The notes beneath the pieces were generated by a model. The model saw only the letters and a program-made list of their open reading frames with translations. It made no database searches and was not told the DNA's origin. A program made the translations under genes and the position numbers. A stretch of DNA of 64,000 nucleotides from Calvatia gigantea (taxonomy: Eukaryota; Basidiomycota; Agaricomycetes; Agaricales; Lycoperdaceae), in contig JACAAK010000002.1 of NCBI GenBank assembly GCA_025093985.1, forward strand, positions 868,001 through 932,000, in the 5' to 3' direction. Positions 1 to 64,000 of the stretch are shown here, in pieces (within the stretch, counting starts at the first letter, position 1; each line of letters starts with the position of its first letter).

Positions 1-2190
1 GAAGACGATGCTGCTACACGTACAGGTAATAGGCTCGGTGAAGGGGGTAAAGGGACATTTGATGGTGTTCCCATACGAGGGAGCGCAGGATCATCCTCTG
101 CGCTTCCAATCGGTCCCACAAGCTCAACAGGTCGTGACGCGGCCGCCAGAACCCTCCCGTTCATTTCTTCATCCGTCCGTCCGTATAACTCATGCCAAAA
201 CCGGATGTCTTTAGGATTTGGGAAGAGTACGCCCATATCTGCACCCGGTGCGCGACTGGTTGGATCATCAAGGGAAGGTTCGTAGTCCGGATTCTGATTC
301 TTCTCCATCTCAGCAGGAGAGTTAAAGAAATCCCAAATGCTGACTGTCCTCTCACAAGGTGGCGGCCCGTACCCATTGCCAACTCGTCGGTCTTTCTCGC
401 AGTTGAACAAGAATGTACCGAACTGGCACGAATACAGGTGGTAATAGAGCTGGCGAAGGAAGCGTTCGTTGAATTCGAATCTCTCGGGGAATTGCCTCTG
501 CATCTGTCGTACACACTCGAGAAACTGATGGAAGACTGGACTCGTTTCTTTGATATGATTTTGTGATGCAAAGCGATTCTGGACTGAGGCCAAAAAGGCC
601 TGAGCAGCATCCGCTCCACCACCAGATCCCATGTTTTCCGGTAGGGATATGAAAAACTTTTCGGATGATAAATGTCCGCATCTATCAAGGAATTTATGGC
701 CGTAGGAAAGCCAGTCCTTTTCTACCAGAATTTCAAAACCACGGATGGTGCGATAGAAGGGATCCAGGCACAGCTGCGACAAAGAAGAGAGTTGTGACGT
801 TCGATCCCAGCCGTCTGAACAATGGATAAGAACATGCGAAGAATTGACGTGGACGTTGCGTGTTATGAGGACAGTCCCTTCCATAAGTGTTTGTACGTGC
901 CGTAACCAACCAGAGCGTCGTAGTGCTTGTCGATCCACCATAGAGATCCCAGTAACTTGACTTGACAACTCGTTATTGATGCTGGCGAGCATCGCGTCCG
1001 CCCCACGTAAGGCTTCAATCACTTTTGCTAATGACTCGCGCATGGCATGGATGTGGTCTATTCCGAGGTACGCCTTTTTTGCATCCTTGTAGTTGTCCAT
1101 GTTCTCTGTCCCGGCACCCTTGGCGGTATTTGCAACGGCATTCGTAGTCGGACGTGCGTCAATAATAAGATTAGTGGTAGTGGCGCCATATACAGGCCCA
1201 CTTGGGGTGCGTGTTTCCGGAGAGATGTGGGTTTGGAAAATGGTTTCAATGAGCTTCTCGTCCTGTACGGACCGATTTTGGGTGATACCAACCATGGGCT
1301 GGCTTGAGCGTGTGATGCTCCCCTATAAACCATGTTAAGTCCCGGAGCACTCAATTCAGCCAGGGGAACCCACAAGGTTTGCCCAGTGTAGGTACGTCAA
1401 TACTGGTATCCGAGCCTTACTCCGATACTTCGATGCATACTGCAAGGTTGTATCGCTAATCCTTGCTGGTACCACAAGCCTAGCTGGGTATGTCGAGCAG
1501 AACTAGAACAATTACTAAGAGTCACTGATATTTCATTCGCATATAACTGAGAATACCCACAGTATAGTCCTTATTTATATCCGTAAACCTCCAGGTTTTT
1601 GTCCTCGTGCCCAGTCCCATCCTCCCAAACTCCTCCCTGGGTGAATATATCGACCATCCACCCCCGGTGGGAAACGCCGGATTCGGTCGATAAAAGAAAG
1701 CATATAATTGTGTAACTGATACTGAGAGGGGCGATGCACCTGAGACCAGACCTTGTCGGCGACGGAAATGGACCTACTCGTAACAGTCAACTCCTTCACA
1801 CTCTCAAAGACGTCAGATGCGTCTTCGTCCCTTGGGAAGGACAACGTAAACGATTCAAACGTGCGGGTGTTAAAATTTAGGGGCGATTGCCCATTAAGCG
1901 TTTGAGGGAGTCGATTGACAAGCGATACCAAAGGGTAAGGAACCTGCGTTAAGCGATCAGATGGCGTTCGTAGCACCCTCGAAAGTGTAGCCTTACCCAC
2001 ATCTCCTCCACTTTCTCGTCATCGTAATGAAAGATGAGGTGGTGGGCAGTCAGATGCACCGTTCCCGTCGAAGTGGCCCCCGCCTTGGTTATCCCAACGT
2101 GTTCAACCTAGTCATAATTGGCCACGTCTGCGTCATAAATCTTAGACAAAAATGGGGCCCTCGTACTTTTGGTACCCTTATTGAATCCAT
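1..2190 (-). CDS. Myotubularin-family phosphoinositide 3-phosphatase (5' part, runs off left edge)
   Basis: Myotubularins remove the 3-phosphate from PI3P and PI(3,5)P2 on endosomal and vacuolar membranes. On the minus strand the start is at 2190 (MDSIRVPK), followed by a short intron with donor at 2166. The next exon carries a PH-GRAM-like segment (HLTAHHLIFHYDD) and a further intron leads to VPYPLVSLVNRLPQT. The signature P-loop CSDGWDRT (CX5R type) is encoded near 800-830 and is followed by the family-typical SQLSSLSQLCLDPFYRTI and EKDWLSYGHKF. Reading continues through FNCEKDR and a proline/serine-rich stretch to base 1 without a stop, so the C-terminus lies outside the window. Exons join in frame at the introns I could place. 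It resembles yeast YMR1. The family call rests on the catalytic motif and its context and is secure; the exact intron set is not. Confidence 0.93.
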
Positions 2191-2582
2191 CTCGAAGTCT
2201 AGCGGCCCAGGATGCCCGGTATATGTTGTGTTGAGGGTTTGAGGTGGGTGGTAGAATGTACCAGGCAAGGCTTCCTTTGTCGTTGTTTATTAGCGCTCGG
2301 GAGCTAACTCATTCAAACGCCCTGAGTACGAGCTTAATTGATCACTAAATCATTCTGCACCTCCAGACAAAACTGGGCCGTACCAATGATTCCGCAGCAA
2401 GTAACCTTGAAACCGACTCCGCGGGATGTTTAAATACAGGCAACACATGGCATTGCAAGCCAGTACAATACACCAATACAATAAACTACATTGACGAGCT
2501 ATTGAAATTCCACATCACATCTAAAACTACTGCAAATATCTCCTCTCGCAACCAACGGCCGAGGGTCCAAGACGACTACTAC
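2191..2582. other. Intergenic region upstream of the myotubularin gene
   Basis: This gap lies between the myotubularin start and the stop codon of the cupredoxin gene, both on the minus strand. It must hold the myotubularin promoter and the cupredoxin 3' end. I see no further coding sequence, repeat or clear TATA box. Confidence 0.5.
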
Positions 2583-3490
2583 TTAAAGCAAGAACCCAGC
2601 AACTGCCGCAAACAGTGTAACAACGCCCACACCACCAGCCGAGCTCATACCCCTCACAGCAACGGCACCATTCGCGGGTACCCCGCTTGCACCGGCAGAA
2701 GAACTCGCAGCAGCAGCAGCAGTTCCACTGGCGGTAGCGCTACTCAAAGCCGTCGAAAATCCACTCCCTGAAGGCGCTACCGTGGGGAAAGATACACTAC
2801 TTGAGCCTGCAGCTGATGCTACGACGGGTCCTGTGGGTAAGCTTGAAGGCGGTGGGATAATGGAGCCAGTGCCTGTTGCTCCTACCACACCGCTTGCACC
2901 GGCAGCACCACCAGCGGCCGCGGCGTTCTTAGCATTAGCCTACGTATGTTTATTAGCCCGAGTTGCTCTATGAGTTGGGGTCAAACACACCTGGTAGGCG
3001 TCGAAAGACTTATCCGCGGTCGGGTTGACTGCAAAGACCATACCACTCTGGCAGTGGTTAACGGGATTGGTTTGTGCACAGAAGAACCATAAAGGAGTGG
3101 TAGTGTTGAGAGTGAAGCTCCATGAAGGACCCAATTGTGAATTAGGATCGACCGCCAAGAATCCGGAATCGATGCCGTTAGATGATTGTGTACACGGGGT
3201 TGCGAAACTGGACTCGGTGACGGAATGGTTCTTGGAAACACTGATAGGTGTTTGATTAGAGAGGGGGATACAGCGTATGGGAGTCATACATACAATTGGA
3301 AGTGGACGGTATCACCAAGCTGAGCCATCACTGAAGGGGGGTTGAAGGCCAGCTATAAACCTAACGTGAGCTAAAGCTCTTGTTAGAATAAGTGAGATAG
3401 ACTCACGCCGCCATCACCAACACGAACGTTGATATCAGCCGCGGAGGCAGCAAGAGCAGAAGCAAGAACGAAAGCAGCGAAGGAGAACAT
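2583..3490 (-). CDS. Secreted GPI-anchored cupredoxin-like serine/alanine-rich protein
   Basis: The start at 3490 gives a signal peptide (MFSFAAFVLASALAASAAD) and the cupredoxin N-strand DINVRVGDGG. Exon 1 ends at 3407 before a GTGAGT donor. The next exon carries VMAQLGDTVHFQF, and the following one SKNHSVTESSF and the metal-site region PLWFFCAQ...HCQSGMVFAVNP. This H...C...H arrangement is that of fungal blue-copper-like extracellular proteins. A last intron leads to a low-complexity Gly/Ala/Ser tail that ends in a hydrophobic stretch (GVVTLFAAVAGFLL), typical of a GPI-attachment signal. The methionine copper ligand is represented by the M of SGMVF, so copper binding is plausible but not shown. 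Such proteins are common in basidiomycete cell walls; the biological role is unknown. Confidence 0.88.
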
Positions 3491-4318
3491 TATGTCTTCC
3501 AAAAAGAAAAGAAGTTGGAATAATAGAACGAAGAAGTGGAAGATTCAGTAATTGGTCAATGAAGTACTGGCGGTGCCTCTGCCTGTTTTCGAGCCTACGA
3601 AGAGAGAAAGAAAAGAGAACTAGGTGAGCGCCTATGATAATAATATCAAGACCGACGATGCTCACCCTGCTCGTTCAAAATGAAGAAACCGAAAATGGGG
3701 ATGGAGGAGAAAGAGCCAGAGGGGCAGTCCACCCTTCCAACAGACCTTAAATTCTAGCCAAGCCCGCCGCGATCAAGGGTATCTATAACAACACAAATCA
3801 AATCTAAGAAAATTGCTCCATAAAGGGGTGACACGCAACCCCGCGATATAATTAGAGTGCAGATGATTGGACCGGGTTGAATGTGTGCAGTTGAGTGATT
3901 GATATGTAACTTATGTTTCTATGAACCAATATGATCAGAGTGTTTCGAGCGTTGACAAAACTTGGGTCGGCACTGTTCCTGAGAGATGGATGACGTTGGG
4001 CGATGCAGCCAGCGCAAATATGATGTCCTAGACGATAGGTACCAACCCAACCAAAGCTAATAGAACAACGAATAGATGGTTTGCCAAAATGGACGAATTT
4101 TGCAGAAGGTCACAGCAGCAACGCGTGGTGCAGCAAGTGACTGAATTGAGAGGGTTCGGCCAGTGATCAATTGATCCCCGGCCGGCCAACCCGACTGCCT
4201 ACACCCGATCAAAAATCTGTGTCATTGCTGTCCATACCAGATTGTTACTCGACAAAGCTGTAGCCACCCTCCCACTCACGTCAATTTGAAAACGACTGGA
4301 AATACCTGAGCAACGCAA
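3491..4318. promoter_or_regulatory. Divergent promoter region, cupredoxin (-) and thioredoxin (+)
   Basis: About 830 bp separate two divergently transcribed genes, so both promoters must lie here. I recognise no reading frame with family similarity, no repeat and no unambiguous TATA box or known operator. Confidence 0.5.
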
Positions 4319-5044
4319 ATGGCATCCCTTAGACACACCCTGCGCCAATTCCGCCATGCTACGCAGTCTATTGGGAACAGCTCACGGATAACAACTCACC
4401 GGTCATTTCATTCCGCTCGTCCGAGTGCAGCCGTCTACTCCAAGGCAGACAAAGTGGTTCGTCTATCCTTTACTTTCTCGTACCCTCGGCAAGTTGACGA
4501 GCTAACGATTCGTGTTAGACGCTTAACAAAGTACTCGACAATTCGCAAGGAAGAGTGGTCCTCGTCGATTTCTACGCCGAGTTCGTTACTCTTACCAAAT
4601 CACCAAGCATCTCAGGCATTAATACAATTCATGTCCTTACAGTTGGTGCGGGCCATGTCACATGCTTTCGCCCATCCTTGAAAAATTCTCCGTGGAACCC
4701 AACACCTCTGCAAATGGCGTTCCGGTTGACCTTGTAAAGATCGATACCGAGACAGATGAAGGCCAAGAACTGGCTCGAGAGCACCAGGTAAAATAAATTG
4801 CACTTGTTTCCTGCCGGCTGAATTACTCATCGCTTATCTATTCTTTTCTATTCCCGCGCATCGGCACTCGTGCGCGCATACTTATGCCCGACGTTTATGA
4901 ATCCCCCAACATGCTTATTTCACCTGGCCCTCAACGCCCAACTAGGTTCGTGCACTGCCTACTGTTTTCGTGTATAAAGACGGCAAACCCCTCACGCACT
5001 TCATGGGAGCATTGCCGGAAGCACAGTTTCAAGCAGGTCCTTGA
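4319..5044 (+). CDS. Thioredoxin, probably mitochondrial; C-terminal frame uncertain
   Basis: Four exons can be joined in frame: 4319-4456, 4519-4580, 4643-4787 and 4946 onward. The first exon encodes an Arg/Ser-rich, acid-free leader (MASLRHTLRQFRHA, then HRSFHSARPSA) typical of a mitochondrial presequence. The thioredoxin fold follows: VVLVDFYADWCGPCH holds the redox-active CGPC, and LPTVFVYKDGK the cis-proline loop. The CGPC motif is split by the second intron, in the codon before Trp. In the frame read from exon 4 the protein ends LPEAQFQAGP at 5044. Shifting one base gives SFKQVLDTL and a stop at 5054, which matches usual thioredoxin ends better, so a single-base indel is likely in the last 30 bases. 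Family call is certain; the exact C-terminus is not. Confidence 0.93.
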
Positions 5045-5054
5045 CACGCTGTAG

Positions 5055-6328
5055 AAGCAAATTTGTTACATAGACATGGAACTCTCGCATGTCCACCATC
5101 ACTCAGAACATGTCATAGAGCCGTACGGCCCGTAGCCGAGCAATAAAAAAAAAATAGAGGATTCTCATATAGAGAATACAGAAACCAATCACCGGTCCGG
5201 GTTCAACAAGAACGCGCGATCACGAACCTGTTGTATATCAACATCACAACCCGACGAAAAGGCAAAACCAGTGTTGGGACTGGAAAAGATAGAGAACCCA
5301 TTCCACGGCAGGTGGTAGACATCTTCGAAGTCCATTCTTCATTTCTGTCGTCCTGTCATTTCCGTGTACATGGAGGTCTCACGATGTCTGGTGCATTTAA
5401 CCCCTCAAGATGTCCAAAAAATCCTAGACACTTGGCACTTGACCCTAATCTTTAATCACTCATTGCCCGTTGTATTTGTGCTGGGAACGTGGTCCAAACG
5501 TTGGGGGGGGGGACCACGCAAATAGCCTGAATCCCGAGCAATTTTTTGATTGCCCGTAGAAGCACTTATGTTGCCTGGAGACCTGGAAATGACGTTCTAG
5601 CGTGTGGCCATCAATCAAAACATTAACGTCAAAAAAATACTTCAACTTAGGCAAGGAAAAAAAGGAGATTCTTTAATCGTTATATAACGAACATATGTTA
5701 CATTTGCAGGCTAAAGATCAAAAAAAGGGGTGGTGGCATAGCCTATCATCCCAGCTCCAGAGCGCCCAACGACAGCCACACATATTGCGATTCAAGTATA
5801 GAAAAAACAGATAAAAAGCAGTGGTATAGTGAGGTTGAATGCATTGCCAAGGGGGAGGAAAAAAAAACAGCGCCGACACCCTAAAACAGGTATTCATATG
5901 AGAAAAGGGGATTAGAACAAGAAAATGTTCCGGGGAGAAGGTTGAAGAGGTGGGTTGGATACCAAACGAGGGAAGAAAGGAAAAGAAATGCACAATGTGA
6001 AAGAGCGAAAGAATGTTCATCTTGTAAAGTGAGAGAAAGCGGTTCGAAAAGAACGGGTTTCACCCGCGGACACGGAACCGAAGAGTGCCAAAGGTTGGTG
6101 CTCCACGAGTAAATATCCGAGCTTAGTGGCGATGTGAGTTGGATGTCTATGTTGTGGATCTGTTTTCCCATTTGGCGACTGGAGCTGGAGTAGGTAGCAA
6201 GGGGGGCGGACATAATGTATGTGGTGGGTGGTGGCAACAGGAGCGGGTGCGTGTGCATGTCAAGATGGGAGCTAAAAATTCGAGTGTGGGGAGTGGGCGT
6301 ATATTGAAGTATGATGAGGTGAACAAGG
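5055..6328. other. Convergent 3' region between thioredoxin and G-gamma
   Basis: About 1.27 kb separate the 3' ends of two convergent genes. It holds a G run near 5505-5512 and long pyrimidine- or purine-biased stretches (5700-6300) that give open frames without domain character. I see no supportable gene; 3' UTRs and terminators of both genes are the likely content. Confidence 0.5.
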
Positions 6329-6709
6329 CTACTGCACAGTACAGCACTTCAGGCCTCCTGCGCCTTGACTGTTATATGGATCGTCTGCTCGTCCCACGGG
6401 TCCCCACACGGATGGTACCTGAGTTGCTGCGTCAAAGCCGAGCCCAACAAGTGGTTGCATGATGTGAGACTCACAAGGTGATCTTTTGTTGTTTTGCAAT
6501 ACCGAATCAAACTGGTTGGCACGAACACCATGCAAAAATTGAGAGAACTGCGGCAAGACAGGAGATGGAGGGCATGCTTACCTGGCACTTGCTTCAGAAA
6601 CCTTCAGTCGTGGTCTAGCGAGATCCTCCTTAAGCCGCTGGTTGTGCTCTAGGAGACGTCTGAGCTTGAGCTCTGACATGGATTGTCTGCCTCCGCCGCG
6701 GGTACTCAT
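6329..6709 (-). CDS. Heterotrimeric G-protein gamma subunit (Ste18-like)
   Basis: G-gamma pairs with G-beta to signal from pheromone and nutrient receptors at the plasma membrane. Three exons join cleanly on the minus strand: 6709-6582, 6511-6475 and 6418-6329. They encode [10 protein letters not shown], the coiled-coil helix [15 protein letters not shown], then [27 protein letters not shown] and the end GGLKCCTVQ. The last four residues CTVQ form a CaaX box; terminal Gln favours farnesylation, and the Cys before it is a likely palmitoylation site, as in Ste18. The 37-nt middle exon is bounded by good GT and AG sites and restores the conserved reading frame exactly. The predicted length of 84 residues fits fungal G-gammas. 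Confidence 0.93.
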
Positions 6710-7388
6710 TGTGGATGGCGATGGTTGTGGTGAGAGTGTGGATGTGAGAGAAATTGAGGGCAGAGAACGTGACAGACGAGAGCATGAGAATGGTCTTCCT
6801 TTTGCGCTTACCACAGCCCTCATACTCCCACGCCTCCATCACCCGCATGGTCTCATATTTCATGAACACCCTTACATACTTATACAACGTCGCCACCTGG
6901 GCTTCTCGGTTTCCTCACACATCCCAACGATTTCGCTACAAAAGACACTTCGAAGAGTGGCCCTCCATCCATCCGCCTTTCACTGTTGAAGGACCTTCAC
7001 ACAAACTTTGGTCAAGTCGTTTATTCCAGATTGTTGTCATTTTGCTCCACATAGCTATCAGTCCAGTTTCATGAAGGCGCCATGTGTACAGAAATCAAAA
7101 CCAGAAGCTCTATTTTGATTAGACTCCCTTTGTACATATTTAAGCCACTAGCCGGGAAATAAGGAAGTCTGATGGCGCCCGGCAGTGAAACTCTCCGCCA
7201 GAGAAAAAAAAAAAAGCCGACGGGAATATTTGGGAGTCTTGAATTAGTCTGGCAACTTCTGAATGGACAAACTCAAGGGGTTGACTGTGTGGGCCTAATT
7301 TTGTTGATTGTGGACCTGAGAAGGCTTCAGGGGCACCCATTCAGCGGAGTTTGAATAATTTTGATCTGGCTTTTTCTTCACGACCACC
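6710..7388. promoter_or_regulatory. Divergent promoter region, G-gamma (-) and unknown protein (+)
   Basis: Nearly 680 bp separate two divergent starts. I see open but featureless frames and an A run at 7206-7214, but no motif I would name with confidence. Confidence 0.45.
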
Positions 7389-8386
7389 ATGCCTACAGGG
7401 AAAGCTCACAGGAAAACGTTAGATTCCATCAGTTTCGGACGAAGCGCGAGACGTCCGCAACAATCTGCTCAAACCAAGAAAGAAAGGGCTGATATTCACA
7501 TGCGTAGTCCAAGTCTGGGACCCCTGCAGGACTGTTCCCCTAGCCCTGACAAGGATCGAACGCTCATCAATCGGAAGAAAGACAACGACGATGAATGGAC
7601 TGATGATGAGCCTGCCACTGACGATGATGCTTATTTCCACTGGGAAGAAGAGGCGACCTTGTTCTCGGATCTACTGGAGGAAGCGTACGCTTCGGCAGTG
7701 TGATATTGCCGGCGATCTCTAAATTCTTCCTCATCAGCACCCCGGAAGCCGGTGATGCCAAATTGATTGCTCTAGCAGAATCTCTGCAAAAGCCTTTTGA
7801 TGAGGAATCCCGGCTAATTAAAAAGGAGATTGCCAGAACTTTTGTGCCGCTGGTGAACGAAATTAAAGGGGTGTATGCGTCTCTGGAAAGGATTGTGGAT
7901 ATACCATTCGGCGCTGGGCTCCTCGCGTTCAACGACGCGTGCAAAGAAACGGAAAAGGCTACTGCTTCTGACGTCAACTTTTTGCAGAAGATTCACATCG
8001 AACACAAAGTGAGCACCTTTCCGCACCTGAATGACCGGAGCTCAGCCTGAAATTTAGACCCGCATTACTGGGCTTCTTCAGCAACTAGAAGAAGAATACG
8101 CTCGTCGCGAACAACTCTGGATCAATTTTAAGAAATCCATGGATGAGCTTGGTACCCTCTGCCTCCTCATGTTCTCAGACTGTCTGCTCTTTTACTCAGA
8201 AATTTTCTCTATTGTGTGCATACAGTTGATCCTGTTCTGGAAATGCTCAACGAGGCGCCCGCAAAGATGGAGCGAACGATCACCAGCATTGAAAAAGGAA
8301 GTAAAGTTTTAGAGAAGGAGGCCGCGAGTGCGTCGGCGGACGTGACGGAGTTGACACTCAAGGACCTCTTAAGCAAACTCAATTAA
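7389..8386 (+). CDS. Hypothetical protein with acidic linker and helical C-terminal half
   Basis: I do not recognise the family. Four exons fit in frame: 7389-7684, 7738-8008, 8058-8151 and 8226-8386. The N-terminus (MPTGKAHRKTLDSISFGRSA) is basic and low in structure. An acidic stretch (DDEWTDDEPATDDD) leads into a long charged helical region with coiled-coil character (LLQQLEEEYARREQLW, ILR-free) that ends KDLLSKLN. There is no signal peptide or membrane segment. Exon phases 2, 0 and 1 all resolve without stops, so the gene looks intact. It lies between the G-gamma promoter and a membrane-protein gene on the same strand, with 290 bp between them. No function can be inferred; a structural or scaffold role would be a guess. 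Confidence 0.75.
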
Positions 8387-8676
8387 CACTTACATAGAGC
8401 CATGTACTGTATCTGCTCTTGAACGCCAAACGCCAAACATTGTTCGTTTAGGATTGCTCTCACGCTGGGGCGCTTGTTTGAGTTTGTTTGGCTGTGCCAT
8501 CTTGTCCGCAGTGCATCATCTCATTTAACGTCACAGCTAATCACCAGTCGCCGTCGACGACGACGATATCGGTGCACTCATCGATAACCGTGCAAACCTC
8601 CTTCACTCCCTACTACTGTCCTTTTGCTCACGGATTTTTCACGAGTTTTCACGACTTCTAACGACCTCTAACGATT

Positions 8677-10415
8677 ATGTATTCATCTTCACAGCCAGAT
8701 TCTTCTCGAGCACAACCCTATCATCGGCCTCGTCCTTGGTCTCCGGATCCATATCACCCGTTTCCTCCAATATCTAATAGGGATCCACCCCAGGATCCTT
8801 TGAGCTCTACTATTCCTTTTGCTCGGCAACGACGGGAAACGTCGGAATCTTCCATCGAAGCGCTTGACCTTGCAGATTATGCTCGTACACTACATACCAG
8901 ACCGGCCGATGACCCATACCCAACATTCCAAGGACCAGGTCCTTCACACATTCAAGAACAGTTTCCATCTTATCCGCCAGGCTCTTACGTCCCTCGCGCA
9001 CGCGATTCCCGAGACTCACTCTCACCTCCATCCCTCGTCTCCCGCATTCCTACACTTTCGTCCACCGCCACACACTCCACTTCCAGAGGTGGCCGAAGAC
9101 CATTCTCGCTCCCTACAGCCCAACTCATCCAACTACGCATTAAACTTCTCTGCTGCCCGGATTCACCAACCCCAGCCACGTATCGCAGGCCCTCAATCTG
9201 AAATTGACATTGCCCATTTCCCAGCATGGTCCCGCTCCTGGTACGACTCTACTAATAACCGCTCACCACCCATCGACGACCTCTATACTCCCATTCCATC
9301 CTCCTAATCTTAACAAGAAGAAATCCAAGAACTTTTTCGATCCGGATTATGTGCATCATGATTACGATCCCTATTACCCTAATACTGATCCTGATCCTCC
9401 GTCACTTTCGGATCCAGTGTTTGCCCCACCTCCGTCGATGGGACATGAATCCACGCGGAAGTTGCTACCGTGGAGCCATTCGGATGGTTCAGCGACTGTG
9501 GATCCACTAACAAAGGAGGAGAGGATGAGGATGCTTGAACGTGAATTCGGGCCGAACAGCTCTAAACGCAAGGGCGGAGGACAAGGAGACTTTCTTGATG
9601 AGAATGGGAAACCGCTCATTGGTACTGTGGATGCGGGAGGGAACCTCGTGACTCAAGGACCAAAGAAACGTATTACGATGCGGATTTTCCAACACCTCTT
9701 TGCCTTGGGTGCAGGGATACCAGCGATATACGCTGCTGTGGTACGTACACCCCATTACAATCTATTCTTCTCACATCTTATACTCACGAAAACAAACGTC
9801 CAGGTGATCAAACCCGACCCACCAGCACCTCCCACAGGAACACCACAAGCCTACACCCTCTACGTCCTCTCCATCCTCACATACCTCCTCCTATTCTACC
9901 TCTTCGTCGTCCGCACCATCTGCTGCAACCCACGTCGCAAGAACAAGAACCTCATGGATAACCCCCTCGCAGGCGGCATGATGGTTCTCCCCGTTCCAAA
10001 CACGGAAAAGAAAAAGAACAAGGGCAAGAAACCGAAAAAGGGTGGAGGGAAAATGGGAGGTGGGGAAAGTGGGGATGTCCAAGTGAACCTTATCGTTGAC
10101 CCTCATGTGTTTTCTGGTGGACACGATGACGGGGACAGTGACGATGATGATGGAGGTAGTGACGGGCAAAGTGGTATGCCCGGTGGGTATTACGGTGTGG
10201 GTGGAAACGGTGCGAGAGGGAAAGGGAGGGGGAGGAGGACGAAGAGACGGAGTGTATTTGCGGGATTGGCGATGGAGGCAGAGTGGAAACGCGCAAGAGC
10301 GTGGACGAAGAAGATCGCTATGGTGGATACGTTGGGGGTTGTGGTTTGGGGCGCAGTGTTTATTTTTGTGTTGTTGGGAAAGAAGTGTCCGAGTGGAGGA
10401 TTCGAGGGATGGTGA
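8677..10415 (+). CDS. Conserved membrane protein with three transmembrane segments
   Basis: The start at 8677 (MYSSSQPDSSRAQPYH) opens a long Pro/Ser/Arg-rich cytosolic-type N-terminus. A region between about 9037 and 9224 must contain one or more introns, because the frame changes; a donor at 9037 with an acceptor after 9224 keeps phase but I could not verify it. Downstream, DEFG-type acidic-basic linkers lead to PKKRITMRIFQHLFALG and a first membrane helix. A 63-bp intron (9741-9803) is stop-free and can be read through. A second helix is TLYVLSILTYLLLFYLFVV and a third, near the C-terminus, GVVVWGAVFIFVLLG. Between them lies a basic, Gly-rich linker with an acidic run (HDDGDSDDDDGG). I do not recognise the family. 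The end is a TGA at 10415. Confidence 0.72.
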
Positions 10416-11100
10416 GTAACGATTAATTTCTTTTTTTTTTCTTTGGAGCTTGGTCCTGAACAAGGTTTTTTGAAGGTGTAATGGATATAATACCTCTTCG
10501 GCTTGTGCCTGCCTCTTGTGCGTCGCGTTTGGCATTAGCTTGTTTTTTGATGTCAAGGATCTGCATACGAGTAAGGTGTCTCCACGGACACGGACATGAT
10601 TCGCGAGACTCGTCATTGGACTTTTTTGTATGTATGCATATTGCACACACATGTACTTATTATTATCTGTTCAATCCCTTGTTGGGCACTCGCTTACATT
10701 ATATCATAACCTTGAAAATTGAAAAAGCTTCTGGTAATTCCGGCTCTATCTGTGTCCTTGGGAAGGGGCAGAGGGTGCCAGGTCGAGCCAATGTTACACG
10801 TGGAGGCCTTGATATATTTGAGAACAGTCAAGAAAAATTGACAAGTTCCGGAATATGTAGCCGAAAGGAGAGCCAGCCGACGAACCGGGGAGTGGGATGG
10901 ATAGTGAGATAGAGAACACTAGCAAGCATATGATGATGTTAACCAACATGCCCGCGGCGACAAGATCACCAAGTACCGATCAAAATATGCCATAGCATTT
11001 GGGACCTCCTTCCGCCTGCGCATCATGTTGAAATCATAACATTATGACTGAGGATACGGAAAACATGTATAATGGAAGGTTACATACTCAAACCGGAATT
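10416..11100. other. Convergent 3' region
   Basis: This gap lies between the stop of the membrane-protein gene (+) and the stop of dynactin p27 (-). It has a T run at 10431-10440, suitable for 3' end formation of the plus-strand gene. No gene, repeat or RNA is evident. Confidence 0.5.
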
Positions 11101-11851
11101 CTAAGCTCCGTCACCTCGCCTCAATCGATTGAACTTGGGCAGGGTCTCCTTCAGGTAATCAGCATGCTTCCTCCGTAAATCAGCTTCTTGAACCTTTCCT
11201 CTCCCACTCCATATGCGCCTTTCTGCCGAAGGACCATACACGACGGTGTAGTCGGGGAGGATCTCGTCTTCACTGGGTGCAAGAAGACATGCTGTGCCAA
11301 TGACACAGTACGACCCAATACTGACGGTATGGTGGATGCGCGCACGGGTGGATATCGTATTAAAATCACCTATGGAGGGGCATTCAATTCCTGCGTGATT
11401 CGTTCAGATGCAAGCATGGTTGGAAGTGCTGAAATAGACGAACTGCAGCTGATTTCGAAGAGATTGTCGTCACCTATCCGCATTGTTTCTTTTTTCCTAT
11501 TGCAATAGTTCATATTCAGGTGACAGTAAATCCAAGTTGGACCCACCTATTGACGATGATGGCCGCTTCTTCAATGATACATCCCGTCCCAATGATAATC
11601 GGACCAGCAATCGCGAATATAGTTGCCTTCGGGTGTATTATTGTGCCTAAATATGTTCCAAGGCTATGTGAGCACACCGTGATGACCCGGACATGAGAGA
11701 GACCGACCTGAACCAATCGTTATATCGCCCTTGAGCTCGACGTCCTGACAGACAATAGCTTTAGAATGAATAGTGAACTTGTCGCGTCTGATTGAATTCA
11801 ATGAGTACAGGTTCTTGGTCAATAAGGAGAGACTCAACACATTGGTGGCAT
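11101..11851 (-). CDS. Dynactin subunit p27 (DCTN6-like), hexapeptide-repeat protein
   Basis: p27 with p25 caps the pointed end of the dynactin Arp1 filament and helps dynein bind cargo. The protein is a left-handed beta-helix of hexapeptide repeats. Minus-strand exons join as an 11-nt first exon (11851-11841, MPPI), then from 11787 RDKFTIHSKAIVCQDVELKG and ITIGS, then GTIIHPKATIFAIAGP and GPIIIGTGCIIEEAAIIVN. These are followed by RKKETMRIGDDNLFEI, ARIHHTVSIGSYCVIG and LPDYTVVYGPSAERRIW. The end is RRRGDGA-like (LRRGDGA) with the stop at 11101. Every junction has GT-AG ends and preserves phase. The 11-nt exon depends on my splice reading, but it produces the expected start immediately before the conserved FTIH motif. 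Confidence 0.9.
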
Positions 11852-12243
11852 GACAAGCAAGATGGTGAAGCAAAAATAGCCGGTGATTGTGAGGGTGTTG
11901 GGTCCACCAATAATCCAAGCAAGGCCAAACATGAGCGGACAGACTACCCTACGGAGCCGGACTCTGAAGTCGGACAACTTGGGTCCGTTTGCTTCACTAC
12001 CGGCCCCAGGACCTATGATAAATCGTGAAACGAATCAAAATCTATGAGTGAAGAAATTCTTGAGTCGCGTACGCCTTTTACACTTCTTATACAACTTCCA
12101 TGCCAGTGCTAAATCCAACCCAACTTATAGTAACGTTCCCGTATCTTACATCGTTTCTGCGGTCTAAATATAAATTGTTACCATCAATTCTCAATCTGTC
12201 CAAAACCGGTAATTCAATTTTGGACTCCCTCCAACAGCACTGC
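11852..12243. promoter_or_regulatory. Bidirectional promoter, dynactin p27 (-) and Tim17-like (+)
   Basis: Only 392 bp separate the two start codons, so the promoters of both genes are here. A TAAATATAAAT stretch near 12163 is A/T-rich and could serve the plus-strand gene. An upstream in-frame ATG at 12100 is possible for the plus-strand gene, but the conserved part begins at 12244. Confidence 0.5.
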
Positions 12244-13158
12244 ATGGACACATCTGCGTCATGGACAGTCCTCCAAGGCACTCTCGCAATATGCAAGTCC
12301 GTCTTTCTTAAACCATACGGCAGAACTCAGATTGGCGTTCCCATAGCTGCTCTTAGCGCAACCACCAGTGGTGTTCTGGGAATCCTGAGAGGTCAAGAAC
12401 ATTATGGATTCCTGGCCGGTGCAGCCGCTCTTAACAGCGGTGTTACAGCTGCGGCATTCTTCAGTAAATTCAATCTCGCGCCCGCTTCTGCCCAATAACT
12501 GACTTTCTGCTAGGCTTACGCGAATACGTTGTCAGTCCTATCTTCATACACACTCTGCCCTTCGAGCAATACCAAAGACGGCGACGTGAACTCGGAATAG
12601 GCCACGAGCCAACGGAAACAAGAAGCACAACATCATCTATTAATCCTACCCCCGAATTCTCGTTCATACGAAGTCATAAAGTGCTGGACAGTGCTGTGAG
12701 CGGAACAGTGACTGGTGGGCTTTTACGTGCCCTCAAGTGTAGGGTCCCCTCGAATCTCGTCGCTGAGCTGAAGGCTAAATATTTTGACCAAGCTGGTCCT
12801 AGAGCTGCACTACCAGGCGCCATCACGGTCGGTACCTATCTGCACGCTTCTGCAACTCGGCTACAACGAAGGTGGGATCCAACGCCTCAAGTTCATCTCT
12901 CGGCGGCAGACATTAGAAGCCGGCTCGCGGCCGACTGTACTACCACAAGCAGGGGTCAACCTAGGAGCGACAGAAGATGCAACAGAACAACCCTCGTCGT
13001 GGAAAGAGAAGTTTCTTTCGCTTTTGGGTGTGCAAAAGATCTCGGAGGAAGAGTATTTGGAGCGGTTGAAGCTTCAGAGGGAGCACCACCTAATGCGGAT
13101 AAAAGCGTTAGAGCAAAAGCTAGAAGAGGAATGGAGGGCGAAAGGGGACGGGGAGTAA
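12244..13158 (+). CDS. Tim17/Tim22/Tim23-like mitochondrial membrane protein, possible frameshift
   Basis: Members of this superfamily are small four-helix inner-membrane or peroxisomal proteins. Exons 12244-12463, 12514-12738 and 12793 onward join in frame. They give MDTSASWTVLQGTLAICK, PIAALSATTSGVLGIL, AGAAALNSGVTAA, FFSLREYVV, then VLDSAVSGTVTGGLLRAL and SGPRAALPGAITVGT. The Gly-rich helices around SGTVTGGLLRAL match the Tim17 fold. After AITVGT the frame shifts by one base at about 12836-12841 (GGTACCTATC). The next frame continues ICTLLQLGYNEGGIQRLKF and ends with a charged helix, LEEEWRAKGDGE. A 41-bp intron (GTACC...CGAAG) would also restore frame but removes conserved-looking residues. 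So either a one-base insertion or a very short intron is present. The exact family member is unknown. Confidence 0.7.
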
Positions 13159-13286
13159 AACACAATATACACCATCCATCTTATATAACAATCTTTGGAA
13201 ACCTTCTATCACATTTGGCTGAGTGCTATTCGTACTCGATATTTTGCTGGGCACCAACGTCACATATATTTAATGAGGATTACGAT

Positions 13287-14727
13287 TTAGCCCGTCCTCC
13301 AAATTTCAGCGACGCCCTTTCCCATATCGTCAAAACCACCAACAATTATCCTTTTTTCGTCGACAACCAGCGCGTTTACTTTACTCACGTTCTCACATTG
13401 GCGATGCCAGACAGCTTGATAAATGACGGACCCCGAGTCGTTGCCATAAATCAAATTGTAATGCGTGATTGCGCCCTTCAATGTGGAAATCGTTAGTCGT
13501 GTGGGAGTATGGAAAGCGCTAAGTCCAGGCGTGAGTGAGCTTCAACGCGAACTTCTGGGTGCACCTACACAACGACGATCGGTGCCTCAGCCACAGAGAC
13601 AACGGAGGAATGTTCTAGGCCAAGACCTCCCCACTTGGCCTTTTTCTTGTTCTTCGAAGACGTCTTTTCGCCACCGAAACCGAGCCAAAGCTTCCCGTCT
13701 GCCGTACCCGCTGCTACGGTGCCGTTTAAAGCGATCGCGAGGGACATGATGAACGGAGGGCTCATGGAGATTTTATCATCCTGACTCGATAGGCTAGCTG
13801 GTAAAGGAATGTAGGATCAATTTCGCCGCTGGACAACAAAAGAAAAACATAACGCACCGAGGTTCTGTTTTGAAAGTACCTCATCTCGTGCAATATCCAT
13901 GTGCAACAACGTTGCGTCGCAGCCACCACTAACAAGTTCTCTCGGGCGCTCCGGGATCCATTCTACTGAACCGCACATCTACATAAATCGATGAGTTGTT
14001 CAGCACCCTGAACGCACTGAAGGAAAGAAATAAGATACGTCCGATATCGTGCTTGTTTGTCAACTTCACAACCGTCTTGGTGGCAAGTTCGATGACCCCC
14101 ACGGAGCCTGAATCCATCCCGAAAGCGAGATGCGTTTTGTCCCAGTTGAGGGAGAGCTAACTGATACTTCTTAGTTTATTCTGCGGAGGGAGAAAATAGA
14201 CGACGCACATCTTGTACTTCGTCGTCATCATCGCTGTCTGGAATTGCGATGATAGTTTCAAGTGCGTCACCGTACGTTTGAATCGATTTTGGCGTGTCCA
14301 GCCGGAATCTCAGGATCTAGAGAATGATGAGTGAATGATTCTCTTCCGGCGTATCCATGGGGGACATGTCGCGCACTTGCTTTCCAGAGGCGATCCACGT
14401 GTCTCGGAATTCGGAACCAGGTCGTTTGACACAAACAATCGAGGAGATCATATGTCCGTTTCCCTTTATCGCCTTGAGCACTCTGAATGATGAGAGATCG
14501 TAAACGCGTAAGTCTCCATTGCCTGTACAAAACTCCTTAGAATATTGCAGTCAAAAAGAAAATAACCTCGTACCTGAACCAACATAAAGATGCCCAGCGT
14601 GTCCGAAGGTGAGTGCGGTGATCTGCCAGGTGTTGGGTGTTGTCAAGCAATGCAGCAAGGTGAACGACGTCTCCGGGTGTGGCACAACCGATGTGGTTTG
14701 ATCAAGATCAGACATGGTCGACACCAT
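13287..14727 (-). CDS. WD40-repeat protein (WDR53-like)
   Basis: The gene is on the minus strand with in-frame starts at 14727 and 14715 (MSDLDQTTSVVPHPE). Blades are visible as WQITALTFGHAGHLYVGSG, DGDLRVYDLSSFRVLKAIKG, WDKTHLAFGMDSGSVGVIEL, SVEWIPERPRELVSGGCDA, and IALNGTVAAGTADGKLWLG, each with the short hydrophobic-GSD-hydrophobic pattern of WD40 repeats. A last intron with donor GTGTAGGTGC and a CTAAC branch site leads to GAITHYNLIYGNDSG and FDDMGKGVAEIWRTG. There is a lysine-rich insertion (SSKNKKKAKWGG) in the late part. The order and size suit WDR53, a probable DDB1-CUL4 substrate adaptor, but this is inferred from shape only. Its 3' end is 128 bp from that of the Tim17-like gene. Confidence 0.75.
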
Positions 14728-15238
14728 GAGAGATTAACGCAGGATTCAAGTTGCTGCGTGTACTTAGAAATCTAAATTCAAATTTCTATTTCTACAAATT
14801 ACGGTATTCATCCTAACCGTATAAAAGGGGGAATACCAATATCAACGTTTGAACCTCTGCGCCAGCCCCTCGTTTTATTCACATGCCTTTGCACACCCTT
14901 TCCATCTTCTTCTACCACTCTTAGATTACTTCGGCACATCGGGTTGGTTCGTCGCTCATCAAATCAGTCTCGGAAAAGTAAATATGAGGTGTCGTGACAT
15001 ATCTTGGCCAGCGCCTAGTGATTGCAGGCAGTCACAGGATATCGATAGATCTCTCCCACCCTCTTGGAACCACTATCCATCATGCCCATCGGGTCGCTAC
15101 TGGGCTCCCTCGCTGGTCGTTTCAAGTGCTCCTCGCATCGAACACCCGAGCGAGCTCCTTCGCCCTCGGGGCCCAGCAGGGTGAGGACAGGTGAAGTCCG
15201 ATTAATGGCTTCACAACCTCAATCCTAGTGCTAAACGG
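14728..15238. other. Region between WD40 gene and NACHT pseudogene
   Basis: This holds the WD40 promoter (minus strand) and leads into the NACHT pseudogene. A TATAAAA-type motif occurs at 14820-14826. Open frames between 14849 and 15194 show no family features. Confidence 0.45.
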
Positions 15239-17110
15239 GTCGGGTCTCCAGGAAAGCAGAAAGGCAATTCAGACTTGAGATCATCAGGATTCTTTAGTCA
15301 CGCGAATAATCTGACTGTCAACCAGCCAACGATGGTCGAGAACCAGGTCGTCAACAATATCGCGATGGGAAAGACAGGTAGGGCTCTCGTGCGTTATTGG
15401 TGATGAGCAAATGAACAATTTGAGTTGTAGTCCTTGAGCATCTTGCGCCACACACTAATCTCGACGCCATGATGGACTCCAGCGCTCGGGATCCGCCTCC
15501 TTCATGCCATCCAGGAACTCGCTTACGAATTGGAGGAAAACTAGAAAAGTGGGTATCCAGTCCCGGACACCAATGGAACATGACATGGCTCCACGGCCCA
15601 GCTGGCACCGGAAAATCGGCCGTTGCGCAAACCTTTGCTGAACAGTGTTCTGAAAGAGGCAGGCTTGGTGCCACCTTTTTCTTCTCAAGGCCGAATGACC
15701 GCAGTGACCCTGATTGTGTCATTCCTACTCTTGCATATCAATTGGCTGTGAATATTCCCGAGTACAAATCCCTCCTCACCAGCCAACTCGCCAATGATCC
15801 GCAATTGCTTCGGAGGTCACTCCGCGTGCAATTCAAAAAGCTCATCATCGAGCCTTTCTCGGTCTTGCAACTCCAAGAGCACAAGAGCGTCAAAGAACTG
15901 CTCATTATCGTGCTTGACGGACTGGACGAGTGCGAGGGGGAGGAAGTCCAATGTGAATTCTTTGATATGATCAGCGAAGTCATTCGGCTGAAGAAAGGTC
16001 TCCCCCTCCTGTGGTTGATCTCCAGTCGACCAGAGCCACACCTCAAGGTACATATTCTCCAGGCCGGACTTCACAGTCAATTGCAGCCGGGAGGAGCTGG
16101 TGATAGACGACGAATCGAGAGCCGATGTTAACAAATATATGCGAGATGGATTCTCTGAAATCAAGATCAAGTTCTGGGACGTCACGGACGCGACATGGCC
16201 TTCCGAGGAGCATTTCGGTGACATCTGTGGCTCTGCCGATGGTCTCTTCATTTTTGCGTCGACGGTGATGAAATATATCGGGGACCTCCGGTGCGCGGAT
16301 CCGATGGCCCGACTTGACTGCTGTCCTGTCTTTCCTCAAGGACGCGGGCGAGATAATCAAAAGCCCTTTGGAGGCTCTCGATCTTCTCTATACCCAAATT
16401 CTTAACGACATTCCAGACGAAATCCTCCGGATGACCAAGCGAATTCTTTCTTGTTTCATTTACAGCCAAAAGCTCTCTCGGGGGTCCTTGTCGCTTTGCG
16501 CTCAGGCTCTCAGTAATTTTTTGAATATCGACCAAAGGACGTTTTACCGTGCTTTGCGAAAGCTTCATTCAGTGATTGATGTACCTGCCCCGAAACAGCC
16601 TCCGAAATGTATTTGCGGTTTTACCATGCGTCATTCAAAGATTATCTTCTTGATGCCAACCGCTCGGGAAAATTCGTCATCCAAGAGTGTAGTGCGTTAA
16701 TTGATATCGCCAAATCGTGTCTCTTCTGGCACGAGACCGACTCGTTACTCTTTCACACCGGTGACAGTGAGTTCGGAGTGGCGATCCTTGTGATCACAAT
16801 CTTCACCAATGTTCTATATAGGCCGTCGCTACAACCGAGCGCACCAGCACGGCTGCCTCCCAAACATGAAATAGATCTCGGCGAACAATCACGAAACAAT
16901 TTCACAAGAGCTCGCAGAATTTGCTGGAGAATACTGTTGGAAGGCTTGCTATGCGATTTCCGACCCAGATCAAGATTTACTATCCCGAATTCGTGACTTC
17001 GATTTCAGATATATCAAGCTACACGTATTCCATTGGCAGAATTTTGCGAACTGGTTATTCGAGAAGGTGGAGCTCGGGTCACTCAGATACCCCTCCCAAC
17101 TGCTGATGCA
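15239..17110 (+). pseudogene. NACHT-domain NLR-like protein, broken by at least three frameshifts
   Basis: NACHT NTPases of basidiomycetes are NLR-like proteins implicated in non-self recognition. An exon from about 15239 to 15373 (NNLTVNQPTMVENQVVNN) joins over a 53-bp intron to VLEHLAPHTNLDAMMDS and the NACHT domain. It holds Walker A in WLHGPAGTGKSAVAQT (near 15590-15630) and Walker B in LLIIVLDGLDECEG (near 15900-15935), then WLISSRPEPHLK. Frame is lost at about 16046: one extra G precedes YIFSRPDFTVNCSREEL. It shifts again at about 16310, before TAVLSFLKDAGE, and at about 16605, before MYLRFYHASFKDYLL. The tail (ELAEFAGEYCWKACYA, FDFRYIKLHVFHW) is readable to about 17105. No intron explains the shifts. 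The upstream start codon is unclear. Part of the 3' end is duplicated at 20820-21660. Confidence 0.85.
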
Positions 17111-17885
17111 CCTTCACTCATGTAGGATTCCTTGCGTGGCATCATACGGACAGAACCCACCAACGAAGTGGACTTTCAATTAGTGCAGTATATGAATTCT
17201 GTGGCAATAGGGGGGCCTGTTCCAGTACCTGCCAAATTTCCGCTGAATCGGGTCAGCTCCTTGTTTGGACATCCATGTATCTACTCTCTCATGCCACCCC
17301 AAGAGGCCAATTGAAAGAAACCAGCGCAAAAGATATTATTTCTTTGTGGGACATGGCTCTAAGGCCAGCATATTCTGGATGTCCCAGGATTCCCGTGGTG
17401 GCCGGTTAACAATGTTGAACTGCGACAGCGAACCCTCAGAAGAACTTGTTAGTGATCACCACCGGTGGCTGGTTGAGAGAGGGTGGAAAGATCAGAGAAC
17501 GCCGATAATGGAGACAAAGCAGAGCAAACAACGGAAGAGTAAATGAGAACAATGTGTAGCATAGAAAGTAATAGTCACACTGTCTCAAATTCCTTGAGGC
17601 CAAAGCCCACCTCTGGCCCTGGTGAGCAAACTCTCAAGGGGACAACGCCGACCTCTTCAAAACGTTCGACAAAGATAGTGAGCGGTGTATCTATTCAATG
17701 ATATTAAGCGTAAGCGATAGGACGAAAGGAGGCAGGAGAAGGTAGAGGTCTGTGGCACTCTCACCCAGACCGAAGAAATGATTCATAGGGTGCGTTCAAT
17801 CATTGGTGTTACGAAACACCCATATATTAACTGAATGTGTATCAGAGGCTTCCGGATAGGGCGGCTGGGACAGACCGCAGGATGA
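16606..17885 (+). repeat. Segmental duplication, copy 1 (NACHT 3' end and downstream)
   Basis: This block matches 20820-22405 in the same orientation. Shared text runs from the FYHASF-coding region through the post-gene sequence containing CATGGCTC-AAGGCC and on to the stretch around 17700-17880 (AGGAGAAGGTAGAGGT, GAATGTGTATCAGA). Similarity by eye is roughly 80-85 percent with indels, so the duplication is old compared with the UTP21 duplication. Boundaries are approximate. Confidence 0.75.
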
Positions 17886-18813
17886 GCGATGGGCTGGCGG
17901 GTCGAGCGACATGCCCCCCCGGATATCCTTGTATTCTTGAGAGTGACCCTGAGTTGATCAAAGTGCAAAGCATTTAACATGGCCGGCAACCGACGAGTAA
18001 TGATTACCATGACCACAGGTCAAGCAGTCTATCACTGAGACGGTGTGGGCACCCTGAAAGATGGCGCCATTACAGATAGCAAACTGAATAAATCCCGTGC
18101 CTACACCAGATGATACATTCTTTTATTCGCCCTTTTGTATTTACAGCGGGGGCTGTCGACACCCACACTCAGTATGTTCAGCAACTGTATATGGTGGCTG
18201 GTGTTCTGCAGACCGTGAAGGTGTCGGTCAACTCTGGACTTAATGAAAGTTCTCCAGACTCTGGTCAAGCAATCTGGCGGTCCGGCTAGGTTAACTCTCA
18301 TTGATGATGCACAACGAGAGTACATAGTCCTTACCCAGATCACGCCTCATTCTAAGTGCAAAACCACTGGAGGCTGCTGGCGGCCTGGGGCCTGTCCTAC
18401 TCTGATCACGTCCTGCAATTTATTTATTTATTTATTTACAGTCATCAATCACATAATGAGACAAAAAATCTTATTTCAAAAAATGCTGTGGCCACAATGG
18501 GTTACACAAGAAACAACCATAATATATGTGATCACTAATGTCTTAGCAATGTCCTTTCTCAATTTTGAGCGAAGGGAATGAGTATTCAAGGACAATTCAA
18601 TGATTTGTAGGGAGGTGTCATTTCGGCTGTTATCATTGATTGATACAAAACTGCATGGGCTGCCAAGTAATGATCCTTGGCTTTTTGACCCACCTTGATT
18701 TCTTGGGTATTGTGGGGGTCCCATTGGAGTATATAGAATGAGATAAATTGATCTGTGGGTGGAGGTGCAGATTGTAGCAATTTCAACAATGGTCATACTG
18801 AGGACCATGTACA
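17886..18813. other. Non-coding repeat-rich stretch left of the solo LTR
   Basis: No gene is supported. A TTTA microsatellite lies at about 18418-18440. The frames open on the minus strand here have no domain character. The DNA to the right is a solo LTR, so this may be older insertion debris. Confidence 0.4.
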
Positions 18814-18818
18814 TAAGG
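18814..18818. repeat. Target-site duplication, left (TAAGG)
   Basis: Five bases identical to 19127-19131 directly flank the LTR ends, as expected from retroviral-type integration. Confidence 0.8.
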
Positions 18819-19126
18819 TGTTGTAAACTCTAGTCTATTCTCGTATCAGCTCTGTACTCATCTGCATTCCCTCCTCACTGTGTACCTGTTTCAGTTATTC
18901 CTGCCTGTGCGATCCCCGAGCTCTGACTCATAACTACTATGCCATAGTCATCGGACGTTTCATGTAGTTATCTCCATCCATTCAACTGGATGTTCCTTCT
19001 GTATTTAAGCATACATACATACTCCTGTATTCGGTACGCTTAACCACCTAGTTCTTCTCCCCTTACTTGCCCTCAAGACTTAGCCTAAGCTGCAACCTGA
19101 GGTCTTATCAGACTAAGGTTGTAACA
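18819..19126. mobile_element. Solo LTR of an LTR retrotransposon
   Basis: The 308-bp block begins TGTTGTAAAC and ends GGTTGTAACA, so it has the TG...CA ends and the TGTT/AACA terminal inverted repeat usual for LTRs, especially of Ty1/copia type. It is flanked by a perfect 5-bp direct repeat TAAGG at 18814-18818 and 19127-19131. An internal GTATTTAAG near 19010 could be the promoter TATA. No gag-pol sequence is adjacent, so the internal part was probably removed by recombination between the two LTRs. Copia versus gypsy cannot be decided from one LTR. Confidence 0.82.
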
Positions 19127-19131
19127 TAAGG
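19127..19131. repeat. Target-site duplication, right (TAAGG)
   Basis: Right partner of the 5-bp repeat at 18814-18818. Confidence 0.8.
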
Positions 19132-19555
19132 TGACCATAAGGCACATTTGACCACCTGTACAGTATCCCAGATACAAACAGTGCTTTATATGTGTACTGG
19201 TTATTCCACATAATTGTAACTTACCATCTTTTGCAGTTTACATGATGTTGTACTTCAGTCCCTTGTATATTTGTGCTCAGGATTTTTGAAACACATTAAT
19301 TTGAGGAAAATTGAGGCAAATAAAAATCGAAATTTTGGAATTTCCTGAAGCAGTATCCTAGCACAATTACTTTATCTTTACAGCAGTTATTGAACTACAT
19401 ATTTTACAAAAGGTTTGAGGTCAATTGGTGAAGAACTCGACCCAGGAGATTGTTTTGTCTCATTGTGTGATGTTGTCACGTTGGCTGATTGATGACTGTA
19501 CTTATTTATTTCTTTTCCCCACACAAACATCCGTACCGGGCCGAATTTTGGACCT

Positions 19556-19941
19556 TACTATCATTCTTCACCTGTTGGCCACTTTTTTTGGAATTTTTCC
19601 TCTTACTCCTTCCTTGCTCGGTGTTTTCTCTTAAAATCCCGTTTGCTCATGTGCAAATATCTCTACTCTACGAATGTGAATTTTTCAAGATTTTATTTTA
19701 ACAGACAGTCATGTCGGAGCAGTTCCGGTGAGCGCAAGTCCGTTTTTTCGGCTGTCTGGCCACCCTCTGTCACCACTTGTCACAATCTGCTTTCCAAACC
19801 ACTAATTCTTGAATTCTCGGAGCTTAAGTCAACATATCAAAGTGAAAAATCGCAGGCATATTCACTGGTATGTACTCTATCCTTGTAGTGAATTTTACAC
19901 CCAGATCTTCACCGAATCGGAAAAGATCTGAGAAATCACAG
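19556..19941 (+). repeat. Dispersed repeat, copy A
   Basis: About 386 bp match 48902-49285 closely, same orientation, from TACTATCATTCTTCACCTG to GAGAAATCACAG. The copies differ by scattered substitutions and one-base indels, at an eye-estimated 93 percent identity. Near the right end is a palindromic AGATCTT...AAGATCT. No terminal inverted repeat, target-site duplication or coding frame is visible, so the class is unknown; a SINE-like or other non-autonomous element is possible. Confidence 0.8.
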
Positions 19942-20192
19942 TCACAATTATTTTTCTCCTGACTTTCCACTGAAGCCTCCTACTAAAATTTTGGTATGGT
20001 CATATTCTATGCTACCAGGGCTATGTACATTCTGGATTGCGGGCCGGTGCATGCAAGGGAGAAGGAGAAAATATGGGGTGGCCAACAGCCGGCAAGTGGC
20101 CAACAGGTGAAGATTGATAGTATGTGAACCTTGACTTAAGGCGACAGCTTGGGGTTCATCGCGTTCATCACTTTCTGGCTTCCCGTTATTGA

Positions 20193-20780
20193 ATGGTCAT
20201 GGTTGTGACTACCTCCACCAAGAATCTTCAAGGCAAGAACTTGGCTTCCTCTCTAGCAATTGATGCCTCAAACATGGGCTTGCCCGACGACGCACTCATA
20301 CTCGCCGAGAAGAACGAAACTCACAAGGAGTCTAAACCATCGAAAGATCCAAAGACGAAATGCCATCAACTGAAAGTGGAAATGCCTCACAACAAGGGCT
20401 AATCCTTAGACCAGACCCTCGGCACGTCAAAGGTTGACGGGGGCATCTCAAGCAAATAGTCGAGATGCCACTTGATACATTACACGAGATATTTCGTGAA
20501 TTAGAACCTATTGATCTCCCACATCTTTTGTGGGCAAGCAAGGGTTGCACACCACGTCGAGGTACACTTGGGAAGAGGTAGAGCAAAGTTTACCTACCTT
20601 TGGAACAGACTAAAAATAGCCGATCTCATAATAGGCCTTCGAAAGATTGTACAGGTCAGACAACCCTCCGCCACGTTGTCCTAAGGACCTCAATCTTGCC
20701 CAGTATGCTCGATTTCTTTCTGTGAAGAAGTGTTTTATGTGTCCTTTTCTTCAATTTACTTCGCTCCAGAAAAGTTATTG
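20193..20780 (+). pseudogene. F-box protein remnant
   Basis: On the plus strand MPLDTLHEIFRELEPIDLPH and LLWASKGCTP (around 20465-20545) match the F-box motif that binds Skp1 in SCF ubiquitin ligases. A downstream frame gives NPPPRCPKDLNLAQYARFL, the segment that commonly follows in Agaricomycete F-box proteins (P-rich then a short helix and a Cys pair, KKCFMC). The parts lie in different frames with stops between them and no full-length reading exists. The remnant stops where the duplicated NACHT fragment begins at about 20820, which suggests truncation by the duplication. Confidence 0.6.
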
Positions 20781-20818
20781 ATTGAGTATCGGGTGTATGG
20801 GGTTGCCAATGGATACTG

Positions 20819-21660
20819 GTGCTCCTGGATGAACGTATCTGCGGTTTGACTATGCATCGTTCGAAGATTATCTCCTCGATGCTAGCCGCTCGGGGAAATT
20901 CGTCATCTAAAAGTGTAGCGCATTCACTGGTATCGCCAAAATCGTGTCTCGTCTGGTATGAGACCGACTTGTTACTCTTTTACAGCAGTGATGGTGAGTT
21001 CAGAGTGGCGAACTTTGTGATCACAATCTTTACCAATGTTTTATGTAGGCCGTCGCTTCGACCGAACACACCAGCATGACTGCCTCCCAAACATGAAATG
21101 GACTTCAGCAAGCAACAACGAAACAATTTCAAAAGAACTCGCAGGATTTGCTGGAAGATACTGTTGGAGGGCTTGCTCTGCGATTTCCGATCTGGATCAA
21201 GGCCTTCTGTCCCGAATCCGTGACTTCGATTTCAGATATATCCAGCTAAGACGTTTGATTGGCGGAGTTTCGTGAATTGGTTATTCGAGAAGGTGGAGCT
21301 TGGGTCATTCAGGTGCCCCCATCAACTGCTGATGCGCCTCTAATCATGTAGGGTTCCTCGAGCAGCGTCGTACGAACAGAACCCGCCAACGTGGTGGACT
21401 TTCAATTGGTGGAATATATGAATTCTATGGCAGTAGGGGAGCCTGGTTCGGTACCTGCCACATTTCCACTGAATTGGGTCAGCTTCCTTCTTCGACATCC
21501 ATGCAGCTACTCTCTCATACCATCCCAAGGGACCGCCCGGAGTAAAGCGGTGCAAAAGAGATTACTTCTTCGTGGGACATGGCTCCAAGGCCGCCATATC
21601 CTGGATTACCAGGGATTATGATGGTAGCCGGATAGCAAAGTTGAGCTGCAACAGCGAATC
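20819..21660 (+). pseudogene. NACHT 3'-terminal fragment, duplicate
   Basis: This is a second copy of the 3' part of the NACHT pseudogene at 16606. It reads ICGLTMHRSKIIS and FRVANFVITIFTNVLCRPSL, then in another frame KELAGFAGRYCWRACSAISD and DFDFRYIQL. It lacks the NACHT domain altogether. The first frame corresponds to the out-of-frame reading of copy 1 (ICGFTMRHSKII), so the copies appear to share the same displaced frame relative to the conserved FYHASFKDYLL. It cannot be functional as a NACHT protein. Confidence 0.78.
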
Positions 21661-22405
21661 TCCAGAAGAACTAGTTTGTGAACATGACAAGTAGTTAATC
21701 AAGAAGGGGTGGATAAGATCAGAGGATGTGCATAACGGAGGCAAAGTGTGTTGAAGGGACTCATTCGAGGGCGACATGGTGACATTAGAGGGGGTAAACG
21801 AGCGAGGTACAATCGATGTAGACTACAATGTTATATCGGGGGGGGGCATGTAATCAGCGAGGCTCAACAGGCCGGAGTTTGTCTATCTAGCGTGACGTCA
21901 CAGATTCCATCAATGTGGAGCAAACAATGAAAGAGTAACGAGTAGGATATGCAGCTGCTGACGCTGCTGTGAGAATAGCTAAATGTAGCCGCTTTTTCCT
22001 CCCCTCTTCTTTTTCCTTTTATTTTTTATTTTATTTTATTTTATTTTATTTAATCTAATTATCCTGCCAACAGCACCAGTATTGGGCCAGAATATTGTGT
22101 AGTGTAGAAAGTTATATGACAGCACCATCTCAACTTTCTTGAGGCACTGGTGAGGAAACTCGCAAGGGAACAACGCTGACGTCTTTAAATGGTGGGGAAG
22201 GACAGCGAGAGTGATATGTTTGTTCAACGATACCTAGCATAAGTGATAGAACGGAAGGAGGCAAGAGAAGGTAGAGGTTTTTGGCGTTCATACTCAGACC
22301 GAAGAATGATTCGTTGGAAGCGACGATTGGCGTTACGGAACGCCCGAGGGTTAGTTGAATGTGTATCAGAAGCTTCTAGATAGAGCGGTTGGGATAGACT
22401 GGTTC
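20820..22405 (+). repeat. Segmental duplication, copy 2
   Basis: Partner of 16606-17885. It is longer because of insertions, including a TTTTA microsatellite at about 22017-22052 and a run of G at 21839-21845. Confidence 0.72.
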
Positions 22406-22434
22406 AAGGCAAGGGCCACAGAGTTCGTGAACAA

Positions 22435-25400
22435 CTAGAGCGTATCCCGAACAAATCCGAGGGTTCCCAACGATGACGCGATCAACTCCAGCACCCTCTG
22501 GCTCTCCCTCGCTTGTGCCCCTTCCAATTCCTCCAATCCCGTCTTAAGCTCCTGGTTTGTAATCAAAACATCAGCATGCAGCCGCAAAAATAAGTTCATG
22601 ACGGCCTCTACGGCCTCGAAATCTCGGTGTGTCACAAGACGTCGCCCAAGGGCATGCATGAAGGTATTTAAGCTCTGCAACGACGTCAGCGAGCGTATTT
22701 CGAGCTCTAGTGCTGCGGGTTGCAGCATTTTGACTTGATGGAAGAACCCTTCATCTGAGCTTAGAAGTCAATGCCTGTCACTGCTACCTAACCACAGAAA
22801 ATACTCACAATCTCCATTACAATCTTCCTCCATCAACTTCTTACGGAATGCACTCTCAGCATTGATGGCGGTCTTGTCCAGCCTCCGTGTGGGCTTTTTC
22901 GCCTCCTGAGCCTGTTTCTCTGTAGGGGCAAATCTTGTCTCCACCCCAGGTAATGTTGGAAGGAAGAATGGTGCCTTTTCTAGGGGTTTCGGTGGTTCCT
23001 TTGGTTTGTTGCGTTGTTGTATCACTTCAAGGTTTAGGAGAGTTTGCCATCGAGAGCGAGGAAGTAATGTTAATGTGATCAACTCGCCGTCGAGTTGTGG
23101 TGGTGTTGAGAAGACATCGGGCGATGTATCTTGTACTGTCAGAGCTTCCAGCGCTTCCAAGGCTAGAATGGAACTGAGTACAAGTTTTGGCGCTTTCTGG
23201 TCAGACCCACCATTGTCTTCCGCAGTGCCTTGCATAGATGGCAACGAGGCTTCCTGGACATCCTCCTCGGCAATGCTCTGGAATGACACGCTCATATACT
23301 GAGCGCGGTTGGCCCTGTCAAACCTGTGTTAGTTTTAGTAAGAACTTCCCGGTACAGAAAACCTACCACAGATAAACACCAACACTATCGACATGTGCAG
23401 TTGCCAAAAAGTCCCCTGTCGGCGAGAAAGATATACTCGTGGCGACGCTCGACGTCTTGAACGCGTCAATTAATTGACCAGTTGGAAGATCAAATGTCCG
23501 AATAATCGAATCTAATGAGGTTGTGATCAACCACCGAGCATCGCCGGAAAATGTCTATGCAAGGTTAAAGGGATCCGGGCAGGAGGTAAAGACAGATACC
23601 ACACTCACCATATCCAAAACTCGGCCACGAAAGCCGCCCAATTCCCTCACAATCCTCTTTGTCTCTATGTCTACGACCCGGACGACCGTGTCATCGCAAA
23701 TAACGGCCAACAGTCCGCTATCCCGGTGCAATAATATTGAAACTGCCGCCGAAGGTATAATTAACGTGTGTTCTAATTTTGTTGTTTGGAAATCGAAGAA
23801 CTAGGGTGGGTATCACATCCCCTGTTAGTCAAAGCCAAAAAGGTTGGAGTGAAAGCGATGCAGAGCTCCACTGACATTGAGCGTCCCATCAAGTGTGCTC
23901 GCGATGACAACTTGATTCAAGGAATCCGTAGCGAGGCCGGTGATTGTGCGTTCCCGTTTTTTTGCCCCGTTTCGTAGTTTTGAGGACGCCTCTGGTGGGC
24001 ATGGACCAATATCGTAGGATTTACGTTTGATACCTGATTGCATGTTCCACATATAGATTTGGCCCGTGGAAGAACCCGCGAGGCCAAAGTTACCACAGGC
24101 AGTGACGCATACATCCTGTCGAACATTCATATATACGCATATCGAGCCTTTATGGTAGTCATGGTGCTTACCTTAACAGAACCAAGAGGACTCCGCTCTT
24201 TTCCCTTCCCTTTTCCTGATTCCGAGAAACCAAACGTATGTTTGCCGAGTCGTTTATTGAGTATGGTCCACGAGCGGGCAAAAGTCTCGTCCCTGTGCGC
24301 AGTGAGGATGTCGTCCCAATCCTTGGAGCGCGTAGGCGAATATGAAATGGAAGTGATCGGAGGGAATTTTAAGGAAGCGATTGGTATTGAGAGCGAGGTT
24401 GCCTTTTTTGTAAGAGATCCTACAGATGTGTTCAACAACGAAACTAGAAGGGAAAAAAACTCAGGAATGTACCTTGAGACAGTTCAAACGACCTCGAATC
24501 TCTTACGACAGAGGTACACCTCAAACTACGATCTCTTGATGCTGTCAATAGCTGCTTTCCGTCTTCGCCATAATAACGGATCAAGTGCGGAGGAGCATGG
24601 TGACCAGAGCGGAACTTGAGCAGCCTTGGAGGAGACGTGGGGGAGTCAAATAACCATTGCTGGGGCGGATCAGTACGGTTGCTTCACAGTTTAACTGGAA
24701 CGCAGACCTTGACACTATTGTCCTCTCCTGATGTCACCAACACGGGTTGACCAGGAACCCATTCGACTGCTGTGATGGCACCGTCGTGTGCACCGCGTAT
24801 CATATGGAGCAAGCGACCACCGTTGTTGAGATCCCACAACGCAATATGACCAGCAGACGAAGCGGACGCGAGTATAGGCTGGCCATCTGGGGAAGAAAAC
24901 ACTAAGGTTCAGTAGAGGATAATGCTCCAGAGTGACCACACGCACCATTCCTGAACCCAAGAGCGCGAATTCCACCGTCCATAAACATTCTCATTAGCCG
25001 CTCATCAAGCCGGACATCGTACACAGAGATCTCTCCGGAGGAAAAACCGATACCGACCACATCTATTGCCGGTGATTGCACGAGAGCAGTGATGGCACTG
25101 CTGAGGACAGGTCCTGCATCAGATGATTCTGGCAACGACGTGAGTCTTGATAGCGAGAATTTGTAAATGCAGGTCCTAAAGTCTAGAATTAGTCTGGCGG
25201 AACAGAGGGAGGTATGGCTGTTCCCTCACTTAGTTTTGATATTCCAAAGTTGTAAAGTGCCCTGGCTGCTGGCGACGAGCACCTTGTTGACGTATGTTGC
25301 GGGATGAAGGATGGAAGACGCAGTGAAACCACGGTCGAACTGGATGGTTGACTGGAGTTCTGGTAGGTATCATGTTGGCATGTTACAGATCATGGTACCA

Positions 25401-25997
25401 CTGATGCACATACCTCCATCTGCCGTATTCCAGATTAATAGCCGTTCCCCTCCTTCGGTCAAGGCAAGAAGAAAAGTCCCAAATATGAGGATATAAGAAA
25501 GTGATGTATCCAAAGGATTCGTGAGCACGGAAATCTTGGTGCTGTGAGTGTTTTGTCCAGGCTAAAGCAAAAGAATTGACCTACTGGTTTTCCTCGAATA
25601 TACTTGATCGCGTGGGGTCCAGAGGCTGCCCAAACCGCGTCATCGTCAAGAGCCAGACTCGTTATTTGTTCGGGTGTATCGGGACCTGGGAATAAAGATC
25701 AATGTATATTTCTGAAAAAGACAAAACAAAATTCGCACCAACGAAAAGTAAGCCCATCTTTCCGCCCTCCCACAACGCCCACGCCTTCCCCAAACAGGTC
25801 AGGATATGAATTCTGGGACCATCGGTAGCGCCTTTGTAAGACCGTGTTTGCAGAACGAAGGGTACATGGTTTGTAATAAGTCCCAAGGCTCGAAAAGGCG
25901 CAAAGAGTCGCGGCCCCTTTGCTGCGGGTTTCTCTTGTCGTAGCCGTTTGCGAGGCGGTGGAGTTGAGTCGTCCATGTAGATAGATCTGCCTGTCAC
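22435..25997 (-). CDS. UTP21: UTP21 (WDR36-like), U3 snoRNP small-subunit processome WD40 protein
   Basis: Utp21 is a tandem WD40 propeller protein in the nucleolar SSU processome needed for 18S rRNA processing. The minus-strand gene starts at 25997 or, more likely, 25976 (MDDSTPPPRKRLRQEK). The start region reads RLFAPFRALGLITNHVPFVL, which is diagnostic. Blades are seen as GHIALWDLNNGGRLLH and GAITAVEWVPGQPVLVTSGE, and QDVCVTACGNFGLAGSSTGQ precedes NMQSGIKRKSYDIGPCPPE and ITGLATDSLNQVVIASTLDG. The C-terminal Utp21 domain follows: LITLTLLPRSRWQTLLNLE and KAPFFLPTLPGVETRF, then LEIRSLTSLQSLNTFMHALG and FRVRDTL-type ending (LGFVRDTL). About ten short introns interrupt it. The part 23156-25997 is included in a tandem duplication, but this copy keeps its full C-terminus and is presumably the working one. 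Confidence 0.93.
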
Positions 25998-26100
25998 TCT
26001 CTGTGATTTGTAATGTTTTCGCAGATGTTTTAGAGTGCTATCGCTCGTCCAAGTCCTGATCAGAGTCCTCTGTGCTGCGATGCAACTTTACTTTGGGGTT

Positions 26101-26106
26101 CACGTG
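26101..26106. promoter_or_regulatory. CACGTG palindrome in UTP21 promoter
   Basis: A perfect CACGTG E-box lies about 105-125 bp upstream of the UTP21 start. The same box occurs in the second unit at 29838-29843. Binding by a Cbf1/bHLH factor is an inference from the motif. Confidence 0.4.
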
Positions 26107-26630
26107 ACCTCAATTGGTGGTTAAAAAAAAGCTGATGCTGAGCGCTGATTGACAATCAACCTGATTCCAACTCGGCGCACAGGTGTCTAATCCTCATTTA
26201 TACAAACACACATCGCAACCGTCCATCATTCAGAGGATCCACAGCCATCCTGTTTATAACTCAATTGCGGCACCCTTAATTCTAAGGCAACCGAGCACGT
26301 CTGACAATGACAGTTCTCTGGGGGGCATATCACAATCCTGGATCCACTCTTGGCCGTACCTAGTCTATTTCTCGTTCGTGTGTTTTCTTCAACTTGTTCT
26401 ATGTGATGTCTTCTGGATTCAGCAACTCTTCCCCAGTTTGAACTTGATCAACTGATTCTTCAGAAACCCCAGCTCGTGATGTTACCTTCAACCTGATCTG
26501 AGCATTCTTATAAACTATTTTAGATGCGGTGGTTGACATCCGCGCCCGATGTCTCTTGGATTCATCCAAAGATGAACCTCCGGCTCATCCGACGTGGGTA
26601 TCTGTCACCAATTGGCCGCCCATGTCAAGG

Positions 26631-26637
26631 TATAAAA
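26631..26637 (+). promoter_or_regulatory. TATA box of truncated secreted-protein copy
   Basis: TATAAAA lies 135 bp upstream of the ATG at 26766, with a CCAAT motif (CACCAATTGG) just before it. The identical promoter is at 30368-30374 for the intact gene. Confidence 0.6.
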
Positions 26638-26765
26638 CACACATAGTTCAATCTGTTCCTTGGTGTGGAATTCTTTCTTTCTCTTTTCATTTTGAGCCAG
26701 GTGCTCTCATTCGTTCACTTCTTGTTTTTATCCTATATTTTTCCCCTCATATAATCCTTTCCACA

Positions 26766-26903
26766 ATGAAGCTTACAACGACTTTCTTCACCCTTTCGTT
26801 GGCTCTGACTGCGATCTCGACACCCCTCGGAGATCGCGCTGTCTTCAGAAGGCACACAGGCGTTCCCGCGAACAATGCACGGCGCTATATTCTCCAAGGC
26901 TAG
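26766..26903 (+). pseudogene. Truncated secreted-protein copy, 45-residue signal-peptide ORF
   Basis: The duplication copied only exon 1 of the neighbouring secreted-protein gene. Reading from 26766 gives the same signal peptide (MKLTTTFFTLSLALTAIS) and TPLGDRAVFRRHTG, then at the junction ends ILQG followed by TAG at 26901-26903. The donor site of intron 1 is lost. The promoter with TATA box is retained, so a 45-residue secreted peptide could be made. It would contain RR sites but nothing else recognisable. Most simply it is a truncated pseudogene; expression would be needed to say more. Confidence 0.75.
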
Positions 26904-29733
26904 AATGAACTGAGTACAAGTTTTGGCGCTTTCTGGTCAGACCCACCATTGTCTTCCGCAGTGCCTTGCATAGATGGCAACGAGGCTTCCTGGACATCCT
27001 CCTCGGCAATGCTCTGGAATGACACGCTCATATACTGAGCGCGGTTGGCCCTGTCAAACCTGTGTTAGTTTTAGTAAGAACTTCCCGGTATAGAAAACCT
27101 ACCACAGATAAACACCAACACTATCGACATGTGCAGTTGCCAAAAAGTCCCCCGTCGGCGAGAAAGATACACTCGTGGCGACGCTCGACGTCTTGAACGC
27201 GTCAATTAATTGACCAGTTGGAAGATCAAATGTCCGAATAATCGAATCTAATGAGGTTGTGATCAACCACCGAGCATCGCCGGAAAATGTCTATGCAAGG
27301 TTAAAGGGATCCGGGCAGGAGGTAAAGACAGATACCACACTCACCATATCCAAAACTCGGCCACGAAAGCCGCCCAATTCCCTCACAATCCTCTTTGTCT
27401 CTATGTCTACGACCCGGACGACCGTGTCATCGCAAATAACGGCCAACAGTCCGCTATCCCGGTGCAATAATATTGAAACTGCCGCCGAAGGTATAATTAA
27501 CGTGTGTTCTAATTTTGTTGTTTGGAAATCGAAGAACTAGGGTGGGTATCACATCCCCTGTTAGTCAAAGCCAAAAAGGTTGGAGTGAAAGCGATGCAGA
27601 GCTCCACTGACATTGAGCGTCCCATCAAGTGTGCTCGCGATGACAACTTGATTCAAGGAATCCGTAGCGAGGCCGGTGATTGTGCGTTCCCGTTTTTTTT
27701 GCCCCGTTTCGTAGTTTTGAGGACGCCTCTGGTGGGCATGGACCAATATCGTAGGATTTACGTTTGATACCTGATTGCATGTTCCACATATAGATTTGGC
27801 CCGTGGAAGAACCCGCGAGGCCAAAGTTACCACAGGCAGTGACGCATACATCCTGTCGAACATTCATATATACGCATATCGAGCCTTTATGGTAGTCATG
27901 GTGCTTACCTTAACAGAACCAAGAGGACTCCGCTCTTTTCCCTTCCCTTTTCCTGATTCCGAGAAACCAAACGTATGTTTGCCGAGTCGTTTATTGAGTA
28001 TGGTCCACGAGCGGGCAAAAGTCTCGTCCCTGTGCGCAGTGAGGATGTCGTCCCAATCCTTGGAGCGCGTAGGCGAATATGAAATGGAAGTGATCGGAGG
28101 GAATTTTAAGGAAGCGATTGGTATTGAGAGCGAGGTTGCCTTTTTTGTAAGAGATCCTACAGATGTGTTCAACAACGAAACTAGAAGGGAAAAAAACTCA
28201 GGAATGTACCTTGAGACAGTTCAAACGACCTCGAATCTCTTACGACAGAGGTACACCTCAAACTACGATCTCTTGATGCTGTCAATAGCTGCTTTCCGTC
28301 TTCGCCATAATAACGGATCAAGTGCGGAGGAGCATGGTGACCAGAGCGGAACTTGAGCAGCCTTGGAGGAGACGTGGGGGAGTCAAATAACCATTGCTGG
28401 GGCGGATCAGTACGGTTGCTTCACAGTTTAACTGGAACGCAGACCTTGACACTATTGTCCTCTCCTGATGTCACCAACACGGGTTGACCAGGAACCCATT
28501 CGACTGCTGTGATGGCACCGTCGTGTGCACCGCGTATCATATGGAGCAAGCGACCACCGTTGTTGAGATCCCACAACGCAATATGACCAGCAGACGAAGC
28601 GGACGCGAGTATAGGCTGGCCATCTGGGGAAGAAAACACTAAGGTTCAGTAGAGGATAATGCTCCAGAGTGACCACACGCACCATTCCTGAACCCAAGAG
28701 CGCGAATTCCACCGTCCATAAACATTCTCATTAGCCGCTCATCAAGCCGGACATCGTACACAGAGATCTCTCCGGAGGAAAAACCGATACCGACCACATC
28801 TATTGCCGGTGATTGCACGAGAGCAGTGATGGCACTGCTGAGGACAGGTCCTGCATCAGATGATTCTGGCAACGACGTGAGTCTTGATAGCGAGAATTTG
28901 TAAATGCAGGTCCTAAAGTCTAGAATTAGTCTGGCGGAACAGAGGGAGGTATGGCTGTTCCCTCACTTAGTTTTGATATTCCAAAGTTGTAAAGTGCCCT
29001 GGCTGCTGGCGACGAGCACCTTGTTGACGTATGTTGCGGGATGAAGGATGGAAGACGCAGTGAAACCACGGTCGAACTGGATGGTTGACTGGAGTTCTGG
29101 TAGGTATCATGTTGGCATGTTACAGATCATGGTACCACTGATGCACATACCTCCATCTGCCGTATTCCAGATTAATAGCCGTTCCCCTCCTTCGGTCAAG
29201 GCAAGAAGAAAAGTCCCAAATATGAGGATATAAGAAAGTGATGTATCCAAAGGATTCGTGAGCACGGAAATCTTGGTGCTGTGAGTGTTTTGTCCAGGCT
29301 AAAGCAAAAGAATTGACCTACTGGTTTTCCTCGAATATACTTGATCGCGTGGGGTCCAGAGGCTGCCCAAACCGCGTCATCGTCAAGAGCCAGACTCGTT
29401 ATTTGTTCGGGTGTATCGGGACCTGGGAATAAAGATCAATGTATATTTCTGAAAAGACAAAACAAAATTCGCACCAACGAAAAGTAAGCCCATCTTTCCG
29501 CCCTCCCACAACGCCCACGCCTTCCCCAAACAGGTCAGGATATGAATTCTGGGACCATCGGTAGCGCCTTTGTAAGACCGTGTTTGCAGAACGAAGGGTA
29601 CATGGTTTGTAATAAGTCCCAAGGCTCGAAAAGGCGCAAAGAGTCGCGGCCCCTTTGCTGCGGGTTTCTCTTGTCGTAGCCGTTTGCGAGGTGGTGGAGT
29701 TGAGTCGTCCATGTAGATAGATCTGCCTGTCAC
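26900..29733 (-). pseudogene. UTP21 second copy, truncated before the Utp21 domain
   Basis: The minus-strand copy keeps the promoter, start (29733 or 29712) and the WD40 blades of UTP21 but stops at the duplication edge. Its last residues are KLVLSSF and a TAG at 26902-26900. The parental gene continues SSILALEALEAL and then the C-terminal Utp21 domain, about 250 residues that are absent here. The stop arises because one G is missing just before the junction, shifting the frame. Intron sites are unchanged, so a truncated protein could be translated. Utp21 lacking its C-terminus would probably not assemble into the processome, and could in principle interfere with it. That effect is speculation. 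Confidence 0.85.
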
Positions 29734-30367
29734 TCTCTGTGATTTGTAATGTTTTCGCAGATGTTTTTAGAGTGCTATCGCTCGTCCAAGTCCTGATCAG
29801 AGTCCTCTGTGCTGCGATGCAACTTTACTTTGGGGTTCACGTGACCTCAATTGGTGGTTAAAAAAAAGCTGATGCTGAGCGCTGATTGACAATCAACCTG
29901 ATTCCAACTCGGCGCACAGGTGTCTGATCCTCATTTATACAAACACACATCGCAACCGTCCATCATTCAGAGGATCCACAGCCATCCTGTTTATAACTCA
30001 ATTGCGGCACCCTTAATTCTAAGGCAACCGAGCACGTCTGACAATGACAGTTCTCTGGGGGGCATATCACAATCCTGGATCCACTCTTGGCCGTACCTAG
30101 TCTATTTCTCGTTCGTGTGTTTTCCTCAACTTGTTCTATGTGATGTCTTCTGGATTCAGCAACTCTTCCCCAGTTTGAACTTGATCAACTGATTCTTCAG
30201 AAACCCCAGCTCGTGATGTTACCTTCAACCTGATCTGAGCATTCTTATAAACTATTTTAGATGCGGTGGTTGACATCCGCGCCCGATGTCTCTTGGATTC
30301 ATCCAAAGATGAACCTCCGGCTCATCCGACGTGGGTATCTGTCACCAATTGGCCGCCCATGTCAAGG

Positions 30368-30374
30368 TATAAAA
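30368..30374 (+). promoter_or_regulatory. TATA box of secreted-protein gene
   Basis: TATAAAA is 135 bp upstream of the ATG at 30503, preceded by CACCAATTGG. Same arrangement as at 26631. Confidence 0.6.
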
Positions 30375-30502
30375 CACACATAGTTCAATCTGTTCCTTGG
30401 TGTGGAATTCTTTCTTTCTCTTTTCATTTTGAGCCAGGTGCTCTCATTCGTTCACTTCTTGTTTTTATCCTATATTTTTCCCCTCATATAATCCTTTCCA
30501 CA

Positions 30503-31911
30503 ATGAAGCTTACAACGACTTTCTTCACCCTTTCGTTGGCTCTGACTGCGATCTCGACACCCCTCGGAGATCGCGCTGTCTTCAGAAGGCACACAGGCGT
30601 TCCCGCGAACAATGCACGGCGCTATATTCTCCAAAGGTGAAGAATTCTTTAAAGATTACCTATTAGACTTTTTGCTCACCAAATCTCACAGCCGCATGGA
30701 TGCGCCTCCAGCTTGCATTGCTAAAGCCTCAAGCGCAAACCCTACCGATCTTCCCGACCTCTCCAACTCCACCGTTGTAGACCCTTCGGCAACTGACATC
30801 CCCACCAACTCTACTGACGACACTTCTGTCCCTAACATTGACAACTCCGACAACTCCACCGACACCACCGACACCACTGACACAACAAACACTGATGTTC
30901 CCGATGACACTTCTGCCGACAATTCAACTTCTGTAGATGCTTCCAACTCTACGGATGCCGGTGCTCGCCGTCGCCGGGGACTCAACGCGCGCTTTGCGCA
31001 GTTGGACATCTTTGACCTGGCCGTTGAATGGCAAACACTTTGTTTACACAGTGGTGGGGCGGGCGTCTTCACTGAACACTCACCTTGCGTGGAGTTTGCC
31101 GGCCTTGGAGGAATTAATGCCCTTCTCGTAGACGCTGATCCTTGCGCTCAGCAAGTGATTGCTGATTCCATGATCACGTTCGCAAAATCTTCGGGCATTG
31201 TCAACAGGGGTGCTCTGATTGCCTTTGCCCTCAAGTATAGGCGTCACCCCAGGAATGCAGTCAACATCCTTGGTGTCGTTCCTTCGACTTTGTACTGTCT
31301 GGACGCACCCACCAACCCTGAATTGGTCGGTGTATGGAATGGCCAGTTGGACGGTGTCAATCCGGGTCTCTTTGGCTCCCCCAACTCTCCCATGGTACCA
31401 TTTGGCGCTCGTAAGTTCATTTATTGTTAGTTAATCATTCTTGCGGCTGACAAGTTCAATAGAGGGAACCTGCCCCCTCGGTACTACTCCCGATGTCTCT
31501 ACTTGCTCTTGCGTACCGGACACAACCGGCAGATCTGATCTTAACCCACCAAGCGACGGGAGCGTCGATAACTCCACCGTCTCCGACGCATCGGTAACCG
31601 ACTCTGTTGACAATCCGACAGCTACCGCCACCGACTCTGTTGACGATCCGACAGCTACTGCCACCGACGCTGCCACTCCCACCGATAGCGCAATCGCAAC
31701 TGACAGCGCAGCTACAGATGCTCCTGCTCCTACCGACTCCGCCACTGATTCTTCGGACCCCAATGCGTCGGCGGCTGCTGATGATGCCGCTGCCACCCCG
31801 GCTGCCACTGACTCTACCACCCCTTCAAGTACGATCAAAGTTGATGGGCTCAACGCCCAGCCGACTGATATTTCGGGTGATGTAAATGATCCCAACGGGC
31901 GAAGGAAGTAA
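30503..31911 (+). CDS. Secreted Ser/Thr/Asp-rich protein with dibasic sites, unknown function
   Basis: Three exons: 30503-30636, then from about 30693 after a GTGAAG...CACAG intron, and from about 31463 after a second intron. A signal peptide (MKLTTTFFTLSLALTAIS) is followed by a linker rich in NST, DTT and DNST repeats, then ARRRRGLNAR, a likely Kex2 cleavage site. The conserved core reads LAVEWQTLCLHSGG, SPCVEFAGLGGINALLVDAD, PCAQQVIADSMITFAKS, HPRNAVNILGVVPSTLYC and LDGVNPGLFGSPNSP, with several cysteines. Exon 3 starts GTCPLGTTPDVSTCSC and ends in a long Thr/Ala/Ser/Asp-rich tail and NGRRK. I recall similar cores in Agaricomycete secreted proteins, but no function is known to me. Glycosylation and processing are inferred from composition. 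Confidence 0.85.
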
Positions 31912-32125
31912 ACCTAGGGGGGAAGTTGGACTTTGATCGGGTTTTTACCCGCTTCCTACTAGTAGGTTAGGCAATGCACACAGGCTAGATGTGTGCCATT
32001 TGCGTTAATACATCACTTGTTGATGCAAGTAGCCTCGTAGTGTGACTCCGTCATTTAAATCTTGATGTCGTGATGTTACTTGATCACGTACAGATGAGAG
32101 TTCGAGGAGCAGCTAATGAACAGTA

Positions 32126-33305
32126 TTATCTGTGAGGTAAGGCTATGGAATGGTTACAGGGCGAACTGCGGTCCTCAGTTGTCATTACGGCTACATCAAC
32201 TGTCTGACGGGGTTCCATTCGTTCGGATGAAACAAAACTAATCAATGGTGCGCTGTCCACGAGACCAGGATATGGGCCCGCAGCTCTCATAATTATCAAA
32301 TTAAAGGCGATCCCTGTGATTTGAACTTCCTTCACGAATGTTAGCAACATTCCTTCGGCAATAGCAAGTGACTCACTGCAGCATTTGTGATATGGACGGC
32401 CCCGTCCCCCCAGAGATGGACAAGGAAGGCAATGACAGTCACACTGGTGAAGAGTGCGCCTGATTCGATGAGGCTACGCCTGGCAAACCGGAGCCTGCCT
32501 CGCTGAGGTATGCCTCGAATGGAACATATGCTAGGAGGACTCCATGCCAGCTCTACTTTCCATATTCTCCACAATATCAGACCTTAAGCATTGGTGACTG
32601 GTGAAGTTTGCTATGTAAGGACAAAACAGTCTCACTTACTGGATGAGAGTGTGTTGGCCAGAATGGTGAAGCACCAGAACGATATGCTAACGATAGATAT
32701 GGCGCTCACGTGCATATGCGACCCCAGTTGCATTGCCATTCGAAAATATAGGATGCTAATGGTGCAGGCTAAGCTTCCTAGCCAGCATATGACAGGCATG
32801 AGCACAACAAGAAATGATTTATTCCAGATGAGCCAGCATCTGTAGACCTGATCCTATACCTCAGCAACACGCCTCGTGAATTTCAGAGGTAAGCGGAACA
32901 CACCAAAACGCCATCAGCCGTTACTATTTGTAGGGAGAGTGTCGCCGACTATAATCAGGGTGTTGACGGAATTGAGGGTATACTCATGCACTCATAACTC
33001 ACCTTCATAAAATTGAGCCAAGCTTGCCTTGGTTGACCGCTTCCAAGATTTTCGTCGGCCTCTAATCCATAGACAAGAAGTTGCGTGCCGTAGATGAGTG
33101 TAAGCGATAGGCTCGTCGAGGAAAAAATGAAGAGGAGGAGGATTATGAGTATCATTGGAACATTGACGCTTCGGAGTGGCTTCCAATCGCTGTCCCAAAA
33201 TAGCCTTTGAAGGCAGACAAAGAAGGTAATGAGATATACCCCATACAAGATGGACTCGACCATGAGCGCCGGTATCTGAGCCTCCACTGTCGAAAGATGA
33301 CCCAT
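32126..33305 (-). CDS. Multi-pass membrane protein of unknown function, paralogue A
   Basis: Five minus-strand exons join in frame. Exon 1 (33305-33003) reads MGHLSTVEAQIPALMVESIL and YGVYLITFFVCLQRLF with membrane helices. Later exons give SATLSLQIVTADGVLV, CWLIWNKSFLVVLMPVICWL, GSLACTISILYFRM, VSAISIVSISFWCFTILANT, SLILWRIWKVELAW, LFTSVTVIAFLVHLWG and GIAFNLIIMRAAGPYPG. About seven membrane helices are visible, with a short cytosolic tail that ends IALPHR. Proteins of this shape (an LPALMVES-type start, then seven helices, then NLIIMR) are expanded in Agaricomycetes but have no known role. It is not a recognisable pheromone or nutrient receptor. Its paralogue lies 1.5 kb away on the same strand. 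Confidence 0.82.
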
Positions 33306-33786
33306 GCAAGCTTTCGCGTCCAGGAGGGAGCGGAGATGTTCCTAGGTTGGAGGAACCCAAACCGAGGCACTATAAACCTGGGGAGACGGCCTGCCGTGAA
33401 AGGATCAAGGCCCTGACGCGAACGGATGCATTTCTCGCGGTGTTAAGCAGGGTCAGATGCCCGGTCAGCCAATTCCTCGACGTTGGAGGTGTCTTATGGG
33501 TGTTAGTGTGTTCAATCTAGCGAAGCCAAATCGGGTCTCGACTTCGTTGGCAAGGATGGGCGCCAAAAGGTTTGAAGAGACGTTGCCAGGTACCATCCTT
33601 TAATCCCAGCCAAGAATGCGCTAAGTCTAACGGGCTCAGACAGAGTCCAATGGATCTATTACTCAAAACCTTTTTTGCTTTCCAGTCTTTGACGCCACGG
33701 TTGGGAACACCGGGGCCCGGCTCTAGGTGCCGTAAATGCTGGCATTGTCCCTATCCACTCGACCATTGAGCATCGAGGGTTGTTTA
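33306..33786. other. Spacer between membrane-protein paralogues
   Basis: Holds the promoter of paralogue A and the 3' end of paralogue B. I see no gene or repeat here. Confidence 0.4.
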
Positions 33787-34975
33787 TTATCTGTGAGGTA
33801 AGGCTGTGGACTGGTCGCAGGAAAAGCCGCAATCCTAGGTTGTCATCACAGCTACATCGACTCTACTACGGAGTTCCGATCGTTCGGGTGAAATAAAGTC
33901 AGTCGTTCGAGACACTGGTGCGCTGTCCACTCGATCTGGATATGGGCTTGCAGCTCTCATAATTATCAAATTGAAGGCAATCCCTGTAATTTGAACCTCC
34001 TTCCAGAATGTTCAGCAGAAGTTTGGCAGCGATCGCAAGCCACTCACTGCGGCATTTGTAATGTAAGCAGCATTGCCCGCGCGGAGATGGACAATGAAAA
34101 CAACGATGGTCGTGATGGTGTAAATTAGGCCTGATTCGATGATGGTACGCCTAGCAAACTGGAGTCGGCTTCGCTGGGGTATGTCTCGGATGGAACATAT
34201 GCTAGGAGGATTCCAAGCTCGTTCTATTTTCCATAGTTTCCATAAAATGAGGCCTCGGGCGCTATCAAGTTTGTTCGTTTAGGCCAAAAGATAGGATCTA
34301 CTCACTGGACGAGAATATGTTGACAAAGATTGTACTGCCCCAGAACGCCGTCCTGACACGGGAGGAGGTATTCAAGCTCACATTCGATCCCAGCTGCAAC
34401 AGCATTCGAAGATATAGGATGCAGATCCCGCAGGCTAAGGTCCCTAGCCAGCCCACGAGAGGGATAAACAAAACAACGAATGATCTATTCCAGATGAGCC
34501 AGCATCTGTAGACCTGATCTTATATCCTTGTCAATATATTTCGTCGATGCCAAACGCCGAACGCACCAGAACGCAATCGGCAATAACTGTTTGTAAATTT
34601 AGTGTCGCCGACTAAAATCACAGTATTAGTTACTAGTAAGCGCATTGGGGGATACCTGCTACCCGCCTTTAGGAGATTGAGTGAAGCGTGCGCTGGTTGA
34701 TTGACTCGAAGGCTTTCATCGTTCTCTGGTGTGGAAACAAAGATATCCATACTGCGAACGAAGGTAAGTGATAGGCTCATTGAGGAAGAAATGAAGAGTA
34801 GAAGAATGATTGATATAGTTGGGATATTGATGTTTCGTCGCGGCTTCCAATTGGCGCTGGGGTCCCAGAGGAGCCTCTGAAGACAGACAAAGAAGGTAAT
34901 GAGGTATATGCCATAGAAGACAGACTCGACCATGAGTGCCGGTAACTGGGCCTCCACTGTCGAAAACTGATTCAT
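33787..34975 (-). pseudogene. Multi-pass membrane protein, paralogue B (decaying)
   Basis: This is a close paralogue of the gene at 32126-33305, with the same exon layout. Exon 1 reads MNQFSTVEAQLPALMVESVF and YGIYLITFFVCLQRLLWD. It has three lesions. Intron 1 donors (GCGGGTAGCAGGTAT) lie in phases 1 and 2, while the acceptor before SATLNLQTV needs phase 0, so splicing breaks the frame. The donor of intron 2 is GCGTTC where A has GTGTTC. And a TAG at 33837-33835 ends the protein 14 residues before the A-type end. Other parts still read well: CWLIWNRSFVVLFIPLVGWL, GLILWKLWKIERAWNPP and GIAFNLIIMRAASPYP. If the first donor is used in phase 1, a shorter protein results. Confidence 0.68.
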
Positions 34976-35831
34976 GTAAGGCTCAGCTTGCTGTCTAGAA
35001 GGGAGCGTCCGGTGTTGCTGGGATGGTGGAACTGAAATAGAGAACTTTAAAAGTAGTATTGAATTGAAGGTGGCGTTGAGGATTTGGCAAACTCTGCCAA
35101 GTCAGCCTTACGTGAGGGGATCCGCACTTGACTTGAAAGGGTGGGTTTCTGGCAGCATCAAGCTAGGGTCAGATGTTTGGTCAGCACCGCACCGATGCTT
35201 TTCACTGCTGGATGTGGGAATAGCCATATGAACATTACCGCATCCTGCCATGGCAGTGTTAGGTAAATATGTAGTGTGCCGTCGAATGAAGTATTTGGCA
35301 GGTCGTCAGAAGATTTGAAGTGATGTTCATGAAGACGGTCCAGGCTATCTGGGGGTCTTCTAATACGTCCACCAACAATAACCTATAACAACAGACCGAG
35401 ATCCCCGGTTGAAACCATTCGTAGAAGGGAATTACGTGGCCAGACGAAAGGAGGCAAGAGGCAAGATCCACAGTTAAAATAAAGGCTGTGGAACCTGCCA
35501 GAGACCGCAAGGTATTGGAGAGTCCAGGGAGGCACTGCGGGAGGCTGCAGTGTGAAGTGGTAATCGAAGCGAGGTCATAGAAGCCGAGTGACAATATCCG
35601 CCTCAAGGGAAGCTGAAAACGCAATAAGTGCGATATGGACTCGGAGAATGGTGGCTAGGGAATTTCTAGTCGTCTAGCACGTGAACGCGGCACATCAAGG
35701 ATTTTAGAGTGAGATTGGGGTTGGCAAAGGATCGTGTGCCAATCGAGGGACACCTTATGTTCATCCCATGAGCGATGGAAATAGATTGTATGTAAAAGTG
35801 GGCCTTTGAGGTCAGAACTTTAAGAATGGAT
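34976..35831. other. Intergenic region
   Basis: Between paralogue B (promoter side) and the 3' end of the type I membrane-protein gene. A 120-codon frame on the minus strand (35259-35624) has no domain character and I do not call it. No repeat is evident. Confidence 0.4.
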
Positions 35832-37114
35832 TCATCGAGACATGAGTATATCGGCTGTGTACGGCGAATATAAAACGGGAACTGAGGGCGATGTGTGGTT
35901 AGAAATAGCAGAATACGTCGGCGGAGCTTCACCACTATCTGGCACACAGACTTGGCTATTGGTCACACCTTGCTCTAAGTGGCTGAGTTCGACTCTCAGT
36001 CTTCTAACTTCTTCCACTAACTCATCAGGTGGACCAGAAGGCTGAGGGGGCGAGGCTAATGCTGAAAACCTGCTTGTTGTGGCTAGTGTGTCTTGTGCAC
36101 TTCTCGTGTATTGAGTTGATGCATCCGGCATGTGTTTTGCTAAGGATCCCCTTGTGGACGATAGTAGGTATCGCGGCGAGCCGAAGGCAGAAGCTATGGC
36201 AGAACTTCCGTGGATGGATTGGTTGGAGGATGCCGAATGAATTGGGTGGTGTGAATGTCGCACTGGTACTTGTGCAGCACTGGGAGTATCGAGGATAGTG
36301 GGGGGAAAGGGCCTTGAAGCGGTGGCTCTGCGCCTTTGTTGGGAGTGACGACAGAGCCAGAATAAGGCCAAGAGACCGAGCAGAAAGCATATGCCTCCTA
36401 TCACTCCACCAATGACTCCGGAGCGGCTAGAACGGTTTTTATGTGAAGTTACATCGAATTCTATCCTAGCCTTGAAGTTAGCTTTTTGCCTAGATTTGGG
36501 ACGAAAAGTTGCTTACTGGGTGTAGATCGCATAGTCAAAGCTTAGGAAAACATGATAGTCAACGCCGTATGCATTTATATTCATATGATGCAAGGCCTGG
36601 TCGAGGCCCGTTTTACTGAAAACGGGGACTTGGTAGTCGCGCTGGAAGGGCCGATTAGGATCGCCCGTGTGGTTGAAGTATCCCGCATGATGTCCGTCGA
36701 TCGTGAAGTTGCATTCTGTATTAACTGTAATTCCTTTCCCTTCGAAGTTGAAAAGTGTGAAGAAAATGTATACAGCTGTCCCTGTGGATCAGGTTATCGG
36801 TCAGAGTGTTTCACACTAGAATGATCGGGAATCGCACCATTGAATGAAAAATCAATCGAAGTGAAGGGAACCTTTCTGTCTGGCATGAGAGTGGCAGCAG
36901 TGAACGTTTCGTTGTGCATCCTGGTGATATCAGGTTTAATGGCGCAGAGATCTGTGCATGTTTGTGTTGCCCACGCCACCTCTGGCAAAAATATTGGCTT
37001 CTGGCCGGTGTTCTCGTCCCCCAGTTGATCGCCAATCGTGACATTATGTTCGAGAGCAGAGGCAGACAGAAGGCAAAGCAGGCCGAGGAAGAGCAACCCG
37101 TTGGGGCGACCCAT
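35832..37114 (-). CDS. Type I membrane protein with extracellular N-domain and short coiled cytosolic tail
   Basis: The minus-strand gene starts at 37114 with a signal peptide (MGRPNGLLFLGLLCLLSAS). The ectodomain reads NVTIGDQLGDENTGQKP, TDLCAIKPDITRMHNETFTA and, after an intron, GTAVYIFFTLFNFEGKG, TECNFTIDGHHAGYFNHTG and YHVFLSFDYAIYTQ. Several N-X-T/S sites and three cysteines are present. A second intron (GTAAGC...GCTAG) leads to SSRSGVIGGVIGGI and a single transmembrane helix ICFLLGLLALFWLC with a basic stop-transfer (RHSQQRRR). The tail is Ser/Pro-rich and includes a short heptad helix (LVEEVRRLRVELSHLEQG) and PPTYSAI. This build, TM helix flanked by GGxxGG and an E-rich helix, is common among Agaricomycete single-pass proteins of unknown function. 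Confidence 0.83.
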
Positions 37115-37651
37115 GCTCTGTGAAATTTAGCGAGAGGAAGGCGATCCATCCAAACGGGCAGTTCAACTCTTATACCATATGGTTCAGGCTGGCTTTGGCC
37201 GGGACGCCCTGCTGGTGGTTTTTTTGTAAGAACAAACTACTCTTAAGGTGTCTTTGCATCGGCCATCGATTGAGCTAAGCAAAAATAGGCCAAGTCATTA
37301 GGAACTTTGGGGGTAGCCAGTGGAGCAGACGGTGGTGCGTAGAACCAGTTGAAAAGGTAAGTCTGGCATTCATGGCGCTATTTTGTGTTTGCAGTATTCC
37401 CAGGCACGGTGTGCAAATACAGAAAACAAGCAGGTTTCGAACAGCAGGTGATAGTGTGCCGCTGCGTTACCACAGGTTGCCACACATTAGAGGACATTGG
37501 AGGACATTGAACGTTTGATTGTTGGTGCAATGATGGTGTGTCAGTTGCTGGTGGTTTCTAGGGTTAAGGTTAACTCCACAAATTACTCGGTTAGACACTG
37601 CATCATAGGTTTCCCTACCACGCCTCACCTACAAACTTGCCAAGGGCCATC
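37115..37651. promoter_or_regulatory. Divergent promoter region, type I membrane protein (-) and SRP receptor beta (+)
   Basis: The 537-bp gap separates two divergent starts. A short direct repeat GAGGACATTG occurs twice near 37492-37510. I see no gene or known operator. Confidence 0.45.
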
Positions 37652-38662
37652 ATGAACCAAGACATCTCACCTGAGGTTCCTCATGAAACTCCTGAAGTTT
37701 TGTCACCTGTCTCTGTCTTCACACCCCGGATGTTGTTCCTGGCCCCATTTACCGTAGCTATCCTAGCCTTAGCAAGTGAGTATTCCTACTTACGGTTGAC
37801 TTGGACAGGATATTCACCCCCCACAGTTGGTTTCTTCTTCCGTAGAAGAGGCTTGCGTTCGAAGCCAACTGACCTCCTCTTACTTGGTACGCCTGATGCC
37901 GGCAAAACGTCGCTCGTGACTACTGTACGTTCTCCCTTCCGGCTGGCACAAAGCTTGGTAGCAACCTCTTTTACAGCTTATCTACAACCAATGCTTGCCG
38001 ACGCATACATCGATGCAGACCAACTCTTCGGTCTACGCTCTCTCACAAAACAAAAACTTCCGTGTCATTGACGTTCCTGGGCACCCTCGCATCAGGGATC
38101 AGTATCAAGAATACTTGCCAAACACAAAAGCTATTGCGTTCGTCGTTGACGCGAGCACTATTTCACGCAATGGGGCGGCAGTAGCTGAGTGCGTCGATCC
38201 TCGTGCTTGTGTTTCATTTTGATTGACTTACAACCTTATAGGCACCTCCACCACATCCTCCACACGATAACCTCACTCCCGCCTTCACAAACTCTTCCTT
38301 CCTTGCTAATCGTGGCACATAAGGCCGACCTACTTAAGACAGGATGGTCGGCCGCTCAACAAGAGCCGCTTGCCGTCAACAGAGTGAAAGTCATTCTTGA
38401 ACGGGAACTCGAGAAAAGAAGAGCTTCTCAGAGCGGGGGCGTTGGTATTGAAGGTTTAGGTGCAGAAGACGAAAAGGCGGAGATGGGCGGGCTAGAATGT
38501 CGTGACGGGATAGGTGCCTTCAAATTTGACGACTGGGAGGGTGGCGAAATTTCGTTCGTCAGTACTTATGTTCGTCCTGGAAAGTCGTCGAGCGAAGATG
38601 AGAAGGAGAGCAGTGAGGACGGGCTGTCGGACTTGCGAGACTGGTTAGCAGATAATATGTAA
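37652..38662 (+). CDS. Signal recognition particle receptor subunit beta
   Basis: SR-beta is the membrane-anchored small GTPase that tethers SR-alpha at the ER for co-translational targeting. The start at 37652 (MNQDISPEVPHETPEVL) precedes a membrane helix (FLAPFTVAILALA). Exons join over introns beginning at about 37773, 37925 and 38188. GTPase motifs are G1 LLLGTPDAGKTSL, G3 VIDVPGHPRIRDQY and G4 LLIVAHKADLLKTG. The DVPGH box and the HKAD variant of NKxD are typical of SR-beta rather than Arf or Rab. The C-terminus reads EGGEISFVSTYVR and DLRDWLADNM, as in fungal orthologues. An acidic, Ser/Glu-rich insertion lies before the end. All four exons are in phase and the gene looks intact. Confidence 0.94.
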
Positions 38663-40281
38663 TGAGTATGTTTTTCCACTAATTCCTAATTCTACCATCG
38701 TCTCCTGAGCCTTCGAACCGCTGCTTAAGAAACCCCCTGACTCCGTTGCTGACAATTCGACGTTTCCAAGTCCCAGTTTTCTCGTCCGCAGCTCACCTTA
38801 TCGTAGGGAGGTTTAAAACACGCTTCGAGGCAACGTCCCACTGCCCTGGGCGAGTGCGTGGTTTGCCTCAAGGTTTCTCTCGGCGACTGTCTTCAGCTCT
38901 GCTACCCCGGTTATGCTTCCCGGCACTGCCTTTCTCTATTGCTGTGTTAGCATCCCCGGTGCTGAGGCGACTAACCATTCCCGATAGAATTGTGTGATAT
39001 CATTTCGAAAGCTGAGGTCAAGGCTCATACTCGCAGGTCGCTGAAAGTGTGGATCATACCATGGTTAAAACACACCAGGCCCAACCTTGATGGGCCTGGA
39101 GGCTCTGGCTCGTTTTCCTGGTGCGAAACAGTTACCAAAGCTTCACAGGATGTTTGGATCCCTTGCCAATCTCGTGGGTTAACATGACGGCGAATGCACT
39201 AGTTACAGACCCGGTCCCACTGGTTATCCTGGTTCTAACAGATGGGAGCCTTCCGCTGTTTTCAGTCCCCAGTTTTCACAAGAGACCCGAGTCGGGTCCA
39301 GGTTTCACATGATTGCATCTAGTGGGCGAAGGCGCAGAAACGCGAATTTAGTGACCGGCACCGAGGTACGTAGTGTCGAACCACCACTCATTCAATGTGG
39401 CAATTAAAAAATCGAGCTCAACTCCGTCACACACAAACAAGGGTGTGCCAGGAGGACTCAGGTATCCTGAAGCCCAGCAAACACGGAATTCGTAGTGAAA
39501 GGTTCTAAGGCTTAAAATCTCACCAGTTGCGGCCTGTTAGACGTTCGTTACGGGATACTACGATATATGCAAGTCCGATATTTCACCCGGTTCTGCCAGA
39601 CTGCAGTGGGCGGCCAGTCCGTGAGAAACGCCAAATAAAAGCAAACTTCGCGGAATATTATCGTTCATGATCATTTTATTTTGATCTTCGTCGCAGCCTT
39701 TTAGACAGTGCCCGACCCATCATTGTATTTCAACCTGGGCTGAGGCGATTCAGGTTTAGCGCAGAGAAATGCCTGGGCAGGATTAAGAACTTGCTCACCT
39801 AATGTTTGGTGAAGTAAGTGTCAGACCTTTCCCACATCTGCTCGTTTTTTCCGTTTGCACACCTCACAATAAATGTATTATATCGCGTTTTACAATCCTC
39901 GGTTGGGCGGATCTCCAGAGTATAGGAGGGGTTGACATCTTGACGAGCTATCCAAAAGGTAGAGTACTTGGCCCTAACCACAGAGCATTGCTGTCTGAAT
40001 TTAGCGCCCCGAAGACCCTCCTCCCTTTTGATATTGGGGTTGGGTTATTCAATTTAAACCTGCCCTTGATAGCCTTCTTACCACTTAGTACGGAGCCTTT
40101 GGGCGCTGGCTAGACGCCTGGATGCACGATGACTGGTTAGTGGAAATAGACGTGTGACAGCCTTCAGTGACGTGTCACCCAAGACTGCATACCTCCCTCC
40201 TGTTTCGTTCCACAAAGTTCCACGTCGCCCGTCCTCCTCCCCGCTCTTTTCTTGTAGCTTTGGCCTATTCCCATCGCCGTA
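38663..40281. other. 1.6-kb intergenic region
   Basis: The largest gap between intact housekeeping genes here. I see no supportable frame, repeat copy or tRNA-like fold. Pyrimidine-rich stretches near 40180-40260 directly upstream of the SAR1 ATG may be its promoter/5' UTR. Confidence 0.45.
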
Positions 40282-41278
40282 ATGTTCATCATCGACTGGT
40301 TTTTCGACGTTCTTAGATCATTTGGTACGTAGCTCGTTAGCAGCTGAATGCAGCCGTTTGCGTGGTTTCTCACCGTACCTCGTGCTTGACAAATAGGCTT
40401 GCTAAACAAGAATGCAAAGATTCTCTTCCTCGGCCTGGATAATGCCGGAAAGACGGTGCGTCTGCTGCGTGTGTCATGGAGTTCTTGGGGGGTTGACTGG
40501 ATTTTCGTGCTTCAGACGCTTTTGCACATGTTGAAGAATGACCGGCTAGCTACTCTGCAACCCACCCTCCACCCTAGTACGTCTATAGTGCCTTGTTGCG
40601 CGAACGCAATGCTCATACGAATTTCTTTATTCAGCTTCAGAAGAGCTTGCCATTGGCAACGTGAAATTCACCACATATGACTTGGGCGGTCACCAGCAGG
40701 GTACGTCGTGGCATATTTATTTTACGTTATAACTCGGGTCGAGTCCTGATGTTCACCACTTTGTACACAGCGCGCCGCCTCTGGAGGGATTACTTCCCTG
40801 AAGTCGACGGAATTATTTTCTTGGTCGATAGCGCTGACTTTGAGCGCTTCGCTGAAAGCAAGGCCGAACTTGACGCGCTCCTCTCTATCGAGGAACTTTC
40901 GAAAGTTCCATTCTTGATACTCGGGAACAAGATCGATGCTCCTGGTGCAGTCAGTGAGGAGGAGTTAAGGCATCATTTGGGCTTGTACCAGACCACTGGC
41001 AAGGTTCGTGTTTTTCCGAATATTTTGCATTGTTGTCGGAAGTGGTAAACGTCATATGCGCTATGAATAGGGCAAGGTTCCTCTCACCGACATTCGGCCA
41101 ATTGAAATCTTCATGTGCTCCGTCGTACAAAGACAAGGGTATGGAGAGGGTATGTCATTCTCGATTACGGGGAATACGTGAGGACTTATTCTTCCTTCAG
41201 GCTTCCGTTGGCTGTCTCAATATGTGAGTATTTTATGGACCGGTTGCTTCCGGAATACTAATGACTGTCCAGATCTAA
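40282..41278 (+). CDS. SAR1: SAR1 small GTPase (COPII coat assembly)
   Basis: Sar1 is the GTPase that starts COPII vesicle budding at the ER. Exon 1 (40282-40324) gives the amphipathic membrane helix [14 protein letters not shown]. Exon 2 starts at 40397. Further exons read [15 protein letters not shown] (G1), [40 protein letters not shown] (G3), [33 protein letters not shown] (G4) and [34 protein letters not shown], then [14 protein letters not shown] and TAA at 41276-41278. The Thr of the PTLHPTSEEL switch I replaces the Arf-type spacing as in Sar1. There are seven exons, all in phase with GT-AG borders. Identity is secure. Confidence 0.97.
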
Positions 41279-41543
41279 GTGTGGGTAACCTCATAGACCT
41301 TGATTGCCACATATCGCTTTATTCGGGACATTCGTGCCCACCCTAGTTTACGTAGTACTTTATGCCCCACTGCAAGTCTACCTTGTTTTCCATTTATCCC
41401 CAGGGTTTGTAAGGGCTTTGCGATCTCACCAAAAACGTAAACCAGATCCTTGAAAAATGAAGCCACACAGGCACCATAAGTATCATCGCGGACAAATAAA
41501 TATGTAACATTCGTGTCTGGTACCATAGGGTGCCTGTGCCATG

Positions 41544-42158
41544 CTACTTGGGCAATAACTGCGCATCGATCGCGGCCTTTGTAAGAGACTCGGGACCATC
41601 GCGAACCTCGATGATTTTGGATACATCGGCCTAGCCAAGAATTGGATTAGTGGTGCGGTGCGGTGATCAAAAGGACGGAATTTACAATCTTCTGGAAGTC
41701 GAGGTAAGCGCTTGCGTGCAGCGTCAACAAGCCTGTTTCTGAGGAAATTGGTGCCCAGTTGATGAGGACGAGGGGGTACGATTTTCGCCCATCCGAATGG
41801 TTAAGTTCATATGAGAGCACAACGTATCGAGGGGAGTTCTCGGGGAGTTCTGGCCCAAACAGTTAATGGACCAAGTCGGTAGTCTCAAAGACTTCATTTT
41901 AATATGTACCTTCAGCTAACTTTTTAATGCTTATGTCGTCGAATTGCTCGACCTCCTCCATGATAAGCTTCGCCTTATTGATCTTGATGACGATTGCAGC
42001 GCTTCCACTACTACGCTTCGCAAACCTGAATTTGCGAAGGGAATCCCTGACGGCCTGAGGTATATCAACGGTATGTGTCTATGGGGCGACCATTGGTTGG
42101 GTGGGGTCAATGCATGCTGGATAAGGCCCAGGGACTGGGGTACTGAAGTACTGACCAT
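41544..42158 (-). CDS. Glia maturation factor-like ADF/cofilin-fold protein
   Basis: GMF (yeast Aim7) binds Arp2/3 and debranches actin filaments. On the minus strand an ATG at 42158 appears to be the only coding codon of exon 1, followed by GTCAGT...CATAG (77 bp). Exon 2 starts THTVDIPQAVRDSLRKFRF and reads AAIVIKINKAKLIMEEVEQF and DISIKKLAEE. After a second intron it continues LPENSPRYVVLSYELNHSDG, RKSYPLVLINWAPIS and LLTLHASAYLDFQKI. The last exon is ADVSKIIEVRDGPESLT and ends AQLLPK at 41544. The YELNHxDGRxSYPLVLINWxP core and VDIPxxVRxxLRKFRF start are the hallmarks of GMF rather than cofilin. It is convergent with SAR1, with 265 bp between stops. Confidence 0.9.
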
Positions 42159-42334
42159 TGGGTGTTGTGTGAGATAAGATAAGCGTGATTACAGGATTCG
42201 TGAGCTAACCTGGAAATGATATCACTCGGTTTTGGGAATAACAAGTCGCTGACTTAAAAATGAGTAATCCAACACGTTCACCATGCGTACCCCCTCCTGG
42301 CACATCAAACTTCCTCGCCTTATCTTTTCTTTCA

Positions 42335-44806
42335 ATGCCTTCAGCACCAAGCCCGTCCCGTGAACATCGTTCGCGTTCACGGCTTCGAGCTTCAGGCCTT
42401 TCAACTCCTCATATAGGTCAACCAGAAGAACTCGTGTTACCAGAAGGTCCTATTAGCGAACAGGCTGCGGAATTGCTGCAAGAGTTTGTGCACCCTCAAC
42501 ACCATGCTCACACTACAGAGGGTACATTTATTGGGGAGGAAGGATCTGACGAGGAAGAGTTGGAGAGAAGGAAGAGTCTCCCCTGGTGGAAGCGTCCCTC
42601 ACCGTGGTGGTATGTAACGAGTGTGTCTCCCCATCGCCATAAGCTATCTCCGACACGTGTTTCCAGGATGTTGTGCACACTACCGTTCACGGCAGTGGCC
42701 ATGTCGGCGACTATTGCGCCACGCATTGAAATCTATACAATGCTTGTGTGTCGCGTCACAAGACCCGACATTTACTATGAACAATCATGGTCCGGTATTG
42801 CTCCGCCGTCTAAACCTATATCAAACCTTCCCCAACTGTGTGCTGCCGACCCAGTCGTTCAGGCTGCCGTGGCGAAACTTGCAGCTGGTATGTTTCCCGA
42901 CCGATCATTGGCGCTTCTCTATTCTTGTCTCGATAAATCATTTCTGACGTCAACATCATATACTCCATACTGACTGCAACATTTCCCTTTATGTAGCAAT
43001 GACAACAACTATGGGGATCCTCAGCTGTCTGACCACCGGCTGGTGGGGTGCCGTCAGTATACACTGCTTCTCCCTGCCCCGTTTCTGTACTAATTTGAGA
43101 CTCAGTTCTCAGACAGATATGGTCGCAGTCGTGTGATGGGCATATCGGCTTTCGGTCTCCTGCTGACGGACTTCAACTTCATTTTTGTTACCTTGTCTCC
43201 TGACAGGGTACCTGGAGGTTATTGGTTCCTCCTCTTGGGTCCCCTCGTAGAAGGCATCCTCGGAGGTATTCAGTTCTTGTGGGCTGAACAGGAACGCGTA
43301 TATTTATAATTTCCAGGTTTCACAAGCGCATCAGCCGCTATACATGCGTATCAAGCCGATACTACTAACGACGATAACAGGCAAGTGGAGGCAACGTACT
43401 CGGTATCTTTTGTGTTGATACGCATGATGCAGGTCTCGTATCTTCTCACTTGGCCTTGGGTTTCTTTTCACTGGGATAGCTATCGGTCCTACCCTTGGTT
43501 CATTCCTCATCCGCTCCACCGGACAAGTTTTGTCCGTGTTCTATGCCGCCGCAGGAACGCACATCCTATATACCTTCCTGGTTTGGTTCGTTCTGCCACA
43601 GTCGTTGAGTCTACGATCCAGGCTCCGAGCTCGTGCACGATACGCGGAGGAGCTACGTGTAAAGTCGTCAGAGCGCAGCCATAGAATTGGCAGTAGACTC
43701 TTGGTGTGGGTCAAGAGATTATTCGCTTTCCTCACTCCTCTTGCAGTGTTCATTCCCCAAGTTCAAGAGGTCCACAATAATCCTCTTAAGAAAAGGGGGA
43801 GGGACTGGAACCTGACCCTCATGGCCCTTGCTTATGGGCTCGTGGTGTCCATCATGGTTAGTACTCCCTTTGAAGATTTTTACATGGACACCTCACCTGC
43901 ATATAGGGCTCTTATGTCTACAAATTCCAATATGCTGCCTCGACTTTCGGCTGGACGTCAGAAACTGTGAGCCGCTTTCTCGCCTCAAGAGATTGACGTT
44001 CCTTTCTAAATATGCACACGAAGTTGGGATATTGGCTCAGTCTAGTTGGTGCCGCACGAGCGTTCTATCTGGCTGCCATCCTGCCCTGTGAGTAGAGACT
44101 TGCACCTGAACATCTCGCCCGTTGTGACAATTCTTAACAGTGGCGATTAAACTTCTCAAGCCGAAGCCCATCATCATGGAGATGCCCCACAAGCCGTCGG
44201 AATCCTCACCCCTGCTATCGTCTTCAAGTTCTACAAGTGATCCTCCTAGAAAGACCAAGGAAATCCACTCTCCTGCCTTTGATCTTGGTCTTGCCAGGGT
44301 CTCACTGTTCATCGACGCCGTGGCTTACACCTTTATGGGTCTTGCTCCTACTCCTATAGCATTTACCCTATTTGGAATGTTGGGTTCGATGGGTGCAGCT
44401 TTCTCTCCTGCAAGCCAAGCAGTGACACTCTCGCTGTACACCAAACGTAGACTGACGGAATCTGGAAGACTTTTCGGGGCACTGAGCGTCATACAAGCTC
44501 TGGGGTAAGCGACTGCACTCTTCCCATGGGCCGGGTTGGCAGATTATTTATTTTGACAGTTCGCAGATCATCGGACCCTCCCTCTATGGTTTCATTTATG
44601 TGAAAACCGTTGCAACGCACCCTCGGACTATCTTCTTGGTCAGTGTTGTCACGGTCGTCATCGCGTCGTTCCTCCTTGCATGTGTGCGCCTCCCGAAGGA
44701 GAGCTATCCTGCACATGCAATGGTAGACACCGGTGCAGACCCCGAAGAACCTGGACACCAATTCCTTCGAAGCCCAGAGCGGGACAGTCACGAGGGTGGA
44801 GGCTAG
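42335..44806 (+). CDS. MFS transporter
   Basis: A multi-exon major facilitator transporter. The chosen start is 42335 (MPSAPSPSREHRSRSRLRAS); an in-frame ATG at 42260 is possible, but the extra residues look non-conserved and the GMF start is close by. A long cytosolic N-terminus (EEGSDEEELERRKSLPWWKR) leads to TM1 (LCTLPFTAVAMSATIAPRIE). The MFS loop signature is FSDRYGRSRVMGISAFGLLL. Further helices include PGGYWFLLLGPLVEGILGG, LGLGFLFTGIAIGPTLGSFL and ILYTFLVWFVLPQSL, then a basic central loop. The second half has LGYWLSLVGAARAFYLAAIL, AYTFMGLAPTPIAFTLFGML and SQIIGPSLYGFIYVKTVA. The D-R-x-G-R motif and TIGPxxG helix resemble drug:H+ antiporters (TetA-like). Substrate is unknown. No lesion was seen. 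Confidence 0.88.
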
Positions 44807-45530
44807 AGCATGATCTAGAATTTTGACGGGGGCTCTTAGTGTGTTACAATATTTCTCATTTTGAATTGGTTGAACAATCTGTGCCATCCTTGAAAATTAT
44901 GGTAACGCGGAAATATGATAATTGCTTTTGGATCCTGAGAACCAACAGAGGAATTCTTGTTCAACTCAGTGATCGGAATGTTTCTAGCTCAAAATTAAGG
45001 CAATCTCTCGCACTTGATATCAACATTCTCCCGACTAACCCTCTGGCCTTCAGTCCAGATCTTTGGTGAGTCACTAATAGTCTTCCATCTGTTTCTGATC
45101 TGATTCGACGCGTCTGGGACAATATAGAACATCAGTCAGCTAATGATGTTTCTCGTCTTGCCGTATACAAGAAACAGCCGGCTAAGGGTCACATTACTGC
45201 TAACCACGCTTTTCCGTCCTCGGCTGCGGCTAATACTCTTTCCCAGTTTGAAAACACCGATTCCGTCTCTGATACCATCACTACATTTCTTCTGACACCA
45301 TGTGGGCGCAGGCCAGGTTACCACCCGACAACACCGCACAACATTTTCTGCTATTTCCCCCAGAAGTTCCTCATACGGTTGGGCACAAGCCCTCGGCGTC
45401 CGCCCAGCGGCTCTCCTGCGGATTTTTTTTTGATGCAGAAGAGTCTAGCAGCACACGTATAAGAGGCTGGACCTCATGCTTGCAGGCTGAGCAATTCTGA
45501 ATTTCCTCAGAACAAACGATCTCCTCGGCA
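44807..45530. other. Intergenic region upstream of GH17 gene
   Basis: Follows the MFS stop codon and precedes the GH17 start. No gene is supported; short frames have no known features. The GH17 promoter must be in the right-hand part. Confidence 0.45.
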
Positions 45531-46802
45531 ATGAAACTCTCGAGCTACCTTGTTTTCTCCTTGACATTCGCCTCTGGCACCTTTGCGGTTAACAATTTTG
45601 GTGGAATTACGGCCTCAAACTCCATCGGTGGTGCGGGCGCTTACACCTGTCGTACCCAACAAGCAAGTTAGTCCTGCTCGGTTCCATCATAAACAATCAA
45701 CAAGTGAGGACTAATTGACGTGGACGAAAGTGGAATGACTTGGCCAATTCTGCAAAGGGTGCTGGTTTCAAGGCAATCAGGATCCTTGGGTTTGACTGTG
45801 ATGCGCTTAATCAAGCCTCCAGAGCTGCCGCCACTGCCGGACTACAGGTTCTTGCCGGGATCTACTTTGACGTAGGTATATTTTCTGACTTTGCCTGGAT
45901 GTACACTCACGCGGTAGTTGCCAGGGATCCGTTGCTGCGTCCAATAGCGCCATCGAGTGAGTCTTTCGTACAGATAGCGGGTTTCATGTCCTCATGGTAT
46001 TTCCCAACGTAGCTCTCAGGTTCAGCAATTCCGGAGTGCCGTTCAGACCTTTGGTGCGGGTAGATATATCGGATTGACGATCGGTAATGAGGTCGAGTCA
46101 TTCCTTCATCGCCACCGGGGCTTCATGCTCAATGTAGAACACAGAATACAGACAGTCCGACGAACATTATGAATAAAGTCGGCCAAGTGCGAAGTATGTC
46201 CTTGTCGGTATTTCCCGAGGCCCTTTCTCATTGGTGAATAGGCACTCTCAGAGCTGCAGGAGTCGGCACTCCCGTCTCGACTGTGCATATCTGGGTGAAC
46301 ATCCGTGACAACCCTGTGTTGTGTAATGGCGATTTTGTCGGCGCCAACGCTCAGTACTTATCTATGCTCTCAGATTATTTCGACTCTTCTCACGAGTTAT
46401 GTCCGTAGCGCGTTCTATGATCCGAATACTTCCTCTGGGCACACAGGCGATTTTGTCATGCGAACAGTCGTGCCTGCCCTCCGGGGCGCCTGTGGCGGCA
46501 AGCAAATTATTATCACGGAGTACGTCCTCTTCAAGCCGTCCCTAGGTGAATCTGTCGATATTGATATCGTATAAGATCTGGTTGGCCCTCTCGCGGAGGT
46601 TCAAACGGAGCCAGCTGTTGCTTCCCTGGGTGACGAGCGTTCGGCACTGCTGAACCTCAACTGTGCTTGTCGCGACGATCGTTCCATCTCGGTGTTCGCT
46701 TTCGAGTACGACGATCAGCTTTGGAAAGGGAATGCCAATGAGCAGAGTTTTGGTATATTTGGCAAGCTGGATCTAAACGGCGATGTCCTGGCACCATGCT
46801 AA
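45531..46802 (+). pseudogene. GH17 beta-1,3-glucanase, probable frameshift next to the catalytic motif
   Basis: GH17 enzymes act on cell-wall beta-1,3-glucan. The start at 45531 gives a signal peptide (MKLSSYLVFSLTFASGTFAV), then NNFGGITASNS. Short exons read WNDLANSAKGAGFKAIRILG, QVLAGIYFD, QQFRSAVQTFGAGRYIGLTI with GNEV (acid/base Glu), VSTVHIWVNIRDNPVLCNGD, FVGANA and HAFYDPNTSSGHTGDFVMRT. The nucleophile motif ITESGWPSRGG is split by an intron after the Glu codon. Downstream, at about 46609-46613, GGAGCCAGCTG has one base more than the paralogue at 59352. The frame ends SNGASCCFPG, whereas the conserved tail (LNLNCACRDDRSISVFAFEY, FGIFGKLDLNGD) is read one base off and ends at 46802. Either the gene is inactive or the base is an assembly error. 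Confidence 0.78.
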
Positions 46803-47066
46803 GAAGATTATTGCACCGTACACATACTTAGGTTTGTCAAGGATGTCCCCAGGTAGGGGACCTCTGGTCGAAATGCGCCCGATCAATGTACGTAGATGTC
46901 GTAACAAGTTTAAGAGTTCTGCATTTAGGTATGCTAGTCTGAGAGACGGAAGTTATACTAGGAATCATCCGAACGGCGCAAGAACCAAAGCACTTGGGGG
47001 CCTAACTATCTACTTAGGAAAGAAACCTTGTTTAGGCATTTGGCTCCGCCCGACGCCATTTTTCCG

Positions 47067-47570
47067 TTAACGGGGGGGTTGGCTGCTCATCACAGTGTCG
47101 ATACCAGTCTTCATGCACATGCAAGACCTAGGTATCGGGTTAATGTGGGCCGAACAGTAGGTTGGAGGACGCACAACACAATACCCATCCCTCTCGTTCG
47201 GTGCCCAGTAATTATCCCTGCAGTGAAGGCAACCGAATATCTGTCCGCACTCCCACATTTCTGAGATCGTGGCTGTCTGAGGGTCCATTCAAAAAAGTGT
47301 TATAAGGTCCTCCGTGATTTCGTGCTTCTGAGAGTCAAATCCTAGACCGTAACTGTCCCAATCCCACGGTCGGTCCCGAACCCCAAATTGTTCCAACTCG
47401 TCGCGTATTTGAAAGTCCTTCGTAATGCGACGAGAGTCGGCCATACAGAAGCGATAATCACAGATTTGGTCAACCGTATCAGAACCAAGAACGGTGCCAT
47501 TACGAATGAATAGAGATGCGAGAGTACCCTACCGAAAAAATAAAATAAAATAAAATAGAGATGCAAGAGG
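47067..47570 (-). pseudogene. C-terminal fragment of an F-box-type protein
   Basis: The minus strand encodes DPQTATISEMWECGQIFGCL with HCRDNYW and CVVRPPTYCSAHINPIP, preceded in another frame by RPWDWDSYGLGFDSQKHEIT. The WxCGxxFxCxxC pattern is what I have seen near the C-terminus of Agaricomycete F-box-like proteins, but no F-box is present here. Frames are broken and there is no start. A second, 80 percent similar copy lies within the Tc1 element at 61177-61640. The association of this fragment with GH17 in both places shows that both belong to one older duplication. A short AAAATA microsatellite lies at 47533-47560. Confidence 0.5.
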
Positions 47571-47765
47571 CAGGTTTCGTAAAGATCTGTCCTTTGCGTC
47601 TAGTCCATTTTCGCATGTCAGTGTGGCTCGAACTTCTTTTGGAAGCAGAGATAAAATGAAATTGTCACGAAATTATCGCTGGGAGGGATAAAATGGCGAG
47701 CAGTAACAATCTAGACGCATCCTAAAAAACTAGCGAAGATGAAGTAGACCGAATTGGCTGCAGTT

Positions 47766-48367
47766 ATGCTTGTTACGGTGCGCCCCCTCCCAGCACCCTT
47801 GTCCCATGTTTGAGTCAATGGTACTAATTATCCTTGCTATTTTGACAGGTGGCTAAGGTGTCTGCGCAAGAGACCTTACCTTCCTACAAGGATTGGACCT
47901 TCCTGGGATGTTATGGGCAAGTCCCGGGTTGAACCATATCACGCCACATCGCGGAAGCTGAGCGCGTCTTTTCACGGCTTAATCGCAGAGATAATGCTTC
48001 TGCCCGAAGCCTCCACCACTTTGTCGGAGGGTTTCCATTGCTGACTATCCAGGATTGCCTCGACAAGTGTGATGCTCTTGGGTTTGGATTCGCAGGACTT
48101 GAGTATAACCACGAGTGTTGTACGTACCTCGTTCCCTATCCTAATCTTAAACTCATCGCTGCACCTCGAGTTTGTGGAAATGCTCTCCTTTACGACTATG
48201 GATGCTCTGGGAATTGCTACGCTGCATGCTCGGGTGACTCGACTCAGATATGTGGTGGGCCAAACGCGTTGTCTGTCCACGAGAACGGGAAGGTTCCATT
48301 TACCGAAGGTCCTGCGGAGATTTTACCGGGATACAAAAATTGGGTTTTCACCCAATGTTGGCAGTGA
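47766..48367 (+). pseudogene. WSC-domain protein, 5' part; second domain split by inserted DNA
   Basis: WSC domains are Cys-rich, carbohydrate-binding modules of fungal wall sensors and secreted proteins. A tentative start at 47766 (MLVT) splices to VAKVSAQETLPSYKDWTFLG and CYG. The next intron (47917-47988) has a GC donor (GG|GCAAGT) and AG acceptor. It restores DNASARSLHHFVGGFPLLTI, QDCLDKCDALGFGFAGLEY, then over a GT-AG intron CFCGNALLYDYGCSGNCYAA and CSGDSTQICGGPNALSVHE, a complete WSC domain. A second domain begins PGYKNWVFTQCWQ and is cut at 48367 by an intron donor followed by foreign DNA. The rest of domain 2 reappears at 49837-50070. The leader peptide, if any, was not found upstream. 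Confidence 0.72.
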
Positions 48368-48369
48368 GT

Positions 48370-49836
48370 AATGAGTTCTGAGTGGCTTCTTTGTCTGACC
48401 TTGGCGGCAACAGGGATGATAAATGGCAGTAGGATAGTCCATATGCTGGCGTTACGCACGTGTGGTCCCAAATTGGCAGGGTGCGCGTGTCCCCGCAGAA
48501 GGAATGACAGTTGAGAAGTACATTGATCTTTGCCTGGCTTGTCTGGGCCACTTTGGACAGTAAGGAAAGGGTGGCTAGGGTTGTAATTCATACTTAGCGG
48601 GGCATGAATACAAATGTATTGTAGCAATGTTATGCGACTACTCATGGGCTTTCGCCCATGAGGGCTTCCCTGCCTGGCAGGGACAGAACTGAGGGGAGAG
48701 ACTTGGCTGCGATATACCTAGGTTACTAGTTCTGACGCGTCGAGCCAAGGATCGGTACCCATAGTAGTAGGAGGATCTAGTAAGGCTGTGCTATGAGGCC
48801 CTGTGCTTCATCGGCTGGGTTTCAACAGAGCAGGGAGCCCACCGGCCGATGTTCCACCTGGTCACAGCCGGTGAGGCGTCATGACGCATCGTGAAGTGGA
48901 ATACTATCATTCTTCACCTGTTGGCCACTTTTTTGGAATTTTCCCTCTTACTCCTTCCTTGTTCCGTGTTTTCTCTTAAAACTTTGTCCACCCATGTGCA
49001 AATATCTCTACTCTACGAATATGAGTTTTTTAAGATTTTATTTTAACAGACAGTCACGTCGGAGCAGTTCCGGTAAGCGCAAGTCCGTTTTTTCGGCTGT
49101 TGGCCACCCTCTGTCACCACTTGTCACAATCTGCTTTCCGAACCACTAATTCTTGAATTCTCGGAGCTTAAGTCAACATATCAAAGTGAAAAATCGCAGG
49201 CATATTCATTGGTATGTACTTCATCCTTGCAGTAAGTTTTACACCCAGATCTTCACGGGATCGGAAAAGATCTGAGAAATCACAGCAAAAATGACGGACT
49301 GATTAGGGCCAGAGCACCCTGTTGTAGCAGCAGCGGAGCGGAGCGTGGCAGGGAGGCGCAGGATGCAGCAGGTGGGGCGGAGGAGGGGGATGTGAGGCAG
49401 TCACCAGCGGTCACCTCTGCCAGAGGTCGTTCAGAGCTGGTGTAGCTCACCACTAAACCGCCCCGGAATCATGGACCCCCGGAGCATGTAATTGGAGGAG
49501 CCCAGGGTTATCTTCTAGCCACTGGGTTCTGTCCGAGTAGTTGTTGTCGTCCCTCCTAAGCATTTTGGGGGAGGTCCGGGGGTTGTCAGATGAGTTCTGC
49601 CTCAGATAGGGCAGAGTTATTTTTCGGCTCCTTGCCTAAGTCGAAGAAAAGTTCGGTTGCAGTGTCGGAGTCAAGAGCCTCGCTCGTCATGGTCCAACGT
49701 GAGGGAGTGTTGAAAATCGGGACGAGCCAGGAGGCTGGGGCAGGCCCAACACATCGATGAGGCGAGAGGCAAGGAGCTGGTCCGACGTGACTGTGACTGC
49801 ACCTCCAAAGACCACACTCTGCTGCCATGGACGTGA
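48370..49836. mobile_element. Inserted DNA inside the WSC gene, includes dispersed repeat B
   Basis: About 1.47 kb separates the two halves of WSC domain 2. It contains three hairpin-forming sequences (48643-48660, 48667-48683, 48809-48851), the dispersed repeat copy B and a GC-rich stretch (49310-49700). The last stretch reads weakly on the minus strand as WTMTSEALDSDTATELFFDL, possibly gag-like, but this is not secure. I see no clean terminal repeats or target-site duplication, so the insert may be composite. Confidence 0.55.
48902..49285 (+). repeat. Dispersed repeat, copy B
   Basis: Partner of 19556-19941 (see copy A). The right end again has AGATCTT...AAGATCT. Flanking DNA differs completely from copy A, so the shared block has defined edges. 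Confidence 0.8.
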
Positions 49837-50070
49837 AGCTGTGAAGCTTCCGGTTATGTCAGTGCTGGATTGGAGTTCGGACAGTGGGTATCAATTTCAC
49901 CTCGTCTCAGCTTCAATTAAAACGCTTAACCGTCTGTAGGGTGTGAAAATGTGACCTATCCTCCGGGCCAATCAACTGGTCCGCCGGAATGCAACATGCT
50001 CTGCACGTCGAATACCGAACAAATCTGTGGAGGCCCTAATCGTATCGTCGTGTACATGATTCACACGTAA
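49837..50070 (+). pseudogene. WSC domain 2, 3' remnant
   Basis: Plus-strand text reads SCEASGYVSAGLEFGQ, then over an apparent intron CENVTYPPGQSTGPPECNML and CTSNTEQICGGPNRIVVYM with TAA at 50068-50070. This is the second half of a WSC domain. The intron (GTATC...TGTAG) leaves the frame one base off, and a TGA lies just upstream, so this end has decayed. Confidence 0.65.
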
Positions 50071-50517
50071 TTATATTGGTAGAAATCTCTGTGGAGAGCC
50101 GGATTCAAAATAGATTTTGGGGCCAGTTTGCTATACCCGTTATTGGGGGTTCTCTCATGGCCCGCAACGCAAGCGCCTTTCTGCGTATTTTCCCTGTTGC
50201 AACTGCCTCGGGCCCGAGCGTTGAAGGGAAAAACTTCCATGTAATTTTTCTATTTGCCCACAAATTTCCAGACTTCCAGCACGCCAAGAAAACAATGACC
50301 TCATTGTTCTCATTGAGTTCACCTATTTTTATAGGAATTCTGACGATTTATTGACATAAACTTCTTTTTGGCACATTCTGATAGGTGGAGTCTGTCAGCT
50401 GGTATTCGCTCCATATCTTAACGTCCGGAGCTGTCGGAAGCCGGTTAAGAATCACTCCTGGGCCTATAATACACAGTTTCGCACTTCCATTCGTGTTGCC
50501 CTATCCATCAGCAAGAA

Positions 50518-52786
50518 TGCGGAGTGCCTCTTACGACGACGCTGAGCGCATCGGGAAGAAAGATGTCTCGGCTACCGTTCAAAGCATCAGGTCGTTGGCC
50601 TCAACAAAGGATCAAACTACGCGTATCGCAGACTGATACTCACAGGAGCTTAGAAGTGTGGATTTCTCCTTTGGACATACGTGAAGATTGACAAGTTCGT
50701 ATAGGGTCGCCATATATCTCTCCTCGCAATTGGAGGTTATTCCTTCGTCTCTCTGTTTATCAAAATAAATCTCATTTAGAGTACAGGATCGATTGGCACC
50801 CTCTTGTTCGTGCAAATTGGAACACCCTTGACGCAAGGCGGGCCAGCGAGCATGCTCATTGCATTTGTCTTATGGATAACTGTTATTCTGGCTTTTAACA
50901 ATTGTTTAGGTGAATACCTACAACAATTCCTTATGAAACCTTATCTCACCCAAGCTCCAGCGGAAATGGTGGTTTGGATGCCGATCTCCTCCCCCTTTGT
51001 TAGTAAAAGTCCTTTCGATTGAGGCCTTTTCTCAATACTTCCCGCCAGATACGCTTCATAGACCACTTTGTTGACCCAGCCCTGGGCTTCTGCGCTGGCT
51101 GGGTATACTTTCTTACTCAGGCAACTGCTCTCCCGTTTGAGATAGTCGCCTTTAACCTCGTACTCCGGTACTGGACAGACAAAATCCCAGTTGAGGCAAT
51201 GACACCGGCACTCATCATTATCTATATGTAAATCTGCATTATGAGCTATTGCAGCTGACTGAAAACCCACAATAGTCTCCTCAACTTTTTTGCCGTTCGC
51301 TTTTATGGAGGTGAGTACTCTGTCATTTCATAAGCGTCCCACTGACGAGCATTCCCAAAAGAATCTGAATTTTGGCTTTCTTTGGGCAAGGTCATCCTGA
51401 TGGTCGGACTCATACTTTTTACATTCTTCGTAATGCTTGGTGTGAACCCCATTCATGATAGATTCGGCTTTCGTTATTGGCAACGTGAGTGCCCTCGCCT
51501 GGACGACTTTCCGTTAAATGCTCAACGTAGTGGATAGCCAAGAACGTCCCTGGTGCCCCTTTCGCTGAGTATATCACCACCGGACCTTTAGGTCACTTCC
51601 ATGGCTTTGCAGCATGTATGATACAAGCAGCACTGATCATAGTTGGTATGTACAACTCTCACTGCCAGGGATACCAACTTGAGCTCTACTCTTAGGACCC
51701 GACTATGTCGCGATCGCCGCAGGAGAAGCAAAAGAACCCCGCAAAACGATGACCCGAGCATTTAGAACTACATTCTATCGCCTTACCACGTTCTTCGTCC
51801 TCGGTGCATTCTGTGTCGGGACACTAGTGCCTTACTCCGATCCCGACCTCGTCAAGTCAGTGACCGACCCAGAACCAGGAGTTGGTGCATCGCCATTCGT
51901 CATTGCAATGCGACGCCTCAATGTTAAGGTTCTGCCTGATATCGTCAACGCTATGGTCCTCACGTCGATCTTTTCAGCGGGAAACACATATTTTTACATA
52001 GGGAGCCGAGTTCTTTTTGGGTTGGCACTTGAGGGCAAGGCACCGATGATATTAGCAAAGTGCAATAAGCGCGGAGTACCGATATACAGCGTCGCTATCA
52101 TGGTCCTCTTCTCTTTGCTTGGTACGTCACCAAATGTACTTTCACTAGAAAACTACCAATCCATGGGGTTAGCCTTTATGCAGGTTTCTGAAAAGGGAAC
52201 TATTGTACTAAATTGGTAAAGTATCCCTTCCTTGAAACAAGAGAGACGCTCATACATTGGGTATCAGGTTGCTCAACTTACTTTCCTCTGCTGGGATTCT
52301 TGTTCGAGCTTTTATCTCTCTTGCTTACATACGGTTTCACAAGGTGCGGTACCTGTGTCGTATGCGTATTGTGTGATGCCCATTATCTTTTTTAGGCCAT
52401 GAAAGTCCAGGGGATATCCAGGAAAGAACTGCCTCACCGGACCTATCTCCAACCGTTTAGCGCGTCAGTGACTGCCTCTAATAAATTTAAGTTCGAAATT
52501 CAGAAACTCAACTTAGGTATTACTCAATGACGGCATTAACTTTCATTGTATTCGTGTATCAGTACCCACTTTTCTTGAAGGGACGGTGGAATACCGTCAC
52601 GTTCATTTTCTCGTATGGTGCGCTGGTGATTGTACCAGTTCTCTATTTTGGCTGGAAAATGTGGAAGAAAACAAAGGTATGTATTTTGTCCAATCATCTT
52701 TAGGTACCCACATAACTGAATATTCGTAGATCGTTCCCTTACAAGAAATACGTTTCTTCAACGAGGAACGGGCACATTTGGATTAA
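50518..52786 (+). CDS. Amino-acid permease (AAT/YAT family)
   Basis: Fungal AAT permeases are 12-TM H+ symporters for amino acids. The start at 50518 (MRSASYDDAERIGKKDVSAT) precedes short exons. HRSLEGRHISLLAIGGSIG (TM1 with the family GG motif), TPLTQGGPASMLIAFVLW and AEMVVWMPISSPFIRFIDHF are joined over GT-AG introns. Further text reads VDPALGFCAGWVYFLTQATA, VILMVGLILFTFFVMLGVNP, GPDYVAIAAGEAKEPRKTM (the conserved E-KEPRK loop), GAFCVGTLVPYSDPDL, SAGNTYFYIGSRVLFGLALE, NLLSSAGILVRAFISLAY with IRFHKAMKVQGI, and LPHRTYLQPFSA. It ends NEERAHLD with TAA at 52784-52786. One early junction (about 50600-50660) I could not solve. The rest looks intact. Substrate is unknown. Confidence 0.85.
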
Positions 52787-52855
52787 GGCGATTACGAAAT
52801 ACAGGAACCCCCTCGAGTAACCTAGTACCCGAGCACGATAAAAGGATCCGGATCG

Positions 52856-54709
52856 ATGCATGTGTACATATATAATACTTCTGAGGAACAGAGGGATTTT
52901 TCTAGTGATTATTCTGAGTGCATCAACAAAGGTGAGTGATTCCAAAACACATGATCGGACAGATACGTGCCCGCTGTCTACTTCGATCGTAAGCCGTTCG
53001 CGCTAAGTCAAATAGACAGTTAACTGACTATTTCCGCAGTATTTGCTACCAGACTTGTTCTATTTCAATTGGAGACGTTGTATATCTTCAGCATTCTCTT
53101 CCTTATTCTCTTATTCTCGGCCCAATCATCCTAGGGTCTTCCCTTCATTGATGCCGTCGTCAAAACCGCTCGCAAACGTGAAGGATCGCAATACCCGGAC
53201 CACCACCACCCATCTTGCCTACTCGCATCTTCACCGACCTCTGTTTGATATGGCGGTGGGCTGGATTCTGGGTCGCGATAGTTGTAACGATCGGCGTCCA
53301 GGCCCTGCTTATTCTCATCTTCGTGAAAGCCAATCCTTACGTACAGTATGTCCTCCATTTAACCCTCCCTCACAGGTGTCACTAATAGTCTTCGTGTAGA
53401 TCATGTATTCCAACCCATATATCGTCCTATTCTGCCTTACGGTCGTCCGCTTCATCACGTTCACATGGACCATCACGTCTGATCTCCCTGCCTCCGACTC
53501 TGACGACGAAGCCGAATCATGCGCAAGAACCAAATGGAAGCCGTCCTTCTTCAATCTTATACCCTCTCTGGGATTCTCCTCTTATTGATCACTATCGCGA
53601 TCGGAAAGGCTCAGATCGGCGGTTTATACCTCCTCACATACTGGAGCGTCGGTTTATGGGTCACCTGTGGACTCGCATCCCTCGAAACCGTGTTCAAATT
53701 TCAGGATACATCTAAAACGAAAACCCACTCCCGGCTTGGGTCTAGGTCCCTGCTCTAGTTCCAGCCCCAGTTCCAGTTCCAGCTCCAGCTCAGGCTATAG
53801 GTCCTGCCCACGTCGTGAACCTACGGAACGCAGCACCATTGACTCACAATCAGGATAACGAACATAATGGATCACAGGGACTGTACGGCGATGAACGCGA
53901 GATGAGGAGGGAGGGTGGGAAGTGGGTGATAAGGTGGAGTGGCTGTTGCTGCAATTCGTGCTTGCCGTTCCTGCGGCCATAATCATGGCGGCACATATTG
54001 CGAACATGTTGCTTGATGCTATGAGCCAGACTTTGGCTGATGATGATAGCAAAGCTGCTGGTGAGTCTCAACAATCATCGGCTGCCCTCGGTTTACTTAG
54101 TTCTCATTGTAGTCTATGCTTCTGCTTCCCTCGTTGGTTTCCTCCTGGTTTTATCCCTGGCAACGTTCAGCTTCAAGCTCTATAAGGGCGTTGGATGGTT
54201 CCTTATGATTTTCTTCATCATATTCGCGCTGTGGGCTATACTGTGGGCGTTCCCCTTCGATGCCGAGACCCCGCTTAAGATCTACTTCCAACAGACTGTC
54301 CAGCCCAGAGGGTGCTATCACTTCCATCCGCTCCTTCCCCAACGCTTCTCGGGTACACGACGTCAGCAAGGCCCACAGTACCACCTTCGGTGTCGTCAGG
54401 ACCGTTGCCACTTCTTTATACAGTACGCCCGAATACCTCAGGAATGATGTTATTCCCAAGCTCCTAAGTACCGCCAACAAGCAGATTAATTGCTACAAAA
54501 GTCACGTCAAATCGGGTCTTTTGGGATGCAACTTGGACAATGGGTATGGTATGATCTCCCAACCCAGTAGTGCCTCCAAACCCCAACGCGACGACACTCT
54601 AACTACCACGCAAGTCCGTTCATCGCCACTCGAGACTTTGGACCAAACCGATTTCTTCCGCGCCGAAGTAACGCGCACACCGCCCACCTTTGCTGAGATA
54701 ACGATCTGA
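52856..54709 (+). pseudogene. Multi-pass membrane protein, broken by stop and frameshifts
   Basis: An ATG at 52856 opens MHVYIYNTSEEQRDF and splices to VFATRLVLFQLETLYIFSIL and a hydrophobic segment that hits TAG at about 53132. In-frame text continues GLPFIDAVVKTARKREG, then shifts to DLCLIWRWAGFWVAIVVTIG. An intron leads to IMYSNPYIVLFCLTVVRFIT; another shift at about 53500 gives SYTLSGILLLLITIAIG. Further on are ILAVPAAIIM-type helices, ASLVGFLLVLSLATFSFKLY and WFLMIFFIIFALWAILWAFP. A last shift near 54300 precedes SSPEGAITSIRSFPNASRVH and an end EITI at 54709. About seven helices were present once. The premature stop and at least three frame changes show that it is inactive as it stands. 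Family unknown. Confidence 0.62.
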
Positions 54710-56416
54710 GCCAAGGAACACGCGTAACTGTCGGATCTACTTCGACCACCGACCCCTATCATTAGATATACCGTTTCTGGGTCTATCATTGGCATGCAGC
54801 CGCATTATGAGGTTCACGAAAAGGGCGTCAGCGAGGCGCGGCTGAGGGGCCGTGACCGGGATAAGGTTTTTGAATGTTGAATGGAGGGATTACATGGGGC
54901 TTGGTGAGGAATTGAGAGGGCGCGTCGCGTGTGAGTAGGCGGAGTATGCGAGTGCCAGCACTAGGGTACCCGGGCAAGGCGGGAATCCTACCAAAGGAGG
55001 GTTTAGGAGTGCAAAGATTCCGGCGTTGGAGGAAGTATTGTCGTTCCCGCCGACGCGGGTTGTGGTGAGTAAGTTTGTTGAGGCTTGGGAGTGGTTTGAG
55101 GTTTGATTCTCATACTTGGGTTTTATGACTGACGTTGACTTGGACCCTGGCATTATCATGTACACACTTTTTTTTTTCAAGTTCTTATGTGTCGCTTTCA
55201 TGGTATTATTGTTGCTGTTGCTTTCCCTACCCATTTTATATTGTGACATAACCAGTACACGATCCAAACATTTTTACGCCTCCAACACATGGCAAAGCCT
55301 TTGCAAAGCCTTGAAATATCCTTCCAGGTAAACCTACCAAGGCCGTTCATGCCAGAGGACGAAATGTATTGATACATATGTTGTATGCGTCGCGTGCGAG
55401 CTTGCCCGAAATGAAATTCAGGAATACATCCCGCAGGTCGGGTACAGTAGTGCTCGCTAAAGCTCATGACAACCAGCCACCCTCAGGAAAAATAAATTTA
55501 CCATGCTCTACGCAATCCCGCTCACCCAGGGTCTTCTTGCCCTTTGAACTCGAAGAATGTCTCATCAAGCAGTTGCACAACATCGAACACGCCAAGCGCT
55601 CTCCCTTCAGCTCGGTAACCACACTGACAAGTTTCTTTCAAGTTCGCATGGACTTTCTGTAGTGCATGACAATGGAACAAAGATCAAAAACATATTTTCA
55701 ATTCCCTGTCGATTCCCGGTCAATGTCACAGCATAGAATTATCAGATGGCCGGGTGCGGATTCGTTGGTTCGACCTAGCCAGAAAACACTGTTTCCCCTC
55801 TCGGGCATTTTCGGCAATTCTACTCCACTGCCGCTCTGATCGTTACTGTGGCTGGACTTTATTCTGTCGATGAGGGTTTTGCGATTGCCAATGTCTTCAT
55901 GTAAGCCGGGTGGAGAATTCACCAGGACGATTGGACCGTGCGAATAGACTGTGGAGGCCCACTTCCACCTGCCCTCGCGTAGCCAAGATTACACTAGTTA
56001 GGCAAATCCAGTATCCCGTTTGAGAGTGGGACTATTCAAAGCGGGTCATAAAAAGCCTGACATTTGAATGGGATGGGGTCCATAAAGAGGTGCACAACCT
56101 TTTTCACATGAAACGAGCTCATTGGTTTTACTGTAACGAGTACACCTGGCAAATATAGAGGCTCGGAGAGCCCGCGACAAAGAGGCGCCTATCCAGACAC
56201 CGAGTCCATAATTAGTTATGCTCATCCAAGGTTCTCTTGCCCTGTTATAGTCACAACTCAGCGATTCCAACAAGGCACGCGAAGTCGCCACAACCTAGAA
56301 GAAACTTCTCCTTGGTCTCAAGCCCAAGACGCCTACCTTGGTGTGTCGAAGCACAGTGAAAAGACGACTATACGAACACGTAAACACGTCGGAGGTATTC
56401 AGTTATGAATACAGAC
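54710..56416. other. Region without a supported gene
   Basis: About 1.7 kb between the broken membrane gene and the C-terminal coding part of the second NACHT pseudogene. Frames at 55369-55662 (+) and 56046-56291 (-) are open, and the latter may be an eroded tail of the NACHT pseudogene, but neither has a motif I can name. A T run occurs at 55170-55177. Confidence 0.4.
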
Positions 56417-58607
56417 TCACAGTTCCTGTTGGGATGCTCTTGGCCCAAGGTAACCTTGGCCCTCCACAAGTTTGCGATCAATTTCATTTGTTGTCCAGTT
56501 CCTTACTGGGGATATCCCTCGTTCACTTGGTGCAATTTTTGCAATGAACCGTGCACTGAGATTCTGAACGAAGGACCTCGCGATACGGCTATGTGAATGA
56601 AACCAGTGGGCGAACTCCACTAGGTCATGTTGGGGCGGTTTCGAATGGCAAAACCTGAATTGGTCAATCTCCGTCATCAGGTTCGGCATAGCAACCACCC
56701 CATGCGGGTCGCTGAATGAAAACCGACAGTAGCCATCGCAGAAATATCTTATTCTGTCTAGCGACGGGGTCGGGCCCTCTCGGGGAATCCAGCTCATCTG
56801 TGGCTTCCCAACAAGGCAGGGCCGCTCTCCTGCAAAAGTAATGAGCGGAGAAGTCAACAATGCTAAGGGACGTCCCACACCTGTCAACTCGCAGTTGTCG
56901 TTATTGAAGAAATTGTACCAGCGAAGTAGGTAGATGGTGAGGTCAACACGTGTTTTGGGTACGTCCAGAGAAAAATCACCAGAACGGCGGGGATTCATCA
57001 GGAAGTCTCCGAAAGACTGCATGGTAAAACTGGAGGCCAGCCTCTGTCACTTGGGACTAGTCCGGGACATGAAGAACAGCAGGGAGGGCCATGAATGCGG
57101 AGTAAAATGATGCGCGGTCGATCCCGAGGAAGGTGCAAATATCGCAAACAGTCAAACCGAATGCATCAACGTCATACAAGACACACAGACTGAGGATACG
57201 CATAGCAATAGGGAGCAAGGGAGAGGGGATTTTTGAAAGGATTTGGTAATAAAGTAGGTCAAGCGAACGAAGGGGATTGGCCTGCACTAGCGGATGTTGT
57301 GCGAATAAAACGAAGGCAGATATTGAGGTTGGCATCGGAGGGTCCATATACTTTATCTCCAACAAAATTGACAATAGTGGAAGCAAAGATGAAGAACCCA
57401 GATGTTCTGGTCGAAAGTTTCCCTTACGTCGGGTTCCGGTGTCCATTGAGTATCAAGTGCGTCCGAAAACCTTTGCCGGATCTCCTCGAACCCGTCTGTG
57501 AGGAATAGGTAGACATCCTTCTGTGCTTCCTGGTCGTCCACGGACAGCTCCTCGCGTCGACACCTGATCTTGAAATCGCCCGAGAGAGCATGTGCCTGAA
57601 ATGCCACTCCGGCCGGCTGCAGACTATCCATAAGAGATTGTCCACGACCCGGGTACATTCGCTGATAAGCTCGACGAACTCGCACTGAGCTTCTTCCCCA
57701 TTGCACTCATCCAAGCCGTCGACGATAATGACTAAGGGTCGTTGGGTGTCCAAGGCATTCTGTTCCCTCAAAGTCTTGAATGGTTCAGTAATGAATTCTC
57801 TGAACTGCGTACGGAGGTTCTTTTGAGGAATTCTAGAGTCGTTGGCCAAGCGTTCCGTAATGAGGCGCTTGTATATGGGGTTATCCGCTGCGAGTTGAAG
57901 GGCGATGGTCGGAATGGTCTTGAGTGAATTATCACGATGGCCAAGCCTCGAAAAGAAGATTGCGGCACCAAGTCTCCCATTAATTTTGCAGTGTTCGCCG
58001 ATCATCTGTGCAATTGCCGACTTTCCAACGCCAGCAGGACCCAAGATCCAGAGCATGGCGCGTGTGCGATTGGGGTCTGCAAGCCAGGAAATGATTTCTC
58101 TCCTTAGGTGCATGCGTGTTTTAGGGTGACATCTGGAAGGACGACGGTCTGCGGAATCGATTTCGGCACCGGGGGGTACTGTACTGTTCAAGAATTCGGA
58201 GGACTGGGTGGATAGTAGGAGCCCCATAATCGGTCGAGAGAGGGACGTACCTGTGTCACCCGCATTGAGGTTCTGAATTACCTGAGCCACCATTGTAGGG
58301 TTAAGGAAGAAATTGTCATGGGCGTTGGCGAAGAAATGAGCGGGTGCGTTGTGAGTGCTGGCTTCCGGAGTCCCTGCCGTCGATATGAGTATCGATACGT
58401 CAAAGTATAGACAGCAAACACACATTGAATAAATCCTTGGCCATCACTCCGACCACCCAAGACAGTTGATGCTGTCCCTGATGTTACCCCTTCTCGATTA
58501 TCCTGAAAGGCACGCATTCGTTGACTCCGAACTCTGGTGTTGGATTTGGATCCCTTCGGGTCTCTGGGTCCCCTATGGAGGAAGGATTTCAATGTCTCCA
58601 AAGACAT
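56417..58607 (-). pseudogene. Second NACHT-domain NLR-like protein, broken by four or more frameshifts
   Basis: Minus strand, start 58607 (MSLETLKSFLHRGPRDPKGS). A short N-domain splices over GTGTGTTT...GGCAG to WTPEASTHNAPAHFFANAHD, LNPTMVAQVIQNLNAGDTGT and CHPKTRMHLRREIISWLAD. Walker A is WILGPAGVGKSAIAQ (about 58015-58045) and Walker B LVIIVDGLDECNGEE, then LLWIVCSRPEWHF. The frame is lost after HMLSR (about 57590): DFKIRCRREELSVDDQEAQ is one base off. Further shifts occur near 57385 (before GFFIFASTIVNFVG), near 57320 (before SAFVLFAQHPLVQANPL) and near 57010 (before SFGDFLMNPRRSGDF). No intron explains them. The domain order is the same as in the 15-kb NACHT pseudogene but sequence is clearly diverged, so they are old paralogues. 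Confidence 0.85.
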
Positions 58608-58920
58608 GAGGAAGTAGTTACCGGTCGAGGGCCCGTCACAAAAGAAGGCGCTTGGGGGCCATGCATCAAGCAGAACAGTAATTCATGACATGGGCGCTTA
58701 TTGATAAAATTTTCTAGCCGGGAGGCAAATCAGTGCGTGGTGGAACCAGGATGCAAAAAGCACCGCGAGCACTCTTCATCTATAAAAGTCCACGAGGGAT
58801 GCCGCTTCACTTTCAAGTTTCATCGATCATCCGTGACTCCTACCACATTAGCCCTCTCGGGTCCTTTCGGTGTGGGAAGATATACTGGATGTCGAGTCAC
58901 TCCCTAATCACCATTCGGTC
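58608..58920. other. Short spacer, promoter side of NACHT pseudogene
   Basis: About 313 bp with a CTATAAAAG motif at 58779-58787. No gene is seen. Confidence 0.4.
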
Positions 58921-59505
58921 TTCATGCTCAATGTAGAACACAGAATACAGACAGTCCAACCAACATCGTGAGTAAAGTCAACCAAGGGTGAAGCTTGAAG
59001 CTTGAAGCTTGAAGTATGTCCTTGTCGGTATTTCCTGAATCCCTTTGAACCTCACTGGTGAGTAGGCGCCCTCAACTGCAGGAGTCGACACCCTGTTTCG
59101 GCTGGGTGAAAATCCATGTGTTCAAGGGCGATTTTCTCGGTGCCAACGCTCAGCGTTCACCCGTGCTTTCAAATTATCTCGGCTCTTACGAGTTCTGTCC
59201 TGAGCGCGTTCTATGACCCGACTATTTCCTCGGGGCACACAGGCGACTTTGTCATGCGGACGATCGTACCTGCCCTCCGGAACGCCCGTGGTAGCAAGCA
59301 AATCATCATCATGGAGTACGTCATCTCCAAGCCGCCCTGGGCGAACCCGTCAAGTGGAGCTGCTATTGCTTCCATGGACGACGAGTGTTCAGCACCGCCG
59401 AACCTCAACTGTGCTTGTCGCGATGATCATTCCATCTTGGTGTTCGCGTTTGAATACGGTGACCAGCTTTGGAAAGGGAATGCCAATGAGCAGAACTTCA
59501 GCATA
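58921..59505 (+). pseudogene. GH17 second copy, 5'-truncated, left of Tc1 insertion
   Basis: This copy begins in what is intron sequence of the first GH17 gene (matching 46122) and so lacks the N-terminal half and signal peptide. It reads HTGDFVMRTIVPALRNARGS and KQIIIMEYV. The Glu-Ser-Gly-Trp-Pro nucleophile motif is missing and replaced by KPPWANPSSGAAIASMD, followed by LNLNCACRDDHSILVFAFEY and GNANEQNFSI. An AAGCTTG repeat has expanded to about four units at 58990-59015, where the first copy has one. The sequence then stops at a TA (59504-59505) where two Tc1-like elements are inserted, and resumes at 63721. Confidence 0.82.
58990..59015. repeat. AAGCTTG tandem repeat
   Basis: A 7-bp unit repeated about four times inside the GH17 pseudogene; the homologous site in the first copy (46185-46195) has a single unit. 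Confidence 0.7.
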
Positions 59506-59716
59506 CAGTAAGGGACAAAACCCTTCCAATGATTTTGACTTTTTCATGAAATCTCAAATAACTCAGCAACCACTAAGCCAATTCATTTCAAATTTTAAAT
59601 GAAGGTAGTCATGCTTCTTATCTACAGATACGTTTAAGCATTTAATATTATACTTTGTTTCTATGGAGATATGAATTATTGAATATTATGAGTGCATTGG
59701 AAGGGTTTTGTCCCTC
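59506..59716 (+). repeat. Element 1 left terminal inverted repeat
   Basis: About 211 bp, itself bounded by inverted copies of the 20-mer GGGACAAAACCCTTCCAATG. It pairs with 61869-62155. Confidence 0.85.
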
Positions 59717-59845
59717 ATCTTCTCCAGGCACATAACTCTGTTTACTGCTCTCAAACAAATTCAAATAAAATCATATGATGAGAGTAGATTGTGTATAAAG
59801 ATGAAAGCTTACTTCTCCAGGCCAAAGTAACCCAATAACTTATCT

Positions 59846-60682
59846 TCTGTTGACACGAAACCTCTCTCTTCTTCTCAGATTGATCATATCCTCTTTCTCC
59901 TTGACAAAGGACATACTGCTACCCAAATTGCTTCCACTACTGGTTATTCCCTCAGTACTATCTCTAGAGTTCGCTCTAAACATAGGCCAACAATTTCCAA
60001 ATCCACTGGTGGCTGTCCAAGCAAGCTTTCCCCCTCTGATACCAAATATGCCATTCGACTTCTCACCTCTTGCAAGGCCGATAATGCCTCTCAGGTCACA
60101 AAGGCCCTCCAAGATGTTACCAACCAACCTGTTTCATCCAAAACAATTCAAAGGACACTCAAAAGGGCAGGGATGAAGGCTGTAGTGAAGAGAAAATGGC
60201 CTTTACTCACTAGGGTTCACAAGCAGAAGAGGCTGGTGTTTGCAAAAACATATGCAAACTGGACTGTGGAGGACTGGAAGCAGGTAGTTTGGACAGATGA
60301 GACTAAAATCAATTGGATGGGGTCAGATGGAAGGCATTGGGTGTGGAAAACAGCAGGAGAGGGGCTTAGTGACAGGCTGGTGAATGGAACTGTCAAGTTT
60401 GGAGGAGGTTCTTGCATGATATGGGGGTGCATGCTATGGCAGGGGCCTGGCCATATACATCACATTGAAGGTACCATGGATGGTGACCTTTATGTTTGCA
60501 TTTTGGATGACAAACTTTACCAAAGTCTCAAGAAATACAGGAAGAAGAAGTGGCAAGTCCTTTTCCAACAGGACAATGACCCCAAACACACAAGCAAAAA
60601 AGCAAAAATGTGGCTTGAAAACAGTGGTTTAAAGGTTATGGAGTGGCCACCACAGTCCCCAGACCTTAATCCCATTGAACAG
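59846..60682 (+). pseudogene. Tc1-like transposase, N-terminal and most of the catalytic domain
   Basis: Reading in one frame gives an HTH region (ILFLLDKGHTATQIASTTGY and SLSTISRVRSKHRPTISKS), a second HTH (SKLSPSDTKYAIRLLTSCKA) and AGMKAVVKRKWPLL. The catalytic domain follows: VVWTDETKINWMG (first Asp), FGGGSCMIWGCMLWQGPGHI, LFQQDNDPKHTSKKAKMW (second Asp) and PPQSPDLNPIE (Glu). I count 34 residues between the second Asp and the Glu, the DD34E signature of Tc1 transposases. No in-frame ATG precedes the first HTH; TAA lies just upstream. After NPIEQL the frame enters GH17 DNA (QPPWANPS). The C-terminus continues at 61661. So this copy is inactive. Confidence 0.88.
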
Positions 60683-61660
60683 CTCCAGCCGCCCTGGGCG
60701 AACCCGTCAAGTGGAGCCGCTATTGCTTCCATGGACGACGAGTGTTCAGCACCGCCGAACCTCAACTGTGCTTGTCGCGATGATCGTTCCATCTTGGTGT
60801 TCGCGTTTGAATACGGTGACCAGCTTTGGAAAGGGAATGCCAATGAGCAGAACTTCGGCATATATGGCAAGCTGGATCTCAACGGTGATGTTTCGATACC
60901 ATGCTAAGAAGAGATTCCTGCATCTGGACCACGAATGCTTATATTTGTCAAAGAATGCCTCCCTGGTAGCGGACTTCTGAGCGGAGGGCGCACAATCAAT
61001 GAGCGTAGAGATCGTGCCGACTTGATGAGTTCGGCATTTATATATCCTAATTTGAGAGACGGAAGTTATACTAAGAATTATTCGAACGGCGTAAGAACTA
61101 GGGTCCTCGAAGGCCTAAATTTCGTAGGAAAGAAAGATTTTCTAGGCATTTAGCTCTGCCTAGCTCCATCTCTCCGCTAATAGGGATTCCGACTGCTCAT
61201 TACGTTCTCTCCTATGCCAGGTTTCATGCGAGATCTAGGTACTAGGTTAATATGGGCCGAACAGTAGGCTGGGGGACGTACAACATGATACCAATCCCTC
61301 TTGCCCCCGTTCCAGGTTGAGTAAATATCGCTGCAACGAACGCACTCGAATCTCTGTTCGCATTGCCACATTTCTGAGATCGTAGCTGTCTGAGGGTCCA
61401 TTCCAAAAAGTGTTATAACCTCCTTCGCGATTTCGTGCTTCTGGGAGTCGAATTTTAAATCGTAACAGTCCCAATCCCATGGTCGCTCCCAAACCCCACA
61501 TCGTTTCAACTCGTCGCGCATTCGACCATCCTTCGTAATGCGACTAGAGTCGGTCATCCCAAAGCGATAACTACAGACACGGTCAATCGTATCAGAGCCA
61601 GAAGGGGATCCACCATGAAGGAACAGAGATGCAAAAAGCAGTTTTCGTAAAGGTTTGTCC
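60683..61660 (+). repeat. Captured host fragment (GH17 3' end and downstream) inside Tc1 element 1
   Basis: The first 183 bp match 59327-59505 and the following part, from TATGGCAAGC, matches 63721-64000, i.e. both flanks of the insertion site joined without the element. The fragment continues through the F-box-type remnant to about 61660, where transposase coding resumes. Identity with the flanks is about 98-99 percent by eye; with the 46-kb locus it is much lower. A short GTCCTT is shared at the right join and CTCCA at the left. Confidence 0.85.
61177..61640 (-). pseudogene. F-box-type C-terminal fragment, captured copy
   Basis: The minus strand reads RPWDWDCYDLKFDSQKHEIA, DPQTATISEMWQCEQRFECV, RCSDIY and HVVRPPAYCSAHINLVPR. 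It is the counterpart of 47067-47570 and lies inside the captured fragment. The reading is open over about 126 codons from 61557 but there is no F-box and no confirmed start. Confidence 0.5.
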
Positions 61661-61841
61661 TTATGTCAAAAACAGGCTAGAAGAGTATGAAAACTACCCT
61701 TCCAGCATAACTGAACTCAGAGAAAGGGTGGATATAGAATGGGGCAAAATTCCTGCATCAGTGTGTCAGAATTTGATAGAGAGTATGCCTAGGAGGGTTC
61801 AGGCTGTTTTACAGGCCAAAGGGGGCTATACAAAGTACTAG
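61661..61841 (+). pseudogene. Tc1-like transposase, C-terminal piece
   Basis: Plus-strand text reads PYVKNRLEEYENYPSSITEL, RERVDIEWGKIPASVCQNLI and ESMPRRVQAVLQAKGGYTKY with the stop at 61841. This is the typical Tc1 C-terminus (W-x-x-IP, ESMPRR, GGxTKY). Joined to 60682 it would complete the transposase apart from a few residues at the join. Confidence 0.85.
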
Positions 61842-61868
61842 AGAACTGATTTTGTGTAGTTTCAGACA

Positions 61869-62155
61869 GAGGGACAAAACCCTTCCAATGGACTCATAAT
61901 GTTGATTAATTCATATCACCACAGGAACTTAATATTACATAATGCTGTTTATACCTAGTAGATAAGATACAAGACTATGTTGATTAATTCATATCACCAC
62001 AGAACTTAATATTACATAATGCTGTTTATACCTAGTAGATAAGATACAAGACTACCCTACATTTAAATTCTGAAGTGGATACCTTTACTGGTTGCTGAGT
62101 TATTTGAGATTTCATGAAAAAGTCAAAATCATTGGAAGGGTTTTGTCCCTTACTG
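61869..62155 (-). repeat. Element 1 right terminal inverted repeat
   Basis: About 287 bp that pair with the left repeat. The outer 65 bp are nearly identical to the left end; the middle is diverged and contains a 78-bp direct duplication. Confidence 0.82.
61899..62053. repeat. 78-bp tandem duplication in element 1 right end
   Basis: Two near-identical units (starting ATGTTGATTAATTCATATCA at 61899 and 61977) differ by one missing G in the second unit. Confidence 0.88.
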
Positions 62156-62157
62156 TA
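62156..62157. other. TA dinucleotide shared by the two Tc1 elements
   Basis: The two elements abut with only TA between them (TTACTG-TA-CAGTAA). This is what insertion of one element at the duplicated TA beside the other would leave. Confidence 0.85.
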
Positions 62158-62369
62158 CAGTAAGGGACAAAACCCGTTCCAATGTTTTGAACTTCTCAGA
62201 AGATCAGCTCATATCTCAAGGACTACTGTGGCTGTGCACTTCCTAATTTAATTGTAGATAGTCCAGTATCTTATCTAATCATATGCAAAGTATGATTATG
62301 TAATCCTTTGTTTTAGGGGAGTTACTTAATAATTAATATTTTAAGTGCATTGGAACAGTTTTGTCCCTC
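62158..62369 (+). repeat. Element 2 left terminal inverted repeat
   Basis: About 212 bp bounded by inverted copies of a variant of the GGGACAAAAC...TTCCAATG motif; pairs with 63508-63718. Confidence 0.85.
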
Positions 62370-62875
62370 TTGAAATTTATATACAAAATGGGTATTCTAG
62401 TACAGCGAGGTCAGCCTGTACTATTGCCAAAGGTAGGGATAGAAATTGGACCATTCCGGATATAAAGGCTTCTTGCAAACCCGCAACTACCGAACCGTAC
62501 CCATGTGACATTGCACACCTTTATTCAATCAAAATTTTCTGGAGCGACCAGACGAAAAATCACAAATGATTTTCTCAAAAGGAACGTATATTAGGGAGCA
62601 GAGATGTTCAATGGAAAGGCTGGAGCTGTGGCCACATAACATCTTCAGCTATCTAGCATTTGTAGCTTTTCCTAGCTGGTGGAAATCCTGCCCTCGATCC
62701 AAAGTCCTCATCTTCCCACCAAATGATGCTCAACTTCTGCCCAAAAATTAACAAGAGTAAGCTCCTCTCCTTAAATTCGTGTCATCCAGGCATCCACCAT
62801 GCCGAGATCCCCTGCCTCACCAAACTGAGGTTCCCTCTCCGATGTTTGCGCCTTCCGTTTTAGTGACATCCTCGG
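62370..62875. other. Unrelated filler DNA in element 2
   Basis: This stretch replaces the catalytic C-terminal half of the transposase. It has no Tc1 similarity and no recognisable coding sequence. It ends at the KINRFG-coding position of the transposase. By analogy with element 1 it may be captured host DNA, but no parental locus is in the window. Confidence 0.5.
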
Positions 62876-63368
62876 AATGACGGTTACCTCTGGGTCGTTT
62901 TCCAAACCGATTGATTTTGGACTCATCTGTCCAAATAACCCTCTTCCAGTCCTCCAGGGTCCAGTTAACATGTGCTTCTGCCCACTCCAACCTTTTCCTC
63001 CTATGGACAGCAGTAAGTTTAGGTCGTTTCCGCTTGACTACAGCCTTCATTCCAGCTCCTCTGAGTGCCCTGCGCACTGTTTTGGTGGATACAGGCTGGG
63101 CAATAACATTTTGAAGTGATTTGGTGACTTGGGAGGCATTGTCAGCCTTGCGAGAGGTGATGAGGCGAACAGAATAGTGGATATCAGAGGGAGAAAGTTT
63201 AGATGGGCGGCCACCAACAGATTTGGAAAGTGTTGATCTATGTTTGGAGCGAATCCTAGAAATAGTACTGACTCCCAGACCAGTAATAGAAGCAATATGA
63301 TGAGCAGATTTCCCTTGGTCCAGGTAAGAGAGGACTCTATTGGTCTGAGTAGAGGAAAGAGAGCGCAT
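62817..63368 (-). pseudogene. Tc1-like transposase of element 2, truncated
   Basis: The start at 63368 (MRSLSSTQTNRVLSYLDQGK) leads to HHIASITGLGVSTISRIRSK, a second HTH (SKLSPSDIHYSVRLITSRKA), QPVSTKTVRRALRGAGMKAV and VNWTLEDWKRVIWTDESKIN, with the first catalytic Asp in WTDE. After RFG it runs into unrelated sequence (KRPRGNRHSEDVTKTEG) and stops at 62817. DNA-binding domains are complete, catalytic residues two and three are missing. Such a product could bind the terminal repeats but not cut. It is about 60 percent similar to element 1's transposase, so the two elements are distinct lineages. Confidence 0.85.
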
Positions 63369-63507
63369 ATAGTTGTAAAGGTATAGTGGGGGAGTTAATT
63401 TGCACCTGAGAATAAGCACATCCATTTATACATCACCCTACATGGTCACATGATTTTATTTGTATTTATTTGATTGCAATAAACGAAGTCATGTGCTCAG
63501 AATTTGA

Positions 63508-63718
63508 GAGGGACAAAACTGTTCCAATGTACTTAAAATATTAATTAATTAATAACTCCCCCAAAACAAAGGATTACATAATCATACTTTGCATATGATT
63601 AGATAAGATACTGGACTATCTACAATTAAATTAGGAAGTGCACAGCCACAGTAGTCCTTGAGTTATGAGCTGATCTTCTGAAAAGTTCAAAACATTGGAA
63701 TGGTTTTGTCCCTTACTG
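63508..63718 (-). repeat. Element 2 right terminal inverted repeat
   Basis: About 211 bp, inverse of 62158-62369 with few differences. Confidence 0.85.
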
Positions 63719-63720
63719 TA

Positions 63721-64000
63721 TATGGCAAGCTGGATCTCAACGGTGATGTTTCAATACCATGCTAAGAAGAGATTCCTGCATCTGGACCACGAATGCTTAT
63801 ATTTGTCAAAGAATGCCTCCCTGGTAGCGGACTTCTGAGCGGAGGGCGCACAATCAATGAGCGTAGAGATCGTGCCGACTTGATGAGTTCGGCATTTATA
63901 TATCCTAATTTGAGAGACGGAAGTTATACTAAGAATTGTTCGAACGGCGTAAGAACTAGGGTCCTCGAAGGCCTAAATTTCGTAGGAAAGAAAGATTTTC
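63721..64000 (+). pseudogene. GH17 second copy, right of Tc1 insertion (runs off right edge)
   Basis: The text resumes exactly where 59505 stopped, after removal of the elements and one TA: GKLDLNGDVSIPC and TAA, then the downstream non-coding region. It matches the captured fragment at 60866-61145 almost base for base and continues beyond the window. Confidence 0.85.

Follow-up and report, generated by a model that had tools for sequence, protein, structure and literature searches.

A Tc1-like element of Calvatia gigantea assembled with a copy of its own empty target locus inside it

Two Tc1-like elements at one TA site

The window, a stretch of 64,000 nucleotides from the genome assembly of the basidiomycete Calvatia gigantea (contig JACAAK010000002.1, positions 868,001 to 932,000), contains toward its right end two Tc1-like elements, E1 and E2 (Table 1). 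From left to right the site consists of left flank, TA, E1, TA, E2, TA and right flank, so that a single TA was hit twice. The E1 and E2 families are Tc1/mariner transposons: TA flanks E1, E2 and each of 20 listed E1-family copies; the terminal inverted repeats (TIRs) of ~212 bp are 85% alike in the E1 consensus and 97.7% alike in the E2-family copy L072; and the Pfam domains PF01498 (HTH_Tnp_Tc3_2) and PF13358 (DDE_3) score above cut-off in both the E1 left arm and the L072 protein. In another E1-family copy at a TA (L017, C9) the adjoining TATATGGCAAGC is common with the E1/E2 target; the wider flanks looked unrelated.

Table 1. Positions in the window of the two elements, their target site and the DNA inserted in E1
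Feature	Position	Strand	Description
Left flank	59322..59505	+	source-like to the first 180 bp of the insert; 97.3% over 184, 98% over 180
TA target, left copy, closing the left flank	59504..59505		reads ...AACTTCAGCATA then CAGTAAGGGACAAAACC
Element E1, Tc1-like	59506..62155	+	2650 bp assembled versus 1605 bp in family copies; TIR survey
E1 left arm	59506..60685	+	consensus 1-1180, 12 substitutions, 0 indel
Insert, empty-site copy of the locus	60686..61659	+	974 bp: left flank 180 bp + right flank ~800 bp, through TA
E1 right arm	61660..62155	+	consensus 1185-1605; clean to ~61955, private indels beyond
TA separating E1 from E2	62156..62157		from sequence
Element E2, second Tc1-like family	62158..63718	-	opposite orientation to E1; reference copy L072, 1605 bp
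Low-quality stretch in E2	62402..62900		locus DNA C12:933520-933753, then own transposase (reference ~1183-819)
Right TA copy and right flank	63719..64000	+	extends into L069; source-like to the last 800 bp of the insert

The E1-family consensus of 1605 bp was derived from 20 two-ended copies (18 of 1605 bp, one of 1604 and one of 1630). Compared with it, E1 retains positions 1-1180 and 1185-1605 with 974 bp in between, so that 4 bp of the element are absent. The E1 transposase is not intact, its start ATG being changed to ACG and its frame broken by the insert, and E1 accordingly does not count as autonomous. Its right TIR contains a 79-bp head-to-tail repeat (61899-61977 and 61977-62054) whose two units both carry a TTT deletion; this deletion is absent from all other fetched loci, ~51-52 of which (some of them the same element twice) show the intact form.

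The E2 element is disturbed over 497-499 bp, starting 247 bp past E1, where locus DNA from 1.8 kb downstream has been copied and is followed by E2's own transposase. The first 33 bases match the downstream locus perfectly, and beyond them both parts are full of small indels, deletions outnumbering insertions. Against the locus, 62402-62600 shows 29 deletion events (41 bases), 3 insertion events (4 bases) and 6 mismatches; against E2's own family, 62598-62920 shows 45 deletion events (94 bases), 15 insertion events (32 bases) and 27 mismatches. The bad stretch has its right edge at 62900, within transposase that is otherwise continuous, and one mismatch occurs in the 818 bases beyond. It is probably a failed consensus window; trouble with inverted repeats in nanopore reads (PMC7229812) was considered as another origin of the patch.

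The DNA inserted in E1 and its source

The presence of an empty-site copy of the locus inside E1 is confirmed in the assembly: about 980 bp of own-locus DNA, as in the original prediction, lie within the element and read through the single TA without interruption, although the span, previously placed at 60683-61660, is corrected to 60686-61659. When aligned to the joined flanks (the sequence up to 59505 followed by that from 63721) the insert is colinear over ~980 bp with 6 substitutions, and indels occur only at the junction bases. It matches the left flank at 98% and the right flank at a value that rounds to 100%, against 77% for a paralogue 46 kb into the window (C12) and 73% for one on C74; the earlier statement that it is closest to its own flanks and clearly less like the 46-kb paralogue is thus upheld. 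A search of the 46-Mb genome with the insert gave 8 matches, all of which were scored, and the whole query is covered by the insert alone; the check for a better donor elsewhere, which had been proposed, found none among these matches. Another locus, or a nested LTR or other transposable element, was ruled out as the identity of the insert, which is DNA of E1's own locus. Two details fared less well. The junction homologies, given as CTCCA on the left and GTCCTT on the right, shrink under a strict definition to ~3 bp on the left, where CTC is common and one A of AA is gone, and to 2 bp on the right, where CT is common. The GH17 label of the locus comes from the original prediction; Pfam assigned no family to the four fragments tested.

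The insert differs from the flanks at 60718, 60786, 60857, 60895, 61080 and 61309. At the first four of these sites the aligning paralogues match the insert, which is thus ancestral at 4 of the 4 clearly polarised sites; at 61080 two paralogues differ from one another, and at 61309 no paralogue aligns. At five of the six sites the insert has CpG where the flank has TpG or CpA, four of the six are no more than 144 bp from the insertion point, and two of the flank changes alter an encoded residue (R to H and G to S). Given the ancestral base at each site that can be clearly polarised, the donor seems to have been an empty allele rather than the present flanks, and this would be true whether the join was made in the cell or in the assembly.

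A possible pair of alleles is seen at a locus other than that of E1. Sequences on C58 (L015) and C34 (L011) are 99.55% identical over 2,654 bp, after which an E2-family element occupies a TA of C58 whose counterpart in C34 is empty. This pair looks like two haplotypes with the insertion in one, and it may instead be a recent segmental duplication.

Local DNA in other elements and the lengths of the inserts

The terminal motif of the elements occurs 436 times in the genome, and at least 397 of the 436 ends were listed by their preceding bases. Adjacent facing ends no more than 8 kb apart form at least 141 pairs, in part between two separate elements; at least 106 pairs span exactly 1605 bp and at least 29 fall outside 1600-1610 bp, most of the latter (e.g. 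those at +343, +1024 and +1913) being left out of the capture count. Among these there may be additional captures, or insert lengths that break the 500-bp pattern. Inspection for internally split elements covered 65 fetched loci, some of them the same element twice. Left out of the capture counts were L036 and L059, which are local repeats, L019 and L053, and those with one partial arm only: L014, L027, L031, L032, L037, L043, L047, L052, L056, L057, L059, L060 and L067. The split elements L041, L050 and L065, whose LTR-like inserts have short target duplications, likewise remain uncounted, and C3:1221108-1224827 comprises two elements rather than a single long one. As regards the local repeats, in L036 (C74) a 1630-bp E1-family element lies between direct repeats (441-1461 and 3155-4175) that exceed 1 kb and are 99.6% alike, and in L059 (C56) 155 bp at 351-505, upstream of a partial E1-family element, are identical to the right flank at 2503-2657.

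Three further elements of the two families, at C45, C23 and C5, were found to contain local DNA, in every case in direct orientation. The C45 element has a 493-bp insert with a loss of 10 bp, the source being 100% identical and lying 2.9 kb upstream at 867376-867875. The C5 element (L073) has a 998-bp insert with 0 bp lost; its best match is ~99% identical and lies 1 kb upstream, and ten other copies are 80-85% identical. An initial reading took this insert for a nested dispersed repeat, but a query with the insert alone cannot bound a repeat, and in view of the 99% match at a distance of 1 kb it is treated as a candidate for local capture. The C23 element (L046 and L076, C23:4011000-4016310) is a more complicated mosaic that consists of flank 1-485, consensus 312-517, further flank, and consensus 514-1605: the first 311 bp of the element are replaced by ~485 bp of right flank (99.4% identical), and an inner insert of 499 bp, with ~0 bp lost, is 99.8% identical to its source over 416 comparable bp. 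Of the C23 flank, ~485 bp are used, ~500 are skipped and ~499 are used, the last end being set by the insert length; the right-flank gene at this locus is presumably a DASH complex Ask1 gene.

The four inner inserts (974, 493, 499 and 998 bp in E1, C45, C23 and C5) and the bad E2 stretch are 1-26 bp below multiples of 500, and the loss where the elements are split is 4 bp in E1, 10 in C45, 0 in C5 and ~0 in C23. This agrees with what windowed polishing would be expected to leave, pieces near n x 500 with no more than ~10 bp lost at the split; the C23 element is additionally without its first 311 bp. A pattern as tight for 500 arose in none of 200,000 random draws, and when any modulus from 200 to 1000 in steps of 5 was allowed it arose in a fraction of 0.00175 of 4,000 draws; both tests are post hoc, the pattern having been seen before. 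On the same post hoc basis the filler lengths, together with the 497-499-bp patch, are not independent of software units.

A second regularity concerns indels, of which the 20 E1-family copies show 2 per 32,125 columns. In stretches beside the inserts and the patch, picked after the indels had been seen, there are 14 in 807 columns (3/183, 3/245, 7/173 and 1/206). Zero indels are found over 1180 and 291 columns of E1, 818 of E2, 875 and 563 of C77, 922 and 673 of C45, 913 and 692 of C5, and 1092 of C23. Low consensus quality is seen in E1 from ~61955, in E2, in C77 and in C23, with none in the C45 and C5 arms or in the E1 insert; two of the four captures (C45 and C5) are clean in both arms, and E1 is clean at both junctions. 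The C77 locus (C77:2461473-2464575) was chosen since its excess of 1494 bp is about 3 x 500, and its length, not being independent, was excluded from the length statistics. The expectation for this locus, no LTR, no target duplication and little loss, was set after the sequence had been fetched and before it was read. A non-LTR insert without target duplication and with almost no loss was found, accompanied by 7 indels in 173 columns at one junction.

Assembly mosaic and gap filling weighed

Assembly and polishing come under suspicion because of the lengths near multiples of 500, the near-exact continuity of the elements across the inserts, the ~499-bp bad stretch and the indel clusters. The E1 insert would then be empty-allele DNA stitched in by assembly and windowed polishing, which is the best-supported reading and a reasonably probable one. 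The sample would have contained two alleles at the E1 locus, one empty and one carrying E1 (and E2), and a stretch of an empty-allele read would have been placed by error into the draft contig inside E1. A read-tiling draft that takes a short stretch from each read could allow such entry, since a heterozygous insertion would displace the offsets. Polishing by windows, whichever program was used, would subsequently swap partly affected windows for true element sequence, while windows that are entirely foreign would receive no usable read segments, so that about two 500-bp windows of empty-allele DNA might survive. VeChat (PMC9636371) divides sequence into 500-bp windows and points to Racon for the read-pile step, and a windowed long-read consensus of this kind resembles the present case in its unit of ~500 bp, in whole units being kept and in the element being continuous on either side. 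For a mushroom, Marasmius oreades, the use of miniasm, Racon and HyPo has been described (PMC9674265), an example only and one with no link to the present genome.

A toy model of the polishing step used 500-bp windows and left the draft unchanged in any window that received fewer than 10 read bases, a rule which we take to be the behaviour of the polisher. With affine gaps, 27 of 30 drafts retained foreign DNA; in 26 of these its length was an exact multiple of 500, and no more than 8 read bases were lost. The single non-multiple and the 8-base loss trace to a short last window. With unit gap costs the foreign DNA was removed in 30 of 30 drafts. Since the affine model worked and the unit-cost model did not, a mosaic requires contiguous gaps or split overlaps. 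The model as run does not account for the absent first 311 bp of the C23 element.

The main rival is that the join was made in vivo, in the manner of the Pack-TIRs, i.e. a break in E1 near consensus 1181, a 3' end that would switch by short homology to the empty homologue and copy ~975 bp through the unoccupied site, and a return to the element. This is judged, again from the sequence, a tentative explanation that is clearly the less probable. Among 100 animal genomes Tan et al. 2021 (PMC8277862) list 370 Pack-TIRs, 115 of them in TcMariner elements, so that capture by a Tc1-like element is not as unusual as had been supposed. Of 281 unique cases in that paper 160 lie within 15 kb of their source and 190 have microhomology at one breakpoint or more, with a median of 2 bp, and the gap in the element has a median of 4.6% of the element length (PMC8277862). 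The assembled E1 shows the corresponding features, a filler of non-TE origin between the TIRs whose parental copy lies elsewhere, a nearby source, microhomology and a small gap; the cis source, the 2-3 bp of junction homology and the 4-bp loss match the published animal pattern, TcMariner included, and E1 is like the gap-filled animal elements also in being a single-copy case in a Tc1/mariner TIR element. Unlike them, the E1 filler spans its own empty target site, is found in a fungal genome, has a length near a multiple of 500 and is known here from the assembly alone. No filler spanning the element's own empty target site was found in the available text of Tan et al. 2021 (PMC8277862) or in a non-exhaustive literature search. 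Capture in vivo gains further support from the local fillers in the three further elements, from the ancestral base at all four clear sites, as expected from an empty allele, and from the lack of internal indels in the insert. Arguing against it are the lengths near multiples of 500 and the C23 breakpoints ~500 and 499 bp apart, the bad stretch of ~499 bp beside E1 and the indel clusters near several inserts, as well as the need for a template that lacks E1 and E2 alike.

On balance, the evidence speaks for the assembly mosaic rather than for real gap filling. Counted for the mosaic are the two assembled versions at C58 and C34 that differ by an E2-family insertion. Counted against it are the ~980-bp insert without an internal indel, the clean adjoining arms, and the identities of 100% and ~99% to source at C45 and C5; because inserts and arms are clean, raw-read errors must on this reading have been mended later. 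The 311 bp lost at C23, the failure of the unit-cost model and the Pack-TIR-like combination of local fillers, small loss and microhomology likewise count against the mosaic.

Two other routes have very little probability. For other cut-and-paste elements, excision followed by gap filling is known, and the abortive gap repair products of Ac/Ds contain filler from near the insertion site of such an element; P-element and Ac/Ds repair products usually show an internal deletion of the element, however, whereas E1 misses 4 bp. Excision of E1 with faulty repair of the gap left behind, as originally proposed, could draw on the presence of the empty-site copy and on the P element, for which filling after excision, from near the insertion site, has been demonstrated as cited by Tan et al. 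(PMC8277862). Such repair should leave larger losses and breaks towards the ends (PMC8277862), and here 4 bp are lost and the arms are otherwise complete, which makes this route highly improbable. Of the proposed template switch into the empty locus, the donor locus and its empty state have held, and a join in the cell is not favoured; were the join genuine, a loss of only 4 bp would be more in keeping with the filling of a break within the element than with excision and subsequent gap repair. Acquisition of the piece by E1 at another locus or from a paralogue, with later insertion here, is if anything more improbable still and is contradicted by the present assembly: nothing was found to support it, among the genome matches only the insert covers the whole query, the paralogues are 73-77% identical, and the piece spans exactly the TA that E1 and E2 occupy.

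The reading in which E1 holds its own empty target site as the result of a break in a heterozygous element patched from the empty homologue, an event that would be repeated in this genome in four elements, is accordingly put forward as doubtful. If true, E1 would record the pre-insertion allele and keep ancestral bases that the flanks have lost, and it would represent inter-allelic repair within a Tc1-like element, with a copy of the empty allele preserved beside the filled one. If the insert is an artefact, as is preferred, it would be a close mimic of template switching in vivo, complete with microhomology, local source, direct orientation and empty-site sequence. For surveys of transposon capture in long-read assemblies, filler lengths need to be compared with the polishing window and junction-spanning reads are needed.

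Elsewhere in the window, positions 23156-30634 comprise a head-to-tail duplication of 3.74 kb whose units are 99.7% alike, 4 of the 10 differences being homopolymer-length indels.
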